A stretch of DNA of 64,000 bases, from positions 35,744 to 99,743 of the forward strand of contig CACCVU010000002.1 in assembly GCA_902549495.1 (NCBI GenBank), given 5' to 3'. This document shows, one piece after another, positions 1 through 64,000 of this stretch. The notes under the pieces are model-generated. The model ran no database searches and was not told where the DNA came from. It saw only the letters and a program-made list of their open reading frames with translations. Numbering within the stretch: position 1 is the first letter of the stretch; each line of letters opens with the position of its first letter. This DNA is from an uncultured Pelagibacteraceae bacterium (lineage in GTDB: Bacteria > Pseudomonadota > Alphaproteobacteria > Pelagibacterales > Pelagibacteraceae). The position numbers and the translations under genes are program-made.

Positions 1-2
1 CT

Positions 3-188
3 AAAATTTCAAATTTTTTACTTAAAAATGAAAAAGTTGCCGAGGGTATTGCAAAAATGCACCCAATGAAAAGAATAGGTGAGGGTGGAGACTCAGCTTC
101 TGTTGCAAAGTTTCTCTTAACAGATGAAAGTTCTTGGATAACTGGCCAAATATTAGGTGTTGACGGAGGAAGATCATCTGTCGCATGA
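3..188 (+). CDS. SDR-family oxidoreductase, C-terminal fragment (5' truncated by window)
   Basis: Frame 3 reads KISNFLLKNEKVAEGIAKMHPMKRIGEGGDSASVAKFLLTDESSWITGQILGVDGGRSSVA*, the typical SDR C-terminus. Confidence 0.85.
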   Translation, partial: KISNFLLKNEKVAEGIAKMHPMKRIGEGGDSASVAKFLLTDESSWITGQILGVDGGRSSVA

Positions 189-214
189 CAATCTTCAAAA
201 AAAACAACTAAATA

Positions 215-712
215 ATGTTTATGAAAAATTTATTAGTAATAGCTTTTACTCTTTTGTTAAGCTCAAGTTTAATGGCTGCGGGAAGTGATAGTAGTAGTGG
301 ATCATCTTCTGATAAAGAATCTTTATACGAGGATGCAGTAAAATTAGTTAAAAGAGCTGGAAAATTAGAAAAAAAAGATAAGACTGACAAAGCTAAAAAA
401 TTGTACTCACAAGCTTTTAATAAATTAGAAAAAGCATATAAATCAGACAAAAAAAATCCTGATATTCTTAACTACATGGGTTTCACAACAAGAAAAACTG
501 GAAACTTTGAAAAAGCCGAAAAGTTTTATTTAGAAGGGTTAAGTTTAAAACCAAATCACAATGGTATTAATGAATATTTAGGTGAACTTTATGTGCAAAC
601 TAATAGAATAGATAAAGCTAACGAGAGATTAGAAGTTCTAAAGAGTTGTAATTGTAAAGAATATGGTGAACTTGAGTTAATTATTAAAACTAAAGGCTCA
701 AAAGTTTACTAA
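215..712 (+). CDS. TPR-repeat protein with signal peptide
   Basis: Signal peptide MKNLLVIAFTLLLSSSLMAAG; TPR-like repeats NPDILNYMGFTTRKTGNFEKAEKFYLEGLSLKPNH. Confidence 0.75.
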   Translation: MFMKNLLVIAFTLLLSSSLMAAGSDSSSGSSSDKESLYEDAVKLVKRAGKLEKKDKTDKAKKLYSQAFNKLEKAYKSDKKNPDILNYMGFTTRKTGNFEKAEKFYLEGLSLKPNHNGINEYLGELYVQTNRIDKANERLEVLKSCNCKEYGELELIIKTKGSKVY

Positions 713-1086
713 GATAAATCTACTGCAAACTTTTTTAATTTTTCAATTGGTATAAGTTCTAAGGTCTTAATATTTGTCTTTTTCAAATAAACTGAGCAGG
801 CTGCATTCTCTTCGATAGCTCTAGCGTACCAAGTCGCACACACACACCAGCAGTCACCCTCTTTCAAACCTGGAAATCCAAATTCAGGATGAGGCGTAAT
901 TAAATCATTACCTACTTTCTTTGACCAAATTAAAAATTTATCTGTCACTTTTGCACAAACTGTGTGAACCCCTCTATCATTTTTATCTGTATTACAACAT
1001 CCATCCCTAAACCAGCCTGTCAATGGATCATTAGAGCAAGGTTCTAAAGGCTCACCGAAAACATTTTTTTGAATTTCATTACTCAT
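709..1086 (-). CDS. DUF2237 family protein
   Basis: NVFGEPLEPCSNDPLTGWFRDGCCNT...GVHTVCAKVTDKFL...GDCWCVCATWYARA is the DUF2237 pattern. Confidence 0.8.
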   Translation of the reverse strand: MSNEIQKNVFGEPLEPCSNDPLTGWFRDGCCNTDKNDRGVHTVCAKVTDKFLIWSKKVGNDLITPHPEFGFPGLKEGDCWCVCATWYARAIEENAACSVYLKKTNIKTLELIPIEKLKKFAVDLS

Positions 1087-1691
1087 CTAGAAAAAACATT
1101 AGCAATTTTTTCATCTATTTCTAGATTAAATGAAAAGGATCTTCTCTCTCCACTTGATTTAAATGGATATGCTGTATGCATTAAATAATGTGGAAAAAGA
1201 ATTACATCACCTTCTTTGGGTTGATGATTATAAATGCTATCACTTAAGAACATCTTGTTTCCATTTATAAAATCTATTGTGCCATCAATATTTGTTTTTT
1301 TATGGCCCTTTGGAACAAATTTTGGAATTTTTAAGTAACCCACACCAGATATATGTCCATCATGGTAATGTATTGGGTTATATTCATTATTAAATTGTCT
1401 CACTATCCAAAAATTTTTAATTGAAATTTTCTTTACATTTTTTCCAATAGTTTTAAAGACATATTTTTTTACTTCATTAGAAATTACTTTTTCCAAATTT
1501 TTTTTTACAAAAGATTTCGGTAATTGAAATTCTTGTTTTACCTGCCCGACTAATTTTTTTGAATAATCCAGTTTTTTTAATAAACTCTTTTTATTTAAAA
1601 TTTGGTCAACCTCATTATTAATTTTTTTTATTAATTTATTTGAAAATTTTAATTTAGCTATTTTTGGACCAAAAGGGCTTATTACTTTCAT
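1083..1691 (-). CDS. Putative 2OG-Fe(II) oxygenase family protein
   Basis: YNPIHYHDGHISGVGYLKIP...GDVILFPHYLMHTAYPFKSSGERRSFSFN, with HxD and distal H/R motif. Confidence 0.7.
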   Translation of the reverse strand: MKVISPFGPKIAKLKFSNKLIKKINNEVDQILNKKSLLKKLDYSKKLVGQVKQEFQLPKSFVKKNLEKVISNEVKKYVFKTIGKNVKKISIKNFWIVRQFNNEYNPIHYHDGHISGVGYLKIPKFVPKGHKKTNIDGTIDFINGNKMFLSDSIYNHQPKEGDVILFPHYLMHTAYPFKSSGERRSFSFNLEIDEKIANVFSR

Positions 1692-1693
1692 AA

Positions 1694-2161
1694 TTATAGC
1701 TTAGTTGGATTAGGTTGACCTTTATAAACTTTTTCAGGATCAAATTTTTTCTCTTTTTCTTTGAATTCTAATTTAATTTCTTCAGAATTTTCAATTTTTC
1801 CTAAAGGTATTGATCTGTAAAAGCATGACTTATATCCTACATGGCAACTTGCTCCGTTTCCAATATCTACTGACATCCACAATGCATCCTGATCATCATC
1901 TATTCTTAAATCAATAACTTTTTGCACAAAACCGCTTGTTTTTCCTTTGTGCCAAATATCTTTTCTAGATCTACTCCAATAATGAGCTTCTTTAGTTTCA
2001 ATTGTTTTTTTTAGAGATTCCTCATTCATGTAACCGTGCATTAATAATTCACCTGAGCCACTGTCAGAGGTGGTTACTGGAATAAGTCCATCTTTATCAA
2101 ATTTAGGAGATAGAAATTTTCCTTCTTCTACCTCAAAAACGCTTTCTCTCTTTTTGAACAT
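1694..2161 (-). CDS. hisI: Phosphoribosyl-AMP cyclohydrolase
   Basis: GELLMHGYMNEESLKKTIETKEAHYWSRSRKDIWHKGKTSGFVQKV and GNGASCHVGYKSCFYR motifs; internal start MFKKRES preferred over the longer ORF. Confidence 0.92.
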   Translation of the reverse strand: MFKKRESVFEVEEGKFLSPKFDKDGLIPVTTSDSGSGELLMHGYMNEESLKKTIETKEAHYWSRSRKDIWHKGKTSGFVQKVIDLRIDDDQDALWMSVDIGNGASCHVGYKSCFYRSIPLGKIENSEEIKLEFKEKEKKFDPEKVYKGQPNPTKL

Positions 2162-2235
2162 GAGGGTAAAATAATGAAAAAAAGACAAAATAGCAATTTG
2201 CATTAATCAAATATGTCCTATAAAACCTTTAAACA

Positions 2236-2844
2236 ATGAAGTTAGTTAAAGACGCAGATAAAACATCCTCAAAAAAGCCTGAAGTTTCCGATAAACAGGC
2301 CGAAGAGGCGTTTAAAACTATTCTTAAATGGATAGGAGAAGATCCAAACAGAGAAGGTCTTGTTGAGACACCAAAAAGAGTAATTAAAGCATTTAAGGAA
2401 TATTTTAAAGGTTATCATCAAGATGCTGAAGCTGATTTATCCAAAACGTTTGGAGACGTGGAGGGATATGACGATATGGTAGTGGAAAAAAACATCACAC
2501 TTGAAAGTCATTGTGAGCACCACATGGCGCCTATAATTGGAGTAGCGCATGTAGCTTATATTCCTAACAAAAAGGTTGTGGGTTTAAGTAAATTAGCGAG
2601 AACGGTAGAAATATTTTCCAAAAGACTTCAAACTCAAGAAAGACTTACAATGCAGATCGCTAAAACTTTAATGAATTCATTAGACGCGAAAGGAGTAGCA
2701 GTTACCATTGACGCTGCTCATCAATGTATGACCATGAGAGGCGTCAAAAAGGAGAGAGCTACAACAGTTACTAACTATTTTTTAGGTTCTTTCAGAGAAG
2801 ACTTAAGTATTCAAAATAGATATTTAAGATATATTAAAAAATAA
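2236..2844 (+). CDS. folE: GTP cyclohydrolase I
   Basis: ESHCEHHMAPIIGVAHVAYIPNKKVVGLSKLARTVEIFSKRLQTQERLT. Confidence 0.96.
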   Translation: MKLVKDADKTSSKKPEVSDKQAEEAFKTILKWIGEDPNREGLVETPKRVIKAFKEYFKGYHQDAEADLSKTFGDVEGYDDMVVEKNITLESHCEHHMAPIIGVAHVAYIPNKKVVGLSKLARTVEIFSKRLQTQERLTMQIAKTLMNSLDAKGVAVTIDAAHQCMTMRGVKKERATTVTNYFLGSFREDLSIQNRYLRYIKK

Positions 2845-3846
2845 ATGTCTCAAAAATTTAAAGCTGTAGTAATAGATAATCAAAACGAAAAATTTACAAG
2901 AGAAATTAAAGAAATCGACACAAGTCATCTTAAAGATGGAAATGTTTTAGTCAAAATAGATTATTCAAGTCTTAATTATAAAGATGCATTAATTTTAAAT
3001 AATGGAGGTAAAATTGTTAGAAAATTTCCCTTCGTTCCAGGTATAGATTTTTCAGGTACTGTAGTTGAAAGTGAAGATAATAAATTTAAAAAAGACGATA
3101 AAGTAATTTTAACTGGCTTTAGGGTAGGTGAGGCTTTCTTTGGTGGTTTTGCTCAGTACGCTAAAGTTGACGCTAACTTTTTAATCAAAATACCTAAAGA
3201 CTTGGATACTCATAAGTCTATGATGCTCGGCACGGCAGGTTTTACAGCTCTTTTGTGCTCTTTTGCAGTCAAAGCTAAAGAAGAATTGTTGTTAGGTGAA
3301 AAAGTAAAAGATGTTTTGGTTACTGGCGCTACAGGGGGTGTTGGAAGTATTGCCGTAATGATCTTATCTAAAATGGGATATGATGTTCACGCTGTAACTG
3401 GAAAAAAAGATAAAAATGATTATCTAAAAGGTCTAGGTGCGAAAAATATTATAGACAGAAAAGAATTTGAGGGAGAAAGTAAACTTCTAGAAAAAGGAGT
3501 TTGGGACGGAGTTGTTGACACTGTAGGAGGTGCTGCCTTAACAAAAATATTTGCACAAACAAAACCCGGCGGAATAGTTGCTGCGTGTGGAAATGCAGGG
3601 GGAATAAAAATCAACACAAATGTGATGCCTTTTATTATAAGAGGAGTAAAACTATGGGGCATCGATTCGTCTGGTTCCTCAATAAAAAGAAGAGAGTTTG
3701 TCTGGGGCGAAGCAGCGAAATTGATTGATTTTTCAAAAGTTCAATCGTTTACTAAAGAGCTCTCGTTTTCTGAACTTTTAGATACTTATCCTATGCTTTT
3801 AAAAGGTGAGTTTTCTGGAAGAGCTATAGTAAATCCAAATAAATAA
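2845..3846 (+). CDS. acuI: Acrylyl-CoA reductase / YhdH-type quinone oxidoreductase (MDR superfamily)
   Basis: DYSSLNYKDALILNNGGKIVRKFPFVPGIDFSGTV and VTGATGGVGSIAVMILSKMGYDVHAVTGK. Confidence 0.8.
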   Translation: MSQKFKAVVIDNQNEKFTREIKEIDTSHLKDGNVLVKIDYSSLNYKDALILNNGGKIVRKFPFVPGIDFSGTVVESEDNKFKKDDKVILTGFRVGEAFFGGFAQYAKVDANFLIKIPKDLDTHKSMMLGTAGFTALLCSFAVKAKEELLLGEKVKDVLVTGATGGVGSIAVMILSKMGYDVHAVTGKKDKNDYLKGLGAKNIIDRKEFEGESKLLEKGVWDGVVDTVGGAALTKIFAQTKPGGIVAACGNAGGIKINTNVMPFIIRGVKLWGIDSSGSSIKRREFVWGEAAKLIDFSKVQSFTKELSFSELLDTYPMLLKGEFSGRAIVNPNK

Positions 3847-3864
3847 ACTATAATCATTTAAATA

Positions 3865-4755
3865 ATGGATTGGGATAAATTAAAAATTTTTCATACTGTT
3901 GCTGAGGCATCGAGTTTCACTAAAGCATCTACAATCTTAAACTTAAGCCAATCAGCAATTAGCCGCCAAATTCAAGGCTTAGAGACCGATTTAAAGGTCC
4001 AATTATTCGAGCGTCATGCTAGAGGTTTAGTGCTTACTGAAAATGGTGAGTATCTTTTTAAATCAGCCCACGAGGTTATCTCCAAATTGAAAGATGTTGA
4101 GTCAAACTTAAGCGGTCACAAAGATAAACTAAACGGAAAACTTATTGTAACTACCGTTGTAAGTTTTGGAACTACTTGGCTTACACCTAGAATAAAAGAA
4201 TTCATGGATCTTCATCCAGGTATAGAAATTGAATTAATTTTCGACGATAGAGAGCTAGATTTAGCAACTCGTGAAGCAGATGTAGCCATCAGAATGAGAC
4301 GACCAAAACAATTAAATTTAATACAGAAAAAATTCGTAGACTTCAATTATCACATATATGGTTCAAACGAATATTTAGAAAAAAACGGTTATCCAAAAAC
4401 GCTTAAAGATTTAGATAAACACAAATTTATTACTTATGGTAAAGGAGCTCCTTCTCCTGTTTATAATCCTGATTGGGTATTGAAGGTTGGTTCAAAAGAT
4501 GGAAAGAAAAGAAGATCTTTGATGAAAGTAAATAGCGTTTACGGCTTGTTATTAGCTGTTCAAAGCGGCGTTGGTTTGGCTGCGCTTCCAGATTACATAG
4601 CTCATAACATTAGTGGTATCTCCAAAGTTTTACCAAACGAACCTGGCAAGCCGACCGAAACACATTTTGTTTATCCATCTTCTCTAAAAAATAATGCAAG
4701 ACTTATGGCTTTTAGAAACTTTCTTTTTAGCAAGGTAAACGAGTGGAAATTTTAA
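3865..4755 (+). CDS. LysR-family transcriptional regulator
   Basis: N-terminal HTH MDWDKLKIFHTVAEASSFTKASTILNLSQSAISRQIQGLETDL. Confidence 0.93.
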   Translation: MDWDKLKIFHTVAEASSFTKASTILNLSQSAISRQIQGLETDLKVQLFERHARGLVLTENGEYLFKSAHEVISKLKDVESNLSGHKDKLNGKLIVTTVVSFGTTWLTPRIKEFMDLHPGIEIELIFDDRELDLATREADVAIRMRRPKQLNLIQKKFVDFNYHIYGSNEYLEKNGYPKTLKDLDKHKFITYGKGAPSPVYNPDWVLKVGSKDGKKRRSLMKVNSVYGLLLAVQSGVGLAALPDYIAHNISGISKVLPNEPGKPTETHFVYPSSLKNNARLMAFRNFLFSKVNEWKF

Positions 4756-5861
4756 TATCTTTTATCATACCGTTTATAATTCTACTTACAGTTGTAGTAT
4801 TTATTCATGAATATGGCCATTATTACTATGCTAAGAAGTATGGAGTAGGTGTCACAGATTTTTCTATAGGATTTGGTAAAGAAATATTTGGCTTTAATGA
4901 CAAATCTGGAACAAGGTGGAAATTCTGCGCTATTCCTCTTGGCGGATATGTAAAATTTTTTGGCGACAGAAATGTTTTTAGTCAAGCAGAGCAAGAAGAA
5001 TTGTTAAAAAATTACAGTAAAGAAGATCAAGAGAAATTATTTGTGGTCAAACCTTTATATCAAAGATCAATAATAGTAGCGGCTGGACCTTTTGCAAATT
5101 TTTTATTAGCAATATTTATTTTTGCATTCATCTACATGTTCGCTGGAAAAGATTTTACTCCTGCTCAAATACAAGAGGTTCAAGTGGAAAGTCCTGCTGA
5201 AGAGGCAGGCATTAAACCAGGTGATATTATCCAATCTATAAATGGCAAAGATGTAAATAGCATTATGGAAGTTTCAGCTTTCATTAATTCCTCTTCATCA
5301 GAGATAATTGATATCGGTATATTAAGAAATGACAGTGAAATTACATTTTCTGTAAAACCTGAGGTAATTAAAGGGGAGGACTCTTTAGGCAATAAAGCAA
5401 ATAAAAAGATTATCGGTATAAAGATAGCGCCTTTAAATGATGAAATTAATAGAGAAAGATTAGGCCCAGCAACCGCTTTATTTTATGCTTTTAAAGAGAC
5501 TTGGTTTGTAATTGATGCTTCATGGAATTTTACTATTTCAATGTTTAAAGGCACAGGAGACACCACTCAACTTGGTGGCCCTATAAAAATAGCTAAAATA
5601 ACTGGTCAGGTCGCAAAAATGGGTTTTATAGCCTTTCTAAGCATTATGGCTTACATATCGATTAGCTTAGGATTTATTAATTTGTTACCTATTCCTATGT
5701 TAGATGGAGGACACTTAATGTTTTATGCTTTTGAAAAGGTTTTAGGTAGACCTCTAACTCAAAAGACCCAAGAAGGATTTTTTCGAATCGGTCTTTTTTT
5801 GCTACTTTCTTTAATGTTTTTTACAACATTTAATGATTTAAAAGATTTAGGCTTATTTTAA
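4743..5861 (+). CDS. rseP: Site-2 protease RseP (M50, PDZ)
   Basis: VVVFIHEYGHYYYAKKYGVGVTDFSIGFG (HExxH), PDZ region EAGIKPGDIIQSINGKDV, C-terminal LPIPMLDGGHL. Confidence 0.94.
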   Translation: MEILISFIIPFIILLTVVVFIHEYGHYYYAKKYGVGVTDFSIGFGKEIFGFNDKSGTRWKFCAIPLGGYVKFFGDRNVFSQAEQEELLKNYSKEDQEKLFVVKPLYQRSIIVAAGPFANFLLAIFIFAFIYMFAGKDFTPAQIQEVQVESPAEEAGIKPGDIIQSINGKDVNSIMEVSAFINSSSSEIIDIGILRNDSEITFSVKPEVIKGEDSLGNKANKKIIGIKIAPLNDEINRERLGPATALFYAFKETWFVIDASWNFTISMFKGTGDTTQLGGPIKIAKITGQVAKMGFIAFLSIMAYISISLGFINLLPIPMLDGGHLMFYAFEKVLGRPLTQKTQEGFFRIGLFLLLSLMFFTTFNDLKDLGLF

Positions 5862-5908
5862 GCCATTTTTTTAATCAAAAAAGTCAATAAAATCAACGAT
5901 TTTTGACC

Positions 5909-5924
5909 ACACAATATATTGTGT
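5909..5924. promoter_or_regulatory. Perfect 16-bp palindrome ACACAATATATTGTGT upstream of the HU gene (NrdR-box-like)
   Basis: Read directly; nested within a 13-bp inverted repeat CAATAAAATCAAC (5885-5897) / GTTGATTTTATTG (5953-5965). Confidence 0.5.
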
Positions 5925-6003
5925 TGATATTTACGTGAAACACCAAAAAAATGTTGATTTTATTGGATTTTTATTGAAATTAGGAAATAACTAAGGGGCA
6001 TAA

Positions 6004-6279
6004 ATGAATAAAAAACAACTAGTAGCAAAAATATCGTCCACACTGGGTCAAAGCAAAGCTGATGCAGAGAGAACTTTTGATTCAATAACGACTATTATTT
6101 TAGATGCTTTAAAGAATGACGATACTGTAAAAATAGCTGGATTTGGTACTTATAAAGTAGCAAAAAGAAAAGCTAGGGTAGGTAGAAACCCACGTACAGG
6201 AGAGTCTATTCAAATTGCAGCATCCCAAAAAGTTAAGTTTTTACCAGCCAAAAGCTTAAAAGAAATGTTTAATAGATAA
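6004..6279 (+). CDS. hupB: HU family DNA-binding protein
   Basis: MNKKQLVAKISSTLGQSKADAERTFD...GFGTYKVAKRKARVGRNPRTGE. Confidence 0.95.
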   Translation: MNKKQLVAKISSTLGQSKADAERTFDSITTIILDALKNDDTVKIAGFGTYKVAKRKARVGRNPRTGESIQIAASQKVKFLPAKSLKEMFNR

Positions 6280-6288
6280 ACGTTTTAT

Positions 6289-6323
6289 TTAGCCCTTATT
6301 TGATAATCTCAAATAAGGGCTAA
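6289..6323 (+). terminator. Rho-independent-type terminator after HU
   Basis: Inverted repeat TTAGCCCTTATTTGA / TCAAATAAGGGCTAA. Confidence 0.8.
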
Positions 6324-6418
6324 ACTACTTGCAAAAACTGCATAGCTCAAATTAAGACAATTCAATTCTTTTTCAATAGTTAAAACACTATAACGCACGC
6401 TTAACAAGGGAGTTAGTT

Positions 6419-7711
6419 ATGAAAAAATACTTAGGATACTTTCTAGCAGGTACAGCCATTTACTTTGGCTTCGCGGGTCTTGGATATGCTGAGACTACAG
6501 TGTCTGCAGAAGTACAATACATTTTTAATACCCTATTATTTTTAATGTCAGGTTTCTTGGTCATGTGGATGGCCGCAGGTTTCGCAATGTTAGAGTCAGG
6601 ATTAGTAACATCAAAATCTGTATCAGCAATCTGCGCAAAAAATATAGGTTTATATTCAATCGCCGGAGTAATGTTCTGGTTGGTTGGTTACAATTTAGCT
6701 TACGGTATCCCAGAGGGCGGATATATTGGTTCATTTACACCATGGAGTGACAATTCATCATTAGAGACAGGATATTCTGATGGATCTGATTGGTTTTTCC
6801 AAATGGTGTTCTGTGCAACTACAATGTCAATCGTATCTGGTACATTAGCTGAAAGAATTAAGATCTGGCCATTTTTCTTATTTGCCGCAATTTTAACTGG
6901 AATTATCTATCCAATTTCAATGGGTTGGCAGTGGGGTGGCGGATGGTTATCGGTAGCTGGATTCTCAGACTTTGCTGGTTCAACATTAGTACATGCTGCT
7001 GGAGGAGCTGCGGCTCTTGCAGGTGCAATCGTATTAGGTGCTAGAAGTGGCAGATTCTCTGGAAAAGGCGAGGCTAAGCCGATGGCACCATTTGCTGCAT
7101 CATCAATTCCGTTAGCAACATTAGGAGTATTTATACTTTGGTTAGGTTGGTTCGGATTTAATGGTGGATCTCAGTTAGCTTCTGGAACGCTAGAAGACGT
7201 TTCAGCAGTAGCAACAATTTATATCAATACGAACTTAGCTGCAGGTGGTGGTGTATTAGCTGCTGCAACAGTATCAAGAGTGATTGGTGGAAAAACTGAC
7301 GTTGTAATGATGCTAAACGGCGCAATTGCTGGATTAGTAGGTATTACCGCAGAACCATTAACACCAAGTCCTCTAGCTGCAATCTTTATTGGAGCAATAG
7401 CTGGAGTATTAATGTACTTCTCAACAAAACTATTGTTCAAAATGAAAATTGATGACGTAGTTGGAGCCATCCCAGCACACTTAGTAGCTGGAGTATGGGG
7501 TACATTAGCAGTGCCATTAACAAATGGAGATGTTACTTTCGGAGCACAATTCTTAGGAACTATCTCAGTTGTGGTATTCGTATTCATAGTCTCATTTATT
7601 GTTTTCCAAATTATAAAAAGTACAATTGGATTAAGAATAAGCAAGGAAGCTGAAAGACTAGGAACTGACAAAGCAGAAGTCGGTGTAATAGCTTACGGTA
7701 TTAGAGACTAA
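6419..7711 (+). CDS. amtB: Ammonium transporter (Amt family), copy 1
   Basis: Signal-like N-terminus; FAMLESGLV, GGWLSVAGFSDFAGSTLVHAAGGAAALAGAIVLGAR, DDVVGAIPAHLVAGVWGTLAV. Confidence 0.96.
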   Translation: MKKYLGYFLAGTAIYFGFAGLGYAETTVSAEVQYIFNTLLFLMSGFLVMWMAAGFAMLESGLVTSKSVSAICAKNIGLYSIAGVMFWLVGYNLAYGIPEGGYIGSFTPWSDNSSLETGYSDGSDWFFQMVFCATTMSIVSGTLAERIKIWPFFLFAAILTGIIYPISMGWQWGGGWLSVAGFSDFAGSTLVHAAGGAAALAGAIVLGARSGRFSGKGEAKPMAPFAASSIPLATLGVFILWLGWFGFNGGSQLASGTLEDVSAVATIYINTNLAAGGGVLAAATVSRVIGGKTDVVMMLNGAIAGLVGITAEPLTPSPLAAIFIGAIAGVLMYFSTKLLFKMKIDDVVGAIPAHLVAGVWGTLAVPLTNGDVTFGAQFLGTISVVVFVFIVSFIVFQIIKSTIGLRISKEAERLGTDKAEVGVIAYGIRD

Positions 7712-7746
7712 TTAAAATTCCCTCCCTCGTTAGTTGGGAAAAATTA

Positions 7747-7780
7747 TAAGGCCTGGTTCGGTTCCCCCGTCCAGGCCTTA
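7747..7780 (+). terminator. Terminator hairpin between the two amt genes
   Basis: AAGGCCTGG...CCAGGCCTTATTTATTTT. Confidence 0.8.
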
Positions 7781-7865
7781 TTTATTTTACAAAGCTCGTA
7801 TGCATTAAATTCATGCTTCAAATCTCTGTAATTTGATATCAAGTCTTCAAAAAAAAGGGGGAAAC

Positions 7866-9155
7866 ATGAAAAAATTAACTTTCATTTTATTAGGTTGTAT
7901 TTCTGCTTTACTAATTAGCTCTCAAAGCTTTGCAGAAACTACAATGTCTCAAGAAGGACAATATATTTTTAACTCGTTAGGGTTTTATATAGGTGGAGTG
8001 CTAGTAGCTTTCATGGCAGCAGGTTTCTGCATGCTTGAGAGTGGATTAGTTACAACAAAAAGTGTGTCGACAATTGCCGCGAAAAATATAGGTAAATTCG
8101 CTATATGTTCACTGATATTTTTCTTAGTAGGCTATAATTTGGCTTATGGCGTGCCGGAGGGAGGCTACGTGGGCTCATTTACGATTTGGACAGACTCATC
8201 TGACGCTGAAACAGGTTATTCAGGTTATTCAGACTGGTTCTTTCAAACTATGTTCGTGTGCGCGACAGCTTCCATAGTGTCTGGAGCAGTTGCAGAAAGA
8301 ATTAAGATCTGGCCATTCTTTATTTTTGCAGCAATTATGGCAGGCGTGATTTACCCAATTTCTATGGGTTGGCAGTGGGGTGGCGGCTGGTTAGCTAGCG
8401 GCGGATTCTCTGATTTTGCTGGATCAACTTTAGTTCATGGATGCGGAGGTGCCGCGGCATTAGCTGGAGTAATTGTTTTAGGAGCTCGTGAGGGAAGATT
8501 TGGCAGAAGAGGTGAAAAGAGATCAATGCAACCTTTTGCGGCTTCAAGTATTCCATTAGTAACACTCGGAACTTTTTTGCTTTGGTTTGGATGGTTTGGT
8601 TTTAATGGCTTTAGTCAATTAGCTATGGGTACTTTTGACGATGTTAATGCAATATCAAAAATTGCAGTAAATACTCATTTAGCAGGTGCAGCAGGGACTT
8701 TTACTGGTGCTGCGATTACAAGATTGATTGGTGGAAAAACTGATATTGTAATGATGCTTAATGGTGCGTTAGCCGGATTAGTTGCTATAACAGCAGAACC
8801 TTTAACACCTGGTCCAATTACAGCTATGTTCATTGGTTCCATAGGAGCAATTATAATGTATTTCGGTACAAAAATGTTAGAGAGCTATGGTTTGGATGAT
8901 GTAGTTGGTGCCATTCCTGTACACATGTTTGCAGGAATATTTGGAACATTAGTTGTGCCTTTAACGAATCCAGATACATCTTTTGGAACTCAATTCATTG
9001 GTACTGCATCTGTATGTATATTCAGTTTTGTTCTTTCATGGATTACCTTCAGTGTTCTTAAATCAACTATAGGATTAAGAATTAGTAAAGCTGCTGAAAA
9101 ATTAGGAACCGACAAAGCCGAAGTTGGTGTTTCAGCTTATTCTATTAGAGACTAA
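7866..9155 (+). CDS. amtB: Ammonium transporter (Amt family), copy 2
   Basis: Close paralogue of the preceding ORF; start MKKLTFILLG chosen after GGGGGAAAC. Confidence 0.95.
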   Translation: MKKLTFILLGCISALLISSQSFAETTMSQEGQYIFNSLGFYIGGVLVAFMAAGFCMLESGLVTTKSVSTIAAKNIGKFAICSLIFFLVGYNLAYGVPEGGYVGSFTIWTDSSDAETGYSGYSDWFFQTMFVCATASIVSGAVAERIKIWPFFIFAAIMAGVIYPISMGWQWGGGWLASGGFSDFAGSTLVHGCGGAAALAGVIVLGAREGRFGRRGEKRSMQPFAASSIPLVTLGTFLLWFGWFGFNGFSQLAMGTFDDVNAISKIAVNTHLAGAAGTFTGAAITRLIGGKTDIVMMLNGALAGLVAITAEPLTPGPITAMFIGSIGAIIMYFGTKMLESYGLDDVVGAIPVHMFAGIFGTLVVPLTNPDTSFGTQFIGTASVCIFSFVLSWITFSVLKSTIGLRISKAAEKLGTDKAEVGVSAYSIRD

Positions 9156-9164
9156 AAATTTAAT

Positions 9165-9189
9165 AAAGGCCCGAGAAATCGGGCCTTTT
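9165..9189. terminator. Bidirectional terminator hairpin
   Basis: AAAGGCCCGAGAAATCGGGCCTTTT between convergent genes. Confidence 0.85.
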
Positions 9190-10213
9190 ACTCTTTGTTT
9201 TCTTCCCAAATACGCTTCCAGTCAATGTTAGGAGAAAGTCCAAATATAGAATTTATATTTGTAAAATGAACAGCAAGAGAAGGTATAGGTGATATACACA
9301 ATTCTCTTTCATAAATTTCATGTAATGGTTTTTCAAAAGGTGCATGTTCTTTTTTACACATACTTAAATATTTTTCCCAGTATTTTTCTATTATTTGTTT
9401 ACTAGTTAAAAAGGTGCATAAAGTTTCATCCACTTTTCTCCAATGATAATTTTGTCCTAAAAAATTCTGAGTAATACCAGCCCTTGTATATAAATACGGG
9501 TAATCGCTCGGACATATAATTATCTCTTTATTTAATTGTGAGGCTATCCTTTCATATGTAAAAATCATTTCACTTATCGAATTACGTTGATGTAAATAAT
9601 CATCTTCAACAAAATAAATCAAATCTTCACAATTTTTAGCTTCCAACAAAGACTGGTGAATATTGGCCATATTAGAAATTTGATTAGAGGATATATCCTG
9701 TCCCCTTTCATTAATTTTTTCGATTTCTTTTTCGAATTTGGAAACATCTAAATTTATTAAATAATATTCTGTTTTAAATTTTTTAAATATTGAATCTATT
9801 TTTTTTAAGTTTTCTTCCGAGGAATTATGATCAATAACTTTAAAGCTAATTTTTAAATTTTTAAGCTGAGTGTTAGATTTTGCAGAATACAATAATGACC
9901 TAATAGTTCTCAAAGTGTATTCAATTTTTTTCTTTTCAAAAAGCCTGTTTTTATTTTGAGTTAACATATTCACGCTAGTGCATGTTCTAATTATGATATC
10001 TAAAGATTTTACAGGTCTAGTTACTTTAACTATTCCTAATGGAAGATTAATAGAATTTTTGCCAATAATAGTCGCTTCATCATTAATTTTTTTATTGATT
10101 GTAACTATCTCAAATGTATTTTGATCAATAATTTCAAACCCTAACATTCTGCATAATTTGATAAAGATTTTTTTTAAAAATCCTGTTTTTTTTGAATTTT
10201 GAAAGTTTTTCAT
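9188..10213 (-). CDS. Glycosyltransferase-like hypothetical protein
   Basis: VKSLDIIIRTCTSVN..., EDLIYFVEDDYLHQRNSISEM resembles a GT-A DxD-type core. Confidence 0.5.
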   Translation of the reverse strand: MKNFQNSKKTGFLKKIFIKLCRMLGFEIIDQNTFEIVTINKKINDEATIIGKNSINLPLGIVKVTRPVKSLDIIIRTCTSVNMLTQNKNRLFEKKKIEYTLRTIRSLLYSAKSNTQLKNLKISFKVIDHNSSEENLKKIDSIFKKFKTEYYLINLDVSKFEKEIEKINERGQDISSNQISNMANIHQSLLEAKNCEDLIYFVEDDYLHQRNSISEMIFTYERIASQLNKEIIICPSDYPYLYTRAGITQNFLGQNYHWRKVDETLCTFLTSKQIIEKYWEKYLSMCKKEHAPFEKPLHEIYERELCISPIPSLAVHFTNINSIFGLSPNIDWKRIWEENKE

Positions 10214-10251
10214 ACTAGCAAAATATATATAATAGTTTAATTAGTTGATCT

Positions 10252-10650
10252 ATGAGTATTAAATCTTCACAAAAATTGGTTGAAGAAGCCAACGAAATCA
10301 TTGAAACACTAAGTCCATCGGAAATAAAGAGTCTTATTGAAAAAAATGAGATAACTTTAATTGATGTCAGGGACATCAGAGAGCTTTGGAGAGATGGCAC
10401 AATTGAAAATGCAAAACACATCCCAAGAGGTATGCTAGAATTCTGGTTAGATCCTAATAGCAGCTATTATCAAGAGAATAAAATTAAAGATACTAAAAAA
10501 ATGGTTTTCTTCTGTGCAATGGGTTTTAGATCTGCACTTGCTACTAAAGCACTAGTTGATATGGGTTTTAAAAATGTAGCTAATGCTAAAGGTGGATTTG
10601 ATGCTTTAAAAAATGCTGGACTAAAAGTAGTTCAAAAAGATAAAAAATAA
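10252..10650 (+). CDS. Rhodanese-like domain protein
   Basis: ITLIDVRDIRELWRDGTIENAKHIPRGMLEFW, VFFCAMGFRSALATKALVDMGFKNVANAKGGFDAL. Confidence 0.92.
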   Translation: MSIKSSQKLVEEANEIIETLSPSEIKSLIEKNEITLIDVRDIRELWRDGTIENAKHIPRGMLEFWLDPNSSYYQENKIKDTKKMVFFCAMGFRSALATKALVDMGFKNVANAKGGFDALKNAGLKVVQKDKK

Positions 10651-11238
10651 TTATTTACTGGCTTCTTTTAAAACAAATTCAATTCTATCCTGACCCCAGA
10701 AAACTTTATTATTAGATACAAAAGTTGGAGCTCCAAAAACTCCTTTTTCATATGCCTCACTTGTCTTTTTTTTTAAACTTTCCTTAATTAAAGAGGAGGT
10801 GGCTCTTAAAGCAAAAGTTTTTGGATTTACATTTAAGTTTTTTAAAACTTTTTGAATTATATTTTCGTCATTCATATTTAAACCGTCCTGCCAAATAGAG
10901 TTAAATATATTATCAATATAATAGCTTTTAAAATTATCTTCTTCTGCCACAAATACACCCCTCATTAAATTCAAACTTCTAATTGGAAAATAAGAGTTAA
11001 ATTTAAATTTTACGTTATTTCTTTCAGCTATCAATTTACAATCTCTAATCATATGTTTAGCTTTTGCAGGTATAAAAGCTGGAGCCTTAATTCCATGCAA
11101 ATTATGTAAACCACCTAAAAGAATTGGTTTATATCTAATTTTTATTGATGCTTTGTTTTCAATTTTTCTAATTTCCTTATGTGCAAGAAAAGAATATGGA
11201 CTTACAAAATCAAAATAAAAATCAAAAGGCTTAATCAT
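10651..11238 (-). CDS. 2-hydroxychromene-2-carboxylate isomerase / DsbA family
   Basis: FDFYFDFVSPYSFLAHKEI; C-terminal GVFGAPTFVSNNKVFWGQDRIEFV. Confidence 0.9.
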   Translation of the reverse strand: MIKPFDFYFDFVSPYSFLAHKEIRKIENKASIKIRYKPILLGGLHNLHGIKAPAFIPAKAKHMIRDCKLIAERNNVKFKFNSYFPIRSLNLMRGVFVAEEDNFKSYYIDNIFNSIWQDGLNMNDENIIQKVLKNLNVNPKTFALRATSSLIKESLKKKTSEAYEKGVFGAPTFVSNNKVFWGQDRIEFVLKEASK

Positions 11239-11701
11239 TGAAACTAATTTTTTTGGCAAAGAAAATTCTAAAAAACCAATAAATGACTAATCCAATAGGT
11301 CCAGAGAAATAAGTAATTACTAAAGAGGGTATTGTAATAATTTTTGGGATAAAATATTTTCTTGCATCCCTGACTATCCATGCTCCTGCGAATAAGCTAA
11401 TTGAAAGAAAATGGAGCCAAAAAATTAAGAGTAAAATTTCGTTTGCGAACATTGAATATAGTCCATCTAATCCGCCATATAATTCAAACCCACTTAAAAT
11501 ATCATTATCTAAGTAAAGATTGTAAGATAAATAGCCGTAAGCTGTAGCTAAAAGTAGAGGAGCAATAATTGATTGTGCAAAGAAATTTGTAATACCATGG
11601 TTAGGAAAAATAATTAGTAACAACCAAAAAGGAATTACTCCCCAGTTTGCGACTAAATAAATAGTTTCTGAATTTATTAATTCTAAAAGATCATTTATCA
11701 T
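11231..11701 (-). CDS. ABA4-like (DUF4281) membrane protein
   Basis: GGLDGLYSMFANEILLLIFWLHFLSISLFAGAWIVRDARKYFIPKI...SGPIGLVIYW. Confidence 0.65.
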   Translation of the reverse strand: MINDLLELINSETIYLVANWGVIPFWLLLIIFPNHGITNFFAQSIIAPLLLATAYGYLSYNLYLDNDILSGFELYGGLDGLYSMFANEILLLIFWLHFLSISLFAGAWIVRDARKYFIPKIITIPSLVITYFSGPIGLVIYWFFRIFFAKKISFND

Positions 11702-11727
11702 TAAAAATAATATAGTATATTAAATAA

Positions 11728-12288
11728 ATGAATCCCACATTAAATAAAAGTGATTTTGAGGAGCTCACTACAAACTTGAAAGACCTAGCTTACTCTTATT
11801 TAGAAAAATATAATCCGTCAAAACAACAGTTAAAAGTATATCTATTAAAGAAATACTTGTTAAAGATAAAAGGAAGTAGATCTAAAAAAGAAGTTTCCGC
11901 AATTATAGATGAAATAATTTTAAATTTAGAAAAGAATAAGATTTTAAATGATGAGATGTACTCTGACTCAAAGGCTAGGATGTTTTTAAAAAGAGGTTAC
12001 TCCCTTAATAAAATAAATCAGTCATTAAGAAGCAAAGGAATAGAAGATAAATATGTAAAGCAAAGCATTGATAAAATTAAAGAAAATGAAATAGAACCCG
12101 ATTTTGTTTCTGCTTTAAAGCTTTGCAAGAGAAGAAGAATAGGACCTTTAAGACCAGAGAGTAATCGTGAATTATTCTATAAAAAAGATATGGGAATATT
12201 AGCTAGGGGAGGATTTAGTTTTGATTTATCAAAAAGAGTTTTAGATTTGGATACCCAAGAATTTAATAAATTAATCAAGCTTATCTGA
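11728..12288 (+). CDS. recX: Regulatory protein RecX
   Basis: AYSYLEKYNPSKQQLKVYLLKK..., DSKARMFLKRGYSLNKINQSLRSKGI. Confidence 0.8.
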   Translation: MNPTLNKSDFEELTTNLKDLAYSYLEKYNPSKQQLKVYLLKKYLLKIKGSRSKKEVSAIIDEIILNLEKNKILNDEMYSDSKARMFLKRGYSLNKINQSLRSKGIEDKYVKQSIDKIKENEIEPDFVSALKLCKRRRIGPLRPESNRELFYKKDMGILARGGFSFDLSKRVLDLDTQEFNKLIKLI

Positions 12289-12414
12289 TTTTTTGTTTTT
12301 TTCTTCTTCGACTAAAATATCAAGCTTTCTTTTTAATGCATTTCTTACTAGAATAAAAAACAATACACCAAAAAAGGTTACAGAAAGTATTATAATTAAA
12401 ATTGTTTTAATCAT
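12271..12414 (-). CDS. 47-aa single-pass membrane peptide (not in ORF track)
   Basis: Reverse-strand ATG..TAA translating MIKTILIIILSVTFFGVLFFILVRNALKRKLDILVEEEKNKKSDKLD; hydrophobic N-half, charged tail. Confidence 0.5.
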   Translation of the reverse strand: MIKTILIIILSVTFFGVLFFILVRNALKRKLDILVEEEKNKKSDKLD

Positions 12415-13186
12415 TTAAATTTTCAGACCTTTTAATCAATAAACTAGGATTTCTATAATCTTCTTTACCATACAAAAAAGGCTTTTCATCTAATGTCTTG
12501 ATTATTGCTCCAGCATTTTGAGCTATAGCATGTCCCGCAGCGTAATCCCATTCATTTGCTCTTTCTCTAGCTGCGTAAATATCGTATTCACCTGTTGCTA
12601 TTACACAAAATTTATATGAGCTAGCCATTTTTACAATTGAGGTAACATTAAACTCTTTTAATTTGTTTAAAATTATATCTGAAGGTTTAATGACACTAGA
12701 TAAAGCTACAACTTTTCCTTTTGGCTGTTGTTTTTTACAAGAAATCTTTTTTGTTACATTCTCTTCGATCAAATAACTTTCTCCAGGAGAGTACGAAAAA
12801 AAAAGTCTTTTCTTTTTGGGAACACCCACTAGTCCAAGAACCGGTACAGTATTTATTACTAAAGCTGCATTTAATGTATATTCATCTTTTCCAGCTATAT
12901 ATTCTTTTGTCCCATCAATAGGATCAATCAACCAAAAAATTTTCGATTTATTTTTTTCATTAAGATTAACTGTTTCTTCAGAAATAATTGGTATATCAGG
13001 TGTTAAACTAGAAATTTTTTTTGAAATAATGTCATTCACTTTTAAATCTCCATTGCTTACAGGAGAACCATCATCCTTGATCTCAATTTTTAAACCATCG
13101 TTGTAAAGTTTTATTGTATCGTCTCCAGCCTCTATAAAAACATCAATGAGTCCTTCCGCTATTTTTTTTAACTCGGCTTTATTCAC
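12407..13186 (-). CDS. cysQ: 3'(2'),5'-bisphosphate nucleotidase / inositol monophosphatase family (GTG start)
   Basis: ISEE, FWLIDPIDGTKEYIAGKDEYTLNAALV, ANEWDYAAGHAIAQNAGA. Confidence 0.92.
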   Translation of the reverse strand: MNKAELKKIAEGLIDVFIEAGDDTIKLYNDGLKIEIKDDGSPVSNGDLKVNDIISKKISSLTPDIPIISEETVNLNEKNKSKIFWLIDPIDGTKEYIAGKDEYTLNAALVINTVPVLGLVGVPKKKRLFFSYSPGESYLIEENVTKKISCKKQQPKGKVVALSSVIKPSDIILNKLKEFNVTSIVKMASSYKFCVIATGEYDIYAARERANEWDYAAGHAIAQNAGAIIKTLDEKPFLYGKEDYRNPSLLIKRSENLND

Positions 13187-13352
13187 TTTCTACTCTTTCT
13201 AATTTTACGTTTTCGATGTTAATTACTCTTTTTCCATAATTTTCAAAATTAACTGTTACTTTATTACCTATAATAGATTGCACTTGACCTATACCCCATT
13301 CACTATTAGCAGGGTTTTTAACATAATCACCTGGTTCGAAATCAATAAGCAT
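13179..13352 (-). CDS. DUF3553 family protein, 57 aa (not in ORF track)
   Basis: MLIDFEPGDYVKNPANSEWGIGQVQSIIGNKVTVNFENYGKRVINIENVKLERVESE matches the DUF3553 pattern (FEPGDYV..P...EWGIGQVQS...VTVNFE..GK..I). Confidence 0.82.
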   Translation of the reverse strand: MLIDFEPGDYVKNPANSEWGIGQVQSIIGNKVTVNFENYGKRVINIENVKLERVESE

Positions 13353-13391
13353 TATGGAAAATAAATAACAAATATATTATACACTTAAATA

Positions 13392-14519
13392 ATGAATTCA
13401 CTAGGAATTAATAAATCGAAAAAAGAAACAAAAGTAGTTGTTGCAATGTCTGGAGGCGTAGACTCGTCTGTTGTAGCCGCTCTGATGAAAGAGGAGGGTT
13501 ATGATGTTAAAGGTATTACTTTAAAACTTTATGATGATACAAAACAATCTAAAGATGGAAGACAGTGCTGTGCGGGACAAGATATAATGGATGCTAAAAG
13601 AGTCTCAGAAAAAATAAATATTGACCATGAAATTCTGTATTACCAAAAAAAATTTAAATCAGAAGTCATAGACTCTTTTATTGATAGTTATGCAGTTGGA
13701 GAAACCCCTATCCCATGCGTTCAGTGTAATCAGACTGTAAAATTTAGAGATTTATTTAAATATGCTAAAGATTTTAAAGCAGATGCATTAATTACAGGTC
13801 ACTATGTATCAAGAATTCAAAACAATGGTCATGCAAGTATGTATAGAGCTAAAGATATAAATAGAGATCAAAGCTATTTTCTGTTTAGCACAACACAAGA
13901 ACAGCTTGATTATTTGAGATTTCCTTTGGGCGAAATTGATAAATCTGAGACAAGATCCATAGCAAAAAAACTAAACTTAAATGTTGCTGATAAACCGGAT
14001 AGTCAAGATATCTGTTTTGTACCAAATGGTGATTATAGTTCAGTTATAAAAAAATATAGACCCGAGTCATTTCAAAAAGGAGACATAGTTGATCTCAATG
14101 GAGATAAAATCGGTGAACATCAAGGGATAATTAATTATACGATAGGTCAAAGAAAAGGAATAAAAATTTCAAGTGAAAAACCTCTTTACGTAATAAATAT
14201 TAATGCCAATGAGAACAAAGTTATTGTGGGAAATAAAGAAAATTTAGAAATCAAACAAATCCAACTTAGAGAATTAAATATTTTGGCAAACAAAGATGAG
14301 TTTAACGAAATTATTAATATTAAAGTTAGGTCAACAGGTAGACTTTTAAAAGCAAAAATAAAACTTGTTAAAGACTATGCTCAAGTCGAAATCTTAGATA
14401 AAGAGACTGGGATTTCACCGGGACAAGCATGTGTTTTTTATTCAAAAGATACTTTTGGGGATAAAGTTCTAGGAGGTGGCTGGATAGATAAGACTTTTAA
14501 CAATAAGTTATCCACGTAG
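13392..14519 (+). CDS. mnmA: tRNA-specific 2-thiouridylase MnmA
   Basis: [57 protein letters not shown]. Confidence 0.96.
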
Positions 14520-14574
14520 TTAACATACAGCTACAAGACACGCATTAAGTGATAACAAATTTCTATAGTATGTG

Positions 14575-14760
14575 ATTTAATGTTTTTAATTAAGAGGCAA
14601 CTCTTAACTGGCCATTTAGGGAAAAACCGAGAGGTTCAAGCTTAAAGGGCAGAAAGGTGAACCTAGTAGCGCTAGAATAGTTCATCGGGAAGGCTTGGCG
14701 GTAGCGCCTAAAACGACGAGCCAAAACTACTAAATTTCTGGGCGAAAGCCTAGAAATTTA
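14575..14760 (+). ncRNA. Candidate structured non-coding RNA of unassigned family
   Basis: About 185 nt, locally GC-richer and non-coding, after a TATAGTAT promoter-like element; hairpins TAAGAG-GCAA-CTCTTA (14591-14606), AACC-GAGA-GGTT, GGTTCA...TGAACC, and a terminal TAAATTTCTGGGC-GAAA-GCCTAGAAATTTA (14731-14760). Boundaries and strand are estimates. Confidence 0.5.
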
Positions 14761-15459
14761 AGTGGTTCTCTTCCAAAAAAATCTTGATAATAGATAAAAT
14801 AAAATTACGCCGACAAAATAATTCCACTCCAACGCATGTTTAAATTGTGTATTTCCTTTTGTAACTAAAATAGGCAAACTTAAAATTGCAACAACCACTA
14901 ATATTGAAACAAGAAAAGCTTTGACCACTAAGACTTTTTTATTAATAAATTTTTCTAATTTATTTTTAAGTTTGTATAAATGGTAAACTAATAAACCCTG
15001 AGCAATAAGCTCAAAAATTATAAATAATAATAAAACAACTCGTCTAAAAAGTTTATAAATTTGAATATCAAATTTTATTCCTAGAAAAATAGAATGAATA
15101 GCTAAAAATATTGCTGATAAAATTCCAAATTTTTTAAAGTTAAAATTAATATCTGAAGAGTATAATTCATTTACTAAATTATTATTTTCTCTCCAATAAT
15201 AATACAATAAAACTGCAGTAAATATCATTGAAGGTTTAAAAATTAGGTATTGGGGAAAGGTTCTTGATGCTCTACTTATAGACAAACTTCCATCTAGATA
15301 AGGAATTGAAAAAGCAGATCTTCCAAGCTGATCAACTGTAAATATGGTTCCTTCTAATAATTCTGGGTTCTGAGATATTATTAAACAAAAATTAATAGCA
15401 AGCAATGGAACTAAAAATATCCAAATACTCAATTTTCTAATTTGAGTTATTGCATGCAT
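14758..15459 (-). CDS. Polytopic membrane protein of unknown function
   Basis: Multiple hydrophobic segments; no recognised motif. Confidence 0.6.
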   Translation of the reverse strand: MHAITQIRKLSIWIFLVPLLAINFCLIISQNPELLEGTIFTVDQLGRSAFSIPYLDGSLSISRASRTFPQYLIFKPSMIFTAVLLYYYWRENNNLVNELYSSDINFNFKKFGILSAIFLAIHSIFLGIKFDIQIYKLFRRVVLLLFIIFELIAQGLLVYHLYKLKNKLEKFINKKVLVVKAFLVSILVVVAILSLPILVTKGNTQFKHALEWNYFVGVILFYLLSRFFWKRTT

Positions 15460-15473
15460 AAATATTTAAATGA

Positions 15474-15557
15474 TTATTTCTTCTTATTTCTTTTTCTAGC
15501 TCTTCTTTTTTTTGATCCGATTTTTCTTCTTCCTCGGTGCTTTTTTGGATAACCCAT
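15474..15557 (-). CDS. 27-aa highly basic peptide, ribosome-associated-like (not in ORF track)
   Basis: MGYPKKHRGRRKIGSKKRRARKRNKKK preceded on the minus strand by AAAAAAGGAGGCAAAAAT-ATG (perfect Shine-Dalgarno). Confidence 0.6.
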   Translation of the reverse strand: MGYPKKHRGRRKIGSKKRRARKRNKKK

Positions 15558-15623
15558 ATTTTTGCCTCCTTTTTTATATCTTAATTAGTAAAGTACTATA
15601 TAAAAGTCAGATATACTTATTTT

Positions 15624-16820
15624 ATGAAAAAGTCTATAAGCACATTCTTAAAACACCCCACTAAAGACAGTACTAATAGGTCTGCAAATCCTCCAGTGAC
15701 TAGAGCCTCAACTATTTTATTCAATTCAATTCAAGAAATGTATCAACATGAATTGAAAATTAAAAAACATAAAAAAGTATCACATTACACCTATGGAAGG
15801 TATGGAAGCACGACGACAATAGAACTCGAAAATATTTTAAAAGAATTAGAGCAGGCTTATCACGTTTTTTTGACAGGAACTGGTTTTGGAGGAATAGCTT
15901 TGGCCTTAATGTCTCTCTGTAGACCAGGAGATGAAATTTTGGTTTCTGATAATGTATATGGTCCAACAAAAGAAATATCTCAAGAATTACTTAGAGAGTT
16001 CAATGTAAGTGCAAAATTTTATAATCCAGATTCATTTGAAGACCTAAAAAATAAAATTTCAAAAAAAACAAAAATGATATTAGTTGAAAATCCTGGAAGT
16101 AATACTTTTGAATTTCAAGATTTATCAAAAATCACTCAGTTAGCAAAAAGAAAAAAAATTTTTACTCTTTTAGACAATACATGGGGAACTCCGCTTTATC
16201 TGAAGCCATTAAAAATTGGTTTTGACATGTCATTTTGTTCTGCAACAAAATATTTTTCAGGTCATTCAGATGCTATGGGTGGTTCTCTAGCTGTTAATAA
16301 AAAAGTTTTTAAAAAGATTATGTTTTTTTATAAATTATCTGGCTACAGAATGTCAGCTGATGAGGCTTATTTAATCATAAGAGGTTTAAGAACTTTAGAC
16401 ACAAGACTAAAACAACATAGTGAGAATACAAAAGTTATTATTAATTTCTTAAAAAGACAAAAAAAAATAAAAGAAATTCTTTACCCTCACAATCCTTCCT
16501 CTAAAAATTATAAACTTTGGAAAAAATATTACTCTGGCGCAACTGGCTTGTTATCAATAGTTATTAAAAGCAAAAAAAAATCTTCTGTTATACAATTTGT
16601 AAATTCGTTAGAATTATTTGGCATAGGATATAGCTGGGGAGGTTTTGAAAGCTTAGCTATACTTCAAGAATTAAAAAATAATAAAAAAGATGAATATTTG
16701 AAAGGACGTCAATTTTACCGATTTAACAAAGATGAATTTATTGTAAGACTACACATTGGATTAGAAGATCCAAAAGATTTAATTAACGATCTAAAAAAAG
16801 GTTTAAAAAAAATTAAGTAA
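15624..16820 (+). CDS. metC: Cystathionine beta-lyase (Cys/Met metabolism PLP enzyme)
   Basis: FLTGTGFGGIALALMSLCRPGDEILV, LLDNTWGTPLYLKPLKIGFDMSFCSATKYFSGHSDAMGG. Confidence 0.88.
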   Translation: MKKSISTFLKHPTKDSTNRSANPPVTRASTILFNSIQEMYQHELKIKKHKKVSHYTYGRYGSTTTIELENILKELEQAYHVFLTGTGFGGIALALMSLCRPGDEILVSDNVYGPTKEISQELLREFNVSAKFYNPDSFEDLKNKISKKTKMILVENPGSNTFEFQDLSKITQLAKRKKIFTLLDNTWGTPLYLKPLKIGFDMSFCSATKYFSGHSDAMGGSLAVNKKVFKKIMFFYKLSGYRMSADEAYLIIRGLRTLDTRLKQHSENTKVIINFLKRQKKIKEILYPHNPSSKNYKLWKKYYSGATGLLSIVIKSKKKSSVIQFVNSLELFGIGYSWGGFESLAILQELKNNKKDEYLKGRQFYRFNKDEFIVRLHIGLEDPKDLINDLKKGLKKIK

Positions 16821-18043
16821 TGAAAAATTTTTTTCCGAATAAAACTGCATTTTATGCTTTAATAGCGGCTTGTTTCGTTGTCTGTGCAACTATGGGAGTA
16901 AGACAAACATTTGGACTTTACTCAAGTGAATTTGAGACAACTGGAGGAACGTCAAATACAGAATTTGGATTAGCGATTGCAGTTCATGCAATCTTTTGGG
17001 GAATCTTTACTCCAATTTTTGGAAGAATTTCTGACAGACTAGGTGGTTATGTTGTAATAGTTCCCGCTTTAATTTTCTACTCGATATCAATGCTGTTAAT
17101 GGGAAATAACTTCATTTCAGGTATGTGGCTACAAATTAATTTAGGTCTACTTGTTGGTTTGGGTTTAGCAGGCGCTGCCGGGACTATTCTTACCCCAATG
17201 ATTTCAAAACATTTTCCAAATGAAAATAGAAGTAAAGCAGCAGGTATTGTTACAGCTTGCGGAGGTTTAGGAATGTTTATATTTCCTATTCTGGCAAATA
17301 TTTTTAAAAATATTTCTTCTTGGCAAATGTCTTTTATTATTTTTTCGATTATTTTATTTTTTATGTGTATACCCGGGTTTTTTGTTAGACTTCCTAAAAA
17401 TCAAGTATCAAATCAAAATACTAATATTGACAATCGAAGTTTAAAAGAAGTGTTAAAAGAATCTTTTGCGCATAAAGGATTTAGATTATTAGTTTTAGGT
17501 TTTTTTGTTTGCGGTTTTCAAATTACTTTAATAGCTACTCATGTCCCAAGATATGTTCAAGATAAAGGGCTAGCAGATTGGACGGGAATGGCTATCCTAG
17601 CATTAATTGGTTTTTTTAACATTATTGGAACTTTAGTGATGGGTTATTTAGGAGATAAATATAGTAAAAAAATACTTTTAAGTGGGCTTTATTTTTTAAG
17701 AGGAATAACATTAATTCTATTTATTTTTTTACCAGCATCAAATCTGTCTGCTGTGTTGTTCGGTACATCTTTTGGATTATTATGGCTTGCTACTGTACCA
17801 GCTACTAACGGTATCGTTGCTCAAATTTTTGGAACAAAAAATTTAACTCTTCTCTTTGGCATTGTATTCCTAAATCATCAATTCGGATCATTTCTGGGAG
17901 CTTACTTAGGAGGTTATTTTTACGATCAATTTGGAAGTTTCGATTACGCTTGGTATCTTGCTATAGTCTTATCATTTATTGCTGCAGCTCTTCACCTTCC
18001 AATAGACGAAAAGCCTCTGGCAACTGTGGATAAAACTATCTAA
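16820..18043 (+). CDS. MFS transporter
   Basis: 12-TM pattern; GRISDRLGGYVVIVPAL loop motif. Confidence 0.88.
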   Translation: MKNFFPNKTAFYALIAACFVVCATMGVRQTFGLYSSEFETTGGTSNTEFGLAIAVHAIFWGIFTPIFGRISDRLGGYVVIVPALIFYSISMLLMGNNFISGMWLQINLGLLVGLGLAGAAGTILTPMISKHFPNENRSKAAGIVTACGGLGMFIFPILANIFKNISSWQMSFIIFSIILFFMCIPGFFVRLPKNQVSNQNTNIDNRSLKEVLKESFAHKGFRLLVLGFFVCGFQITLIATHVPRYVQDKGLADWTGMAILALIGFFNIIGTLVMGYLGDKYSKKILLSGLYFLRGITLILFIFLPASNLSAVLFGTSFGLLWLATVPATNGIVAQIFGTKNLTLLFGIVFLNHQFGSFLGAYLGGYFYDQFGSFDYAWYLAIVLSFIAAALHLPIDEKPLATVDKTI

Positions 18044-18182
18044 GGTTGTAAATTGAGTCCCTAAGTGAATCAAAAGTGAATCAAAACGTGAACATTTTTT
18101 ATTTACAACTCAAAATTGTGGATAATTTTTTTATTTAATCATTCAAATTTTTTTTATAGGCTTGAAATAACAAAGGAGAAAT

Positions 18183-18851
18183 ATGTTTTCATCAAATCTA
18201 GGAAAAAAGTTAGACAAATACCACTTACTCAAACACCCGTTTTATCAAATTTACTGGAATGAGGGTAAATTGAATAGGGAAATTATTAAAGATTATGCTG
18301 AACAATATTACCAGCACGTTAAAGCGTTTCCAAGATACATAAGTGCAACTCACTCTATTTGCGAAGATATAGAGAAAAGAAGAATTCTCCTGGAAAATTT
18401 ACAAGATGAGGAAAACAAAGATGGTGATCACCCGAAACTTTGGAAAAATTTTGCAAAAGCTTTAGGAGCTGATGATAAAAAAATAGAAAACGCAAAACTT
18501 GATTGGTTTACAAAGGATATGATTGATAATTTTTTCGCTCAAGCGAGAAAATCTTACGCTGAAGGTTTAGCGTCATTATATACCTATGAAAGACAAATTC
18601 CTGAAATAGCGGAGACTAAAATCCAAGGTTTAAAAAAATTTTACGGAGTAAATTCAAAAGAGGGACTAGAATTTTTTGAAGCTCATAAATCTGCTGACGT
18701 TATTCATAGAGCTGAATGTGAAAAACTTTTGGACGGACTTTCTAAAGAGGAACAAAAGAAGGCCGAAAATGCTTCATTGTTAACTGCTAGATATCTATGG
18801 AATTTCCTAAGCGGAATGGTTTCTAAGCACAAACTACAGCAGGCAGCATAG
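18183..18851 (+). CDS. CADD-like folate-metabolism protein (heme-oxygenase-like fold; candidate pABA synthase)
   Basis: HPFYQIYWNEGKLNREIIKDYAEQYYQHVKAFPRYISATHSICEDIEKRRILLENLQDEE...YTYERQIPEIAETKI closely resembles chlamydial CADD as remembered. Confidence 0.8.
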   Translation: MFSSNLGKKLDKYHLLKHPFYQIYWNEGKLNREIIKDYAEQYYQHVKAFPRYISATHSICEDIEKRRILLENLQDEENKDGDHPKLWKNFAKALGADDKKIENAKLDWFTKDMIDNFFAQARKSYAEGLASLYTYERQIPEIAETKIQGLKKFYGVNSKEGLEFFEAHKSADVIHRAECEKLLDGLSKEEQKKAENASLLTARYLWNFLSGMVSKHKLQQAA

Positions 18852-18905
18852 TTAGCAAAGTCAAGATTGACAATTTAGTTCAAGAGGAATACCTATGAAC
18901 TATTA

Positions 18906-19994
18906 ATGGAAATATATCTTCCTATAGTTCAAGTTCATATAGATATAATCACAATTTTATTTATTAGTTTTGCAGTCGGAGTTCTTTCAGGTTTATTTGG
19001 TGTCGGTGGAGGGTTTTTAATGACACCATTTTTAATATTTTTAGGAATCCCACCAGTTTATGCAGTTCCTAATGAAATAAATAATATATTAGCAACTTCA
19101 GTTTCTGGATCAATGACACATTGGTTTAAAAACACACTAGATTATAAAATGGGACTGATGATAATTATTGGTGGAGTTGTAGGGACCATACTAGGTATTA
19201 TAACTTTTACTTTTTTTAAAGAAACTGGGAAGTTAAGTTTAATTATTTCATTATCATATATGTATCTTCTTGCGATTATCGGTACATTGATGCTCATCGA
19301 GGGTGCTAAAGAAATTGATAGAGCTAGAAAAAAATTAATTTTAAAACAAAAATTACACACACACTACTGGATACATGGCTTACCGCTAAAACTTAGATTT
19401 CCAAAATCAAGACTTTACGAGAGCGCTTTTACGCCAATCTTACTTGGTATTATAGTAGGATTTGTTGCGGCGTTAATAGGAGTGGGAGGAGCTTTTTTGA
19501 TGGTGCCTGCAATGATTTATATAATAGGTATGCCAGTAAAATTTATACCTGGAACATCTTTATTTGTCACAGTTTTTATAAGTGCACTAGTGACTATATT
19601 GCATGCATTTAACTATGGCTCTATAGATTTGATTTTGGTGATAATTTTAGTTGTAGGTTCTATTATCGGAGTACAGGTTGGTCAAAAAGTTGGGCAATAT
19701 TTAGATAGCTCACATTTAAAAACTTTATTTGCAATGTTGTTATGTGCAGTCGCGATAGCTATTGCATATGATACATTTTTTTATGAGGGAGCAAGGCAAT
19801 TAAAAGATGCTGAAATAGTTAATTTAGAGAACCTAAACTTTTTCTCTAAATTTATTTCAAAGCTATCTGAAAATAATCCACTTCTTTATGGATCAATGGC
19901 AATACTTTTAGCCATTTTATTAGGAATAATAGGTGCAGGCGGTAGACAATTATTGAGTAAATACAAACACATCTTTCTAATTAAAAAAAATTAA
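18906..19994 (+). CDS. Sulfite exporter TauE/SafE family protein
   Basis: GVLSGLFGVGGGFLMTPFLIFLGIPPVYAV and second half-repeat VAALIGVGGAFLMVPAMIYIIGMP. Confidence 0.88.
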   Translation: MEIYLPIVQVHIDIITILFISFAVGVLSGLFGVGGGFLMTPFLIFLGIPPVYAVPNEINNILATSVSGSMTHWFKNTLDYKMGLMIIIGGVVGTILGIITFTFFKETGKLSLIISLSYMYLLAIIGTLMLIEGAKEIDRARKKLILKQKLHTHYWIHGLPLKLRFPKSRLYESAFTPILLGIIVGFVAALIGVGGAFLMVPAMIYIIGMPVKFIPGTSLFVTVFISALVTILHAFNYGSIDLILVIILVVGSIIGVQVGQKVGQYLDSSHLKTLFAMLLCAVAIAIAYDTFFYEGARQLKDAEIVNLENLNFFSKFISKLSENNPLLYGSMAILLAILLGIIGAGGRQLLSKYKHIFLIKKN

Positions 19995-20740
19995 ATTAAA
20001 GCTCTAATTAATCCAAAAATTGAGACTAAAATTAAAAAGTAAAGCACATACTTTTTATAATTCTCTTTTGAGCTTCCGGTAAATAATTTTGTGCCAATTG
20101 AAACGCCAAAGGGAACAATTAAAATAAGAGGTAAAGTTCTATATAATACAGTATAATTTAATATATCATTAAAGTAAGCGAGAATTAATGCATATAAATC
20201 AGTGAAGAAAAATAGAGCAGCTAACGATGCCCTAATTACTGCTGGTTCAGCTGCAATTATTAAAAAATATAGTGCTATCGGCAAACCAGCCAAAGTACCA
20301 AATCCATTAACTGTCCCAGCTGTTGCTCCGACAAAAAATTTGGAAATATTGTGATTTAATTTTTTGTTTTTATATCCACGTAATAATAAAAAAGCAAAAA
20401 TAAGAACTGTTATCGAAATTATTAAATGTGTTACTCTTGGCTCCAATATAGAAAGAAGATGCACACCAAAAGGAGTTCCAATTGACACCCCCACAAGTAA
20501 ATAAAAAACGAATTTCCAATTAATTTTTTTCCATATACTTGGTATCATAAAAAAACTTGCTATTATTTCTAACAATAAGATTATTGGTACAATTTCTTTT
20601 GGTGGTAAAATAAAAGATAACAATGAAACACTTGATGCAGAAAAACCAAAGCCGCTAAAACCTCTAACAGTTGATGCAAAAAGTATAATTCCACAAAAAA
20701 ACAAGAACTCTAAAAATGATAAATCTATTGTTGTTAACAT
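19991..20740 (-). CDS. Sulfite exporter TauE/SafE family protein
   Basis: GFSGFGFSASSVSLLSFILPPKEIVPI; 7-8 TM topology. Confidence 0.8.
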   Translation of the reverse strand: MLTTIDLSFLEFLFFCGIILFASTVRGFSGFGFSASSVSLLSFILPPKEIVPIILLLEIIASFFMIPSIWKKINWKFVFYLLVGVSIGTPFGVHLLSILEPRVTHLIISITVLIFAFLLLRGYKNKKLNHNISKFFVGATAGTVNGFGTLAGLPIALYFLIIAAEPAVIRASLAALFFFTDLYALILAYFNDILNYTVLYRTLPLILIVPFGVSIGTKLFTGSSKENYKKYVLYFLILVSIFGLIRALI

Positions 20741-20744
20741 ATAA

Positions 20745-21533
20745 TTAATTTAAAATTGTCATTGGATCTAATTTTATTTCGAACCAATTTAAGCGAATAT
20801 CCAGATGGGGTCCTGTAGCTCTTCCACTTTGACCAAGAGTGCCAACAATCTGTCCTTTTTTAACTTTTTGTCCTTTTTGAACATTTATATCTTTCATGTG
20901 CATGTACAAGGTACTTATTCCATGACCATGGTCAAAAATGATAGTTCCTCCAGTGAAATACATATCTTTTTCTACTAATGTAACCACTCCATCCATCATT
21001 GATTTTACAGGAGTACCCTCAGGTGCATGAAAATCAATTCCATAATGAGGTCTTCTTGGTTTTCCATTTAGAATTCTTTGACTACCGTAAACACCCGTGA
21101 TGATATATTTATCTATAGGGTAAACAAATTTATCTTTGAAAAAAATTAGATTACTATTTATTGCTCTAGCATCTCCAATTAATTTATTATCTTTTTTTAT
21201 CCTTTCATAAACTTCTGGCGGCGGAGTGACTTTTTTCGGTGGAAGGCCATCAATTCTCTGAATTTTATATTCTCTTTTGAAGACCTGCTTTTCAATTAAT
21301 TTTGTTTCTTTTTTATTTTGTATTTTTATTACTACGTTATTTTTTCTATCTCTATCTAGTCCAAAAGCAAAAAACCCATCTTTTGAGACTCTTATTTTTC
21401 TGTTATCTATGAACACTTTTGATTTCGGATCTGTTTTACCAAGAATAAAAGAGCCTTGTTTAAAATTTCCTTGAAACTCAACAGCGTGAGAAATATTAAA
21501 TATAATCAAAAAAAATAATGCATATCTAATCAT
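20745..21533 (-). CDS. M23 family metallopeptidase
   Basis: PHYGIDFHAPEGTPVKSMMDGVVTLVEKDMYFTGGTIIFDHGHGISTLYMHM...GQSGRATGPHLDIRLNW. Confidence 0.93.
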   Translation of the reverse strand: MIRYALFFLIIFNISHAVEFQGNFKQGSFILGKTDPKSKVFIDNRKIRVSKDGFFAFGLDRDRKNNVVIKIQNKKETKLIEKQVFKREYKIQRIDGLPPKKVTPPPEVYERIKKDNKLIGDARAINSNLIFFKDKFVYPIDKYIITGVYGSQRILNGKPRRPHYGIDFHAPEGTPVKSMMDGVVTLVEKDMYFTGGTIIFDHGHGISTLYMHMKDINVQKGQKVKKGQIVGTLGQSGRATGPHLDIRLNWFEIKLDPMTILN

Positions 21534-22102
21534 AATAAAATTATAAGATCCTCGTAAATTAACTGAAATGAAACAATTAAAATTGCTAATAAACCTACCC
21601 AACTTATCCAAGAATATTTTTTTATTAACTTAGCAGTATAATTTGCAGCAAACGCCATCAGCAATATTGATAATCCTAATCCAAAAGCTAAAAGCATATA
21701 ATGATCTTTAGCTGCACCAGCTACTCCTAAAACGTTGTCTAAACTCATAGTTACATCTGCAAGAATAACTGTGAAAATTGCTTTTTTAAAATTTGAATTA
21801 TCAACTTCAATATTTTTTTCTTCAATTTTATTTTGAATAACATCACGATAAAGCTTATAGCAAATATAGAGTAACAATATCCCCCCAATAAGTCTTAACC
21901 CTGTAATCTGTAATAAATAAGCTGTTATAAAGGTAAAAATAATTCTTAAAACTACTGCTCCTCCAATGCCCCAAAATATAATTTTTTTTCTCTTAGAAGA
22001 CTCAAATTTTGATGCAACCATTCCAATAATAATTGCATTATCGCCTGCTAAGACTAAGTCTATCAAGATAATTTCAATTAATATAATTAGTTGCTCTGTC
22101 AT
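21530..22102 (-). CDS. TerC family membrane protein
   Basis: IEIILIDLVLAGDNAIIIGMVAS, ILADVTMSLDNVLGVAGAA. Confidence 0.9.
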   Translation of the reverse strand: MTEQLIILIEIILIDLVLAGDNAIIIGMVASKFESSKRKKIIFWGIGGAVVLRIIFTFITAYLLQITGLRLIGGILLLYICYKLYRDVIQNKIEEKNIEVDNSNFKKAIFTVILADVTMSLDNVLGVAGAAKDHYMLLAFGLGLSILLMAFAANYTAKLIKKYSWISWVGLLAILIVSFQLIYEDLIILL

Positions 22103-22126
22103 AATGAAATTTATATTCTATAAAAT

Positions 22127-22885
22127 ATGAACTATAAAAATATTAAAATAGAAAAGCGAGGAAATTACGCAATTATTCAAATTGCTAACAATAAAAATAA
22201 TAGTTTAGATGAAAAAACCCTAAATGAAATAGCTAATGCAACCAAGCATTTAAATAAAACTAAAGAAATAAAATGTATTGGTTTAATTGGTGGATCAAAG
22301 TTTTTTTCTCCTGGAGCTGATATCAAAGAATTAGAAAAATTAAACTCCAAACAAGCAAAAAAACAAAAACTATTCTCAAATATTGATAAACTAAAAGATA
22401 TTGATATTCCAATCATTGCATTTGTCGATGGTTATGCATTAGGCGGAGGCTTTGAATTGGCTCTTTCAAGTGATCTCATTATTGCTAGTGATAATGCAAA
22501 GTTTGGATTACCCGAAATTAATTTAGGACTTATTCCGGGTATAGGTGGAACACAAAAAACTAAAAAATTTACTTCAAATCAAAATATAAAATATCTAGCT
22601 ATGTCCGGAGATATTATCGATTCTGAAACAGCGATGAAGTTTGGGATAGTCTCACAAATTATTCCAAAAGAAAATTTTAATGACTTTATGATTAAATTTT
22701 TGATCAAAATTTCTTCAAAACCTAAAAAATCACTTCAAATTATTAAAAAACTTGTAAATTTAGAGATTAACTCTAAGAATGCTTTACAAAAAGAAAGACA
22801 AGAATTTTATAAGCTTTTAGATAGTAAAAATAAAAAAATTGGTATCGAAAGTTTTATTTTAAAAAAAACACCAGTGTGGGATTAA
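22127..22885 (+). CDS. Enoyl-CoA hydratase/isomerase family protein
   Basis: FSPGADIKEL, IAFVDGYALGGGFELALSSDLIIASDNAKFGLPEINLGLIPGIGGTQ. Confidence 0.92.
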   Translation: MNYKNIKIEKRGNYAIIQIANNKNNSLDEKTLNEIANATKHLNKTKEIKCIGLIGGSKFFSPGADIKELEKLNSKQAKKQKLFSNIDKLKDIDIPIIAFVDGYALGGGFELALSSDLIIASDNAKFGLPEINLGLIPGIGGTQKTKKFTSNQNIKYLAMSGDIIDSETAMKFGIVSQIIPKENFNDFMIKFLIKISSKPKKSLQIIKKLVNLEINSKNALQKERQEFYKLLDSKNKKIGIESFILKKTPVWD

Positions 22886-23760
22886 AGATCAAACCACTCT
22901 AAGTATTTTTCTTTATTACTTACAAGATATCTTGGCAAAAGATCAGGATCAATTTTTTTAAGTTTGTAGTCGCTGTCCCATTTACTTTTAGAACTTTTGT
23001 CTGCAAAATGATCATAGAACATTTCTCTTTTAGAAATTTTATCTCTAATTTTATCAACTGTTATTCCACTTAATTTGAATTCATCATGATGGCCAAAGTT
23101 CATAAATTTTTCAAACATATCCTCAGGACTTTTTAAATTTGTAAAATGCCACCCACCATCGTTTATAATATTTAAATTTGAATATTTGGTGTTAGAAAAA
23201 TATGTATCTATTCTCCAAATAGGATATTTTTTAAACTTGATGTTTCGAAGCCAAGAAAAAGATTTCAAATTCTTTTTTCTACACCCTTTAGTACCTGGCC
23301 AGAGCATTCTGTTATACAGTAAATTGAACTTAAAATAAAAAAATAGCTGATTAAATATTACAATATCATTTTTATTTTTCTTGAAATCTTCAGAGTCTAA
23401 ATTTGGGATTTCATCATTATCACTTAACATTATAAAATCATCATCATCAGCATCTTTGATAGCATTTAAATGCTCATCGTAAGATAATTCAATTCTTTTT
23501 AGACTATTCGCTCTTTGTAAAGTTGGATTATTATTTTCTTCAACAATTCCGTCAGGTTCTTTATCTATCACGATATATTTAATTTTATCTTTGAACTTGG
23601 GATAATTGTTTATATCAAAATTTAACTTTTTCTTTTTACCGCTATGGGAATAAGTTGATTCAGTAACAATAAATTTATCAACTTTATCTTTAAGAACGTT
23701 TAATCTTACTTCGTACATCATGTGTTCGTTGTAAAAAGACGTACAATCAATGATTTTCAT
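22882..23760 (-). CDS. GT17-like glycosyltransferase (beta-1,4-N-acetylglucosaminyltransferase-like)
   Basis: MKIIDCTSFYNEHMMYEVRLNVLKDKVDKFIVTESTYSHSGKKK..., DADDDDFIMLSDNDEIPNL, GGWHFTNL. Confidence 0.8.
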   Translation of the reverse strand: MKIIDCTSFYNEHMMYEVRLNVLKDKVDKFIVTESTYSHSGKKKKLNFDINNYPKFKDKIKYIVIDKEPDGIVEENNNPTLQRANSLKRIELSYDEHLNAIKDADDDDFIMLSDNDEIPNLDSEDFKKNKNDIVIFNQLFFYFKFNLLYNRMLWPGTKGCRKKNLKSFSWLRNIKFKKYPIWRIDTYFSNTKYSNLNIINDGGWHFTNLKSPEDMFEKFMNFGHHDEFKLSGITVDKIRDKISKREMFYDHFADKSSKSKWDSDYKLKKIDPDLLPRYLVSNKEKYLEWFDL

Positions 23761-23855
23761 TAATTTTTAACCTCAAGGTTGTAGACATTATGCATACCTG
23801 TAATCTAATTTTAACACAATTAAAGTAATCTATATTTTGAGAAATTAAAACTATT

Positions 23856-24239
23856 ATGAGAAAACATTATTTAATTCTTGCAGTTTTTTTGTGCATGAGC
23901 TCAGCCTTTGCTGCAGGACATATAACAAAAGCTCAAAAAGAAAAAACAATAGAGTGTTTAGGTCACTACAGTGCAACAGCTGTTTTACCAGCTGAGACTA
24001 TCGAAGTTAAAAACATGGAATTAGCTTTGGCTTCAGTAAAAGTTATAAGAGAATACCTTTCATCCGAGGGTGTTAAAGATGATGAGATGAACAAAGGCAT
24101 GAATGCTTATGTAGACAAAGTTTATGGCAAGCCTTTTGATAAATCTAAAAATGGTGAGTGTAATAAATTTATTTATAAGCAAATTAAAGGTTCAGAAGAA
24201 AAAATCGAAAAATTATCTAGAACGATTTATGCAGGCTAA
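23856..24239 (+). CDS. Secreted hypothetical protein
   Basis: Signal peptide MRKHYLILAVFLCMSSAFAAG, no recognised family. Confidence 0.6.
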   Translation: MRKHYLILAVFLCMSSAFAAGHITKAQKEKTIECLGHYSATAVLPAETIEVKNMELALASVKVIREYLSSEGVKDDEMNKGMNAYVDKVYGKPFDKSKNGECNKFIYKQIKGSEEKIEKLSRTIYAG

Positions 24240-24241
24240 AA

Positions 24242-24529
24242 ATGAGCGGATACGTTATAGCTAATATAGATGTAAAAAATCCTGAAGCTTATAAAGAATA
24301 TATTGGTAAAGTTGTGCCTACAGTTCAAAAATTCGGAGGAGAATACCTTGTACGTGCCGGTGAGTACAAAGTTATAGATGGTGAGTGGAAATACCCTAGA
24401 ACAGTAGTAATTAAATTTCCAACTTATGAAAAAGCTTTAGAGTGGTATGACTCTAAGGAATACAAACCAGTAAAACCTATTCGATTAGCAAACTCAGTTG
24501 CTAATGGAATAATAATTAGAGGAGTTTAA
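24242..24529 (+). CDS. DUF1330 family protein
   Basis: GYVIANIDVKNPEAYKEYIGKVVPTVQKFGGEYLVRAGEYKVIDGEW..RTVVIKFPTYEKALEWYDSKEYKP. Confidence 0.92.
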   Translation: MSGYVIANIDVKNPEAYKEYIGKVVPTVQKFGGEYLVRAGEYKVIDGEWKYPRTVVIKFPTYEKALEWYDSKEYKPVKPIRLANSVANGIIIRGV

Positions 24530-24542
24530 ATAAAAGTAAACA

Positions 24543-24833
24543 ATGGAAAAAGAAATGTTAGTACATCTTAAATTTAAAGAAGGCAAATTAGAAACTTTCA
24601 CGAAATGGATGCAATCAGATGAGGGTATGAGTGTTAGAAAAAGTGTTGCATATCCGGAAAAAACTGTTGGTGCTATGATCCCAGATAAAAGCGGAATGCT
24701 ATTTAAAGTTAATGTTCATAACGAAGCAGGAATGAAAGAGTTTGTAACTGGAAATAACTCCACAGCTAAAGCAATTTATGCTGAGTGTGTAGAAAGTGCT
24801 CAGTTATTTGAACTATCTAAAATAAACCTATAA
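24543..24833 (+). CDS. Small ABM-like (dimeric alpha/beta barrel) hypothetical protein
   Basis: MLVHLKFKEGKLETFTKWMQSDEG...; short beta-alpha-beta pattern. Confidence 0.5.
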   Translation: MEKEMLVHLKFKEGKLETFTKWMQSDEGMSVRKSVAYPEKTVGAMIPDKSGMLFKVNVHNEAGMKEFVTGNNSTAKAIYAECVESAQLFELSKINL

Positions 24834-24843
24834 AGGAGAAAAA

Positions 24844-25131
24844 ATGAAAAACTACATGGTAACACACACTTTCAAATCTGCTGAAATGAAAGCTAAATTT
24901 ACAGAAACAGTGGCTTCTATGAAAATGGAAGATATTGTTAAAAGTATGAAAAGTGACAATGCTGCTTGTCAAATGACTTGGAATACACCGGGCGATACAA
25001 TGGAAATGTTTTGCTGGTGGAAAGGAAAAGATGAGCAAGCAATTATTAATCAATTAGGTCAAATGAATGATTTTTTCACTCCTCATAAATTTGTTGAGTG
25101 CACAGATCAAGTCATGGACTATAACGCATAG
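24844..25131 (+). CDS. Small hypothetical protein, possible ferredoxin-like fold
   Basis: MKNYMVTHTFKSAEMKAKFTETV..., preceded by AAAGGAGAAAAA (SD). Confidence 0.5.
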   Translation: MKNYMVTHTFKSAEMKAKFTETVASMKMEDIVKSMKSDNAACQMTWNTPGDTMEMFCWWKGKDEQAIINQLGQMNDFFTPHKFVECTDQVMDYNA

Positions 25132-25138
25132 GATATTT

Positions 25139-25555
25139 ATGATAGACAAATTTGGAAACGCATTTTATTTAATTATTTACTTAGCACATTTTATTATAGT
25201 TGGTAGCTACGCTTACCAATTGGTATTTGATACTAAAAAATTTCTTAAGGGTAGAGGGGTAGATAAAACTGCAACTTTAATTACAAGATTTGCAGGCTCA
25301 TTCATGATTGCCACTGTTCTAATGGCAATATATATCGCTTTTATTAGATCAGGTGGTGTAGAAGCTACTTGGGCCTTCTTTAACTTAGTTTTTATAATGA
25401 ATGTTTCGATATTAATTGTAAATTTTTATACATTAAAAATTGACAAAACAGGTTTAACTAAAAAAACTAGAAACGATGGAATATATGCTCCACTCGTTCT
25501 TGTTATTATCAGTGCAATTCTTTGTTACGGTTTGGCTGATAAAATTTACGTTTAA
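25139..25555 (+). CDS. Small integral membrane protein
   Basis: Four hydrophobic segments from MIDKFGNAFYLIIYLAHFIIVGSYAYQLVFDTKKFLKGRG; shorter start preferred over track start. Confidence 0.6.
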   Translation: MIDKFGNAFYLIIYLAHFIIVGSYAYQLVFDTKKFLKGRGVDKTATLITRFAGSFMIATVLMAIYIAFIRSGGVEATWAFFNLVFIMNVSILIVNFYTLKIDKTGLTKKTRNDGIYAPLVLVIISAILCYGLADKIYV

Positions 25556-25563
25556 GGAGATAC

Positions 25564-25857
25564 ATGGCAAAGTTTATGAATATTGTTAGATGCAAAGTGA
25601 AATCATCTGGCAGAGAAGAATATTTGAAAAAAATAGATGAGATGCCAAAATTCGATGGGCAGATTTCAGCTAAATATGTTGAAACGAAACCTAATGAATT
25701 TTTTATGTTAGGTGAATGGAATTCTGAAGATGACATTGCTAAAGCAAGATCAAAAATGATTGCATTCTTGGATACACTTCGGCACACTTTGGAAGAACTG
25801 TCACCAGATTTGGGAGTAACTGATCCTCATTCTGGTACAGTTGTAATTGAGAAATAG
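25564..25857 (+). CDS. ABM-domain-like small protein
   Basis: MAKFMNIVRCKVKSSGREEYLKKIDEM...FFMLGEWNSEDDIAKARSKMIAFLDTLRHTLEELSPDLGVTDPHSGTVV. Confidence 0.6.
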   Translation: MAKFMNIVRCKVKSSGREEYLKKIDEMPKFDGQISAKYVETKPNEFFMLGEWNSEDDIAKARSKMIAFLDTLRHTLEELSPDLGVTDPHSGTVVIEK

Positions 25858-25870
25858 GAAAGGGGTAACA

Positions 25871-26194
25871 ATGGCAAAATTTTATACACTTGGGTGTTAC
25901 ACAGCTAAAGGTCTTGGAGGATTTGTAAGTAATCCATCTACTGACAGAAAAGCTGCAACATCTGCACTTGCTGCTTCTGTGGGAGCTAAAGTAACTCAAT
26001 ACTCAGGCCTTAGAGGAAAATATGATTTTATGGCAGTGATTGAAGGAACTTTTGAACAAGCTGCTGCAGCTGCAATGGTTGCTGTTTCTAGTGGTGCTGT
26101 TTCAGATTTTACAATTTTAGAAGATGTAAATCTTAATGAAATAGCTAAAACTGCACAGAAAATGGCATCATCATACAAAGAGCCAGGAAAATAA
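25871..26194 (+). CDS. GYD domain-containing protein
   Basis: YTLGCYTAKGLGGFVSNPSTDRKAATSALAASVGAKVTQYSGLRGKYDFMAVIEG resembles the GYD family; start at MAKFYTL. Confidence 0.72.
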   Translation: MAKFYTLGCYTAKGLGGFVSNPSTDRKAATSALAASVGAKVTQYSGLRGKYDFMAVIEGTFEQAAAAAMVAVSSGAVSDFTILEDVNLNEIAKTAQKMASSYKEPGK

Positions 26195-26902
26195 TTATTT
26201 TCTGTAGCTAATACATTTTAAGGTATCAGTGAATTTTATTTGATTTTTATATTTAGATTTTATTTCACTGATACCAAATTTTATTTCTTTATTACTCATA
26301 TTTAATAAGCATGAAATATATCTCTCTTTGATCATTCTAATGTATTTTTGTTTAGAGATGTTTACTTTAAAATTAAAGTTAGTATAGCTTATTTTTTTTA
26401 AGTTATTTTTGATTATCTTAAATAAAACTTCGTCTCTTTTTAAACTTTTTTCTAAATTTTCCTTCATTTTTTTAAAACAAGGAATACTATTATTTTTTGT
26501 TTTTAGTGAAAAAATTAGTATTTTGCCATTAGGATTTAAACTTTTTTTTGCAAGGTTTAGAAGGTTATTTAGCTTTGTTTTTGTAAAAAAATGAATAGTT
26601 TGTTTGATTAAGATTAGATCATATTTTTCTTTTGTCTTTAAATATTTTAAGGCATCAATTTTCTTAAATACAATATTCTTTTTTACATCCTTGTTTGCAA
26701 TAATATCAATTCCTATGGGCTTCTTTCTAAATTTATATTTTTTTTGAAGGGCGCTAATAATATTCGCTCTTCCACATCCAATATCCAATATTTTTGTATC
26801 TTTATTAAGATTAATTTTCTTTTTAAGAAATTTATTAAATTGGGAGATATAAGGTTTAGATGATAACCAGGTTTTATTATCCCAGTTTTTAAGTTTTTTC
26901 AT
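26195..26902 (-). CDS. Class I SAM-dependent methyltransferase
   Basis: TKILDIGCGRANIISAL motif I. Confidence 0.8.
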   Translation of the reverse strand: MKKLKNWDNKTWLSSKPYISQFNKFLKKKINLNKDTKILDIGCGRANIISALQKKYKFRKKPIGIDIIANKDVKKNIVFKKIDALKYLKTKEKYDLILIKQTIHFFTKTKLNNLLNLAKKSLNPNGKILIFSLKTKNNSIPCFKKMKENLEKSLKRDEVLFKIIKNNLKKISYTNFNFKVNISKQKYIRMIKERYISCLLNMSNKEIKFGISEIKSKYKNQIKFTDTLKCISYRK

Positions 26903-28015
26903 TTAGTTCTTAATTTTGTTTTTTATATTTTTAATAATATTTTTAACAAATATTTCAGTATGATAAACATCGTTTAAGTGGGAAGCTAAATCATTAGGTT
27001 TGTAGATTTCATCTTTATTTAAATTACTAAAATCAATTTTTGACATATTAATATAAGTAATCCTTTTATCTTTACTTAGAGACAAAGTATCATTTATGTA
27101 ACTAGAGACATCAACACTATAAGTTTTTTCTAAATGTCTTTTATGAGGGAAACTTACAATAAAAATTTTTTCAATATTTCTCTCATTAGCTAAGTAATCT
27201 AAGAATTCATTCAAAGATTTTTTAAAATTTCTTTCTACATCACTGTTATAATTTTCAAGTTCTTTCATTATTTCCCTAAATCCACATTTGTGTACACTTC
27301 TATTTTTATATCCATTCTTTAAGATATTATTTAATTGATTGATGTTACGTTTTAAAAAGTAATTTATTTTTTTGACTGGAAATTTAATTATTTTATTTAA
27401 AGTACTTTGAAAATTTAATTCAGAGTATAAATATAATTTAGAATAATCATATGTTGCCCTGGTAAACTTCTCCCTGCTTATACTATCTAGCTTACCGTTT
27501 TTTGAATAAATTTTTTTATTTTTGTATCTGCAAAATTCATCTCCAATATCAGTTTGATCAATATAAATTATAAGTAGATCTGGCTTTATATTGAATTCTT
27601 GTTTTAAAATTTCATATTGCTTATGCATCAAAGATGGAGCGAAAGATGTTATGCCAGCGTTATAAACAGTGTAATTATTTTTAATTGCAAAATTTTTAAT
27701 CATTTCCTCTGATTGTTTTATTTCAGAAATACTTTCAATCCATGAGTCACCTTGAAGCAAAATTGTTTTATCCTTTGTATTGTTTTTATTAATAACAGAG
27801 AACAAGTAACCATTCTCCTTATCCCCCCATCTATTTGCATCTCTCAAATGATGAATTTTATTTGAGTAATTTTTATGAAAAATGAAGTTTTCTTTACTTT
27901 TGAACAACAAATTTTTATTTTTACTTATTTCAACAAGGCCCCATAGGCCAAATAAAAAATATGTTAATGAAAATAATAAAAAAAATAAAATTGATTTAAA
28001 TACAACTTTTTTCAT
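26903..28015 (-). CDS. Membrane-anchored SGNH/GDSL-like hydrolase family protein (paralogue A)
   Basis: N-terminal TM; TILLQGDSWIESI, IIYIDQTDIGDEFCRYKN, C-terminal DLASHLND; clear paralogue of 58672-59784. Confidence 0.65.
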   Translation of the reverse strand: MKKVVFKSILFFLLFSLTYFLFGLWGLVEISKNKNLLFKSKENFIFHKNYSNKIHHLRDANRWGDKENGYLFSVINKNNTKDKTILLQGDSWIESISEIKQSEEMIKNFAIKNNYTVYNAGITSFAPSLMHKQYEILKQEFNIKPDLLIIYIDQTDIGDEFCRYKNKKIYSKNGKLDSISREKFTRATYDYSKLYLYSELNFQSTLNKIIKFPVKKINYFLKRNINQLNNILKNGYKNRSVHKCGFREIMKELENYNSDVERNFKKSLNEFLDYLANERNIEKIFIVSFPHKRHLEKTYSVDVSSYINDTLSLSKDKRITYINMSKIDFSNLNKDEIYKPNDLASHLNDVYHTEIFVKNIIKNIKNKIKN

Positions 28016-28065
28016 TTGATAAATAAATGTTTCTATTATCAATGATATACTATATGATTGACTAT

Positions 28066-29403
28066 ATGAAATCTCCAAATAGCCCAGATATACCTAATTC
28101 TTTAAATGAACATTGGATGCCATTTTCATCTAATAAGGATTTTAAAAAAAATCCCAGGCTTATTGCAAATGCAAAAGGAGTTTATTTAAAAACTCATGAA
28201 GGACATACTCTAATTGATGGAAGTTCCGGCCTATATTGCAATCCATTAGGTCACGGTAGAAGGGAAATAATTGATGCAATCAAAAATCAATTAGAAAAAT
28301 TAGATTACACAATGCCTTTTCAACAAGGATATGGTGGATCTTTTGAATTAGCTACTAAAATTGCTCAAAAAACTCCCGAGGATTTAAATAGAATTTTTTA
28401 TACAATATGTGGTTCTACAGCTGTAGAAACAGCAATTAAAATAGCAATCGCTTATTTTAAAGCTAAAGGTGAGGATAACAGATGTCGTTTTATTGGTCGT
28501 GATAGAGGTTATCACGGGATGAACATAGGTTCACTAACAGTTGGAGGGATACTTAATAATGTAAAAGTTTTTACAAATATTCTAATGCCAGGTGTAAAAC
28601 ATATGAGACACACTTTTCTTCCTGAACATAAATTTGTGAAGGGTCAGCCAGAGACTGGTGTTGAGTTAGCAGATGATTTAGAGAAGATTGCAAGAGAAAT
28701 CGGTGGCGAAAATATTGCAGCATGTATTGTTGAACCTATAGCTGGCTCTACAGGAACTTTAGTGCCTCCAAAGGGTTATTTACAAAGACTAAGAAAAATT
28801 TGTGACAAACATGGAATACTTTTAATTTTTGATGAAGTTGTTACTGGCTGGGGAAGAACTGGTTCTGCCTTTGCCTCTCAAGAGTTTGGAGTGACACCTG
28901 ATTTAATTACAATGGCCAAAGCAACAACAAATGGAATTGTTCCAATGGGTGTAGTTGCAGTCAGGGAGAAAATATATGATCAAGTTATGAATGCGTCACC
29001 AGATGGTACAATTGAATTATTTCATGGTTATACTTATTCTGGAATTCCTGTAGCTGTATCTGCAGCTTTAGCAGTTCAAGAGATTTTTGAAAAAGAGGAT
29101 ATTTTTAATAGAGTTAAAAATCTTTCAGATTATTTTCAAGACGGACTTCATTCATTAAAAGATTTAAAATGCATTGAAAGTATAAGAGGTTATGGTTTTT
29201 TAGGTGGAATTGACATTCAAATAAGAGAAAAACCCGGTAAAGCTGGATTTCAAGTTTACAAAGAATGTTATAAAGCTGGTTTGAATATTAAGCCTACCGG
29301 TGATGCTTTGATAATAGCCCCTCCATTCATTTGTGAAAAAAAACATATTGATGAAATTGTTGAAAAATTAAGAAAAGGTATTTCAAATTTTATCAAATCT
29401 TAA
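28066..29403 (+). CDS. Class III (omega) aminotransferase, PLP-dependent
   Basis: HWMPFSSNKDFKKNPRLIANAKGVYLKTHEG, LIFDEVVTGWGRTGSAFASQEFGVTPDLITMAKATTNG. Confidence 0.93.
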   Translation: MKSPNSPDIPNSLNEHWMPFSSNKDFKKNPRLIANAKGVYLKTHEGHTLIDGSSGLYCNPLGHGRREIIDAIKNQLEKLDYTMPFQQGYGGSFELATKIAQKTPEDLNRIFYTICGSTAVETAIKIAIAYFKAKGEDNRCRFIGRDRGYHGMNIGSLTVGGILNNVKVFTNILMPGVKHMRHTFLPEHKFVKGQPETGVELADDLEKIAREIGGENIAACIVEPIAGSTGTLVPPKGYLQRLRKICDKHGILLIFDEVVTGWGRTGSAFASQEFGVTPDLITMAKATTNGIVPMGVVAVREKIYDQVMNASPDGTIELFHGYTYSGIPVAVSAALAVQEIFEKEDIFNRVKNLSDYFQDGLHSLKDLKCIESIRGYGFLGGIDIQIREKPGKAGFQVYKECYKAGLNIKPTGDALIIAPPFICEKKHIDEIVEKLRKGISNFIKS

Positions 29404-29507
29404 TAATTTGCATAATATTTCAATCATTTTGGGTCGAAAAGGCCTTCATAGACCATTTTGATCGAACAATTAATTTAAATTTTTTCGATATGTGATTTAA
29501 TCAAATC

Positions 29508-29690
29508 ATGAGTTCTCAATATAAATTCGAAAATCATACTGAAGATATGAGACAACAAAGCAAGGTCAAGCTCACTGACCTATTGTCAAGAATTAATGAA
29601 GAAAAGAAAATTGAGAGAAATAGAAACGTAGCCTTAAGCATAGCCGCGGTTTCTGCGGTGACAGTATTTGGAATAATTCTCACTCTCTAA
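29508..29690 (+). CDS. 60-aa hypothetical protein with C-terminal TM segment
   Basis: Short ORF with C-terminal hydrophobic VALSIAAVSAVTVFGIILTL. Confidence 0.45.
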   Translation: MSSQYKFENHTEDMRQQSKVKLTDLLSRINEEKKIERNRNVALSIAAVSAVTVFGIILTL

Positions 29691-29780
29691 AATATTAATA
29701 TTAAACATTTTTAGGCGTTTTCCTACATTATAAAATTATTAAAGTTTTAAATAATTCATTATTCAAGTAAATATTAGTTA

Positions 29781-30878
29781 ATGAATATTGCATTTTATAT
29801 TGATGAAATGAATTTGAGGGGAGTTGCTAATCAAACTTTTCTATTAGCGATCAATAATAAAAAAATTCTTAAAAATAATTCAATTATTTTTTATAATCAA
29901 AAAAATTTCAGGAATAATAAAGAGGTTATTAAAAAATTCAAAAAAAAATTTATCACTATTGGTATATCTAAATTCAAGGAAATCGATAAATTTAAAAAAA
30001 AATATCGTTTAAAATTTTTGTACACTCAAAAGAGTGGAAATATAGATGATTGGCAATCCGAAAATATAAGAACTTTAATTCACGCCGCATATCCTCAAAA
30101 ATTAAATCAAATACATGGTTATAATTATGCTTATGTCTCTGATTGGTTAAGTGAAAAATTTTCTAATAATAAAATACCTGTTGTTTCTTACATGGTCGAT
30201 ATACATAAAACAAAAAATAATTTAAAAAAAAAATTAGGAATTGAAAAAAATAAAATTGTTTTAGGATGTCATGGAGGTGAAAGTAGTTTTGATTTAAAAT
30301 TTACGCATGACGCAATCAAAAATGTGGTAGTTTCAAGAAAAGATATAGTTTTTATTTTTTTAAATATTAATAAATTTACGAATCACCCCAGAATTAAATT
30401 TTTAAATGGGACTTTAGATGAATCTATTAAAAAGATGTTTGTTAATACTTGTGATGGAATGATTTATGGACGAAGTCTGGGCGAGTCGTTCGGGTTAGCA
30501 TGTGCTGAGTTTGCGATACAAGATAAGCCTATAATTTCTTATAAATACAATAGACACAAAAATCATAAATATTGCGTACCCAAAGTTAATTTTATTGAAT
30601 ACAGTTCTTATAATGACCTTTGTAAGATACTAATTAATTTTAATAGAAGAAAACAAATTAAGCTTCCTAATAAATATAAAATTTTAAAGCCAAAAAAAAT
30701 AATGGCAGATTTTAAAAAAAACTTTTTAACAAATAAAAAGAAAATAGAATTTGATATATTTGATTATTTTGCGAATTTTTTAAGTTTTTTAAATATGAAT
30801 TTTAATTATTTAAGACATAAAATGTATAATCATTATTATAATTATTTTTTGTCAAAAATTATTAGTTTTAAAGATTAA
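29781..30878 (+). CDS. Glycosyltransferase family protein (GT-B-like)
   Basis: MNIAFYIDEMNLRGVANQTFLLA..., KIVLGCHGGESSFD..., DGMIYGRSLGESFGLACAEFAIQDKPIISYKYNRHKNHKYC. Confidence 0.65.
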   Translation: MNIAFYIDEMNLRGVANQTFLLAINNKKILKNNSIIFYNQKNFRNNKEVIKKFKKKFITIGISKFKEIDKFKKKYRLKFLYTQKSGNIDDWQSENIRTLIHAAYPQKLNQIHGYNYAYVSDWLSEKFSNNKIPVVSYMVDIHKTKNNLKKKLGIEKNKIVLGCHGGESSFDLKFTHDAIKNVVVSRKDIVFIFLNINKFTNHPRIKFLNGTLDESIKKMFVNTCDGMIYGRSLGESFGLACAEFAIQDKPIISYKYNRHKNHKYCVPKVNFIEYSSYNDLCKILINFNRRKQIKLPNKYKILKPKKIMADFKKNFLTNKKKIEFDIFDYFANFLSFLNMNFNYLRHKMYNHYYNYFLSKIISFKD

Positions 30879-30914
30879 TTTAGAGTAAAATAATGCAGTA
30901 ATTTATTTTTATTT

Positions 30915-30991
30915 GGCGAGGTAGCTCAGTTGGTTAGAGCACAGGACTCATAAGCCTGGGGTCGGCGGTTCGAATCCGCCCCTCGCTACCA
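30915..30991 (+). tRNA. tRNA-Met (anticodon CAT)
   Basis: GGCGAGGTAGCTCAGTTGGTTAGAGCACAGGACTCATAAGCCTGGGGTCGGCGGTTCGAATCCGCCCCTCGCTACCA; intact cloverleaf elements, GTTCGAATC T-loop. Confidence 0.93.
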
Positions 30992-30994
30992 TTG

Positions 30995-31699
30995 CTAATT
31001 TTTAAATCTAATTTTATCTAAAAATTTTCTATATTTATAGTAGAGCTTCCAACCCCAATTATTTTGATCTTGCGGAAATTCCATGAAATTGATTAATTTA
31101 TCTGAATTATTTTTACGACCATTTGTAAAATTTTTTTTTGTATCTAAAATTCTTTTAGAATACATATCTTTAAACTTTTCATCTTTGATGGTTATTGAAA
31201 CATAATCATTCCAGATATCTCTACCTTTTTCATAATTTGTATAATGTTCTAAAACCATTGGTTTAAAATTATTTCTCTGACCCCAACTTTCTAATGCTTT
31301 ACTACTATCAGGATAAAACCTCCAATTATCAGTTGAGTGCCTGTGATATTTGGAATTTGAGGGAGCATTTAAAAAAAACAATCCAGTTGGTTTTAAAATT
31401 CTTAAAATTTCTAAGTAACTTAGCCAAAAAAATTCTGTATGTTCGAAAGTTGAAATTGATATCACTACGTCTATACTCTCTTTTTCAAAAGGTAATTTAT
31501 AAGGATCTTCAAGAACAATATCGACGTTGTTGCCTTCAACCATATCAACTCCAATATATTTATGGTTTTTATCTAAATATTTTTTTATACTTTCATTTAC
31601 AGACTGTGATCCAATTTCAACAATTTTAATTTCACTATTTTTATCACTAAGATAATTTTTTTTAAAATCCAAGAAACTATTTATAGCGGATATATGCAT
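30995..31699 (-). CDS. SAM-dependent methyltransferase
   Basis: IKIVEIGSQSVNESIKKYL...YIGVDMVEGNNVDIVLEDPYKLPFEKESIDVVISISTFEH. Confidence 0.82.
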   Translation of the reverse strand: MHISAINSFLDFKKNYLSDKNSEIKIVEIGSQSVNESIKKYLDKNHKYIGVDMVEGNNVDIVLEDPYKLPFEKESIDVVISISTFEHTEFFWLSYLEILRILKPTGLFFLNAPSNSKYHRHSTDNWRFYPDSSKALESWGQRNNFKPMVLEHYTNYEKGRDIWNDYVSITIKDEKFKDMYSKRILDTKKNFTNGRKNNSDKLINFMEFPQDQNNWGWKLYYKYRKFLDKIRFKN

Positions 31700-31905
31700 G
31701 GTTGATTGTCAAATTTATTTAAAGTTTATTTAATTTGAGTATATCAAATTAAGGCTCAAATTCGACTCACTTAGTGGTTAAAAATTTTATTTTAGGTTAT
31801 TTAATTATTATTGTATAATAGTATATAGCTTATGGCAGGATTGCTGTTAAAAGGCTCAAACTGTTGATGTTGGCAGTTTTAAACTACACTTCGTTATCAT
31901 TTTGA

Positions 31906-32586
31906 ATGAAACAAAAATATAAATTTTTCTTAAAAAGGCTTTTTTATTATTTTTATGGAGAAAAGTTTTATAAAAGACTAAATTATGACTGGAGTAAATA
32001 TCCGTCCAGAAACGAGATTATTCAAAACATAATTAATACCAGAAATTATAAATCTTACCTTGAGATAGGCTGCGATAGAAATGAGAATTTTTCAAAAATT
32101 GATATAGACCACAAAGTTGGCGTAGATCCTGAAAGAGGAGGAACATTGAGAATGACAAGTGATGAATTTTTCGGAAAAAACAAAGATTCTTTTGATTTAA
32201 TTTTTCTCGATGGATTACATACTTACGAACAAACTATAAAAGACATCGATAATTCACTAAGTACGATAAATGAAAATGGAGTAATATTCATACACGATTG
32301 TTTACCTAAAAAAATATGGAATCAAGTGGTACCTAGAATTTATGGACATTGGAATGGAGATGTTTGGAAAGCAATAGTTCAAGCTAGAACATACGATCAT
32401 GCTGATACTTACACCTGCATAGCAGATCATGGAATCGGAATTATTTTTAAAAGAAAAAATTCAAATTTACTTAAATTAGAAAAAAAAAATTTTAAAAACT
32501 TAAAATTTTCTGACTATTTCAATAATCACGAAAAATTCATGAATTTAATAGATCATAAAGATATTGATAAAATTTTTAGGATTTAA
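31906..32586 (+). CDS. Class I SAM-dependent methyltransferase
   Basis: YKSYLEIGCDRNENFSKI, SFDLIFLDGLHTYEQTIKDIDNSL. Confidence 0.78.
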   Translation: MKQKYKFFLKRLFYYFYGEKFYKRLNYDWSKYPSRNEIIQNIINTRNYKSYLEIGCDRNENFSKIDIDHKVGVDPERGGTLRMTSDEFFGKNKDSFDLIFLDGLHTYEQTIKDIDNSLSTINENGVIFIHDCLPKKIWNQVVPRIYGHWNGDVWKAIVQARTYDHADTYTCIADHGIGIIFKRKNSNLLKLEKKNFKNLKFSDYFNNHEKFMNLIDHKDIDKIFRI

Positions 32587-32587
32587 A

Positions 32588-33394
32588 ATGAAAATGTTTT
32601 GCTTAACTTTAGAAAATGATCACTATCAAAAAATTAAAGATTTTGGGTATTTACCTGTTGGATTAGGTACGAAAATCAAAAACGAAAATTTTTTAAGAGA
32701 TAACACGGGTCTTAATATATCGAGGAAAAACCCTTATTACGGAGAATATTCTTTTCATTTTTGGCTATGGAAGAATAATAATCTTGATTTAAAAAATGAA
32801 TGGATAGGGTTTTGTCAGTATAGGAAATTTTGGGTATTAAATGACAAAAAGGAAAATATAAATAATTTAAAACAATTAAGTCAAAATCTGATTAAAGATA
32901 TTCCAAATAATTTTGAAAATTATGAAAGTATTTTAGGTAATTCATTTTACGTAAATGAATTTAAACTCTCAAAATTTTTAAAACGAAATTTTAAAACAAT
33001 GATAAAAAAGCCAACCTTATTCTTTAATAGTAAAAAAAGAAATATTAAATTTCATTTTGACATGATGCATGGAGAAGGAAATTTAGATAAAGCAATAAAT
33101 TTACTTGATGTTAAAGATAGAAATGATTTCAAAGATTATGTGAATTCTGAAGTTTCATTTAGTCCGCATAATATGTTTATTTGTAAATCAGAAAATATTT
33201 TGAAAAATTATTATGACTCAGTTTTTCCATGGCTTGAAAGATGTGAAAATGAATTTGGTTTTGACCTTTCAGGCTACGGTCTACAAAGAATATATGGATT
33301 TCTAGCTGAAAGATATCTTTCCTATTGGTTTAAAAAATACACAAAGTTTTCTACTCTTCCAATTATTTTTGCTGATATTAGTTTTTTAGATTAA
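32588..33394 (+). CDS. DUF4422-like glycosyltransferase
   Basis: EWIGFCQYRKFW, DYVNSEVSFSPHNMFICKSENILKNYYDSVFPWLERCE. Confidence 0.6.
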   Translation: MKMFCLTLENDHYQKIKDFGYLPVGLGTKIKNENFLRDNTGLNISRKNPYYGEYSFHFWLWKNNNLDLKNEWIGFCQYRKFWVLNDKKENINNLKQLSQNLIKDIPNNFENYESILGNSFYVNEFKLSKFLKRNFKTMIKKPTLFFNSKKRNIKFHFDMMHGEGNLDKAINLLDVKDRNDFKDYVNSEVSFSPHNMFICKSENILKNYYDSVFPWLERCENEFGFDLSGYGLQRIYGFLAERYLSYWFKKYTKFSTLPIIFADISFLD

Positions 33395-33921
33395 AGACCT
33401 TTATATTTTTTTTTAAAATCATTAAATGATAATAAATTCTTGTCTTTCTTTGAAACAACTATTTTACCTGGCCACTTAATTTTTAAAGATTTATCATTAT
33501 AAGCAATACCATTTTCAAATTTCGGAGAGTAGTAATTATCTAATTTATAATAAATGATATTTTCTTTTTCAATACTGTAATAAGCATGAGCAAACCCAGC
33601 AGGCACAAACAAACTTAAAGCGTTTTTTTGCGATAAAACGATTTTAAAAATTTTTCCAAAGGTTTTTGAATTTTTTCTTAGATCGATAACAACATCAAGT
33701 ATTTTACCTTTAACTACATTTATATATTTAGATTGTTTAAATTTTGTTTGAAAATGAAAACCTCTTAAAACATTTTTTTTGGATGTAGTGCAGTACTCAA
33801 AAACAAATTTTTTCTTTAAAATTTTATCATTAAAAATTTCTCTCAACGTACCTCTTTTATCAATGTTATTTTTTTGCTTAACAATTATTAGATCTTTAAA
33901 TTTTGTTTTAATTATTTTCAT
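33391..33921 (-). CDS. rfbC: dTDP-4-dehydrorhamnose 3,5-epimerase
   Basis: DKRGTLREIFND...TTSKKNVLRGFHFQTKFKQSKYINVVKGKILDVVIDLRKNSKTFGK...FVPAGFAHAYYS. Confidence 0.93.
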   Translation of the reverse strand: MKIIKTKFKDLIIVKQKNNIDKRGTLREIFNDKILKKKFVFEYCTTSKKNVLRGFHFQTKFKQSKYINVVKGKILDVVIDLRKNSKTFGKIFKIVLSQKNALSLFVPAGFAHAYYSIEKENIIYYKLDNYYSPKFENGIAYNDKSLKIKWPGKIVVSKKDKNLLSFNDFKKKYKGL

Positions 33922-34616
33922 TTTTTTATTATCGATTTTAATTTATTTAGATTCATATCTGTTCTTTTTGGAAATTCTTTTTTTGAAAATATTTTTTTAA
34001 TATTTTTATTATATTTTTTTGCAAAATTATAAATGCTTTGACTTGGACCACCTAAATTAATTATTCCTTTTTTTTTAATAATCTTTAAAAGTAATTCTGC
34101 TGCTTCTTCTTGAAATATGAAGTTTGACTTAACATTTGCATAAGCCTTTTTATGTACAAATGGTTTTTCAGTCATACATATTCGTACTATCAGTGAATTT
34201 TTGTACATTTGAGCTGCACACTCTCCACCTAATTTTGACCATGCATAATTATTCCATGGTTTTAATGAATCTGTCTCTTTGTAATTTCCTTTAAGTCCTC
34301 GATAAACATAGTTAGTAGACAAATAAATAAATTTTATATTTTTTTTCGAAGCTTCTTTCACTAAATTACATGTGCCTATTATATTTAAATCAATACTTTT
34401 AGAAATATTAGTTTCATGTATTTTCATTGGTCTTGATAGTCCAGCCAGATGAAGAATGTAAAGTGGTTTAAATTTTTTTATATTTTTAACAATGGACTTA
34501 TTGGAAAGTATATTTAAATTTTTTTTATCTTTAAAAATAAACTTATATTTAGTTTTAACCTTTCTAAGTATTTTTCCAAATCTCCCATCTGATCCTGTGA
34601 CTAAAATTTTCACCAT
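33918..34616 (-). CDS. rfbD: dTDP-4-dehydrorhamnose reductase-like sugar nucleotide reductase
   Basis: MVKILVTGSDGRFGKILRKV; YLSTNYVYRGLKGNYKETDSLKPWNNYAWSKLGGE. Confidence 0.82.
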   Translation of the reverse strand: MVKILVTGSDGRFGKILRKVKTKYKFIFKDKKNLNILSNKSIVKNIKKFKPLYILHLAGLSRPMKIHETNISKSIDLNIIGTCNLVKEASKKNIKFIYLSTNYVYRGLKGNYKETDSLKPWNNYAWSKLGGECAAQMYKNSLIVRICMTEKPFVHKKAYANVKSNFIFQEEAAELLLKIIKKKGIINLGGPSQSIYNFAKKYNKNIKKIFSKKEFPKRTDMNLNKLKSIIKK

Positions 34617-35485
34617 TAATTTATTAGTGATTTAAGATATTTTGAATATTCACAATTACCATAAAATGAAATAGCATTTTTAATATTTCTATTGTTTATC
34701 CATTTATTTTGTAATGAAATTTCTTCTAAACATGCAATCTTTAATCCTTGCCTGTTTTCAATTGTAGAAACAAAATTAGACGCATCGTAGTAATCTTTCA
34801 CATTCCCAGCGTCCAACCATGCTCCGCCTCGACCTATAAACTCAGCTGTTAACTTTTTATTTTTTAGGTATATTTTTAGAAGATCAATTATTTCTAACTC
34901 TCCTCTGGACGAAGGTTTAAGATTTTTTGAAAAATTCACTACATTGTTATCAAAAAAATAAAGTCCAGTTACAGCTAAATTTGATTTTGGTTTTTTAGGT
35001 TTCTCATCTAGTTTAAGTATTTTCTTGTTTTTGTTTAATGTAGCGACTCCATATTGTTGAGCGTTTTTGACAGGATGAAGAAATGTTTTTGCTCCCTTTT
35101 TAAAAGAGGTATTTTTTTTTAAAACTTTTGTAAGACTTTGTCCGTAAAAAAAATTATCACCTAAAATTAATGCCACGTTATTTTTTCCTATAAACTTTTC
35201 GCCAATTATAAATGCCTCAGGTAATCCATTTGGATTCATTTGTTCTTTGTACTGAATATTTATTCCAAGGTTATTATTTTCTGGCAAAATTTTTCTAAAT
35301 TGATTTAGCTGACCTTTGTTAATAATTATAAGTATATCTCTTATTCCAGCTAGCATTAGAATAGACAGAGGATAAAAAATTAATGGTTTATCATACAACG
35401 GAAGAAGTTGTTTGTTCACCGCTTTAGTCAGAGGACTCATCCTTGTGCCTTTTCCTCCAGCTAATATTATTCCTTTTTTAATCAT
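34616..35485 (-). CDS. rfbA: Glucose-1-phosphate thymidylyltransferase
   Basis: KGIILAGGKGTRMSPLTKAVNKQLLPLYDKPLIFYPLSILMLAGI. Confidence 0.96.
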   Translation of the reverse strand: MIKKGIILAGGKGTRMSPLTKAVNKQLLPLYDKPLIFYPLSILMLAGIRDILIIINKGQLNQFRKILPENNNLGINIQYKEQMNPNGLPEAFIIGEKFIGKNNVALILGDNFFYGQSLTKVLKKNTSFKKGAKTFLHPVKNAQQYGVATLNKNKKILKLDEKPKKPKSNLAVTGLYFFDNNVVNFSKNLKPSSRGELEIIDLLKIYLKNKKLTAEFIGRGGAWLDAGNVKDYYDASNFVSTIENRQGLKIACLEEISLQNKWINNRNIKNAISFYGNCEYSKYLKSLIN

Positions 35486-36504
35486 AAATTCAAGCCCAGT
35501 CGCCCACCATATTTCTTTCTTGAAATTTTATTTAAAAAAAATTTATTTTTTAAATACCATGCAACTGTCTTCTCTAATCCCTCATCAAAATTTATTTTTG
35601 GGCTCCATTTCAATTTTAATCTAATTTTTTTACTGTTTAACGCGTATCTAAAATCGTGACCTGGTCTATCCTTAACAAACTTAATTTTAGCTCTATTACC
35701 TATTTTATGTTTCATTTTTTTAAAAACTTTTAAAATTTTTTTTACTAAATCTATATTTGTTAAATTTTTTCCTGATCCTACATTATAATTTTCACCATTT
35801 TTACCTTTCAAATATAGCGTGAATAAGGCTCTACAATGATCATCGACATGTATCCATTCTCTAGAATTTTTACCTTTCGCATAAATTGGTAGGTTTTTAT
35901 TTTTTATGATATTTGCGATCATTTTTGGAATTAGTTTTTCAGGAAATTGATATGGACCAAAATTATTGCAACAATTTGAAATTACTGCATTAATTTTATA
36001 GGTTCTAATATATGAGTTGACCAAATGATCAGCAGCAGCTTTAGATGCTGAATAAGGTGAGCTTGGTTCATAATTCTTATTTTCATCTGACCTTAAATTA
36101 TTTTTTATATCGCCATAAACTTCATCAGTTGATATATGAATAAGTTTAACATCTATTTCCCTTTTTAATTCTCGCAAGCATTCTAACAAATTAAAGGTTC
36201 CATTTATATTTGTATTTATAAATGGTTTAGGCCCATCAATGGATCTATCTACATGAGTTTCAGCAGCTAAATTAAAAATTGCTTTTGGCTTATACTTTTT
36301 TATTAAAGAATAAAGTTTTTTCTTATTATTAATATCTAGTTTAAAAAATTTATAATTAAGCTTATTTCTTATTTTATCATTATAATTATTCGATGAGTAT
36401 GTCAGTTTATCAATATTTATAACAAAAAATTTTCTTCTAATTAAAAAATTTACTAAGTTAGTTCCTATAAAGCCTGATCCACCTGTAACAATGACTTTTT
36501 TCAT
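35482..36504 (-). CDS. rfbB: dTDP-glucose 4,6-dehydratase
   Basis: MKKVIVTGGSGFIGTNLVNFLI, HISTDEVYGDIKNN, SSPYSASKAAADHLV. Confidence 0.95.
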   Translation of the reverse strand: MKKVIVTGGSGFIGTNLVNFLIRRKFFVINIDKLTYSSNNYNDKIRNKLNYKFFKLDINNKKKLYSLIKKYKPKAIFNLAAETHVDRSIDGPKPFINTNINGTFNLLECLRELKREIDVKLIHISTDEVYGDIKNNLRSDENKNYEPSSPYSASKAAADHLVNSYIRTYKINAVISNCCNNFGPYQFPEKLIPKMIANIIKNKNLPIYAKGKNSREWIHVDDHCRALFTLYLKGKNGENYNVGSGKNLTNIDLVKKILKVFKKMKHKIGNRAKIKFVKDRPGHDFRYALNSKKIRLKLKWSPKINFDEGLEKTVAWYLKNKFFLNKISRKKYGGRLGLNL

Positions 36505-36580
36505 TTTATAACAAGAATAACATGATTTATGTGTTAAATTAGTAAAAGAATTATCTTTTAAAATCAAATATTATTATTTT

Positions 36581-37414
36581 ATGGAAACAAATGATCTTAC
36601 AGTAGTTATTGTAACTTTTAAAAGCGAAGAGGTGATATTTTCTTGTTTAGACTCCATTCCAAGTAATATTAAAGTGATAGTGGTTGAAAATTCAAACAAT
36701 AAAAAATTTAAAGAAGAATTAGAGAAAAAATATAGAAATGTAAATTGCATTATAGCAGGAGATAACAAAGGTTATGCAGTAGGCAATAATACTGGTTTAA
36801 GAAAAGTAAATACAAAATACGCATTAATTTTAAATCCAGACACCGAATTAAAAAAAGATACAATTCAGCTTTTTTTTAAAACAATTGAACTTGTTCCAGA
36901 ATTTTGGTTGATTGGCCCAGGCAATAACCAAGTAAATGCAAAAAATTTTGATAATAACGGCCTTTTAGAAGTTGATAATCTAAAAGGTTTTGCAATTTTT
37001 TTTAATATTTCAAAATTTAAAAAAATTTTTTTTGATGAAAATTTTTTTCTTTATTTTGAAGAAATTGATTTATGCAAAGACCTAAAGAAACGAGGAGGGA
37101 AAATCTATTTAAATAAAAAAATAGTCATTGATCACTTAGGAGCAAGTTCTGTTAAAAGAAACAAAAATATAGAATATGAAAAAAATAGGAATTGGCATTG
37201 GATGTGGTCGACATTCTATTTTCATAAAAAATATAAAGGATTTATAATAGCTCTACTTATTATTTTGCCAAAAATCTTTTCTTCTTTGATAAAAATTGTT
37301 TATTACCAAATAATTTTTAACAGAGAAAAACGCAACATATTTATATGTAGATTGAGTGGTATAGTAAATTCTATCTTAGGTAAAAAATCTTGGCATAGGC
37401 CATCATTAGATTGA
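36581..37414 (+). CDS. Family 2 glycosyltransferase (rhamnosyltransferase-like)
   Basis: LTVVIVTFKSEEVIFSCLDSIPSNIKVIVVENSNN, GYAVGNNTGLRKVNTKYALILNPDTEL. Confidence 0.9.
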   Translation: METNDLTVVIVTFKSEEVIFSCLDSIPSNIKVIVVENSNNKKFKEELEKKYRNVNCIIAGDNKGYAVGNNTGLRKVNTKYALILNPDTELKKDTIQLFFKTIELVPEFWLIGPGNNQVNAKNFDNNGLLEVDNLKGFAIFFNISKFKKIFFDENFFLYFEEIDLCKDLKKRGGKIYLNKKIVIDHLGASSVKRNKNIEYEKNRNWHWMWSTFYFHKKYKGFIIALLIILPKIFSSLIKIVYYQIIFNREKRNIFICRLSGIVNSILGKKSWHRPSLD

Positions 37415-37449
37415 TTTATATACCTGTAACAGATAATAATCGCTAAATA

Positions 37450-38331
37450 ATGAATAATAAAAAGATTTTAGTTACTGGTGGCGCAGGGTTTGTAGGTACA
37501 AATTTAATCAAATATTTACTAAAAAAAACAAGTTATAAAATTATAAGCATTGATAATTATTCTTCTGGTCTAAGAAAAAATCATGTCAAAAATTCACGAG
37601 TCAAATATTTTAAAGAAGATACGAGAAATATCTTTAAGTTAATAAAAAAACCAAATCAAATAAAAACTGTATTTCATTTTGGAGAGTTTTCAAGAATTTA
37701 TCAAAGTTTTTTAAATATGAATGAATGTATCGAGTCTAATACTGTAGGATCGAATTCAATCTTTAATTTTTGCTTAAAAAATAAAATTAAACTAATTTAT
37801 TCTGCTACCTCAGCCTCTTTAGGCAACAAAGGTAATGATAAAAACCTATCTCCATATGCTTTTAGTAAAGCAAAAAATCTTGAGCTTTTGGAAAATTTGA
37901 AAAAGTGGTTTAATTTTAGATATGAAATTATTTATTTTTATAATGTTTACGGTCCAAATCAAATTTGTAAGGGGCCTATGTCAACGGTAATAGGGATATT
38001 TGAAGATCATTTTAAAAAGAATAAAGCCTTACCAGTAGTTAAGCCAGGAACTCAGTCAAGGAGGTTCACACACATTGATGACACCATTAAAATTTGCTAC
38101 ATGGCATGGAAAAAAAATTTATGCAGACATTACAGCATTTCAAATAAAAAGTCTTATTCAATTATAAATGTTGCTAAACTTTTTGACTCAAAGATTAAAT
38201 ATTTACCTAAGAGAGCTGGAGAAAGATATGCGTCAGCTTTAACAAATAAAAATTTATCTAATAAAATATATAAATATTTTGGAAAAGTAAGTCTTAAAAA
38301 ATATATTCAAGATTTTATTAAAAATAATTAG
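37450..38331 (+). CDS. NAD-dependent epimerase/dehydratase
   Basis: KKILVTGGAGFVGTNLIKYLL; SPYAFSKAKNLELLENL. Confidence 0.9.
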   Translation: MNNKKILVTGGAGFVGTNLIKYLLKKTSYKIISIDNYSSGLRKNHVKNSRVKYFKEDTRNIFKLIKKPNQIKTVFHFGEFSRIYQSFLNMNECIESNTVGSNSIFNFCLKNKIKLIYSATSASLGNKGNDKNLSPYAFSKAKNLELLENLKKWFNFRYEIIYFYNVYGPNQICKGPMSTVIGIFEDHFKKNKALPVVKPGTQSRRFTHIDDTIKICYMAWKKNLCRHYSISNKKSYSIINVAKLFDSKIKYLPKRAGERYASALTNKNLSNKIYKYFGKVSLKKYIQDFIKNN

Positions 38332-38855
38332 TGACCCGGAAATTCGATTAAACACTCAGTTTTAAAACCTTTATCTTTAAGTAATTTGTTACCAGGTAAA
38401 TCAAATAAGTTTATAACAAAAATAAAACCAGCTACTGAACCACCAGATATTTTAATTAATTTGGCCGCTGCTTCAGCAGTTCCTCCAGTTGCAATAAGAT
38501 CATCGATTACAAGAACTTTTTCACCATTATTTATAGAATCTTTATGAACTTCAATAGTTGCGTCACCATATTCCAAGGTAAAATCTACAGAGTGTGTCTC
38601 TGCAGGCAATTTATTTTTTTTTCTTAGTAATATAAAAGGCTTATTTAATGCGTAAGAAACAGTTGAAGCAAAAACAAAACCCCTAGATTCTATTGCAGCG
38701 ACTTTGTCAAAATTTATTTTTTTAGCAATTTCAATAATTTTGTCATTAGCAAATCTAAAAGCTTCTGGATTTTTTATTAAAGTAGTAATGTCTCTGAATA
38801 AAATTCCCTTTTTTGGATAGTCTTGAATAGACCTAATATATTTTTTTAAATCCAT
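38328..38855 (-). CDS. apt: Adenine phosphoribosyltransferase
   Basis: IRSIQDYPKKGILFRDITTLIKNPEAF, IESRGFVFA, VLVIDDLIATGGTAEAAAKLI. Confidence 0.95.
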   Translation of the reverse strand: MDLKKYIRSIQDYPKKGILFRDITTLIKNPEAFRFANDKIIEIAKKINFDKVAAIESRGFVFASTVSYALNKPFILLRKKNKLPAETHSVDFTLEYGDATIEVHKDSINNGEKVLVIDDLIATGGTAEAAAKLIKISGGSVAGFIFVINLFDLPGNKLLKDKGFKTECLIEFPGH

Positions 38856-38897
38856 AATTTATGCTTCAAGTTCTAACAAAAAAGCATTAATAATTAA

Positions 38898-39776
38898 ATG
38901 ATGAAAAAAAGAAAGCTAGGGATAATTGGTGGTAGCGGTCTTTATAAAATGGAGGGTTTTGAAAAAACTAATTGGAAAAAAATTAATACTCCTTGGGGAA
39001 AACCTTCAGATAAAATCTTAATTGCAAGTATTGGAAAAGAGGAAATTTGTTTTATTCCAAGACACTCACGAGGTCATAAAATTAATCCAACAAATATTAA
39101 TTATAGGGCAAACATTGATGCAATGAAGCAACTCGGTGTTACAGATATAATCTCAGTATCAGCAGTTGGTTCATTAAAAGAAAATCTTGAACCAGGAAAA
39201 TTTATAGTAGTGGATCAATTTATTGATAGAACATTTTCAAGAATAAAAACATTCTTTAATGAAGAAATAGTTGCTCATGTTTCAATGGCTAAACCCACTA
39301 GTTCTGGACTTTCAAATTGTTGTGAAGCTGCGTTAAAGAAGTTGAATATAAGCCATCAAGTCGGAGGAACATATGTAGTAATGGAAGGCCCTCAATTTTC
39401 TACACTTGCAGAATCAAATTTATATAGATCTTGGGGAGCTGATGTAATTGGCATGACTAATATGCCTGAAGCTAAATTAGCTAGAGAGGCAGAAATTAGA
39501 TATAGTACAGTAGCAATGGTAACAGACTACGATTGTTGGCATCCTGATCATGATGAAGTTGATGTTAGCATGGTTGTCCAAACTTTAATGAAAAATGCAG
39601 CAAATGCACAAAATATGATTAAAGAAATTATAAAAACATTCAGAAACTATTCAGTAGAAAAAGATCCTGCGAACGACTGTTTAAATGTAGCTATAATTAC
39701 AGATCCAAAGTTAAGAACAAAAAAAACAATTAAAAAATTAAAAACTATAGCTGGAAGAGTTTTAAGCAAAAAATAA
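38898..39776 (+). CDS. mtnP: S-methyl-5'-thioadenosine phosphorylase
   Basis: KLGIIGGSGLYKMEGF..., FIPRHSRGHKINPTNINYRANI, GPQFSTLAESNLYRSWGADVIGMTNMPEAKLAREAE. Confidence 0.95.
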   Translation: MMKKRKLGIIGGSGLYKMEGFEKTNWKKINTPWGKPSDKILIASIGKEEICFIPRHSRGHKINPTNINYRANIDAMKQLGVTDIISVSAVGSLKENLEPGKFIVVDQFIDRTFSRIKTFFNEEIVAHVSMAKPTSSGLSNCCEAALKKLNISHQVGGTYVVMEGPQFSTLAESNLYRSWGADVIGMTNMPEAKLAREAEIRYSTVAMVTDYDCWHPDHDEVDVSMVVQTLMKNAANAQNMIKEIIKTFRNYSVEKDPANDCLNVAIITDPKLRTKKTIKKLKTIAGRVLSKK

Positions 39777-39781
39777 TCTTA

Positions 39782-40228
39782 ATGCCAACGTATACGGTAA
39801 AATATTCAAATATTAATCTTTCTCAAAAACAAAAAAATTCTATTGCAAACGATATAACAAATACTCATAGTAAATTTACCGGTGCCAACACTTTCTTTGC
39901 CCAAGTAATATTTCAAAAAAATCAAAAAAAATCTCATTTCATGGGCGGTAAATTAGTAAAAACTAAAGAAATTTTCTTAAACGGGCAAATAAGAGCTGGG
40001 AGAACATTAAAAGTGAAAAAACAATTAATTTTAGGTCTAAGAAAAATTTTGATTGAAAACACAAAGTTGCAGAGTGATTTTGTTTGGGTTTACTTACAAG
40101 ATCTATTACCGGATCAAATGATTGAGTATGGAGAAGTATTGCCTAAATCAGGACAGGAAAAAAAATGGTTTAACTCGCTATCACCAAGTTTAAGAAAAAG
40201 ATTAAAAAAAATGGAAAAAAGTAAATGA
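39782..40228 (+). CDS. Tautomerase-superfamily-like protein
   Basis: N-terminal Pro after Met (MPTYTVKYSNINLSQKQKNSIANDIT), cis-CaaD-like layout. Confidence 0.65.
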   Translation: MPTYTVKYSNINLSQKQKNSIANDITNTHSKFTGANTFFAQVIFQKNQKKSHFMGGKLVKTKEIFLNGQIRAGRTLKVKKQLILGLRKILIENTKLQSDFVWVYLQDLLPDQMIEYGEVLPKSGQEKKWFNSLSPSLRKRLKKMEKSK

Positions 40229-41295
40229 AAATAGAAGGAAATTCATACAAAACAATTTGGTTTGAGAGCAATTTAGTAAAAATCATTGATCAAACAAAAC
40301 TGCCTCATCAGTTTATTATTAAAGATTTAAAAACTGTTAAAGATGCAATAAATGCCATTAAAACTATGGAGGTGAGAGGTGCTCCATTAATTGGTGCAAC
40401 CGCAGCCTATGGTCTAGTTTTATCTATAATTGAAAATAATGATTTATCTTTTTTAAAGAAATCTAGTGAGGAGTTAATTGCGTCAAGACCCACTGCAATT
40501 AATCTTAAGTGGGCAGTGGATAGAATGATGAAAAAGTTATCTGGAGTAAACGATAAAGATATCTTGAAAATAGCTCTAGACGAAGCAAAAGCAATTACAG
40601 AAGAGGATGAAAAATTTTGTAAAAATATCGGCTTGAATGGTCTTAAAATTATCGAAGACATTGCTAATAAAAAAAAAGATACAGTAAATATTTTAACCCA
40701 TTGTAATGCAGGATGGTTAGCTACTATTGACTGGGGGACAGCTACTTCACCAATATATCACGCACATCAAAAAGGGATTAAAGTACATGTTTGGGTTGAT
40801 GAGACAAGACCTCGAAACCAAGGAGCTAACTTAACTTCTTATGAATTAAACGAAGAAGGAATCTCAAACACAGTAATCACAGATAACGCTGGCGGTATAT
40901 TAATGCAAAGAGGACAGGTAGATATGTGTATAGTTGGAACCGATAGAACTTTATCAAACGGTGACGTTTGTAATAAAATAGGAACATATTTAAAAGCTTT
41001 ATCTGCTAAAGATAACAATATTCCTTTTTATGTAGCCTTGCCAAGTTCAACTATAGACTGGAATATCAAAGATCATAAACAAATCCCCATCGAAGAAAGA
41101 AATTCAGAAGAGCTATCACATGTTGAGGGAATAGATGAAAATAATGAAATTAAAAAAGTGAGAATTTACCCACAAAAAAGCAAGTCATTAAACCTAGCCT
41201 TCGATGTGACACCTGCTAAACTCGTAACAGGACTAATAACAGAAAAAGGCATTTGTGAAGCATCAGAAAAAGGATTGAAAGGATTATTTAAATGA
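40225..41295 (+). CDS. mtnA: S-methyl-5-thioribose-1-phosphate isomerase
   Basis: MEVRGAPLIGATAAYGL, HCNAGWLATIDWGTATSPIYHAHQKGIKVHVWVDETRPRNQGANLTSYEL. Confidence 0.95.
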   Translation: MKIEGNSYKTIWFESNLVKIIDQTKLPHQFIIKDLKTVKDAINAIKTMEVRGAPLIGATAAYGLVLSIIENNDLSFLKKSSEELIASRPTAINLKWAVDRMMKKLSGVNDKDILKIALDEAKAITEEDEKFCKNIGLNGLKIIEDIANKKKDTVNILTHCNAGWLATIDWGTATSPIYHAHQKGIKVHVWVDETRPRNQGANLTSYELNEEGISNTVITDNAGGILMQRGQVDMCIVGTDRTLSNGDVCNKIGTYLKALSAKDNNIPFYVALPSSTIDWNIKDHKQIPIEERNSEELSHVEGIDENNEIKKVRIYPQKSKSLNLAFDVTPAKLVTGLITEKGICEASEKGLKGLFK

Positions 41296-42218
41296 AAAAA
41301 ATATTATTACTATTTATAATCTTTCCTACTTTAGCATTTGCTGGAAGCGATGATATAAAAAAAAGCGGCTTCTTAAAAAAACCAATAAGTACTGAAGTAG
41401 ATAAGTTAGAAATTACTGAACCTAAAAATAAAATAATTATTATTTTTAATCATGGGCAGTCTTCTAATGACTCTAAAAAAAAGAATAAATGCACTTGGAT
41501 AGGCAATGTTAGAAATATGGCATCACTCATTGGGGAAAAAGTAAAAGGCAAAGAAATAATGGTGTACAATTTTTGTACTAATCATTTAGAAGGTGATCAA
41601 ATGTTAGAAAAATACCCTTTATGGCACAAAAAATATGTAGGACCTTATAAAGGAAAACATAAACTAGAAAAAAGGGTTGATGCAAACATCAAACTTATAG
41701 AGCAATTAGTTAGTATGGGTGTTCCAAAAAAACAAATAATAGTCACCGGGCATTCCTGTGGCGGGCTTATGACACTAATGCTTTTTGCTAAACATCCTAA
41801 TGCAGCAGGCGGAGGTATTTCTTTCAATCAAGCTTGTTATGGTAAAATTTCAAAAAAATATAAAGCTGCAAAAGTTGGTCCTGAAGCAGCTTTAGAAAGT
41901 TTTAAAAAAAAAAAACCAGGACCCTCAGTTGTTAGACAGTCACAAATTGATGAAATAAAAAGTTCTAAAAATTTACCTTTGCTTGCATTTACACATCCAA
42001 AAGATAGTTACGAAGGATTATTGTCTGATTGGCTTGATGAGATACCTAGTTTAGAAAGAATTATTATTTCAGAAGACTATACAATCAACGGTCAAAAATG
42101 TTTTAAGGAACATGCTAATGAAAAAGAACCTGTAAAAGATGGTCACAGAATGGATCATGCTACTTGTTTTCAATATTATAATCCAAAAATCTTAGACTAT
42201 ATATCTTCCAGAATTTAA
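41292..42218 (+). CDS. Secreted alpha/beta-hydrolase-like protein
   Basis: Signal peptide MKKILLLFIIFPTLAFAG; nucleophile elbow VTGHSCGGLMTLML. Confidence 0.65.
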   Translation: MKKILLLFIIFPTLAFAGSDDIKKSGFLKKPISTEVDKLEITEPKNKIIIIFNHGQSSNDSKKKNKCTWIGNVRNMASLIGEKVKGKEIMVYNFCTNHLEGDQMLEKYPLWHKKYVGPYKGKHKLEKRVDANIKLIEQLVSMGVPKKQIIVTGHSCGGLMTLMLFAKHPNAAGGGISFNQACYGKISKKYKAAKVGPEAALESFKKKKPGPSVVRQSQIDEIKSSKNLPLLAFTHPKDSYEGLLSDWLDEIPSLERIIISEDYTINGQKCFKEHANEKEPVKDGHRMDHATCFQYYNPKILDYISSRI

Positions 42219-42862
42219 TGAGTAAGCTAAAGTCAGAAGTAATAAAATATTCTAAAAAATTAAATATTACTAATTTATCTGCTTTAAGATCAGGAAATAT
42301 CTCTGCAAGAGTAAAAGAAAAAGGTGTGGATGGTTTTTATATAACTCCATCGGGAAGAAAGTATTCGTCTTTAAAAACAAAAGACATCGTCTTTGTTTCT
42401 CTTAAAGGCGTTTATGATAAAAAAAAGGGCAAACCATCATCTGAGTGGAGATTTCATCAAGATATTTATGTGAATAAAAAAGAGGCTAAAGCTATAGTTC
42501 ATGCCCACTCAACTTGTGCTACAGCTGTCTCTACTCATCAAAAAAGTATTCCAGCTTTTCACTACATGGTTGCAGTAGCAGGCGGGGAAGATATTAAGTG
42601 TAGCAAATACGCAACTTTTGGAACAAAAAATCTTTCTAGAAATATTATTAAAGCTTTAAAAAATAGAACAGCATGTTTGATTGCTAATCACGGCCAGGTT
42701 GCTTTTGGAGAAAATTTAGAAAAAACTTTTGAGCTTGCTCAGGAGATCGAAAATATTTGCCATCAATATATAAATGCCATAAGAATTGGAATACCTAAGA
42801 TTCTTTCAAAAAAAGAGATGAAAATTGTCTTAGGAAAATTTAAAAATTATAAAAAGGGGTAA
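42218..42862 (+). CDS. Class II aldolase/adducin family protein (FucA-like)
   Basis: LRSGNISARV..GFYITPSGRKYSSLKTKDIVFVSL...PSSEWRFHQDIYVNKKEAKAIVHAHSTCATAVS. Confidence 0.9.
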   Translation: MSKLKSEVIKYSKKLNITNLSALRSGNISARVKEKGVDGFYITPSGRKYSSLKTKDIVFVSLKGVYDKKKGKPSSEWRFHQDIYVNKKEAKAIVHAHSTCATAVSTHQKSIPAFHYMVAVAGGEDIKCSKYATFGTKNLSRNIIKALKNRTACLIANHGQVAFGENLEKTFELAQEIENICHQYINAIRIGIPKILSKKEMKIVLGKFKNYKKG

Positions 42863-42867
42863 TTTTT

Positions 42868-43908
42868 ATGATTAAAGTTGGTGAGCATATTACCATTGAT
42901 TTTCTTGGTGTTAAAAAAGACTATTCACCTGAATTTTACGAAAAAGTTATTTACAAAATAGCGAAAGCTGCAAAAGTTGAAATTCTTAATGTAGCCTCTC
43001 ATAGATTTGAACCTCAAGGTTTTACTTTAGTTGCTTTATTGTCAGAGAGTCATTTTAGTTTTCATACATTTCCTGAAAGGGGCGTAATAAGCTTTGATTT
43101 TTTTACTTGTGGAAAAGTAAATCCTAAAGTTGCTCTTAAAATTTTAAGAAAAGAGATAGATCACAAAAGGGTAGTGACCAATGCTTTTGATAGAAGTAGC
43201 ATAGGTCTTTATGATGATATTTACAGCACGCCAGGACAAAAGAAATTTTATGTTGTAAAAGATGTTTTAGAAAAATTTACTTCTAAAGTTGGCCAATTTG
43301 TTGAAATAATGGATTTAGAAGAATTCGGACACGCTTTGTTTATTGATCATGAAATTCAAGTAGCTGAAAAAGATGAAAAAATTTATAGCTCAAATTTTTT
43401 CAAATCTAGTTATGATTTAAGTAAAAAAAATAACAATGTTGCGATTATTGGTGGAGGAGATGGAGGAGTGGCTAGGGCATGTTTAGAGAATAATTCAAAC
43501 TACATCGATTGGTTTGAATTAGATCCTGAGATTGTACATGTTTGCTATCGTCACTTACCAAAAGTTTGCTCAAAAGTAAAAAAAAGCAATAAAATTAAAA
43601 CGTTCTGGGGAGACGCTTTTAAAAGTATAAAAGAAATAGAGGACTCAAAATACGATAAAATTTTCGTGGATCTAAATGACGATCAATACTGTATCGACCT
43701 AGCAAAAAAAAATATGAAAGGCTTAAAAAGAATTCTTAAAAAAGGTGGCGTGATAACCGCTCAAGTTGGAAGTCAGGATAAAAAACCTAAACAAGTTGAT
43801 AACTGGTGTAAGGTTTTAGGAAAAAGCTTTGGAAACGTTAAATTATCAGGGGCTTATATCCCTAGTTTTGACTGTAAATGGAATTTTGCTTCATCTATAA
43901 TGAAGTAA
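42868..43908 (+). CDS. Fused S-adenosylmethionine decarboxylase (SpeD) - spermidine synthase-like (SpeE) protein
   Basis: N-terminal LLSESHFSFHTFPERGVISFDFFTCG (pyruvoyl-type SpeD) joined in frame to NNVAIIGGGDGGVARACLENNSNYIDWFELDPEIVHVC (SpeE). Confidence 0.88.
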   Translation: MIKVGEHITIDFLGVKKDYSPEFYEKVIYKIAKAAKVEILNVASHRFEPQGFTLVALLSESHFSFHTFPERGVISFDFFTCGKVNPKVALKILRKEIDHKRVVTNAFDRSSIGLYDDIYSTPGQKKFYVVKDVLEKFTSKVGQFVEIMDLEEFGHALFIDHEIQVAEKDEKIYSSNFFKSSYDLSKKNNNVAIIGGGDGGVARACLENNSNYIDWFELDPEIVHVCYRHLPKVCSKVKKSNKIKTFWGDAFKSIKEIEDSKYDKIFVDLNDDQYCIDLAKKNMKGLKRILKKGGVITAQVGSQDKKPKQVDNWCKVLGKSFGNVKLSGAYIPSFDCKWNFASSIMK

Positions 43909-44705
43909 TGTTTCGTGTTTCTTGCATTCAATTAAGATCAAATAACAATATTCATAGTAATTTAGATAAAACATCAAAACTTATTATTAAAGCAATAAAG
44001 CAAAAAACTGATTTCATCATTACTCCAGAAGTTTCTTCTCATTTCTCTCTAAATAAAAAAGAATTGCTAAAAGTTTGTACGTCAATGAAAAATGATATTT
44101 ATTTAAATGGAATTAAAAAACTTGCAAAAAAATATAAGAAATGGATTTTGATAGGATCTTTAATAATTAAGATTTCAAAAAAAAAATTAGTTAATAGATC
44201 TGTTTTAATTGATAAAAGTGGGAGAGTAAGAACCTACTATGATAAAATTCATATGTACGATGTTGTTTTAAGTAAAAAAGAGAAATATTTTGAGTCAAAA
44301 AGTTTTTATCCGGGGAACAAAATAAAGACATTTAAGTTACCGTGGGGAAAAATCGGATTAAGTATTTGTTATGATCTTAGATTTCCAAATCTTTATCGAA
44401 AATTATCTCAAGCAGGTTCATTATTTTTATCCGTACCTTCAGCTTTTACTGAAACTACAGGTAAGAAACACTGGCACTCATTACTGAAAGCTAGAGCTAT
44501 AGAAAATTTTTGTTATATTTTTGCTCCAGCGCAAGGTGGAACACATTATAACGGTAGAAAAACTTTTGGACATTCATTAATAATTTCTCCAGATGGAGAA
44601 GTATTAAAAGAATTAGAGAAATCAGAAGGTGTGATCACAGCCTCCGTAGATCCCAAACTATCAAAAAATCTTAGATTAAGAATACCTAGTTTAAAAGGTC
44701 ACTAA
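43908..44705 (+). CDS. Carbon-nitrogen hydrolase (nitrilase superfamily, Nit1/amidase-like)
   Basis: FIITPEVSSHF, YDKIHMYDV, GLSICYDLRFPNLYRKLSQAGS (Glu-Lys-Cys triad). Confidence 0.9.
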   Translation: MFRVSCIQLRSNNNIHSNLDKTSKLIIKAIKQKTDFIITPEVSSHFSLNKKELLKVCTSMKNDIYLNGIKKLAKKYKKWILIGSLIIKISKKKLVNRSVLIDKSGRVRTYYDKIHMYDVVLSKKEKYFESKSFYPGNKIKTFKLPWGKIGLSICYDLRFPNLYRKLSQAGSLFLSVPSAFTETTGKKHWHSLLKARAIENFCYIFAPAQGGTHYNGRKTFGHSLIISPDGEVLKELEKSEGVITASVDPKLSKNLRLRIPSLKGH

Positions 44706-45089
44706 CTATTCATAGGATTTTACTTCTTTTATATTTGACCCAAGAGCATTATTAATTGCTAATTTGATCTTTGCTCTTTCGTCATTAAATTTATAAACAT
44801 TTCTGGCAAGCTCGATAAATTTTTCGTCAAATTTATTATTTTTTTCAGCTGATCTTTTTCCGTCCTCTATATCCCAAAGTTTTAAATTTATATTTTTAAG
44901 ATCATTCTTAAAGTTAATTATATTACTTTGATCATTAATCGATTTTTTTAAAGTTTCATTTAAAGAATTCAGCTCTTTGTTCACCTCTAATAACTTTTCT
45001 TTATTACTAATTTTTTCTTTTTTAATTTCTAAAATGGTAATTTTATCTATTAATTCGCCAGCTGAGATTTCTGCCAATATTTTGTCCAT
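44706..45089 (-). CDS. DUF6165 family protein
   Basis: KILAEISAGELIDKITILEIKKEKISNKEKLLEVNKELNSLN; start at MDKILAE or MDRKM. Confidence 0.7.
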   Translation of the reverse strand: MDKILAEISAGELIDKITILEIKKEKISNKEKLLEVNKELNSLNETLKKSINDQSNIINFKNDLKNINLKLWDIEDGKRSAEKNNKFDEKFIELARNVYKFNDERAKIKLAINNALGSNIKEVKSYE

Positions 45090-45147
45090 TTTCCTGTCCA
45101 TATTAATATTTGACTATATTAATCATTAAATATACTTCGAAATAATA

Positions 45148-46080
45148 ATGTCAAATATATTAATAATAAAACATGGATCTTTAGGTGATTTAATTCAAGC
45201 AAATGGAGCCATAAAGGATATTAAAAAATTTTACAAAAATAGAAAAGTATTTTTACTTACAGCGCAGCCTTACGCTATTTTTATGTCTGAATGTCCTTAT
45301 TTAGATGGTGTAATAATTGACAAGAGATTGCCTAGATGGAATTTATTTTATTTAAAAAATCTAAAAAACAATCTAGCAAAATACAATTTTACAAAAATCT
45401 ATGATTTGCAAAATTCAAGCAGAACAAAATTTTATAAAAGATTCATTTTAAAAAATGTAGAATGGTCTTCAACAGAAACTTCATTAGAGCCAGGTCAAAA
45501 AAAGAGTGATTTCGATAAAGATCCTGTTCTTGATAGAATGGAAATTCAATTAAAAAAAAGCGGTATGCAAACTGAATTTGTAAAAAATATAGACTTAAAT
45601 TGGGCTTTATCAGATATCTCTAGGTTAAAAAAACAGTATGCAAATGATGACTACATTTTGTTATTTCCTTTTTGTTCAAAAAAACTTCCTCAAAAAAAAT
45701 GGCCCTTTTTTAAAGATTTAATTTCAAGATTAAAACAAGATTATAAAAATAAATATCCAATTCTATTAGCTCCGGGGCCAGACGAAATTGACGAGGCTAA
45801 TGAGTTGAATGCTAAAGTAGTTTTAGATAATAATCAGCCAATTAACATTAAAACATTAGTATCTTTGATAAGTAACGCTAAATTTATTATTGCCAATGAT
45901 ACTGGACCCGCCCATATAGCTTCACATTTAGACAAAAATGGTGTTGTACTTTTTGGCAGTCACACAACCGCAAAAAAAGTAAGTATGGAAAATTTTAATT
46001 TTAAAGCAATTAGCGTTGAGAATTTAAATGATTTAACAGTCGAAACTGTTTTAGAGAAAGTCAAATCTAAATTAAATTAA
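45148..46080 (+). CDS. Glycosyltransferase family 9 (heptosyltransferase-like)
   Basis: ILIIKHGSLGDLIQANGAIKDIKKFY, FIIANDTGPAHIASHLDKNGVVLFGSH. Confidence 0.92.
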   Translation: MSNILIIKHGSLGDLIQANGAIKDIKKFYKNRKVFLLTAQPYAIFMSECPYLDGVIIDKRLPRWNLFYLKNLKNNLAKYNFTKIYDLQNSSRTKFYKRFILKNVEWSSTETSLEPGQKKSDFDKDPVLDRMEIQLKKSGMQTEFVKNIDLNWALSDISRLKKQYANDDYILLFPFCSKKLPQKKWPFFKDLISRLKQDYKNKYPILLAPGPDEIDEANELNAKVVLDNNQPINIKTLVSLISNAKFIIANDTGPAHIASHLDKNGVVLFGSHTTAKKVSMENFNFKAISVENLNDLTVETVLEKVKSKLN

Positions 46081-47152
46081 TATAATTTTTAATGATTCTT
46101 TCCCAACTAAACCCTTTTGAAAATTCAAATGCATTTGCACCGAGTTCCTTATATTTTTCGTTTGATAAAATTTTTAGGAGTGTGTCATAAATAGCATTTA
46201 GATCATTACCATTACAAAGATATCCCGTAATACCAGATTTTATTGCGTCTCCTTCGCCCCCATAGATTCCACCGATTGATGGCTTCCCGTACGACGCAGC
46301 TTCAATATAAGTTATACCAAATCCCTCGACTGATTTTTTATAAACAACTGAGGGCATCACAAATACATCTGATTGTTCAAGCAATCCAACTTTTTCTTGC
46401 TCTGTAGAATTGAAAATTAATTCAACATTTTTTTCTAAACCTAATTCTTTCCTTAATTTTTGAAGATTTTTTCTCTCATCTCCATCACCAATTGAAACAT
46501 ATTTTAAGTTTGGAAATTTTGGTAAAAGATTTTTAATCGACATTAAAACATTCTGATGACTTTTACGCCCATCTAATCTCGAAACAGTAATTAATTTAGG
46601 TGACGCTTTACCATAAATATTTCTAGAAAATTCCCTAGCTGTTTCACTTACAACAATTGGATAGTTACAACCAGGATTGATGACATGAATGTCTTTTAAT
46701 CCGAGTTTTAACCCTAATTCCTTCGTGAATTTTGAATTTGCAATAACAAAATCTGCTTTTCCTAACGATTTTAAAACTCTTTTATTTAAAGAGGAACCAA
46801 CAGGATGATTTATTTCTTTTGAGTGAATTAAGCAAAAAGATTTTGTTTTCTTAAGAGTTTCTAATTCAATATTTTCAATACTTTTCCAATGATCAAAAAA
46901 ACATGCTCTTATTTGATTTTGTTTAATAAAATCTTTTACTAAATTAGCTTTTCTATACTTTCTAAATATTTTAAAACCTGAAATTCTTTCTATATTTAAT
47001 TTAGAATTTCGATCATAAGTATTTGCGTCTTGATAATTATCTGCAAAAACTTTTACTGGACCGTGATTTGTAAGAGCATTAGACAAACCTTCCATGAGGT
47101 TTTGCATACCACCAAGTTCAGGCGGAAAATTTCTTGTAGAAACTAAAAACAT
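46067..47152 (-). CDS. Family 4 glycosyltransferase
   Basis: RNFPPELGGMQNLMEGLSNAL, KLITVSRLDGRKSHQNVLMSI, VEGFGITYIEAASYGKPSIGG. Confidence 0.93.
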   Translation of the reverse strand: MFLVSTRNFPPELGGMQNLMEGLSNALTNHGPVKVFADNYQDANTYDRNSKLNIERISGFKIFRKYRKANLVKDFIKQNQIRACFFDHWKSIENIELETLKKTKSFCLIHSKEINHPVGSSLNKRVLKSLGKADFVIANSKFTKELGLKLGLKDIHVINPGCNYPIVVSETAREFSRNIYGKASPKLITVSRLDGRKSHQNVLMSIKNLLPKFPNLKYVSIGDGDERKNLQKLRKELGLEKNVELIFNSTEQEKVGLLEQSDVFVMPSVVYKKSVEGFGITYIEAASYGKPSIGGIYGGEGDAIKSGITGYLCNGNDLNAIYDTLLKILSNEKYKELGANAFEFSKGFSWERIIKNYINLI

Positions 47153-47709
47153 TAATTAAACCACTTTATATTACATCCCATACTAGGAGTTTGATCCTTT
47201 GGACCGGCTTGTGTTTCAGAAATCATTTTCATCGCTACTTTTAAATCACTGTCTCCACCTGAAACAGGTTTCAAATCTTTAAGCTCTCTAAATCTCCCTC
47301 TATACTGAAGCTTTAATTCCTTATTGTATCCAAAGAAATCAGGTGTACAAACTGCACCGTACTTTCTTGCAATCTCTTGTGTTTCATCTATTAAATAATT
47401 TATCTCTCCAAAATTATTTGTTTTTGCAAATTTAATCATATTATTGAAAGAGTCTTCAGGATAATTTTTAGTATCATTAGACATGATTGCAACAGTGTTA
47501 ATCCCATCTTTTTTTAATTCATTACAATCCTGCGCTAAATCACGAATAATAGCTTTTACATAAGGACAGTGATTACATATGAACATAATAAGTGTAGCTT
47601 TTTCACCTTTTACATCATTAAGAGAAATTAATTTATTTTCTATTGATTTTAGTTTGAAATCCTCAGCTTTTTTTCCAAAATCGCAAACTGGTGTCTTTGT
47701 TAAAGCCAT
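47152..47709 (-). CDS. Thioredoxin-fold / AhpC-TSA family redoxin
   Basis: TLIMFICNHCPYVKAIIRDLAQ. Confidence 0.9.
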   Translation of the reverse strand: MALTKTPVCDFGKKAEDFKLKSIENKLISLNDVKGEKATLIMFICNHCPYVKAIIRDLAQDCNELKKDGINTVAIMSNDTKNYPEDSFNNMIKFAKTNNFGEINYLIDETQEIARKYGAVCTPDFFGYNKELKLQYRGRFRELKDLKPVSGGDSDLKVAMKMISETQAGPKDQTPSMGCNIKWFN

Positions 47710-47750
47710 AATATATTATAAGATAATTAATAATACATTAAAGCAAATTT

Positions 47751-48254
47751 ATGATTTACGATGTTAACGGTCATACTCCTAAAATGGATCCAGACAGCTG
47801 GGTAGCTTCTAACGCGGTTATCATTGGAAGAGTTGAATTAAAAAAAAATTCAAATATTTGGTTTAATGCAACTTTAAGAGGTGATTTAGAGCCAATCATT
47901 ATTGGTGAAGGTTCAAATATTCAAGATGGCAGCGTAATACACACAGATCCAGGGTGCCCAACTATTGTAGGTAAAGGAGTTACAGTAGGGCATATGGTAA
48001 TGCTTCACGGATGTGAAATTTCAGATGATTGTATTATAGGAATAGGTTCAACTATTTTAAATAAAGCAAAGATCGGTAAAAATTGTATCATCGGAGCAAA
48101 CTCATTAGTAACAGAAAATAAAGTTATTCCAGACAGATCACTTGTCCTAGGAAGCCCTGGTAAAGTAGTTAGACAAGTAACGGACGAGGAAATAGAACAT
48201 ATCAAAGAAAACGCTAGAGATTATGTTGAAAATATTAAAAAATATAAGAAATAG
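47751..48254 (+). CDS. Gamma carbonic anhydrase family protein
   Basis: NSNIWFNATLRGDLEPIIIGEGSNIQDGSVIHTDPGCPTIVGKGVTVGHMVMLHGC, left-handed beta-helix hexapeptides. Confidence 0.95.
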   Translation: MIYDVNGHTPKMDPDSWVASNAVIIGRVELKKNSNIWFNATLRGDLEPIIIGEGSNIQDGSVIHTDPGCPTIVGKGVTVGHMVMLHGCEISDDCIIGIGSTILNKAKIGKNCIIGANSLVTENKVIPDRSLVLGSPGKVVRQVTDEEIEHIKENARDYVENIKKYKK

Positions 48255-49032
48255 TTTTTTTTTATTTGCCATTTTATTATCATGCTTTTCGGATTTGGAT
48301 GCTAAAAACAGCAAAGATGTCTCTAATACTGAGGTAAAAAGAAAAACTATCTCTCACAAAAAAAAATATTCTCTAACTTTAGCTAATAGTAAAGATGGTC
48401 ATCCTGTAAGATCTGGAAAAAAATCTTACAGATTTGAAGTAAGATTAGGTGATTGCGGTAAAGATAGCGGACATGACGATTGCAAAAAAGATAGACAAAG
48501 AACTGAGCTTCAATTCAAAAAACATCAAATGGGTAAAAAAGATCATTGGTATTCTGCATCAATTTATTTACCCGAAGACTATCAATCAGTAGCCCCTGTT
48601 AGAACCACTTTTGCTCAACTTTATGAAAAAGGCTGGAAACCTATTCTTATGGTTACAGATAGAAGTGGTGAATGGTTAGAAGTAGGAAGAATGTGGAGTG
48701 GCGAGTATGTTGAAATGAAAAAGGCAATCAGGATAAATGATATGAGAGGAAAATGGACTGATGTACTAATTAACGCTCGATACTCAAGAGAAGAAAATGG
48801 ATTCATGAAAGTTTGGATTAATAATAAATTGATATTAAATGCTGAGAATATTAAAAATATTACGCCATATACTAAAAGAGGTGTCGGACTAGATTTTGGA
48901 ATTTATCAGACATTTGTAAGCGGATGGAAAAGGGAACATGGAGATAAACCCTATCCAAATATGGTTGTTTATTTTGATGAAGTTAATTTAGGCTCGACAA
49001 AAGAAAAAGTTACCAAAAAATTAGGGAACTAA
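48223..49032 (+). CDS. Secreted polysaccharide lyase (heparin lyase I-like fold)
   Basis: SYRFEVRLGDCGKDSGHDDCKKDRQRTELQF...HWYSASIYLPEDY...WTDVLINARYSREENGFMKVWINNKLI. Confidence 0.72.
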   Translation: MLKILKNIRNSFFLFAILLSCFSDLDAKNSKDVSNTEVKRKTISHKKKYSLTLANSKDGHPVRSGKKSYRFEVRLGDCGKDSGHDDCKKDRQRTELQFKKHQMGKKDHWYSASIYLPEDYQSVAPVRTTFAQLYEKGWKPILMVTDRSGEWLEVGRMWSGEYVEMKKAIRINDMRGKWTDVLINARYSREENGFMKVWINNKLILNAENIKNITPYTKRGVGLDFGIYQTFVSGWKREHGDKPYPNMVVYFDEVNLGSTKEKVTKKLGN

Positions 49033-49629
49033 CCAAGTAAATTTTTTCGATCCATTTAGATCGATTATTGCTCTTCTATGACCTTTCGCTGCTAAATAAA
49101 GCCATTCAATACTTTTAATGTTGCATCTTATGACGCAAAAGTTTTTATAACCGGCTTCACTTTCTTCTTTAGTAAAATCAAAATTATCAAATTTATTATC
49201 TAACCCTGAGGTTGGTTTTTCTGATTCTGTTCCAGGTCCACTAGTAACCAAATAACATTTTCTACTGATATGGCCAGTTTTTTCCCAAGACTCTTTTGTA
49301 ACATCATTTTTGTAATTTACTTCGCACTCAGCCTTAACTCTAAGCTGTATTTTTTCTTCTTTACCGTAAAATAAAATAGAGCAATTAGGATTTTTTTTTA
49401 TTTTTTCAATTTTTGAAGATCTAATATCGCTATGGTACTGAATAAAATTATTTTGTTGATCTGCCTTTCTAAGAACAACCACCCTACCATCAAGATCTTT
49501 ATCATTTCCACAAATAAATACAGGTGTTCTGAATTCTGATGATCTATCTTTGATGGCTTTTGATAATAAATCCCAGATTTTTTTTTCAATCTCTTTTGAA
49601 TCTTCGTAATAACTAACTGTTTGTGACAC
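49021..49629 (-). CDS. Pyridoxamine 5'-phosphate oxidase-like FMN-binding protein
   Basis: DGRVVVLRKADQQNNFIQYHSDIRSSKIEKIKKNPNCSILFYGKEEKIQLRVKAEC; C-terminal EWLYLAAKGHRRA. Confidence 0.85.
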   Translation of the reverse strand: MSQTVSYYEDSKEIEKKIWDLLSKAIKDRSSEFRTPVFICGNDKDLDGRVVVLRKADQQNNFIQYHSDIRSSKIEKIKKNPNCSILFYGKEEKIQLRVKAECEVNYKNDVTKESWEKTGHISRKCYLVTSGPGTESEKPTSGLDNKFDNFDFTKEESEAGYKNFCVIRCNIKSIEWLYLAAKGHRRAIIDLNGSKKFTWLVP

Positions 49630-49632
49630 GAT

Positions 49633-50502
49633 TTATTTTCTAAATCTTTTAATTAAACTTGAAGTATCCCATCTTTGGCCACCCATTTTTTGTACTTCAC
49701 CATAATATTCATCAATTAGTTTTGTGATAGGTAAAGGTGAATTATTTTTCTTAGCTTCATCCATCGCTATTTTTAAATCTTTTCTCATCCAATCAACTGC
49801 AAAACCATAATCAAATTTATCTTCAATCATTGTTTTATGTCTATTTTCCATTTGCCAAGATTGAGCTGCACCTTTTGAAATTACTTCAATCACATCATGC
49901 ATATTTAATCCTGCATTCATTCCAAAATTTATTGCTTCAGATAATCCTTGTACTAAGCCTGCAATACAAATTTGATTTACCATCTTCGTTAACTGACCGC
50001 TGCCTGATGGACCAAGAAGTTTTATCTTTTTACTATAGCAATCAATAACTGGCTCAGCCTTTTTGTACGGAGCTTCATCTCCTCCAACCATCACAGTTAA
50101 AATTCCACCTTCAGCTCCAGCTTGTCCACCTGAAATAGGTGCATCCAAGAAATCAAAACCTTTTGATTTTGCCTCTTTGTAAAGTTCTCTAGCAATATTT
50201 GCAGATGCAGTAGTATTATCTACGTAGATCGCACCTTTTTTTGCGGTTTTAAATAAACCTTTCTCACCTAAAGTCACCTCTCTTAAATCATTATCGTTTC
50301 CAACACATGTAAAAATAAAATCACAGTCTTTCGCAGCATCCATTGGAGTATCTGCTGTTTTACCTTTGTATTCTTTAGCCCATTTTTCTGCTTTAGCTTT
50401 AGTTCTGTTATAAACAGTTACATCGTGGCCACCTTTTGATATATAACCTGCCATGGGGAAGCCCATTACACCCAAACCTATGAAAGCAACTTTACAACTC
50501 AT
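49633..50502 (-). CDS. NAD(P)-dependent beta-hydroxyacid dehydrogenase (GarR/MmsB-like)
   Basis: KVAFIGLGVMGFPMAGYISKGGHDVTVYNRTKAKAE, FLDAPISGGQAGAEGGILTVMVGG. Confidence 0.94.
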   Translation of the reverse strand: MSCKVAFIGLGVMGFPMAGYISKGGHDVTVYNRTKAKAEKWAKEYKGKTADTPMDAAKDCDFIFTCVGNDNDLREVTLGEKGLFKTAKKGAIYVDNTTASANIARELYKEAKSKGFDFLDAPISGGQAGAEGGILTVMVGGDEAPYKKAEPVIDCYSKKIKLLGPSGSGQLTKMVNQICIAGLVQGLSEAINFGMNAGLNMHDVIEVISKGAAQSWQMENRHKTMIEDKFDYGFAVDWMRKDLKIAMDEAKKNNSPLPITKLIDEYYGEVQKMGGQRWDTSSLIKRFRK

Positions 50503-50504
50503 AA

Positions 50505-51719
50505 ATGATTAACCTCTCAATAAATAAAAAAGTAATAATATTTGGTTTTATATTTACATTTTTTTCAAGTTTTGGACAGAGCTTTTTTTTGGGATTGTTT
50601 AACGCACCAATTAGAAATGAACTAGGTATTTCCCACGGACAATTTGGAAATATTTATGCCACAGCAACAATTTTTTCTAGCCTTTTACTTATATGGGTAG
50701 GAAAGAAAATCGATGAGTATCAAATAATTTATTATTCTTTTTTTGTCATTTTATTGTTATTTTTTTCAACTTTATTTTTTTCTTTTATCAATAGTATTAT
50801 TTTTTTATCCATTGGTATATTTTTAATGAGATTTTCTGGCCAAGGGTTAATGAGCCATACTTCTACGACCACAATCTCAAGATTTTTTGAGAGGTCTAGA
50901 GGAAAAGCTCTAAGCACAATTTGGTTTGGATTGTCATCTGCAGAATTTATTTTACCAGTATTAGTAACTTACTTGTTTGTAATTTATTCTTGGAGATCAG
51001 TTTGGCAAGGAATAGCAATTATTATAATTATATTTTTGCCATTTGTTGTTTTAAATACAATCAAAAAAATTAAATTAGATTCTAGAGAAAAAGATTTAGA
51101 TACTAAAAAAATTTTTAAAATTAAAAGCTGGAATAGAAAAGAAGTAATTAAAGATTATAGATTTTATATTGTTTCACTCAATATGCTCGCGATGCCTTGG
51201 ATAGCCACTGGTGTATTCGTTTATCAGTCATTTATTTCAGACTCTAAAATGTGGAATATTTACACAATACCAAAAGCATTTATGGTTTATTCATTAGCTT
51301 CTATAGTAACTTTATTTTTCTCAGGTTTTTTAGTTGACAAATTTACAAGTAGAAAATTAATCCCAATTATGAATGTACCTCTGTTAATAGCTATGTTTGT
51401 ACTATTTTATTACCAACATGAAATGTCAGCATTTATTTTTTTAGGTTTAGTAGGTATTTCAAATGGATTAGCTAACGTGCTTGGGTCATCTACTTGGGCA
51501 GAAATATATGGAGTAAAATTTATTGGATCTATCAAAGCATTGACCACAGCTTTTATGGTTTTTTCAACTGCTTTTGGAACAGCAGTATTTGGTTTAATGA
51601 TTGATAATGGCTTTTCAATTGAAAATATTGCTTTTGTATCAGGTATATACATAGTTATTTCGTTATTTCTTTTAATATTAATAAGAAATAAGCTTGAACC
51701 TATTAAGCTTAGAAAATAA
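50505..51719 (+). CDS. MFS transporter
   Basis: 12 hydrophobic segments; MFS layout with central basic loop. Confidence 0.85.
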   Translation: MINLSINKKVIIFGFIFTFFSSFGQSFFLGLFNAPIRNELGISHGQFGNIYATATIFSSLLLIWVGKKIDEYQIIYYSFFVILLLFFSTLFFSFINSIIFLSIGIFLMRFSGQGLMSHTSTTTISRFFERSRGKALSTIWFGLSSAEFILPVLVTYLFVIYSWRSVWQGIAIIIIIFLPFVVLNTIKKIKLDSREKDLDTKKIFKIKSWNRKEVIKDYRFYIVSLNMLAMPWIATGVFVYQSFISDSKMWNIYTIPKAFMVYSLASIVTLFFSGFLVDKFTSRKLIPIMNVPLLIAMFVLFYYQHEMSAFIFLGLVGISNGLANVLGSSTWAEIYGVKFIGSIKALTTAFMVFSTAFGTAVFGLMIDNGFSIENIAFVSGIYIVISLFLLILIRNKLEPIKLRK

Positions 51720-51757
51720 TTGATTTCTTAAGATTATTTGAATATATACTCTGCATC

Positions 51758-52255
51758 ATGGCAAGAATTACCGTAGAAGACTGTTTAGAAAAAGTTGATA
51801 ATCAATACGACCTAGTTTTGTTAGCTAAAGAAAGAACAGTTCAATTAAATGCTGGTGCTCCAATGTTAGTTGAAGAAGATAACGACAAACGAACAATTAT
51901 ATCATTAAGAGAAATAGGAGACGGCAAAATAGATGTTAAAGAAGTTGAAGCTAACGCGATTAAAAGGTTGAGAAAAGAGCCCGACGAGTCTGAGGAACAA
52001 GAAGAAATCGAAGAAGAAACTAACGATGATTTTGAAAATTTATATAAAGGACAGGTTTCTAAAAGCGGTGTAGCTATATTACCTTCCAAAAGAACAAGAA
52101 GAATTCCAGAAGTTAAAAAACCAAGTTTAGCTGACGAAGCCCTTTCAGAGCTAAAAGCAGAGCAACCAGAGATTAGTGAAGAAAACTTAGACAAAGAAGA
52201 AGCTCCTCTAGAATTAAGTGAAGAAGTTCCAGCAGAAGAAAATAAATCAGAGTAG
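51758..52255 (+). CDS. rpoZ: RNA polymerase omega subunit with extended acidic C-terminus
   Basis: MARITVEDCLEKVDNQYDLVLLAKERTVQLNAG...NDKRTIISLREIGDGKID. Confidence 0.93.
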   Translation: MARITVEDCLEKVDNQYDLVLLAKERTVQLNAGAPMLVEEDNDKRTIISLREIGDGKIDVKEVEANAIKRLRKEPDESEEQEEIEEETNDDFENLYKGQVSKSGVAILPSKRTRRIPEVKKPSLADEALSELKAEQPEISEENLDKEEAPLELSEEVPAEENKSE

Positions 52256-52258
52256 ATT

Positions 52259-53242
52259 ATGAAGAAAACTGTTTCAGTTGCGCCTATGATGGATTGCACT
52301 GATAAGCACGAAATTTATTTTCTAAGTCTTATAAGCAAAAACATACATTTGTATACCGAGATGATTGTTGCTAATGCAATTATTAGAGGAGATAAAACTA
52401 AACTACTTTCATTTAAAAAAATAAATAATCCGGTGACACTTCAAGTCGGCGGATCAGATCCTAGAGAGTTAGCCGAAGCATGTAAGATTTCTGAAGACTA
52501 CGGATATAAAGAAATAAATTTAAATTTAGGTTGTCCCAGTAAAAAAGTACAAAAAAATAAATTTGGTGCATGTCTTATGCAAGAACCAGATCTTGTAGCA
52601 AAATGTATTGAAGCAATGGCTAATGCATCTAAATTACCTATAACAATAAAAACTAGAATTGGTTACAACGATGTAGAAAATTTCGAATTTCTAAAATCTT
52701 TTATTCAAACTACTAAGGATGCAGGTTCAAAAAAATTTATAATTCACGCAAGAAAAGCTTTACTTAAAAAACTCACTCCAAAAGAAAACTTAAATATTCC
52801 GCCATTGAAATATGATTTTGTTTATAAATTGAAAGATTATTTTAAAGATGATGAAATAATCATTAATGGAGGAGTAAAAACAACAGAGGAAATAAAAAAA
52901 CATTTAAAAATAGTAGATGGTGTGATGATAGGCAGAGCTATATATCATTCACCTTATTTTTTGGCGGATATTGAAAGAGAAATTTTTAAAAATGAAAATG
53001 TACCAACAAGAACAGAAGTTATGGAAAATCTAATTCCTTATATTCAAGAGCAAACATCAAAAGGGATACAATTAAATCATATTATGAGACATACGGTAGG
53101 TTTGTTTCATGGACAAAATGGATCAAAAACTTGGAAACAATATCTTTCTAAAAATATGTGCATAAGAGATGCAGATTTGCAAAAAGTGAATCATATTATG
53201 GATCAAGTAAGAAAAAATAATCCTGTTTTTTTAGAGAGATAG
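52259..53242 (+). CDS. dusA: tRNA-dihydrouridine synthase (DusA type)
   Basis: VAPMMDCTDKHEIYFLSLIS, LNLGCPSKKVQKNKFGACLM, IIHARKALLKKLTPKENLNIPPLKYDFVYKLK. Confidence 0.94.
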   Translation: MKKTVSVAPMMDCTDKHEIYFLSLISKNIHLYTEMIVANAIIRGDKTKLLSFKKINNPVTLQVGGSDPRELAEACKISEDYGYKEINLNLGCPSKKVQKNKFGACLMQEPDLVAKCIEAMANASKLPITIKTRIGYNDVENFEFLKSFIQTTKDAGSKKFIIHARKALLKKLTPKENLNIPPLKYDFVYKLKDYFKDDEIIINGGVKTTEEIKKHLKIVDGVMIGRAIYHSPYFLADIEREIFKNENVPTRTEVMENLIPYIQEQTSKGIQLNHIMRHTVGLFHGQNGSKTWKQYLSKNMCIRDADLQKVNHIMDQVRKNNPVFLER

Positions 53243-53244
53243 TT

Positions 53245-54075
53245 TTGGATATCCTTTCTCAATCAGAAATAATTTATTTAGTTTTAATAATGATTGCTAC
53301 AGCAATACCTGCAGGATTTGCTGCTGGACTTTTTGGTATTGGGGGAGGGTTAGTAACAGTTCCTATTTTGTTTTATATATTTAGCTTTTCCGGAATAGAA
53401 ACGGCTTATGTCATGCATTTAGCAGTAGGAACTTCATTTGGAATTATTATACCGACCTCAACAGTTTCCGTACTAACCCACCATCAACATAAAGCTGTTG
53501 ATTTTAGTATTGTTAAAGGTTTTGGGTTTTTTGTTGCTACTGGAGTAATTCTAGGTACAATTTTCGCTGCAAGCTTAGAAACAAAACCTTTGATACTATT
53601 TTTTACAATTATTGTTTATGTTCTAGCGTTTTACTTACTATTCTTAAAAGAAAAAGAAACAAATATAGAAATCAAAATAGGGTTATTTTCGAAAGCAATT
53701 TCAGGAATTGTAAGTGGTTTTATTTCTGCACCAATGGGTATTGGTGGAGCCGTGATGAATGTTCCAATTTTAAAATTTTTTGGTTATCCAATAAATAAAG
53801 CCATTGGAAGTGCGGCTGCGATCGGGTTTATTATTGCTTTATTTGGTGCAGGGGGTTTTTTAATTTCAGGCTCATACTTGGAGGCTAATTTACCTTTAAG
53901 CATTGGTTTTTTGAATATTCCAGCCTTTTTAGTTTTTTTTCCTATTACTGCTTACATGGCGAGACTTGGAGCAAAAGCTAGCCATAGGGTTGATAAAATG
54001 AGAATGACTAAATATTTTGGATTGTTCCTTATAGTTATTGGAACCAGATTCTTGTACGAATATTTTAAACTTTAG
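53245..54075 (+). CDS. Sulfite exporter TauE/SafE family protein (TTG start)
   Basis: PAGFAAGLFGIGGGLVTVPILFYIF and second repeat SGFISAPMGIGGAVMNVPIL. Confidence 0.9.
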   Translation: MDILSQSEIIYLVLIMIATAIPAGFAAGLFGIGGGLVTVPILFYIFSFSGIETAYVMHLAVGTSFGIIIPTSTVSVLTHHQHKAVDFSIVKGFGFFVATGVILGTIFAASLETKPLILFFTIIVYVLAFYLLFLKEKETNIEIKIGLFSKAISGIVSGFISAPMGIGGAVMNVPILKFFGYPINKAIGSAAAIGFIIALFGAGGFLISGSYLEANLPLSIGFLNIPAFLVFFPITAYMARLGAKASHRVDKMRMTKYFGLFLIVIGTRFLYEYFKL

Positions 54076-55514
54076 ATTTTTTGATCGTAGTCTCCGATCT
54101 TTCCAGTTTTTTGCAAAAGATCATCTATAAATTCGAAAATTTTTTTCTTACTCTCATTTGACTTAGTACTTTCAGTCACAATCACTAAAGATGGCTTATT
54201 AGATGATGCTCTTATTAAACCCCATGATCCATCCTCAAGAGAAAATCTCACACCATTAACTGTCAATACCTCAGAAATACTTTGATCGTCGATCTTAATA
54301 CCTTCATCTTTTAATTTCTTTACCTCTTTTACCATTTCATCAACTACTTTATACTTCTCCTCATCCTTACAATAAGGAGCCATCGTTGGGGTTTGATAAG
54401 TTACAGGTAGAGATTTAATAATTTCACTCATTTTTTTGTTTTGATCTACGATAAGGCGGCAAACTTGTATTGCTGAATTAATTCCGTCGTCATACCCATA
54501 ACCCAAAGGTTGATTAAAGAAAAAATGTCCACTCTTTTCAAATCCTGCTAATGCTTTTTCCTTATTTACTTTCCTTTTAATGTGCGAATGTCCAGTTTTC
54601 CAATATATAGTTTTACATCCATTTTCTTCCAAGATTTTATCATTTTTAAATAGTCCAGTTGATTTAACGTCGACGATAAATTTTGAATTTTTATGTTTAC
54701 TTGAAAGATTTCTTGCAATTAGTAAACCAATTTTATCCGAGAATATTTCATTCCCTTCTTCATCTATTACTCCACATCTATCTCCATCTCCATCAAAACC
54801 AAATCCGATATCGGCTTTATTATCTTTTACAGCTTTAGCTATAGCATGAAGCATTTCAAGATCCTCAGGATTTGGGTTATATTTAGGAAAGGACCAATCT
54901 AAATTACAATCTAATTCTATAACTTCGCACCCAATACCTTTTAAAATTTCTGGAGCAAATATTCCTGCTGTACCGTTACCACAGGCAACTACTGCTTTTA
55001 TTTTTTTATTTATCTTATTTTTTTTAATTAAATCTTGGATATATACTTTTTTAAAGTCATCAATTTTTTTTAATGATCCTTTTCCATCTAAAAAATTATT
55101 ATTTAAAGTAATATCTTTTAAGTTTGCCATTTCCTCCGGCGCATGTGTTAAACCTTTTTGAATACCCATTTTTACACCTGTCCAACCATTCTCATTATGG
55201 CTAGCAGTTACCATAGCAATGGCATCTGAGTTTAAAATAAACTGAGCAAAATAAACCATTGGAGAAAGAGACAATCCTACATCCTCAACATTGCATCCAG
55301 TTGAAATTAAACCATCTGTAAGAGCTTTTTTAATTTTTTCACTATAAGATCTATAATCATGACCAACAATTACCCTTGGATTTTTTATTTTAGTGCTTTG
55401 AATAATTTGAGTTCCAAGGCCTTTGCCTAAATTTGTGATTCCCTCAATATCGATATCTTTTTCAAAGACCCATCTGGCGTCATACTCTCTAAAACCGTTA
55501 GGATTGATTTTCAT
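54072..55514 (-). CDS. Phosphomannomutase/phosphoglucomutase
   Basis: AMVTASHNENGWTGVKMG, IGFGFDGDGDRCGVIDEEG, LAGFEKSGHFFF. Confidence 0.95.
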   Translation of the reverse strand: MKINPNGFREYDARWVFEKDIDIEGITNLGKGLGTQIIQSTKIKNPRVIVGHDYRSYSEKIKKALTDGLISTGCNVEDVGLSLSPMVYFAQFILNSDAIAMVTASHNENGWTGVKMGIQKGLTHAPEEMANLKDITLNNNFLDGKGSLKKIDDFKKVYIQDLIKKNKINKKIKAVVACGNGTAGIFAPEILKGIGCEVIELDCNLDWSFPKYNPNPEDLEMLHAIAKAVKDNKADIGFGFDGDGDRCGVIDEEGNEIFSDKIGLLIARNLSSKHKNSKFIVDVKSTGLFKNDKILEENGCKTIYWKTGHSHIKRKVNKEKALAGFEKSGHFFFNQPLGYGYDDGINSAIQVCRLIVDQNKKMSEIIKSLPVTYQTPTMAPYCKDEEKYKVVDEMVKEVKKLKDEGIKIDDQSISEVLTVNGVRFSLEDGSWGLIRASSNKPSLVIVTESTKSNESKKKIFEFIDDLLQKTGKIGDYDQKI

Positions 55515-55620
55515 TTGTTATAAATACTAGAGAATATAGGCATTTGTTATTAAATGTTTATTAACAAAACTTTCCACTTGCAAAATTAATTAAATGTTCT
55601 TATAATGTTCTATTGATTTC

Positions 55621-55667
55621 AGTGTTATATAGTATATTAACATATCTGTAACACAACATGTAGTTGT
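55621..55667. promoter_or_regulatory. Two putative NrdR boxes upstream of nrdA
   Basis: AGTGTTATATAGTATA (55621-55636) and ACACAACATGTAGTTGT (55651-55667), about 31 bp centre-to-centre. Confidence 0.65.
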
Positions 55668-55700
55668 TTTGTTAACAAATCGACTAAAAACAAGGAAAAT

Positions 55701-57650
55701 ATGAATAAAAGCGTATCATTGGCAATAGAGAAAGCTGTCGGCTCAATAAGCCAAAAAAACCAAAACGAACTAAAGAACAACGGTCCTAAAAAGCCTGATT
55801 TATTTTCTTTATCCGGAGAGACCGAATTATTTCAAAACGAAAAGGGCATCACTATCAAGATTGATAGATCGAGAGATGAAAATTTAACTGATTTTGGAAA
55901 AGCTACATTAACAGACAGGTATTTAGGTCAGAGCGAAAGTTTTCAAGATTTATTTGCTAGAGTTGCAAGTGTTTACGCTGATGATAATTTACACGCACAA
56001 AGAATTTACAATTACATAAGCAATTTATGGTTCATGCCTGCTACACCTGTTTTATCTAACGGTGGTACAGAAAGAGGATTGCCAATTTCATGTTTTTTAA
56101 ATGAGGCTAGCGATAGCTTAGAGGGAATAACAAATCTTTGGGAAGAAAATGTTTGGCTTGCAGCTAGAGGCGGTGGTATCGGAAGTTATTGGGGTAATCT
56201 AAGATCAATCGGAGAAAAAATTGGAAAAGTTGGAAAAACTTCTGGAATTATTCCTTTCATTAAAGTGATGGACTCTTTAACTTTAGCAATCAGCCAAGGT
56301 TCTTTAAGAAGAGGTTCAGCTGCTTGTTATTTACAAATTGATCATCCTGAAATTGAAGAGTTTATTGAAATGAGAAGACCAACTGGTGGAGACGTAAATA
56401 GAAGATCTCTTAATTTACATCATGGTGTTTTAGTAACGGATGAGTTTATGAGAGCAGTAGAAACAGGTGGTCAATGGGCATTAAGAAGTCCTTACGATGG
56501 ATCTGTTCAACAAACTATACCAGCAAGAAATTTATGGATAAGATTATTGACTGCAAGAATTGAAACGGGTGAACCTTACATCGTTTACATTGATACAGTT
56601 AACAGACAAATTCCACAACATCATAAGCTTGCAGGCTTAAAGGTTAAAACTTCAAACCTTTGTAGTGAAATTACTTTACCAACTGGTATAGATAACGAAG
56701 GAAATCAAAGAACAGCTGTTTGTTGTTTATCTTCATTAAACTTAGATACTTACGATCAGTGGAAAGACGATCCTCAATTTGTAGAAGATGTAATGAGATT
56801 TTTAGATAATGTTATGAGCGATTTTATTAACAGGGCACCTGATGAATTTGCTCACGCAAAATATTCAGCAATGCGAGAGAGGAGTGTTGGTCTTGGAGTT
56901 ATGGGATTACATTCGTACTTCCAACAAAAAAATATTCCTTTTGGATCAGTAATGAGTAAAGTTTGGAATAAAAAAATATTCCAAAATATTCAAGAGAAAG
57001 TTGATGAAGCATCAAAGACTTTAGCTGATGAAAGAGGATCATGTCCAGATGCAGCTGAATTTGGAATGAAAGAGAGATTTTCTAACAAAACAGCTATAGC
57101 TCCTACAGCCTCTATATCAATTATTTGTGGAGGATCTTCTCCGGGAATTGAACCTATTGCTGCTAACAGCTACACTCATAAAACACTTTCAGGTTCATTT
57201 AATGTTAGAAATAAATACTTAAAGAAGATACTTCAAAAATATAATAAAGATACAGACGAAGTTTGGTCAACAATAACAACCAATCAAGGGTCTGTATCAC
57301 ATTTGAATTTTTTAACAGCGAATGAAAAAGATACATTTAAAACTGCTTTTGAAATAGATCAAAGATGGATCGTCGAACTTGGCGCAGATAGAACACCACA
57401 CATATCACAAGCGCAGTCAGTAAATATTTTTGTTCCAGCAGATATACATAAGAAAGCACTTCACGATATTCATTTTCAAGCATGGAAAAAAGGTTTGAAA
57501 AGCCTTTATTACTGTAGATCCAAATCAATCCAGAGAGCGGAAAATGTAAACAACGGATCTTCAACAGATGTGACAAAAAATGTTTACTCTGGAAAACAAG
57601 AATCAAATAATGAAAACAATAACTATGAGGAGTGTTTATCATGTCAGTAG
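55701..57650 (+). CDS. nrdA: Class I ribonucleoside-diphosphate reductase large subunit
   Basis: FMPATPVLSNGG, PISCFLNEASDSLEGI, GGIGSYWGNLRSIGEKI, C-terminal CLSCQ redox tail; no N-terminal ATP-cone visible. Confidence 0.95.
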   Translation: MNKSVSLAIEKAVGSISQKNQNELKNNGPKKPDLFSLSGETELFQNEKGITIKIDRSRDENLTDFGKATLTDRYLGQSESFQDLFARVASVYADDNLHAQRIYNYISNLWFMPATPVLSNGGTERGLPISCFLNEASDSLEGITNLWEENVWLAARGGGIGSYWGNLRSIGEKIGKVGKTSGIIPFIKVMDSLTLAISQGSLRRGSAACYLQIDHPEIEEFIEMRRPTGGDVNRRSLNLHHGVLVTDEFMRAVETGGQWALRSPYDGSVQQTIPARNLWIRLLTARIETGEPYIVYIDTVNRQIPQHHKLAGLKVKTSNLCSEITLPTGIDNEGNQRTAVCCLSSLNLDTYDQWKDDPQFVEDVMRFLDNVMSDFINRAPDEFAHAKYSAMRERSVGLGVMGLHSYFQQKNIPFGSVMSKVWNKKIFQNIQEKVDEASKTLADERGSCPDAAEFGMKERFSNKTAIAPTASISIICGGSSPGIEPIAANSYTHKTLSGSFNVRNKYLKKILQKYNKDTDEVWSTITTNQGSVSHLNFLTANEKDTFKTAFEIDQRWIVELGADRTPHISQAQSVNIFVPADIHKKALHDIHFQAWKKGLKSLYYCRSKSIQRAENVNNGSSTDVTKNVYSGKQESNNENNNYEECLSCQ

Positions 57651-58648
57651 CAGAAAAAACTAAACCAACAATAATTCAGCCTAATAAAATGGGCTTATTA
57701 GTGGAGAACCCAGTATACAAACCCTTTAGATATCCATGGTGTTATGACGCCTGGTTAACTCAACAAAGAATCCATTGGCTACCAGAAGAGGTGCCACTAG
57801 GAGATGATGTTAGAGACTGGCAAAAAAATTTATCGGTTGAAGAAAAAAATCTTTTAACTCACATATTTAGATTCTTTACTCAGGCAGATGTTGAAGTAAA
57901 TAACTGTTACTTAAGACACTACACAACAGTTTTTAAACCCACAGAAGTTTTGATGATGATGACAGCATTTGCTGCAATGGAAACTGTTCACATTGCTGCT
58001 TACTCACATCTATTAGATACTATCGGAATGCCAGAGACAGAGTACTCAGCTTTCTTACAGTATAAAGAAATGAAAGATAAGTACGACTATATGCAAGGTT
58101 TTGATGTTAAATCAAAACATAACATAGCAATGACGATGGCTGTATTTTCTGCTTTCACAGAAGGTTTACAATTGTTTGCAAGTTTCGCAATTTTATTAAA
58201 CTTCCCTAGATTTAATAAAATGAAAGGCATGGGCCAAATAGTTACTTGGTCAGTCAGAGATGAAACTTTGCATTGTAATTCAATGATTAGACTTTTCAGA
58301 GATTTTGTTAAAGAAGAACCTCAAATTTGGAATGACAAATTGAAAAATGAAATCTATGAAGCATGTAAAACAATTGTTCATCATGAAGATGCATTTATTG
58401 ATCTTGCCTTTCAAATGGGACCAATGCAAGGTTTAACTGCAGATGAAGTTAAACAATACATTAGATTTATTGGTAACAGAAGATTAGAGCAATTAGGTTT
58501 AAATCCTATCTACGACGTTAAGAAAAATCCATTAACATGGTTAGATACAATGCTTAACGGAGTAGAGCATATGAACTTTTTTGAAGGTAGAGCTACAGAA
58601 TATTCTAAAGCTTCAACAAAAGGTACATGGGGCGAGGTTTTCGCTTAA
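57641..58648 (+). CDS. nrdB: Class I ribonucleoside-diphosphate reductase small subunit
   Basis: FFTQADVEVNNCYLRHY, METVHIAAYSHLLD (E..H...Y), TEGLQLFASFAILLNF, DETLHCNSM. Confidence 0.95.
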   Translation: MSVAEKTKPTIIQPNKMGLLVENPVYKPFRYPWCYDAWLTQQRIHWLPEEVPLGDDVRDWQKNLSVEEKNLLTHIFRFFTQADVEVNNCYLRHYTTVFKPTEVLMMMTAFAAMETVHIAAYSHLLDTIGMPETEYSAFLQYKEMKDKYDYMQGFDVKSKHNIAMTMAVFSAFTEGLQLFASFAILLNFPRFNKMKGMGQIVTWSVRDETLHCNSMIRLFRDFVKEEPQIWNDKLKNEIYEACKTIVHHEDAFIDLAFQMGPMQGLTADEVKQYIRFIGNRRLEQLGLNPIYDVKKNPLTWLDTMLNGVEHMNFFEGRATEYSKASTKGTWGEVFA

Positions 58649-58671
58649 AAAATACTTTACACTTTTTGTAA

Positions 58672-59784
58672 ATGAAAAAAAATGTTGCATTAATTTTTTT
58701 TTCATTAATTTTCGCAACAATATTAATTTATTTTTTGGTGTTTACTTGGGTTTCTGTAGTACAAAAATATAAAGATAAAAATAATTTTACTAATCTTGAA
58801 AATTTAAACTTTCATATACAGCTCTCCAATAAAGTTCATCATTTAAGAGGCCATAATTGGCCACACCATAAAAGAGAGATGTTTTGGAAAAAAGAAGACT
58901 ATTTGTTTACTGTTTTCTCTAAATTTGACAAGAATAAAGATAATTACTTAATCCAAGGTGACTCCTGGGCTGAGTATATAGTTTTTAAAGATTTTATAAA
59001 TAAGAGTCTGCAAAATATAGTTGAAAAAAGAGGAATAGGTTTAATAAACAGCGGTACATCATCTTATTCTCCAAGTCCTATGAAAATACAATTTAAAATT
59101 TTAGAAGAGAAATATGGTTTTAAGCCTGATTACTTAATTTCTATTATAGACCAAACAGATATTGGTGACGAGTTGTGCAGATATAAACACAATATTGTTG
59201 AAAAAGAAAATGGAACAGTAAGCCATATTAAAAGAGAGTTTAATACGGGTGCAGTAATGGATACTTCAAAATATTATACGTTTTCAAGAATTTTATTAGA
59301 GAATAAAAGGTTCATTAATTTTCATATAACAAACTATTATTTTTTAAAAACTTTTAATGAGATAAAAACAAGAATTTTTTATATCAAAAAACTTGGCTTT
59401 AAGGATAGCAAAAGTTATCAGTGTAGATTTCAAGAAATACAAAAATATCTTTATAATTTGAGTGAAACAGATAAAAATTATTTTAAAAAAAGAACTCAGG
59501 AATATTTTGATTTTTTAAATTCAAAAAAATACTTAAAGAAAATTTTCGTGGTGACCTTCCCACATGAAAAACATTTGAATGAAGAATATAAAGTAAACAT
59601 TTCAGAAATTATTAATGAACTCGATTTTCACTCTAAAATTGTACATATTAATTTCAATGACATAATCCAAAAAAATCAATTTCAAATCGACAATATATAT
59701 GAGTTAAACGACCCAGCTTCGCACTTAAACGAAGCTTCTCACGCTTTATATGTGAAAAAAATTTTTGAAATTATCAATCGGTAA
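58672..59784 (+). CDS. Membrane-anchored SGNH/GDSL-like hydrolase family protein (paralogue B)
   Basis: N-terminal TM; NYLIQGDSWAEYI, SIIDQTDIGDELCRYKH, DPASHLNEASH; paralogous to 26903-28015. Confidence 0.65.
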   Translation: MKKNVALIFFSLIFATILIYFLVFTWVSVVQKYKDKNNFTNLENLNFHIQLSNKVHHLRGHNWPHHKREMFWKKEDYLFTVFSKFDKNKDNYLIQGDSWAEYIVFKDFINKSLQNIVEKRGIGLINSGTSSYSPSPMKIQFKILEEKYGFKPDYLISIIDQTDIGDELCRYKHNIVEKENGTVSHIKREFNTGAVMDTSKYYTFSRILLENKRFINFHITNYYFLKTFNEIKTRIFYIKKLGFKDSKSYQCRFQEIQKYLYNLSETDKNYFKKRTQEYFDFLNSKKYLKKIFVVTFPHEKHLNEEYKVNISEIINELDFHSKIVHINFNDIIQKNQFQIDNIYELNDPASHLNEASHALYVKKIFEIINR

Positions 59785-59840
59785 AATTTACTTATTTAAA
59801 ATCTTTTAAAGATGCATGGTGCAAGGTTTTTGCTTTATAA

Positions 59841-60563
59841 TTATTTTTCCCAATCAAATTTTGGGAAGGTATCAAATACCTGGAGAACTTTATTAGACCA
59901 TTGGTTGCAAATTTTTTTGTAATCTTCATCAGATGTATTTAAACATTTAAGGTAAGATAATTTTTTTTGGTCTTTTTTATAGACAGCAATATCAATTGGT
60001 GGACCAACTGTTAAATCACTTTTAAGTGTTGAGTCCATAGATATTAATGCACATCTAGATGCATCACCTATCGATACATTGGGTGTTATAACTCTATCGA
60101 GTATAGGTTTTCCGTACTTTACTTCACCAATTACTAAATAAGGCTTACTATCTGCTGGTCTAATATAATTTCCTTGAGGATAAACTAAGTACAATTCTAA
60201 ATCTTGACCTCTTATTTGCCCTCCAATAATGAATGTAGCTCCTAGAACAAGGCTATCAGTGTTCACTCCGTCCGGAGATGAATGTTTAATTGTAAGTTTT
60301 CCAACATATGATGCTATTTGCTCAAAATCTTTACATTTATTTAAATTTAAAGAGGAATTATCTTTTATATCCTTCTCAATAGACTTGAAGACCGCCTGAG
60401 ATGTTGCCAAGTTTCCTGAAGTAACAATTACAACAGTTCTATCTCCTACATCGTAAGTAAGCATTTTAGAGTATATGTTTACATTATCTAAACCGGCGTT
60501 TGTTCTGGAGTCAGAAGCTAAAACAACACCATCATTTGTCTTAATGCCTATACAATATGTCAT
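59841..60563 (-). CDS. Anbu-type proteasome-like peptidase (Ntn hydrolase)
   Basis: MTYCIGIKTNDGVVLASDSRTNAGLDNVNIYSKML...VIVTSGNLATSQAVF; Thr2 available as N-terminal nucleophile. Confidence 0.9.
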   Translation of the reverse strand: MTYCIGIKTNDGVVLASDSRTNAGLDNVNIYSKMLTYDVGDRTVVIVTSGNLATSQAVFKSIEKDIKDNSSLNLNKCKDFEQIASYVGKLTIKHSSPDGVNTDSLVLGATFIIGGQIRGQDLELYLVYPQGNYIRPADSKPYLVIGEVKYGKPILDRVITPNVSIGDASRCALISMDSTLKSDLTVGPPIDIAVYKKDQKKLSYLKCLNTSDEDYKKICNQWSNKVLQVFDTFPKFDWEK

Positions 60564-60668
60564 GGTGAATTCTTATTTAAAAAACAGTAATTATTCAATT
60601 CTTAATTATCATAGCTATTATCGAATTTGTGCATTTGATAAAGGCATTAAACTATAAAGAATTGTAAC

Positions 60669-62111
60669 ATGGTTAATTTGTGGAAAAAATATGACTCTAA
60701 AAAAACTTATGACGAGTACCTTAACTCTGATCACAAGTTGCGTAAACAAGCTGTAATTATATCTCATATTTTAGAGAGGCACGGGATTAAGAAGTTAAAT
60801 GAAATTGAAAAGAATTGCGCGAGCACAATTAATGCCAGAGGAATAAATTTTCGAGTTTATTCATCAGGAAAAAAACTTCAGGAAAAAAAATGGCCTCTAG
60901 ATATCATTCCAAGAATTATTCTAAAAAAAGATTGGTCTAAAGTTTCAAAAGGATTATTACAAAGAGTTAAAGCTCTAAATCTTTTTATAGATGATGTTTA
61001 TAACGATAGAAAAATTTTTAAAGATAATATTATACCTGAAGAATTAGTTTTTAATTCACCGTTTTACTTAAGAGAGTGTTACGGCTTCTCCCCTAAATAC
61101 AAAGCTTGGTCGAATATCTCAGGAATTGATTTAATTAGAAATATCAATGGTGAGTTCATGGTTCTTGAAGATAATTTAAGAGTTCCTTCAGGAGTTTCTT
61201 ATATGCTTGAAAATCGGATGGTGATGAGAGATGTTTTTCCTGAATTATTCACTAAATATAAAGTTTCCTCAGTTCATCAATATCCAAATAAATTATATCA
61301 CTGCATGCTTGAATGTGTTCCTCGAAAAACAAGAAACCCACATATGTGTGTGTTAACTCCGGGACGGTATAACTCAGCTTATTTCGAACATAGATTTTTA
61401 GCTGAACAAATGGGTATTGCTCTTGTTGAGGGAAAAGATTTATTTGTTGAAAAAGACTTTGTTTATATGAAAACTGTAACAGGTCCAATGAAAGTTGATT
61501 GTATATATAGAAGAATTGACGATAACTTCTTAGATCCAAAAGTTTTTTATAAACATTCTTTATTGGGAGTGCCTGGTTTATTTAAATGTTGGCGTAAAGG
61601 CAATGTTGGTATTGTAAACGCACCTGGAACAGGGATAGCAGATGATAAAGCAATTTATTCTTATGTTGATAAAATGATTAAATTTTATTTAGACGAGGAA
61701 CCAAAACTAAAACAAGTCCAAACTTTTTTGTGCAGAAAAAAAATTCATAAAGATCATGTTATTGAAAATATTTCTAAACTAGTTGTAAAACCTACAAATG
61801 GATCGGGTGGTAATGGAATATTGATTGGTCCTAAAGCTTCAAAGGAAGAAAGAGAAAAAATGATTGATAAAATTAAATCTAAGCCAAGCGATTATATTGC
61901 TCAACCATTAGAAATTTTATCTACTAATCCCACAATTTCTGAAGAGGGAATTGAGCCTAGACATTTAGATTTAAGACCATTTGTATTAACTGGTAAAAAA
62001 TCTTGGGTTACAACTGGTGGACTTACTAGGGTGGCTCTTAAAAGAGGAAGCACAATCGTTAACAGTTCTCAAGGCGGTGGCTCTAAAGATACTTTAGTTA
62101 TTGAAAGATAA
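60669..62111 (+). CDS. Circularly permuted ATP-grasp type 2 protein (COG2308)
   Basis: RGINFRVYSSGKKLQEKKWPLDIIPRII, GIDLIRNINGEFMVLEDNLRVPSGVSYMLENR, VVKPTNGSGGNGILIGPKAS. Confidence 0.93.
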   Translation: MVNLWKKYDSKKTYDEYLNSDHKLRKQAVIISHILERHGIKKLNEIEKNCASTINARGINFRVYSSGKKLQEKKWPLDIIPRIILKKDWSKVSKGLLQRVKALNLFIDDVYNDRKIFKDNIIPEELVFNSPFYLRECYGFSPKYKAWSNISGIDLIRNINGEFMVLEDNLRVPSGVSYMLENRMVMRDVFPELFTKYKVSSVHQYPNKLYHCMLECVPRKTRNPHMCVLTPGRYNSAYFEHRFLAEQMGIALVEGKDLFVEKDFVYMKTVTGPMKVDCIYRRIDDNFLDPKVFYKHSLLGVPGLFKCWRKGNVGIVNAPGTGIADDKAIYSYVDKMIKFYLDEEPKLKQVQTFLCRKKIHKDHVIENISKLVVKPTNGSGGNGILIGPKASKEEREKMIDKIKSKPSDYIAQPLEILSTNPTISEEGIEPRHLDLRPFVLTGKKSWVTTGGLTRVALKRGSTIVNSSQGGGSKDTLVIER

Positions 62112-62116
62112 ATTTC

Positions 62117-63127
62117 CTAACATCCTTTAAATGAAGCGTACATACTCTGTAAAAGTTCAGAGTACATGCCTTTGCCTTTATCTAAAGTCGCACCAAGAGG
62201 ATCTAAAACAGCAGTTTTAATTTTAGTGTCTTTCGCTATTGATTTTATAATTGCTGGATTGAATTGAGGTTCTGAAAAAAGGCAATTAACTTTCTCATGT
62301 TCAATTACTTCCCTAATTTCAGATAATTGCTCAGCTCCAGGCAAAACATCTGGATTTACTGTTAAAGCTCCAAGAACCTTAATACCAAATCTATTTTCAA
62401 AATATTGGTAAGCATCATGGAAAACTACAAATCTAAGATTTCCTTTTAGATCTCTTTTAATATTTTTTGTCAAATTATCTAATTCAGACTGAGCTTTTTT
62501 AGAATTAGCTTTATATTTAGAGCTGTTATCTGGATCTAATTTAACTAATTGTTTTTCGATTTCTTTAACAATTACTTTAGCATTCATTGGATCTAACCAA
62601 ACATGTGGATCGTGTTCACCGTGAGCATGTCCCTCATGCCCGTGATCATCATGTTTAGCTTTTTTATGACCATGATCATCGTGTTTCTTTTCTTTATGAC
62701 CGTGTCCGTGATCATCATGTTTTTTCTCTTTATGACCGTGTCCATGATCATCATGACCTTCAAATATATTTTTTTCTCTAAACTTAAGTTTTTTAACTCC
62801 ACTTAAGTCCATTATTTCTAGATTAACAGCCTTTTTAGCAATTGTATTTAATGGTTTTTCTAGGAATGCCTCTAAATCTTCACCAACCCAAATAATCAAG
62901 TCAGCTTTTTCAATCATTTTTGCATGTGAAGGTTTAAGGCTAAATCCATGTGGTGAATTATAGCCGTCAACAATTACATCAGGTTTACCTACACCATCCA
63001 TTACGTAACTAGCTAAAGAATGAATAGGTTTTATCGATGTAACCACATTTACATCCGCGTTCACAGAAGACTTAAGCCCAAAGATTAAAAAGATAGTTAT
63101 TGTAAGCTTTGAAATTTTGTTTAACAT
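62117..63127 (-). CDS. znuA: Zinc ABC transporter substrate-binding protein with His-rich loop
   Basis: VVTSIKPIHSLASYVMDGVG, SPHGFSLKPSHAKMI, His-rich segment, HDPHVWLDP, FSEPQFNP. Confidence 0.95.
   Translation of the reverse strand: MLNKISKLTITIFLIFGLKSSVNADVNVVTSIKPIHSLASYVMDGVGKPDVIVDGYNSPHGFSLKPSHAKMIEKADLIIWVGEDLEAFLEKPLNTIAKKAVNLEIMDLSGVKKLKFREKNIFEGHDDHGHGHKEKKHDDHGHGHKEKKHDDHGHKKAKHDDHGHEGHAHGEHDPHVWLDPMNAKVIVKEIEKQLVKLDPDNSSKYKANSKKAQSELDNLTKNIKRDLKGNLRFVVFHDAYQYFENRFGIKVLGALTVNPDVLPGAEQLSEIREVIEHEKVNCLFSEPQFNPAIIKSIAKDTKIKTAVLDPLGATLDKGKGMYSELLQSMYASFKGC
62640..62758. repeat. In-frame 36-bp tandem repeats coding HDDHGHGHKEKK inside znuA
   Basis: Two full copies HDDHGHGHKEKK plus degenerate HDDHGHKKAK and HDDHGHEGHAHGEH units. 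Confidence 0.85.
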
Positions 63128-63132
63128 AAGAT

Positions 63133-63164
63133 TGTTATAATGTAACATTTGTTATAATATAACA
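63133..63164. promoter_or_regulatory. Twin palindromic operators (putative Zur boxes) between divergent znuA and znuC
   Basis: TGTTATAATGTAACA (63133-63147) and TGTTATAATATAACA (63150-63164). Confidence 0.75.
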
Positions 63165-63187
63165 CTTTAACCGTCAAGGTTTAATTT

Positions 63188-63940
63188 ATGAAAAATGAAA
63201 ATAAAAAGACTCTTCTCCAAGTTGAAAAAGCTGGTCTTTCTATAAACTCTAAAATACTAGTAGAGGGAGTTTCTTTTGAAGTCCGAGAAGGTGAGATCGT
63301 CACTTTAATTGGTCCAAACGGATCAGGAAAATCTACAACAGCAAAAATAGCTTTAGGAATTCACAAAAATATAATGGGTGATGTAAAAAAATTTACTAAT
63401 AAGATCGGTTATGTACCTCAAAAAATATCAATCGATTGGACTTTACCAATAAGAGTAATTGATTTCATGTTTTTGACTAAAGATTTAAACAACGAGCAAA
63501 TTAGTGATGCCCTAAATTTAACGGGCGTTGAACATTTAAAGCAGAAGAGTTTAAGTAACCTCTCAGGTGGCGAGTTTCAAAGAGTTTTAATTGCAAGAGC
63601 TATTGCAAAGAAACCTGAGCTTTTAGTTTTAGATGAACCTGTTCAGGGCGTAGACTTTAAAGGAGAAGTAGCTATTTATGAATTGATCAAGAAAATTTCA
63701 GAAGATCTCAGTTGTGGAATACTTTTAATTTCCCACGATTTACATATGGTAATGTCAGCTACTGATCATGTAATTTGTCTAAATGGACACGTGTGTTGTT
63801 CTGGTAAACCACACATTGTTGCTCAAGACGAAAAGTATAAAGAATTATTTGGAGACCGTGCATCAAAGGTCCTTACTCTATATGAGCATAAACACGATCA
63901 TACTCATTCGCAAGATGGAACAATAAACCGAAAGCAATAA
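63188..63940 (+). CDS. znuC: Zinc ABC transporter ATP-binding protein
   Basis: Walker A LIGPNGSGKSTT, LSGGEFQRVLIARAIA, LLVLDEPVQGVD; His-rich C-terminus. Confidence 0.95.
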   Translation: MKNENKKTLLQVEKAGLSINSKILVEGVSFEVREGEIVTLIGPNGSGKSTTAKIALGIHKNIMGDVKKFTNKIGYVPQKISIDWTLPIRVIDFMFLTKDLNNEQISDALNLTGVEHLKQKSLSNLSGGEFQRVLIARAIAKKPELLVLDEPVQGVDFKGEVAIYELIKKISEDLSCGILLISHDLHMVMSATDHVICLNGHVCCSGKPHIVAQDEKYKELFGDRASKVLTLYEHKHDHTHSQDGTINRKQ

Positions 63941-63942
63941 TC

Positions 63943-64000
63943 ATGTTTGATGATTTTTTTATAAGAGCTTTATTTGCAGGAATTGGTATCGCTTTGATAA
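63943..64000 (+). CDS. znuB: Zinc ABC transporter permease, N-terminal fragment (truncated by window)
   Basis: MFDDFFIRALFAGIGIALI, immediately after znuC. Confidence 0.85.
   Translation, partial: MFDDFFIRALFAGIGIALI

Follow-up and report, generated by a model that had tools for sequence, protein, structure and literature searches.

A mix-and-match operon of small barrel-type proteins around a secreted and a membrane protein in SAR11 genomes

As listed in Table 1, it was found that seven plus-strand genes, here called A to G, are packed into positions 23856-26194 of the window (the whole stretch of 64,000 nucleotides analysed, from a Pelagibacteraceae/SAR11 genome that is 57.7% complete). 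The operon belongs to an undescribed mix-and-match family of small-barrel clusters around a secreted protein and a membrane protein. Since these families are found again, in matching order, in many genomes and the genes are under purifying selection, the seven-gene arrangement is more than chance. The tight same-strand packing reported in a first-pass annotation was borne out by the ORF listing; all the ORFs are present, and the gaps from A to G are 2, 13, 10, 7, 8, and 13 nt in order. The genes are probably co-transcribed as one operon. A methyltransferase-like gene in the opposite orientation (26195-26902) directly abuts the end of G.

Table 1. Positions of the seven genes and of the upstream element in the window
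Feature	Position	Strand	Basis
Promoter/operator-like element	23779-23798	+	TTGTAGACANNNTGCATACC, conserved, upstream of A
A, secreted all-helical protein, 127 aa	23856-24239	+	Sec-type signal MRKHYLILAVFLCMSSAFA
B, DUF1330 protein	24242-24529	+	PF07045, 7.2e-31
C, 96 aa, predicted dimeric alpha/beta-barrel fold	24543-24833	+	AlphaFold2 and Foldseek
D, 95 aa, probable SCO4226-like ferredoxin-like fold	24844-25131	+	Sub-threshold PF14026
E, 138 aa, four hydrophobic segments (inner membrane)	25139-25555	+	No passing Pfam family
F, 97 aa, ABM-like	25564-25857	+	PF03992 below cut-off
G, 107 aa, GYD-domain protein	25871-26194	+	PF08734, 1.1e-10

Are the seven genes kept together in related genomes? 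I gathered loci around E in diverse genera and around C by a pattern search, and the module families were mapped by tblastn. Ninety-nine loci have at least three module families (some share a genome, and many were chosen for having C). These loci fall into 42 architectures; 621 of the 627 module-gene neighbours are on the same strand with a median gap of 12 nt, and the pairwise gene-order concordance is 92%. Thus, the proposal that the genes are conserved together holds in SAR11, where some members are optional. The cluster sits mainly at two chromosomal locations, one after cysE-cysK and the other between an ECH/ADH gene and a methyltransferase gene. In the genus of the window, the usual set is A-B-C-D-E-F-G, often plus a second GYD gene, while at the cysE-cysK site the set A-(L-K)-C-(H)-D-T-E-B-S is typical, with DUF2798 and SMR genes after it. 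The optional members include SnoaL_2/DUF4440 (SnoaL/NTF2-like) proteins, cupins, DUF3764 proteins, the secreted proteins L and H, the protein K, some members of which are secreted, as well as DSBA, DUF2798, and SMR proteins. An apparent link between one A subtype and gene D was discarded as an artefact; the gene caller had often overlooked D, owing to an antisense ORF or the long E ORF, and the tblastn mapping removed the link.

The median dN/dS is 0.03-0.08 across all seven genes, and that of the neighbouring methyltransferase gene (0.165) is above all of them. Thus, the seven genes encode functional proteins and are neither decaying nor in an arms race. Codon adaptation was rejected as a proxy for expression, as it does not discriminate in this genome.

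The first-pass annotation had assigned B to DUF1330 and G to the GYD family, and both assignments proved correct, lying above the curated Pfam cut-offs (106.9 bits against 23 for B; 41.8 bits against 31.4 for G). B is a clear member of the DUF1330 family and has solved homologues (2fiu, 3.4e-15; 3lo3, 9.9e-11), although an operon of this family with C, D, and E was not found described in the literature searched. A second GYD paralogue is present in 15 of the 46 distinct relatives, often in tandem. No Pfam family was found for C in a profile search. Its AlphaFold2 model, built from seven relatives (pLDDT 94.0), runs strand-helix-helix-strand-strand-helix-helix-strand and has a ferredoxin-like monomer fold, with 13 PDB matches at E ≤ 0.001 to ABM-type and other ferredoxin-like barrels. 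The best Foldseek matches are ABM/SchA-like proteins, LsrG, and olivetolic acid cyclase, and there are others to NIPSNAP proteins and WhiE-ORFI; the ABM-type, LsrG, olivetolic acid cyclase, and NIPSNAP structures are all dimeric alpha/beta barrels. C is therefore predicted with high confidence to have the fold of the dimeric alpha/beta barrels. Its predicted fold is the same as that of the ABM/LsrG/SnoaB/olivetolic acid cyclase-type barrels, but it has no Pfam ABM sequence match. As for its distribution, 515 stretches encoding C were found in the genome contig collection, and the best 80 of the 515 are all from SAR11, the closest of them being 99% identical (SAR11 isolate record AG-920-C13). 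Apart from the genome of the window, none of 349 sampled Pseudomonadota genomes gave a match to C, and a plasmid search gave none either.

D scores 17.3 bits against the SCO4226-like family (PF14026, cut-off 28.5), which is the best, sub-threshold match in four of the five D members. Its invariant residues are C42, W46, C57, W58, W59, H81, and C86, and a SCO4226-like ferredoxin-like fold is probable. For F, which was labelled ABM-like, there is a weak sequence similarity to the ABM family (PF03992), but the score of 16.3 bits is under the cut-off of 23.1. PDB sequence searches with D, F, G, T, and other barrel members yielded nothing useful. The dimeric ferredoxin-like fold that the annotation ascribed to several members is thus upheld for C by its model, for B by 2fiu and 3lo3, and for G by the GYD family, while D and F are sub-threshold and A is all-helical. 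As a C model resembling known dimeric barrels shows no unrelated fold, the idea of a common fold also stands for this previously uncharacterised member. Since DUF1330 and ABM genes also occur elsewhere in SAR11 genomes, single families are not diagnostic of the cluster.

The secreted protein A has no Pfam family by profile search. An alignment of relatives revealed two invariant cysteines (C34 and C102). The all-helical model (pLDDT 87.5) has no PDB structure match at E ≤ 0.001, and A is limited to SAR11 among 289 genomes of the class. The membrane protein E most likely starts at 25139. A longer alternative ORF opens at 25067, but it overlaps D, and the relatives begin at the position equivalent to 25139. 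E is present in 83 of the 146 family genomes and in 7 of the 14 genera, and also in a few other Alphaproteobacteria. It was tried as a DUF4345 protein (PF14248) and rejected, with 3 of 16 members matching at E 0.013 or worse and an hhalign probability of 1.3%. Among 40 diverse loci sampled by E, 15 had no other module gene nearby, 7 had one (often C), and 14 had two or more; in 4, E lay outside the largest run. The 15 loci without neighbouring module genes argue for a separate role of E. Solitary E genes lie at other sites (L031, L171 of genome G074, L020, and L023-L029), for example between a 456-aa GcvT-like gene and a Lon-N-terminal-like gene, and are 93-94% identical to the E of the window in some genomes of another genus. 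These results suggest that E moves between sites and has an independent role. In another alphaproteobacterial family, two divergent E paralogues are in tandem (L168, 6020-6874).

The 20-nt element TTGTAGACANNNTGCATACC lies just upstream of the first gene. It is common to the aligned sequences of the genus, while its flanks diverge. Allowing up to three mismatches, the window has one site against 0.06 expected; the element occurs once per genome in all four genomes of the same genus scanned, and once each in 60 of the 203 fetched loci. Loci of the cysK site have a related element, GGTT-N8-GCATACC, before A. From this pattern of sequence conservation, the element is read as a dedicated, putative promoter or operator. 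In cysK-site loci (e.g., L032 and L051), a palindrome (TGTAAC-N6-GTTACA) followed by Ts is also seen between the conserved element and A; it is a candidate for the cysK terminator or a leader attenuator.

What may the operon do? Tentatively, I favour the possibility that it is an accessory SAR11 operon with its own conserved promoter element, whose barrel proteins would process small molecules together with A and E. A hydrophobic or reactive small molecule might be met in the periplasm by A and at the inner membrane by E, and the cytoplasmic barrels might then bind, isomerise, or oxidise it for detoxification or catabolism. The small proteins B, C, D, F, and G would bind ligands or act as enzymes, probably without a cofactor. 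In relatives, SnoaL/NTF2-like, cupin, and DUF3764 proteins would belong to the same variable set, and members may be added or swapped singly to suit the mix of compounds. Small-molecule processing is suggested by the many small ligand-binding or cofactor-independent folds, the periplasmic and membrane partners, and the drug-type exporters found elsewhere; the optional partners (SnoaL_2, DUF4440, cupin, DUF3764, DSBA, DUF2798, and SMR) also fit small-molecule handling. A dedicated module of this kind, as the annotation had imagined it, is supported in part and is the most economical reading; the shared function, the substrate, the oxidation or detoxification chemistry, and the roles of A and E are what I infer. 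Counting against it are a gene content too variable for a single linear pathway, the score of F under the ABM cut-off, and the solitary E loci.

The variable content might instead reflect a recombination hot spot, where insertion-tolerant sites gather independent small genes on one promoter without a shared function. This is rather unlikely, although it agrees with the history of the site. In relatives, the site between the ADH or ECH-like gene and the methyltransferase gene has no cluster gene (two relatives), F alone (the sole cluster gene left in one relative), A-F-G, or the full set. Subtypes of A that are about 30% identical swap within otherwise near-identical operons; on a tree of F and G, at least nine changes over all A subtypes and six changes in the presence of the second GYD gene were counted, which are approximate as the tree support is modest. 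These partial sets, swaps, and changes fit a history of gain, loss, and exchange gene by gene rather than transfer of one block. In having a changing set of genes at a fixed syntenic position, the cluster resembles the SAR11 hypervariable regions and flexible genomic islands (PMC5069961, PMC7318151), but here the same families recur as an ordered operon. A search of the open-access literature turned up no paper that describes this cluster. The order concordance, the recurrence of the families at two separate sites, and, in another alphaproteobacterial family, relatives of N and K no more than about 5 kb from E speak against a gathering of independent genes.

It is quite improbable that the operon makes or tailors a small secreted natural product, with the SMR-type transporters encoded just after the cluster in many relatives as its exporters. 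ABM, SnoaL, and cupin proteins are enzymes typical of tailoring steps, C is similar in fold to olivetolic acid cyclase and WhiE-ORFI, and SMR genes come after the cluster in cysK-type loci; however, a scaffold-making synthase was recognised neither within the mapped clusters nor close to them, and the operon of the window has no SMR gene. A response to metal or redox stress, with D as a nickel-responsive SCO4226-type protein having a Cys/His site and A as a periplasmic disulfide protein, is improbable to the same degree. The SCO4226-like match of most D proteins, the invariant Cys, His, and Trp residues of D, and the cysteine pair of A would agree with it, but every D match is under the curated cut-off, and neither a metal transporter nor a known metal regulator was found in the cluster. 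A defence or immunity island (phage exclusion or toxin immunity) would explain a fixed site with variable content and the allele swapping of a periplasmic protein. It is very improbable, as the selection is strongly purifying and not diversifying, no PADLOC match at E ≤ 0.01 was found for any of the seven proteins, a PHROG search also gave no match, viral contigs yielded neither C nor D, and D was not found in phage records.

Within the favoured reading of small-molecule processing, a bolder version, which I consider unlikely, is a plug-in system, in which one promoter and a near-constant A/E pair would serve interchangeable cytosolic barrels that define the compounds of a strain. If so, the barrel set of each strain would tell which compounds that SAR11 strain handles. 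SAR11 is a dominant bacterial group of the ocean, and its genomes are heavily streamlined. Since many such genomes keep a multi-gene operon under strong purifying selection, the operon suggests an exchange with dissolved organic matter that has so far gone unrecognised. The strain-to-strain variation in single genes would make its substrate range testable.

Other features were noted elsewhere in the window. An IMES-2 structured RNA, a marine RNA (RF02035, 153.9 bits), lies at 14583-14724 on the plus strand, shortly after a gene ending at 14519. By eye, two ammonium-transporter-like genes of 430 and 440 aa are in tandem at 6419-9155 (plus strand). A 346-aa ORF at 42868-43908 (plus strand) resembles a fusion of S-adenosylmethionine decarboxylase and spermidine synthase, and methionine-salvage-like genes lie upstream of it at 38898-41295, both also judged by eye.
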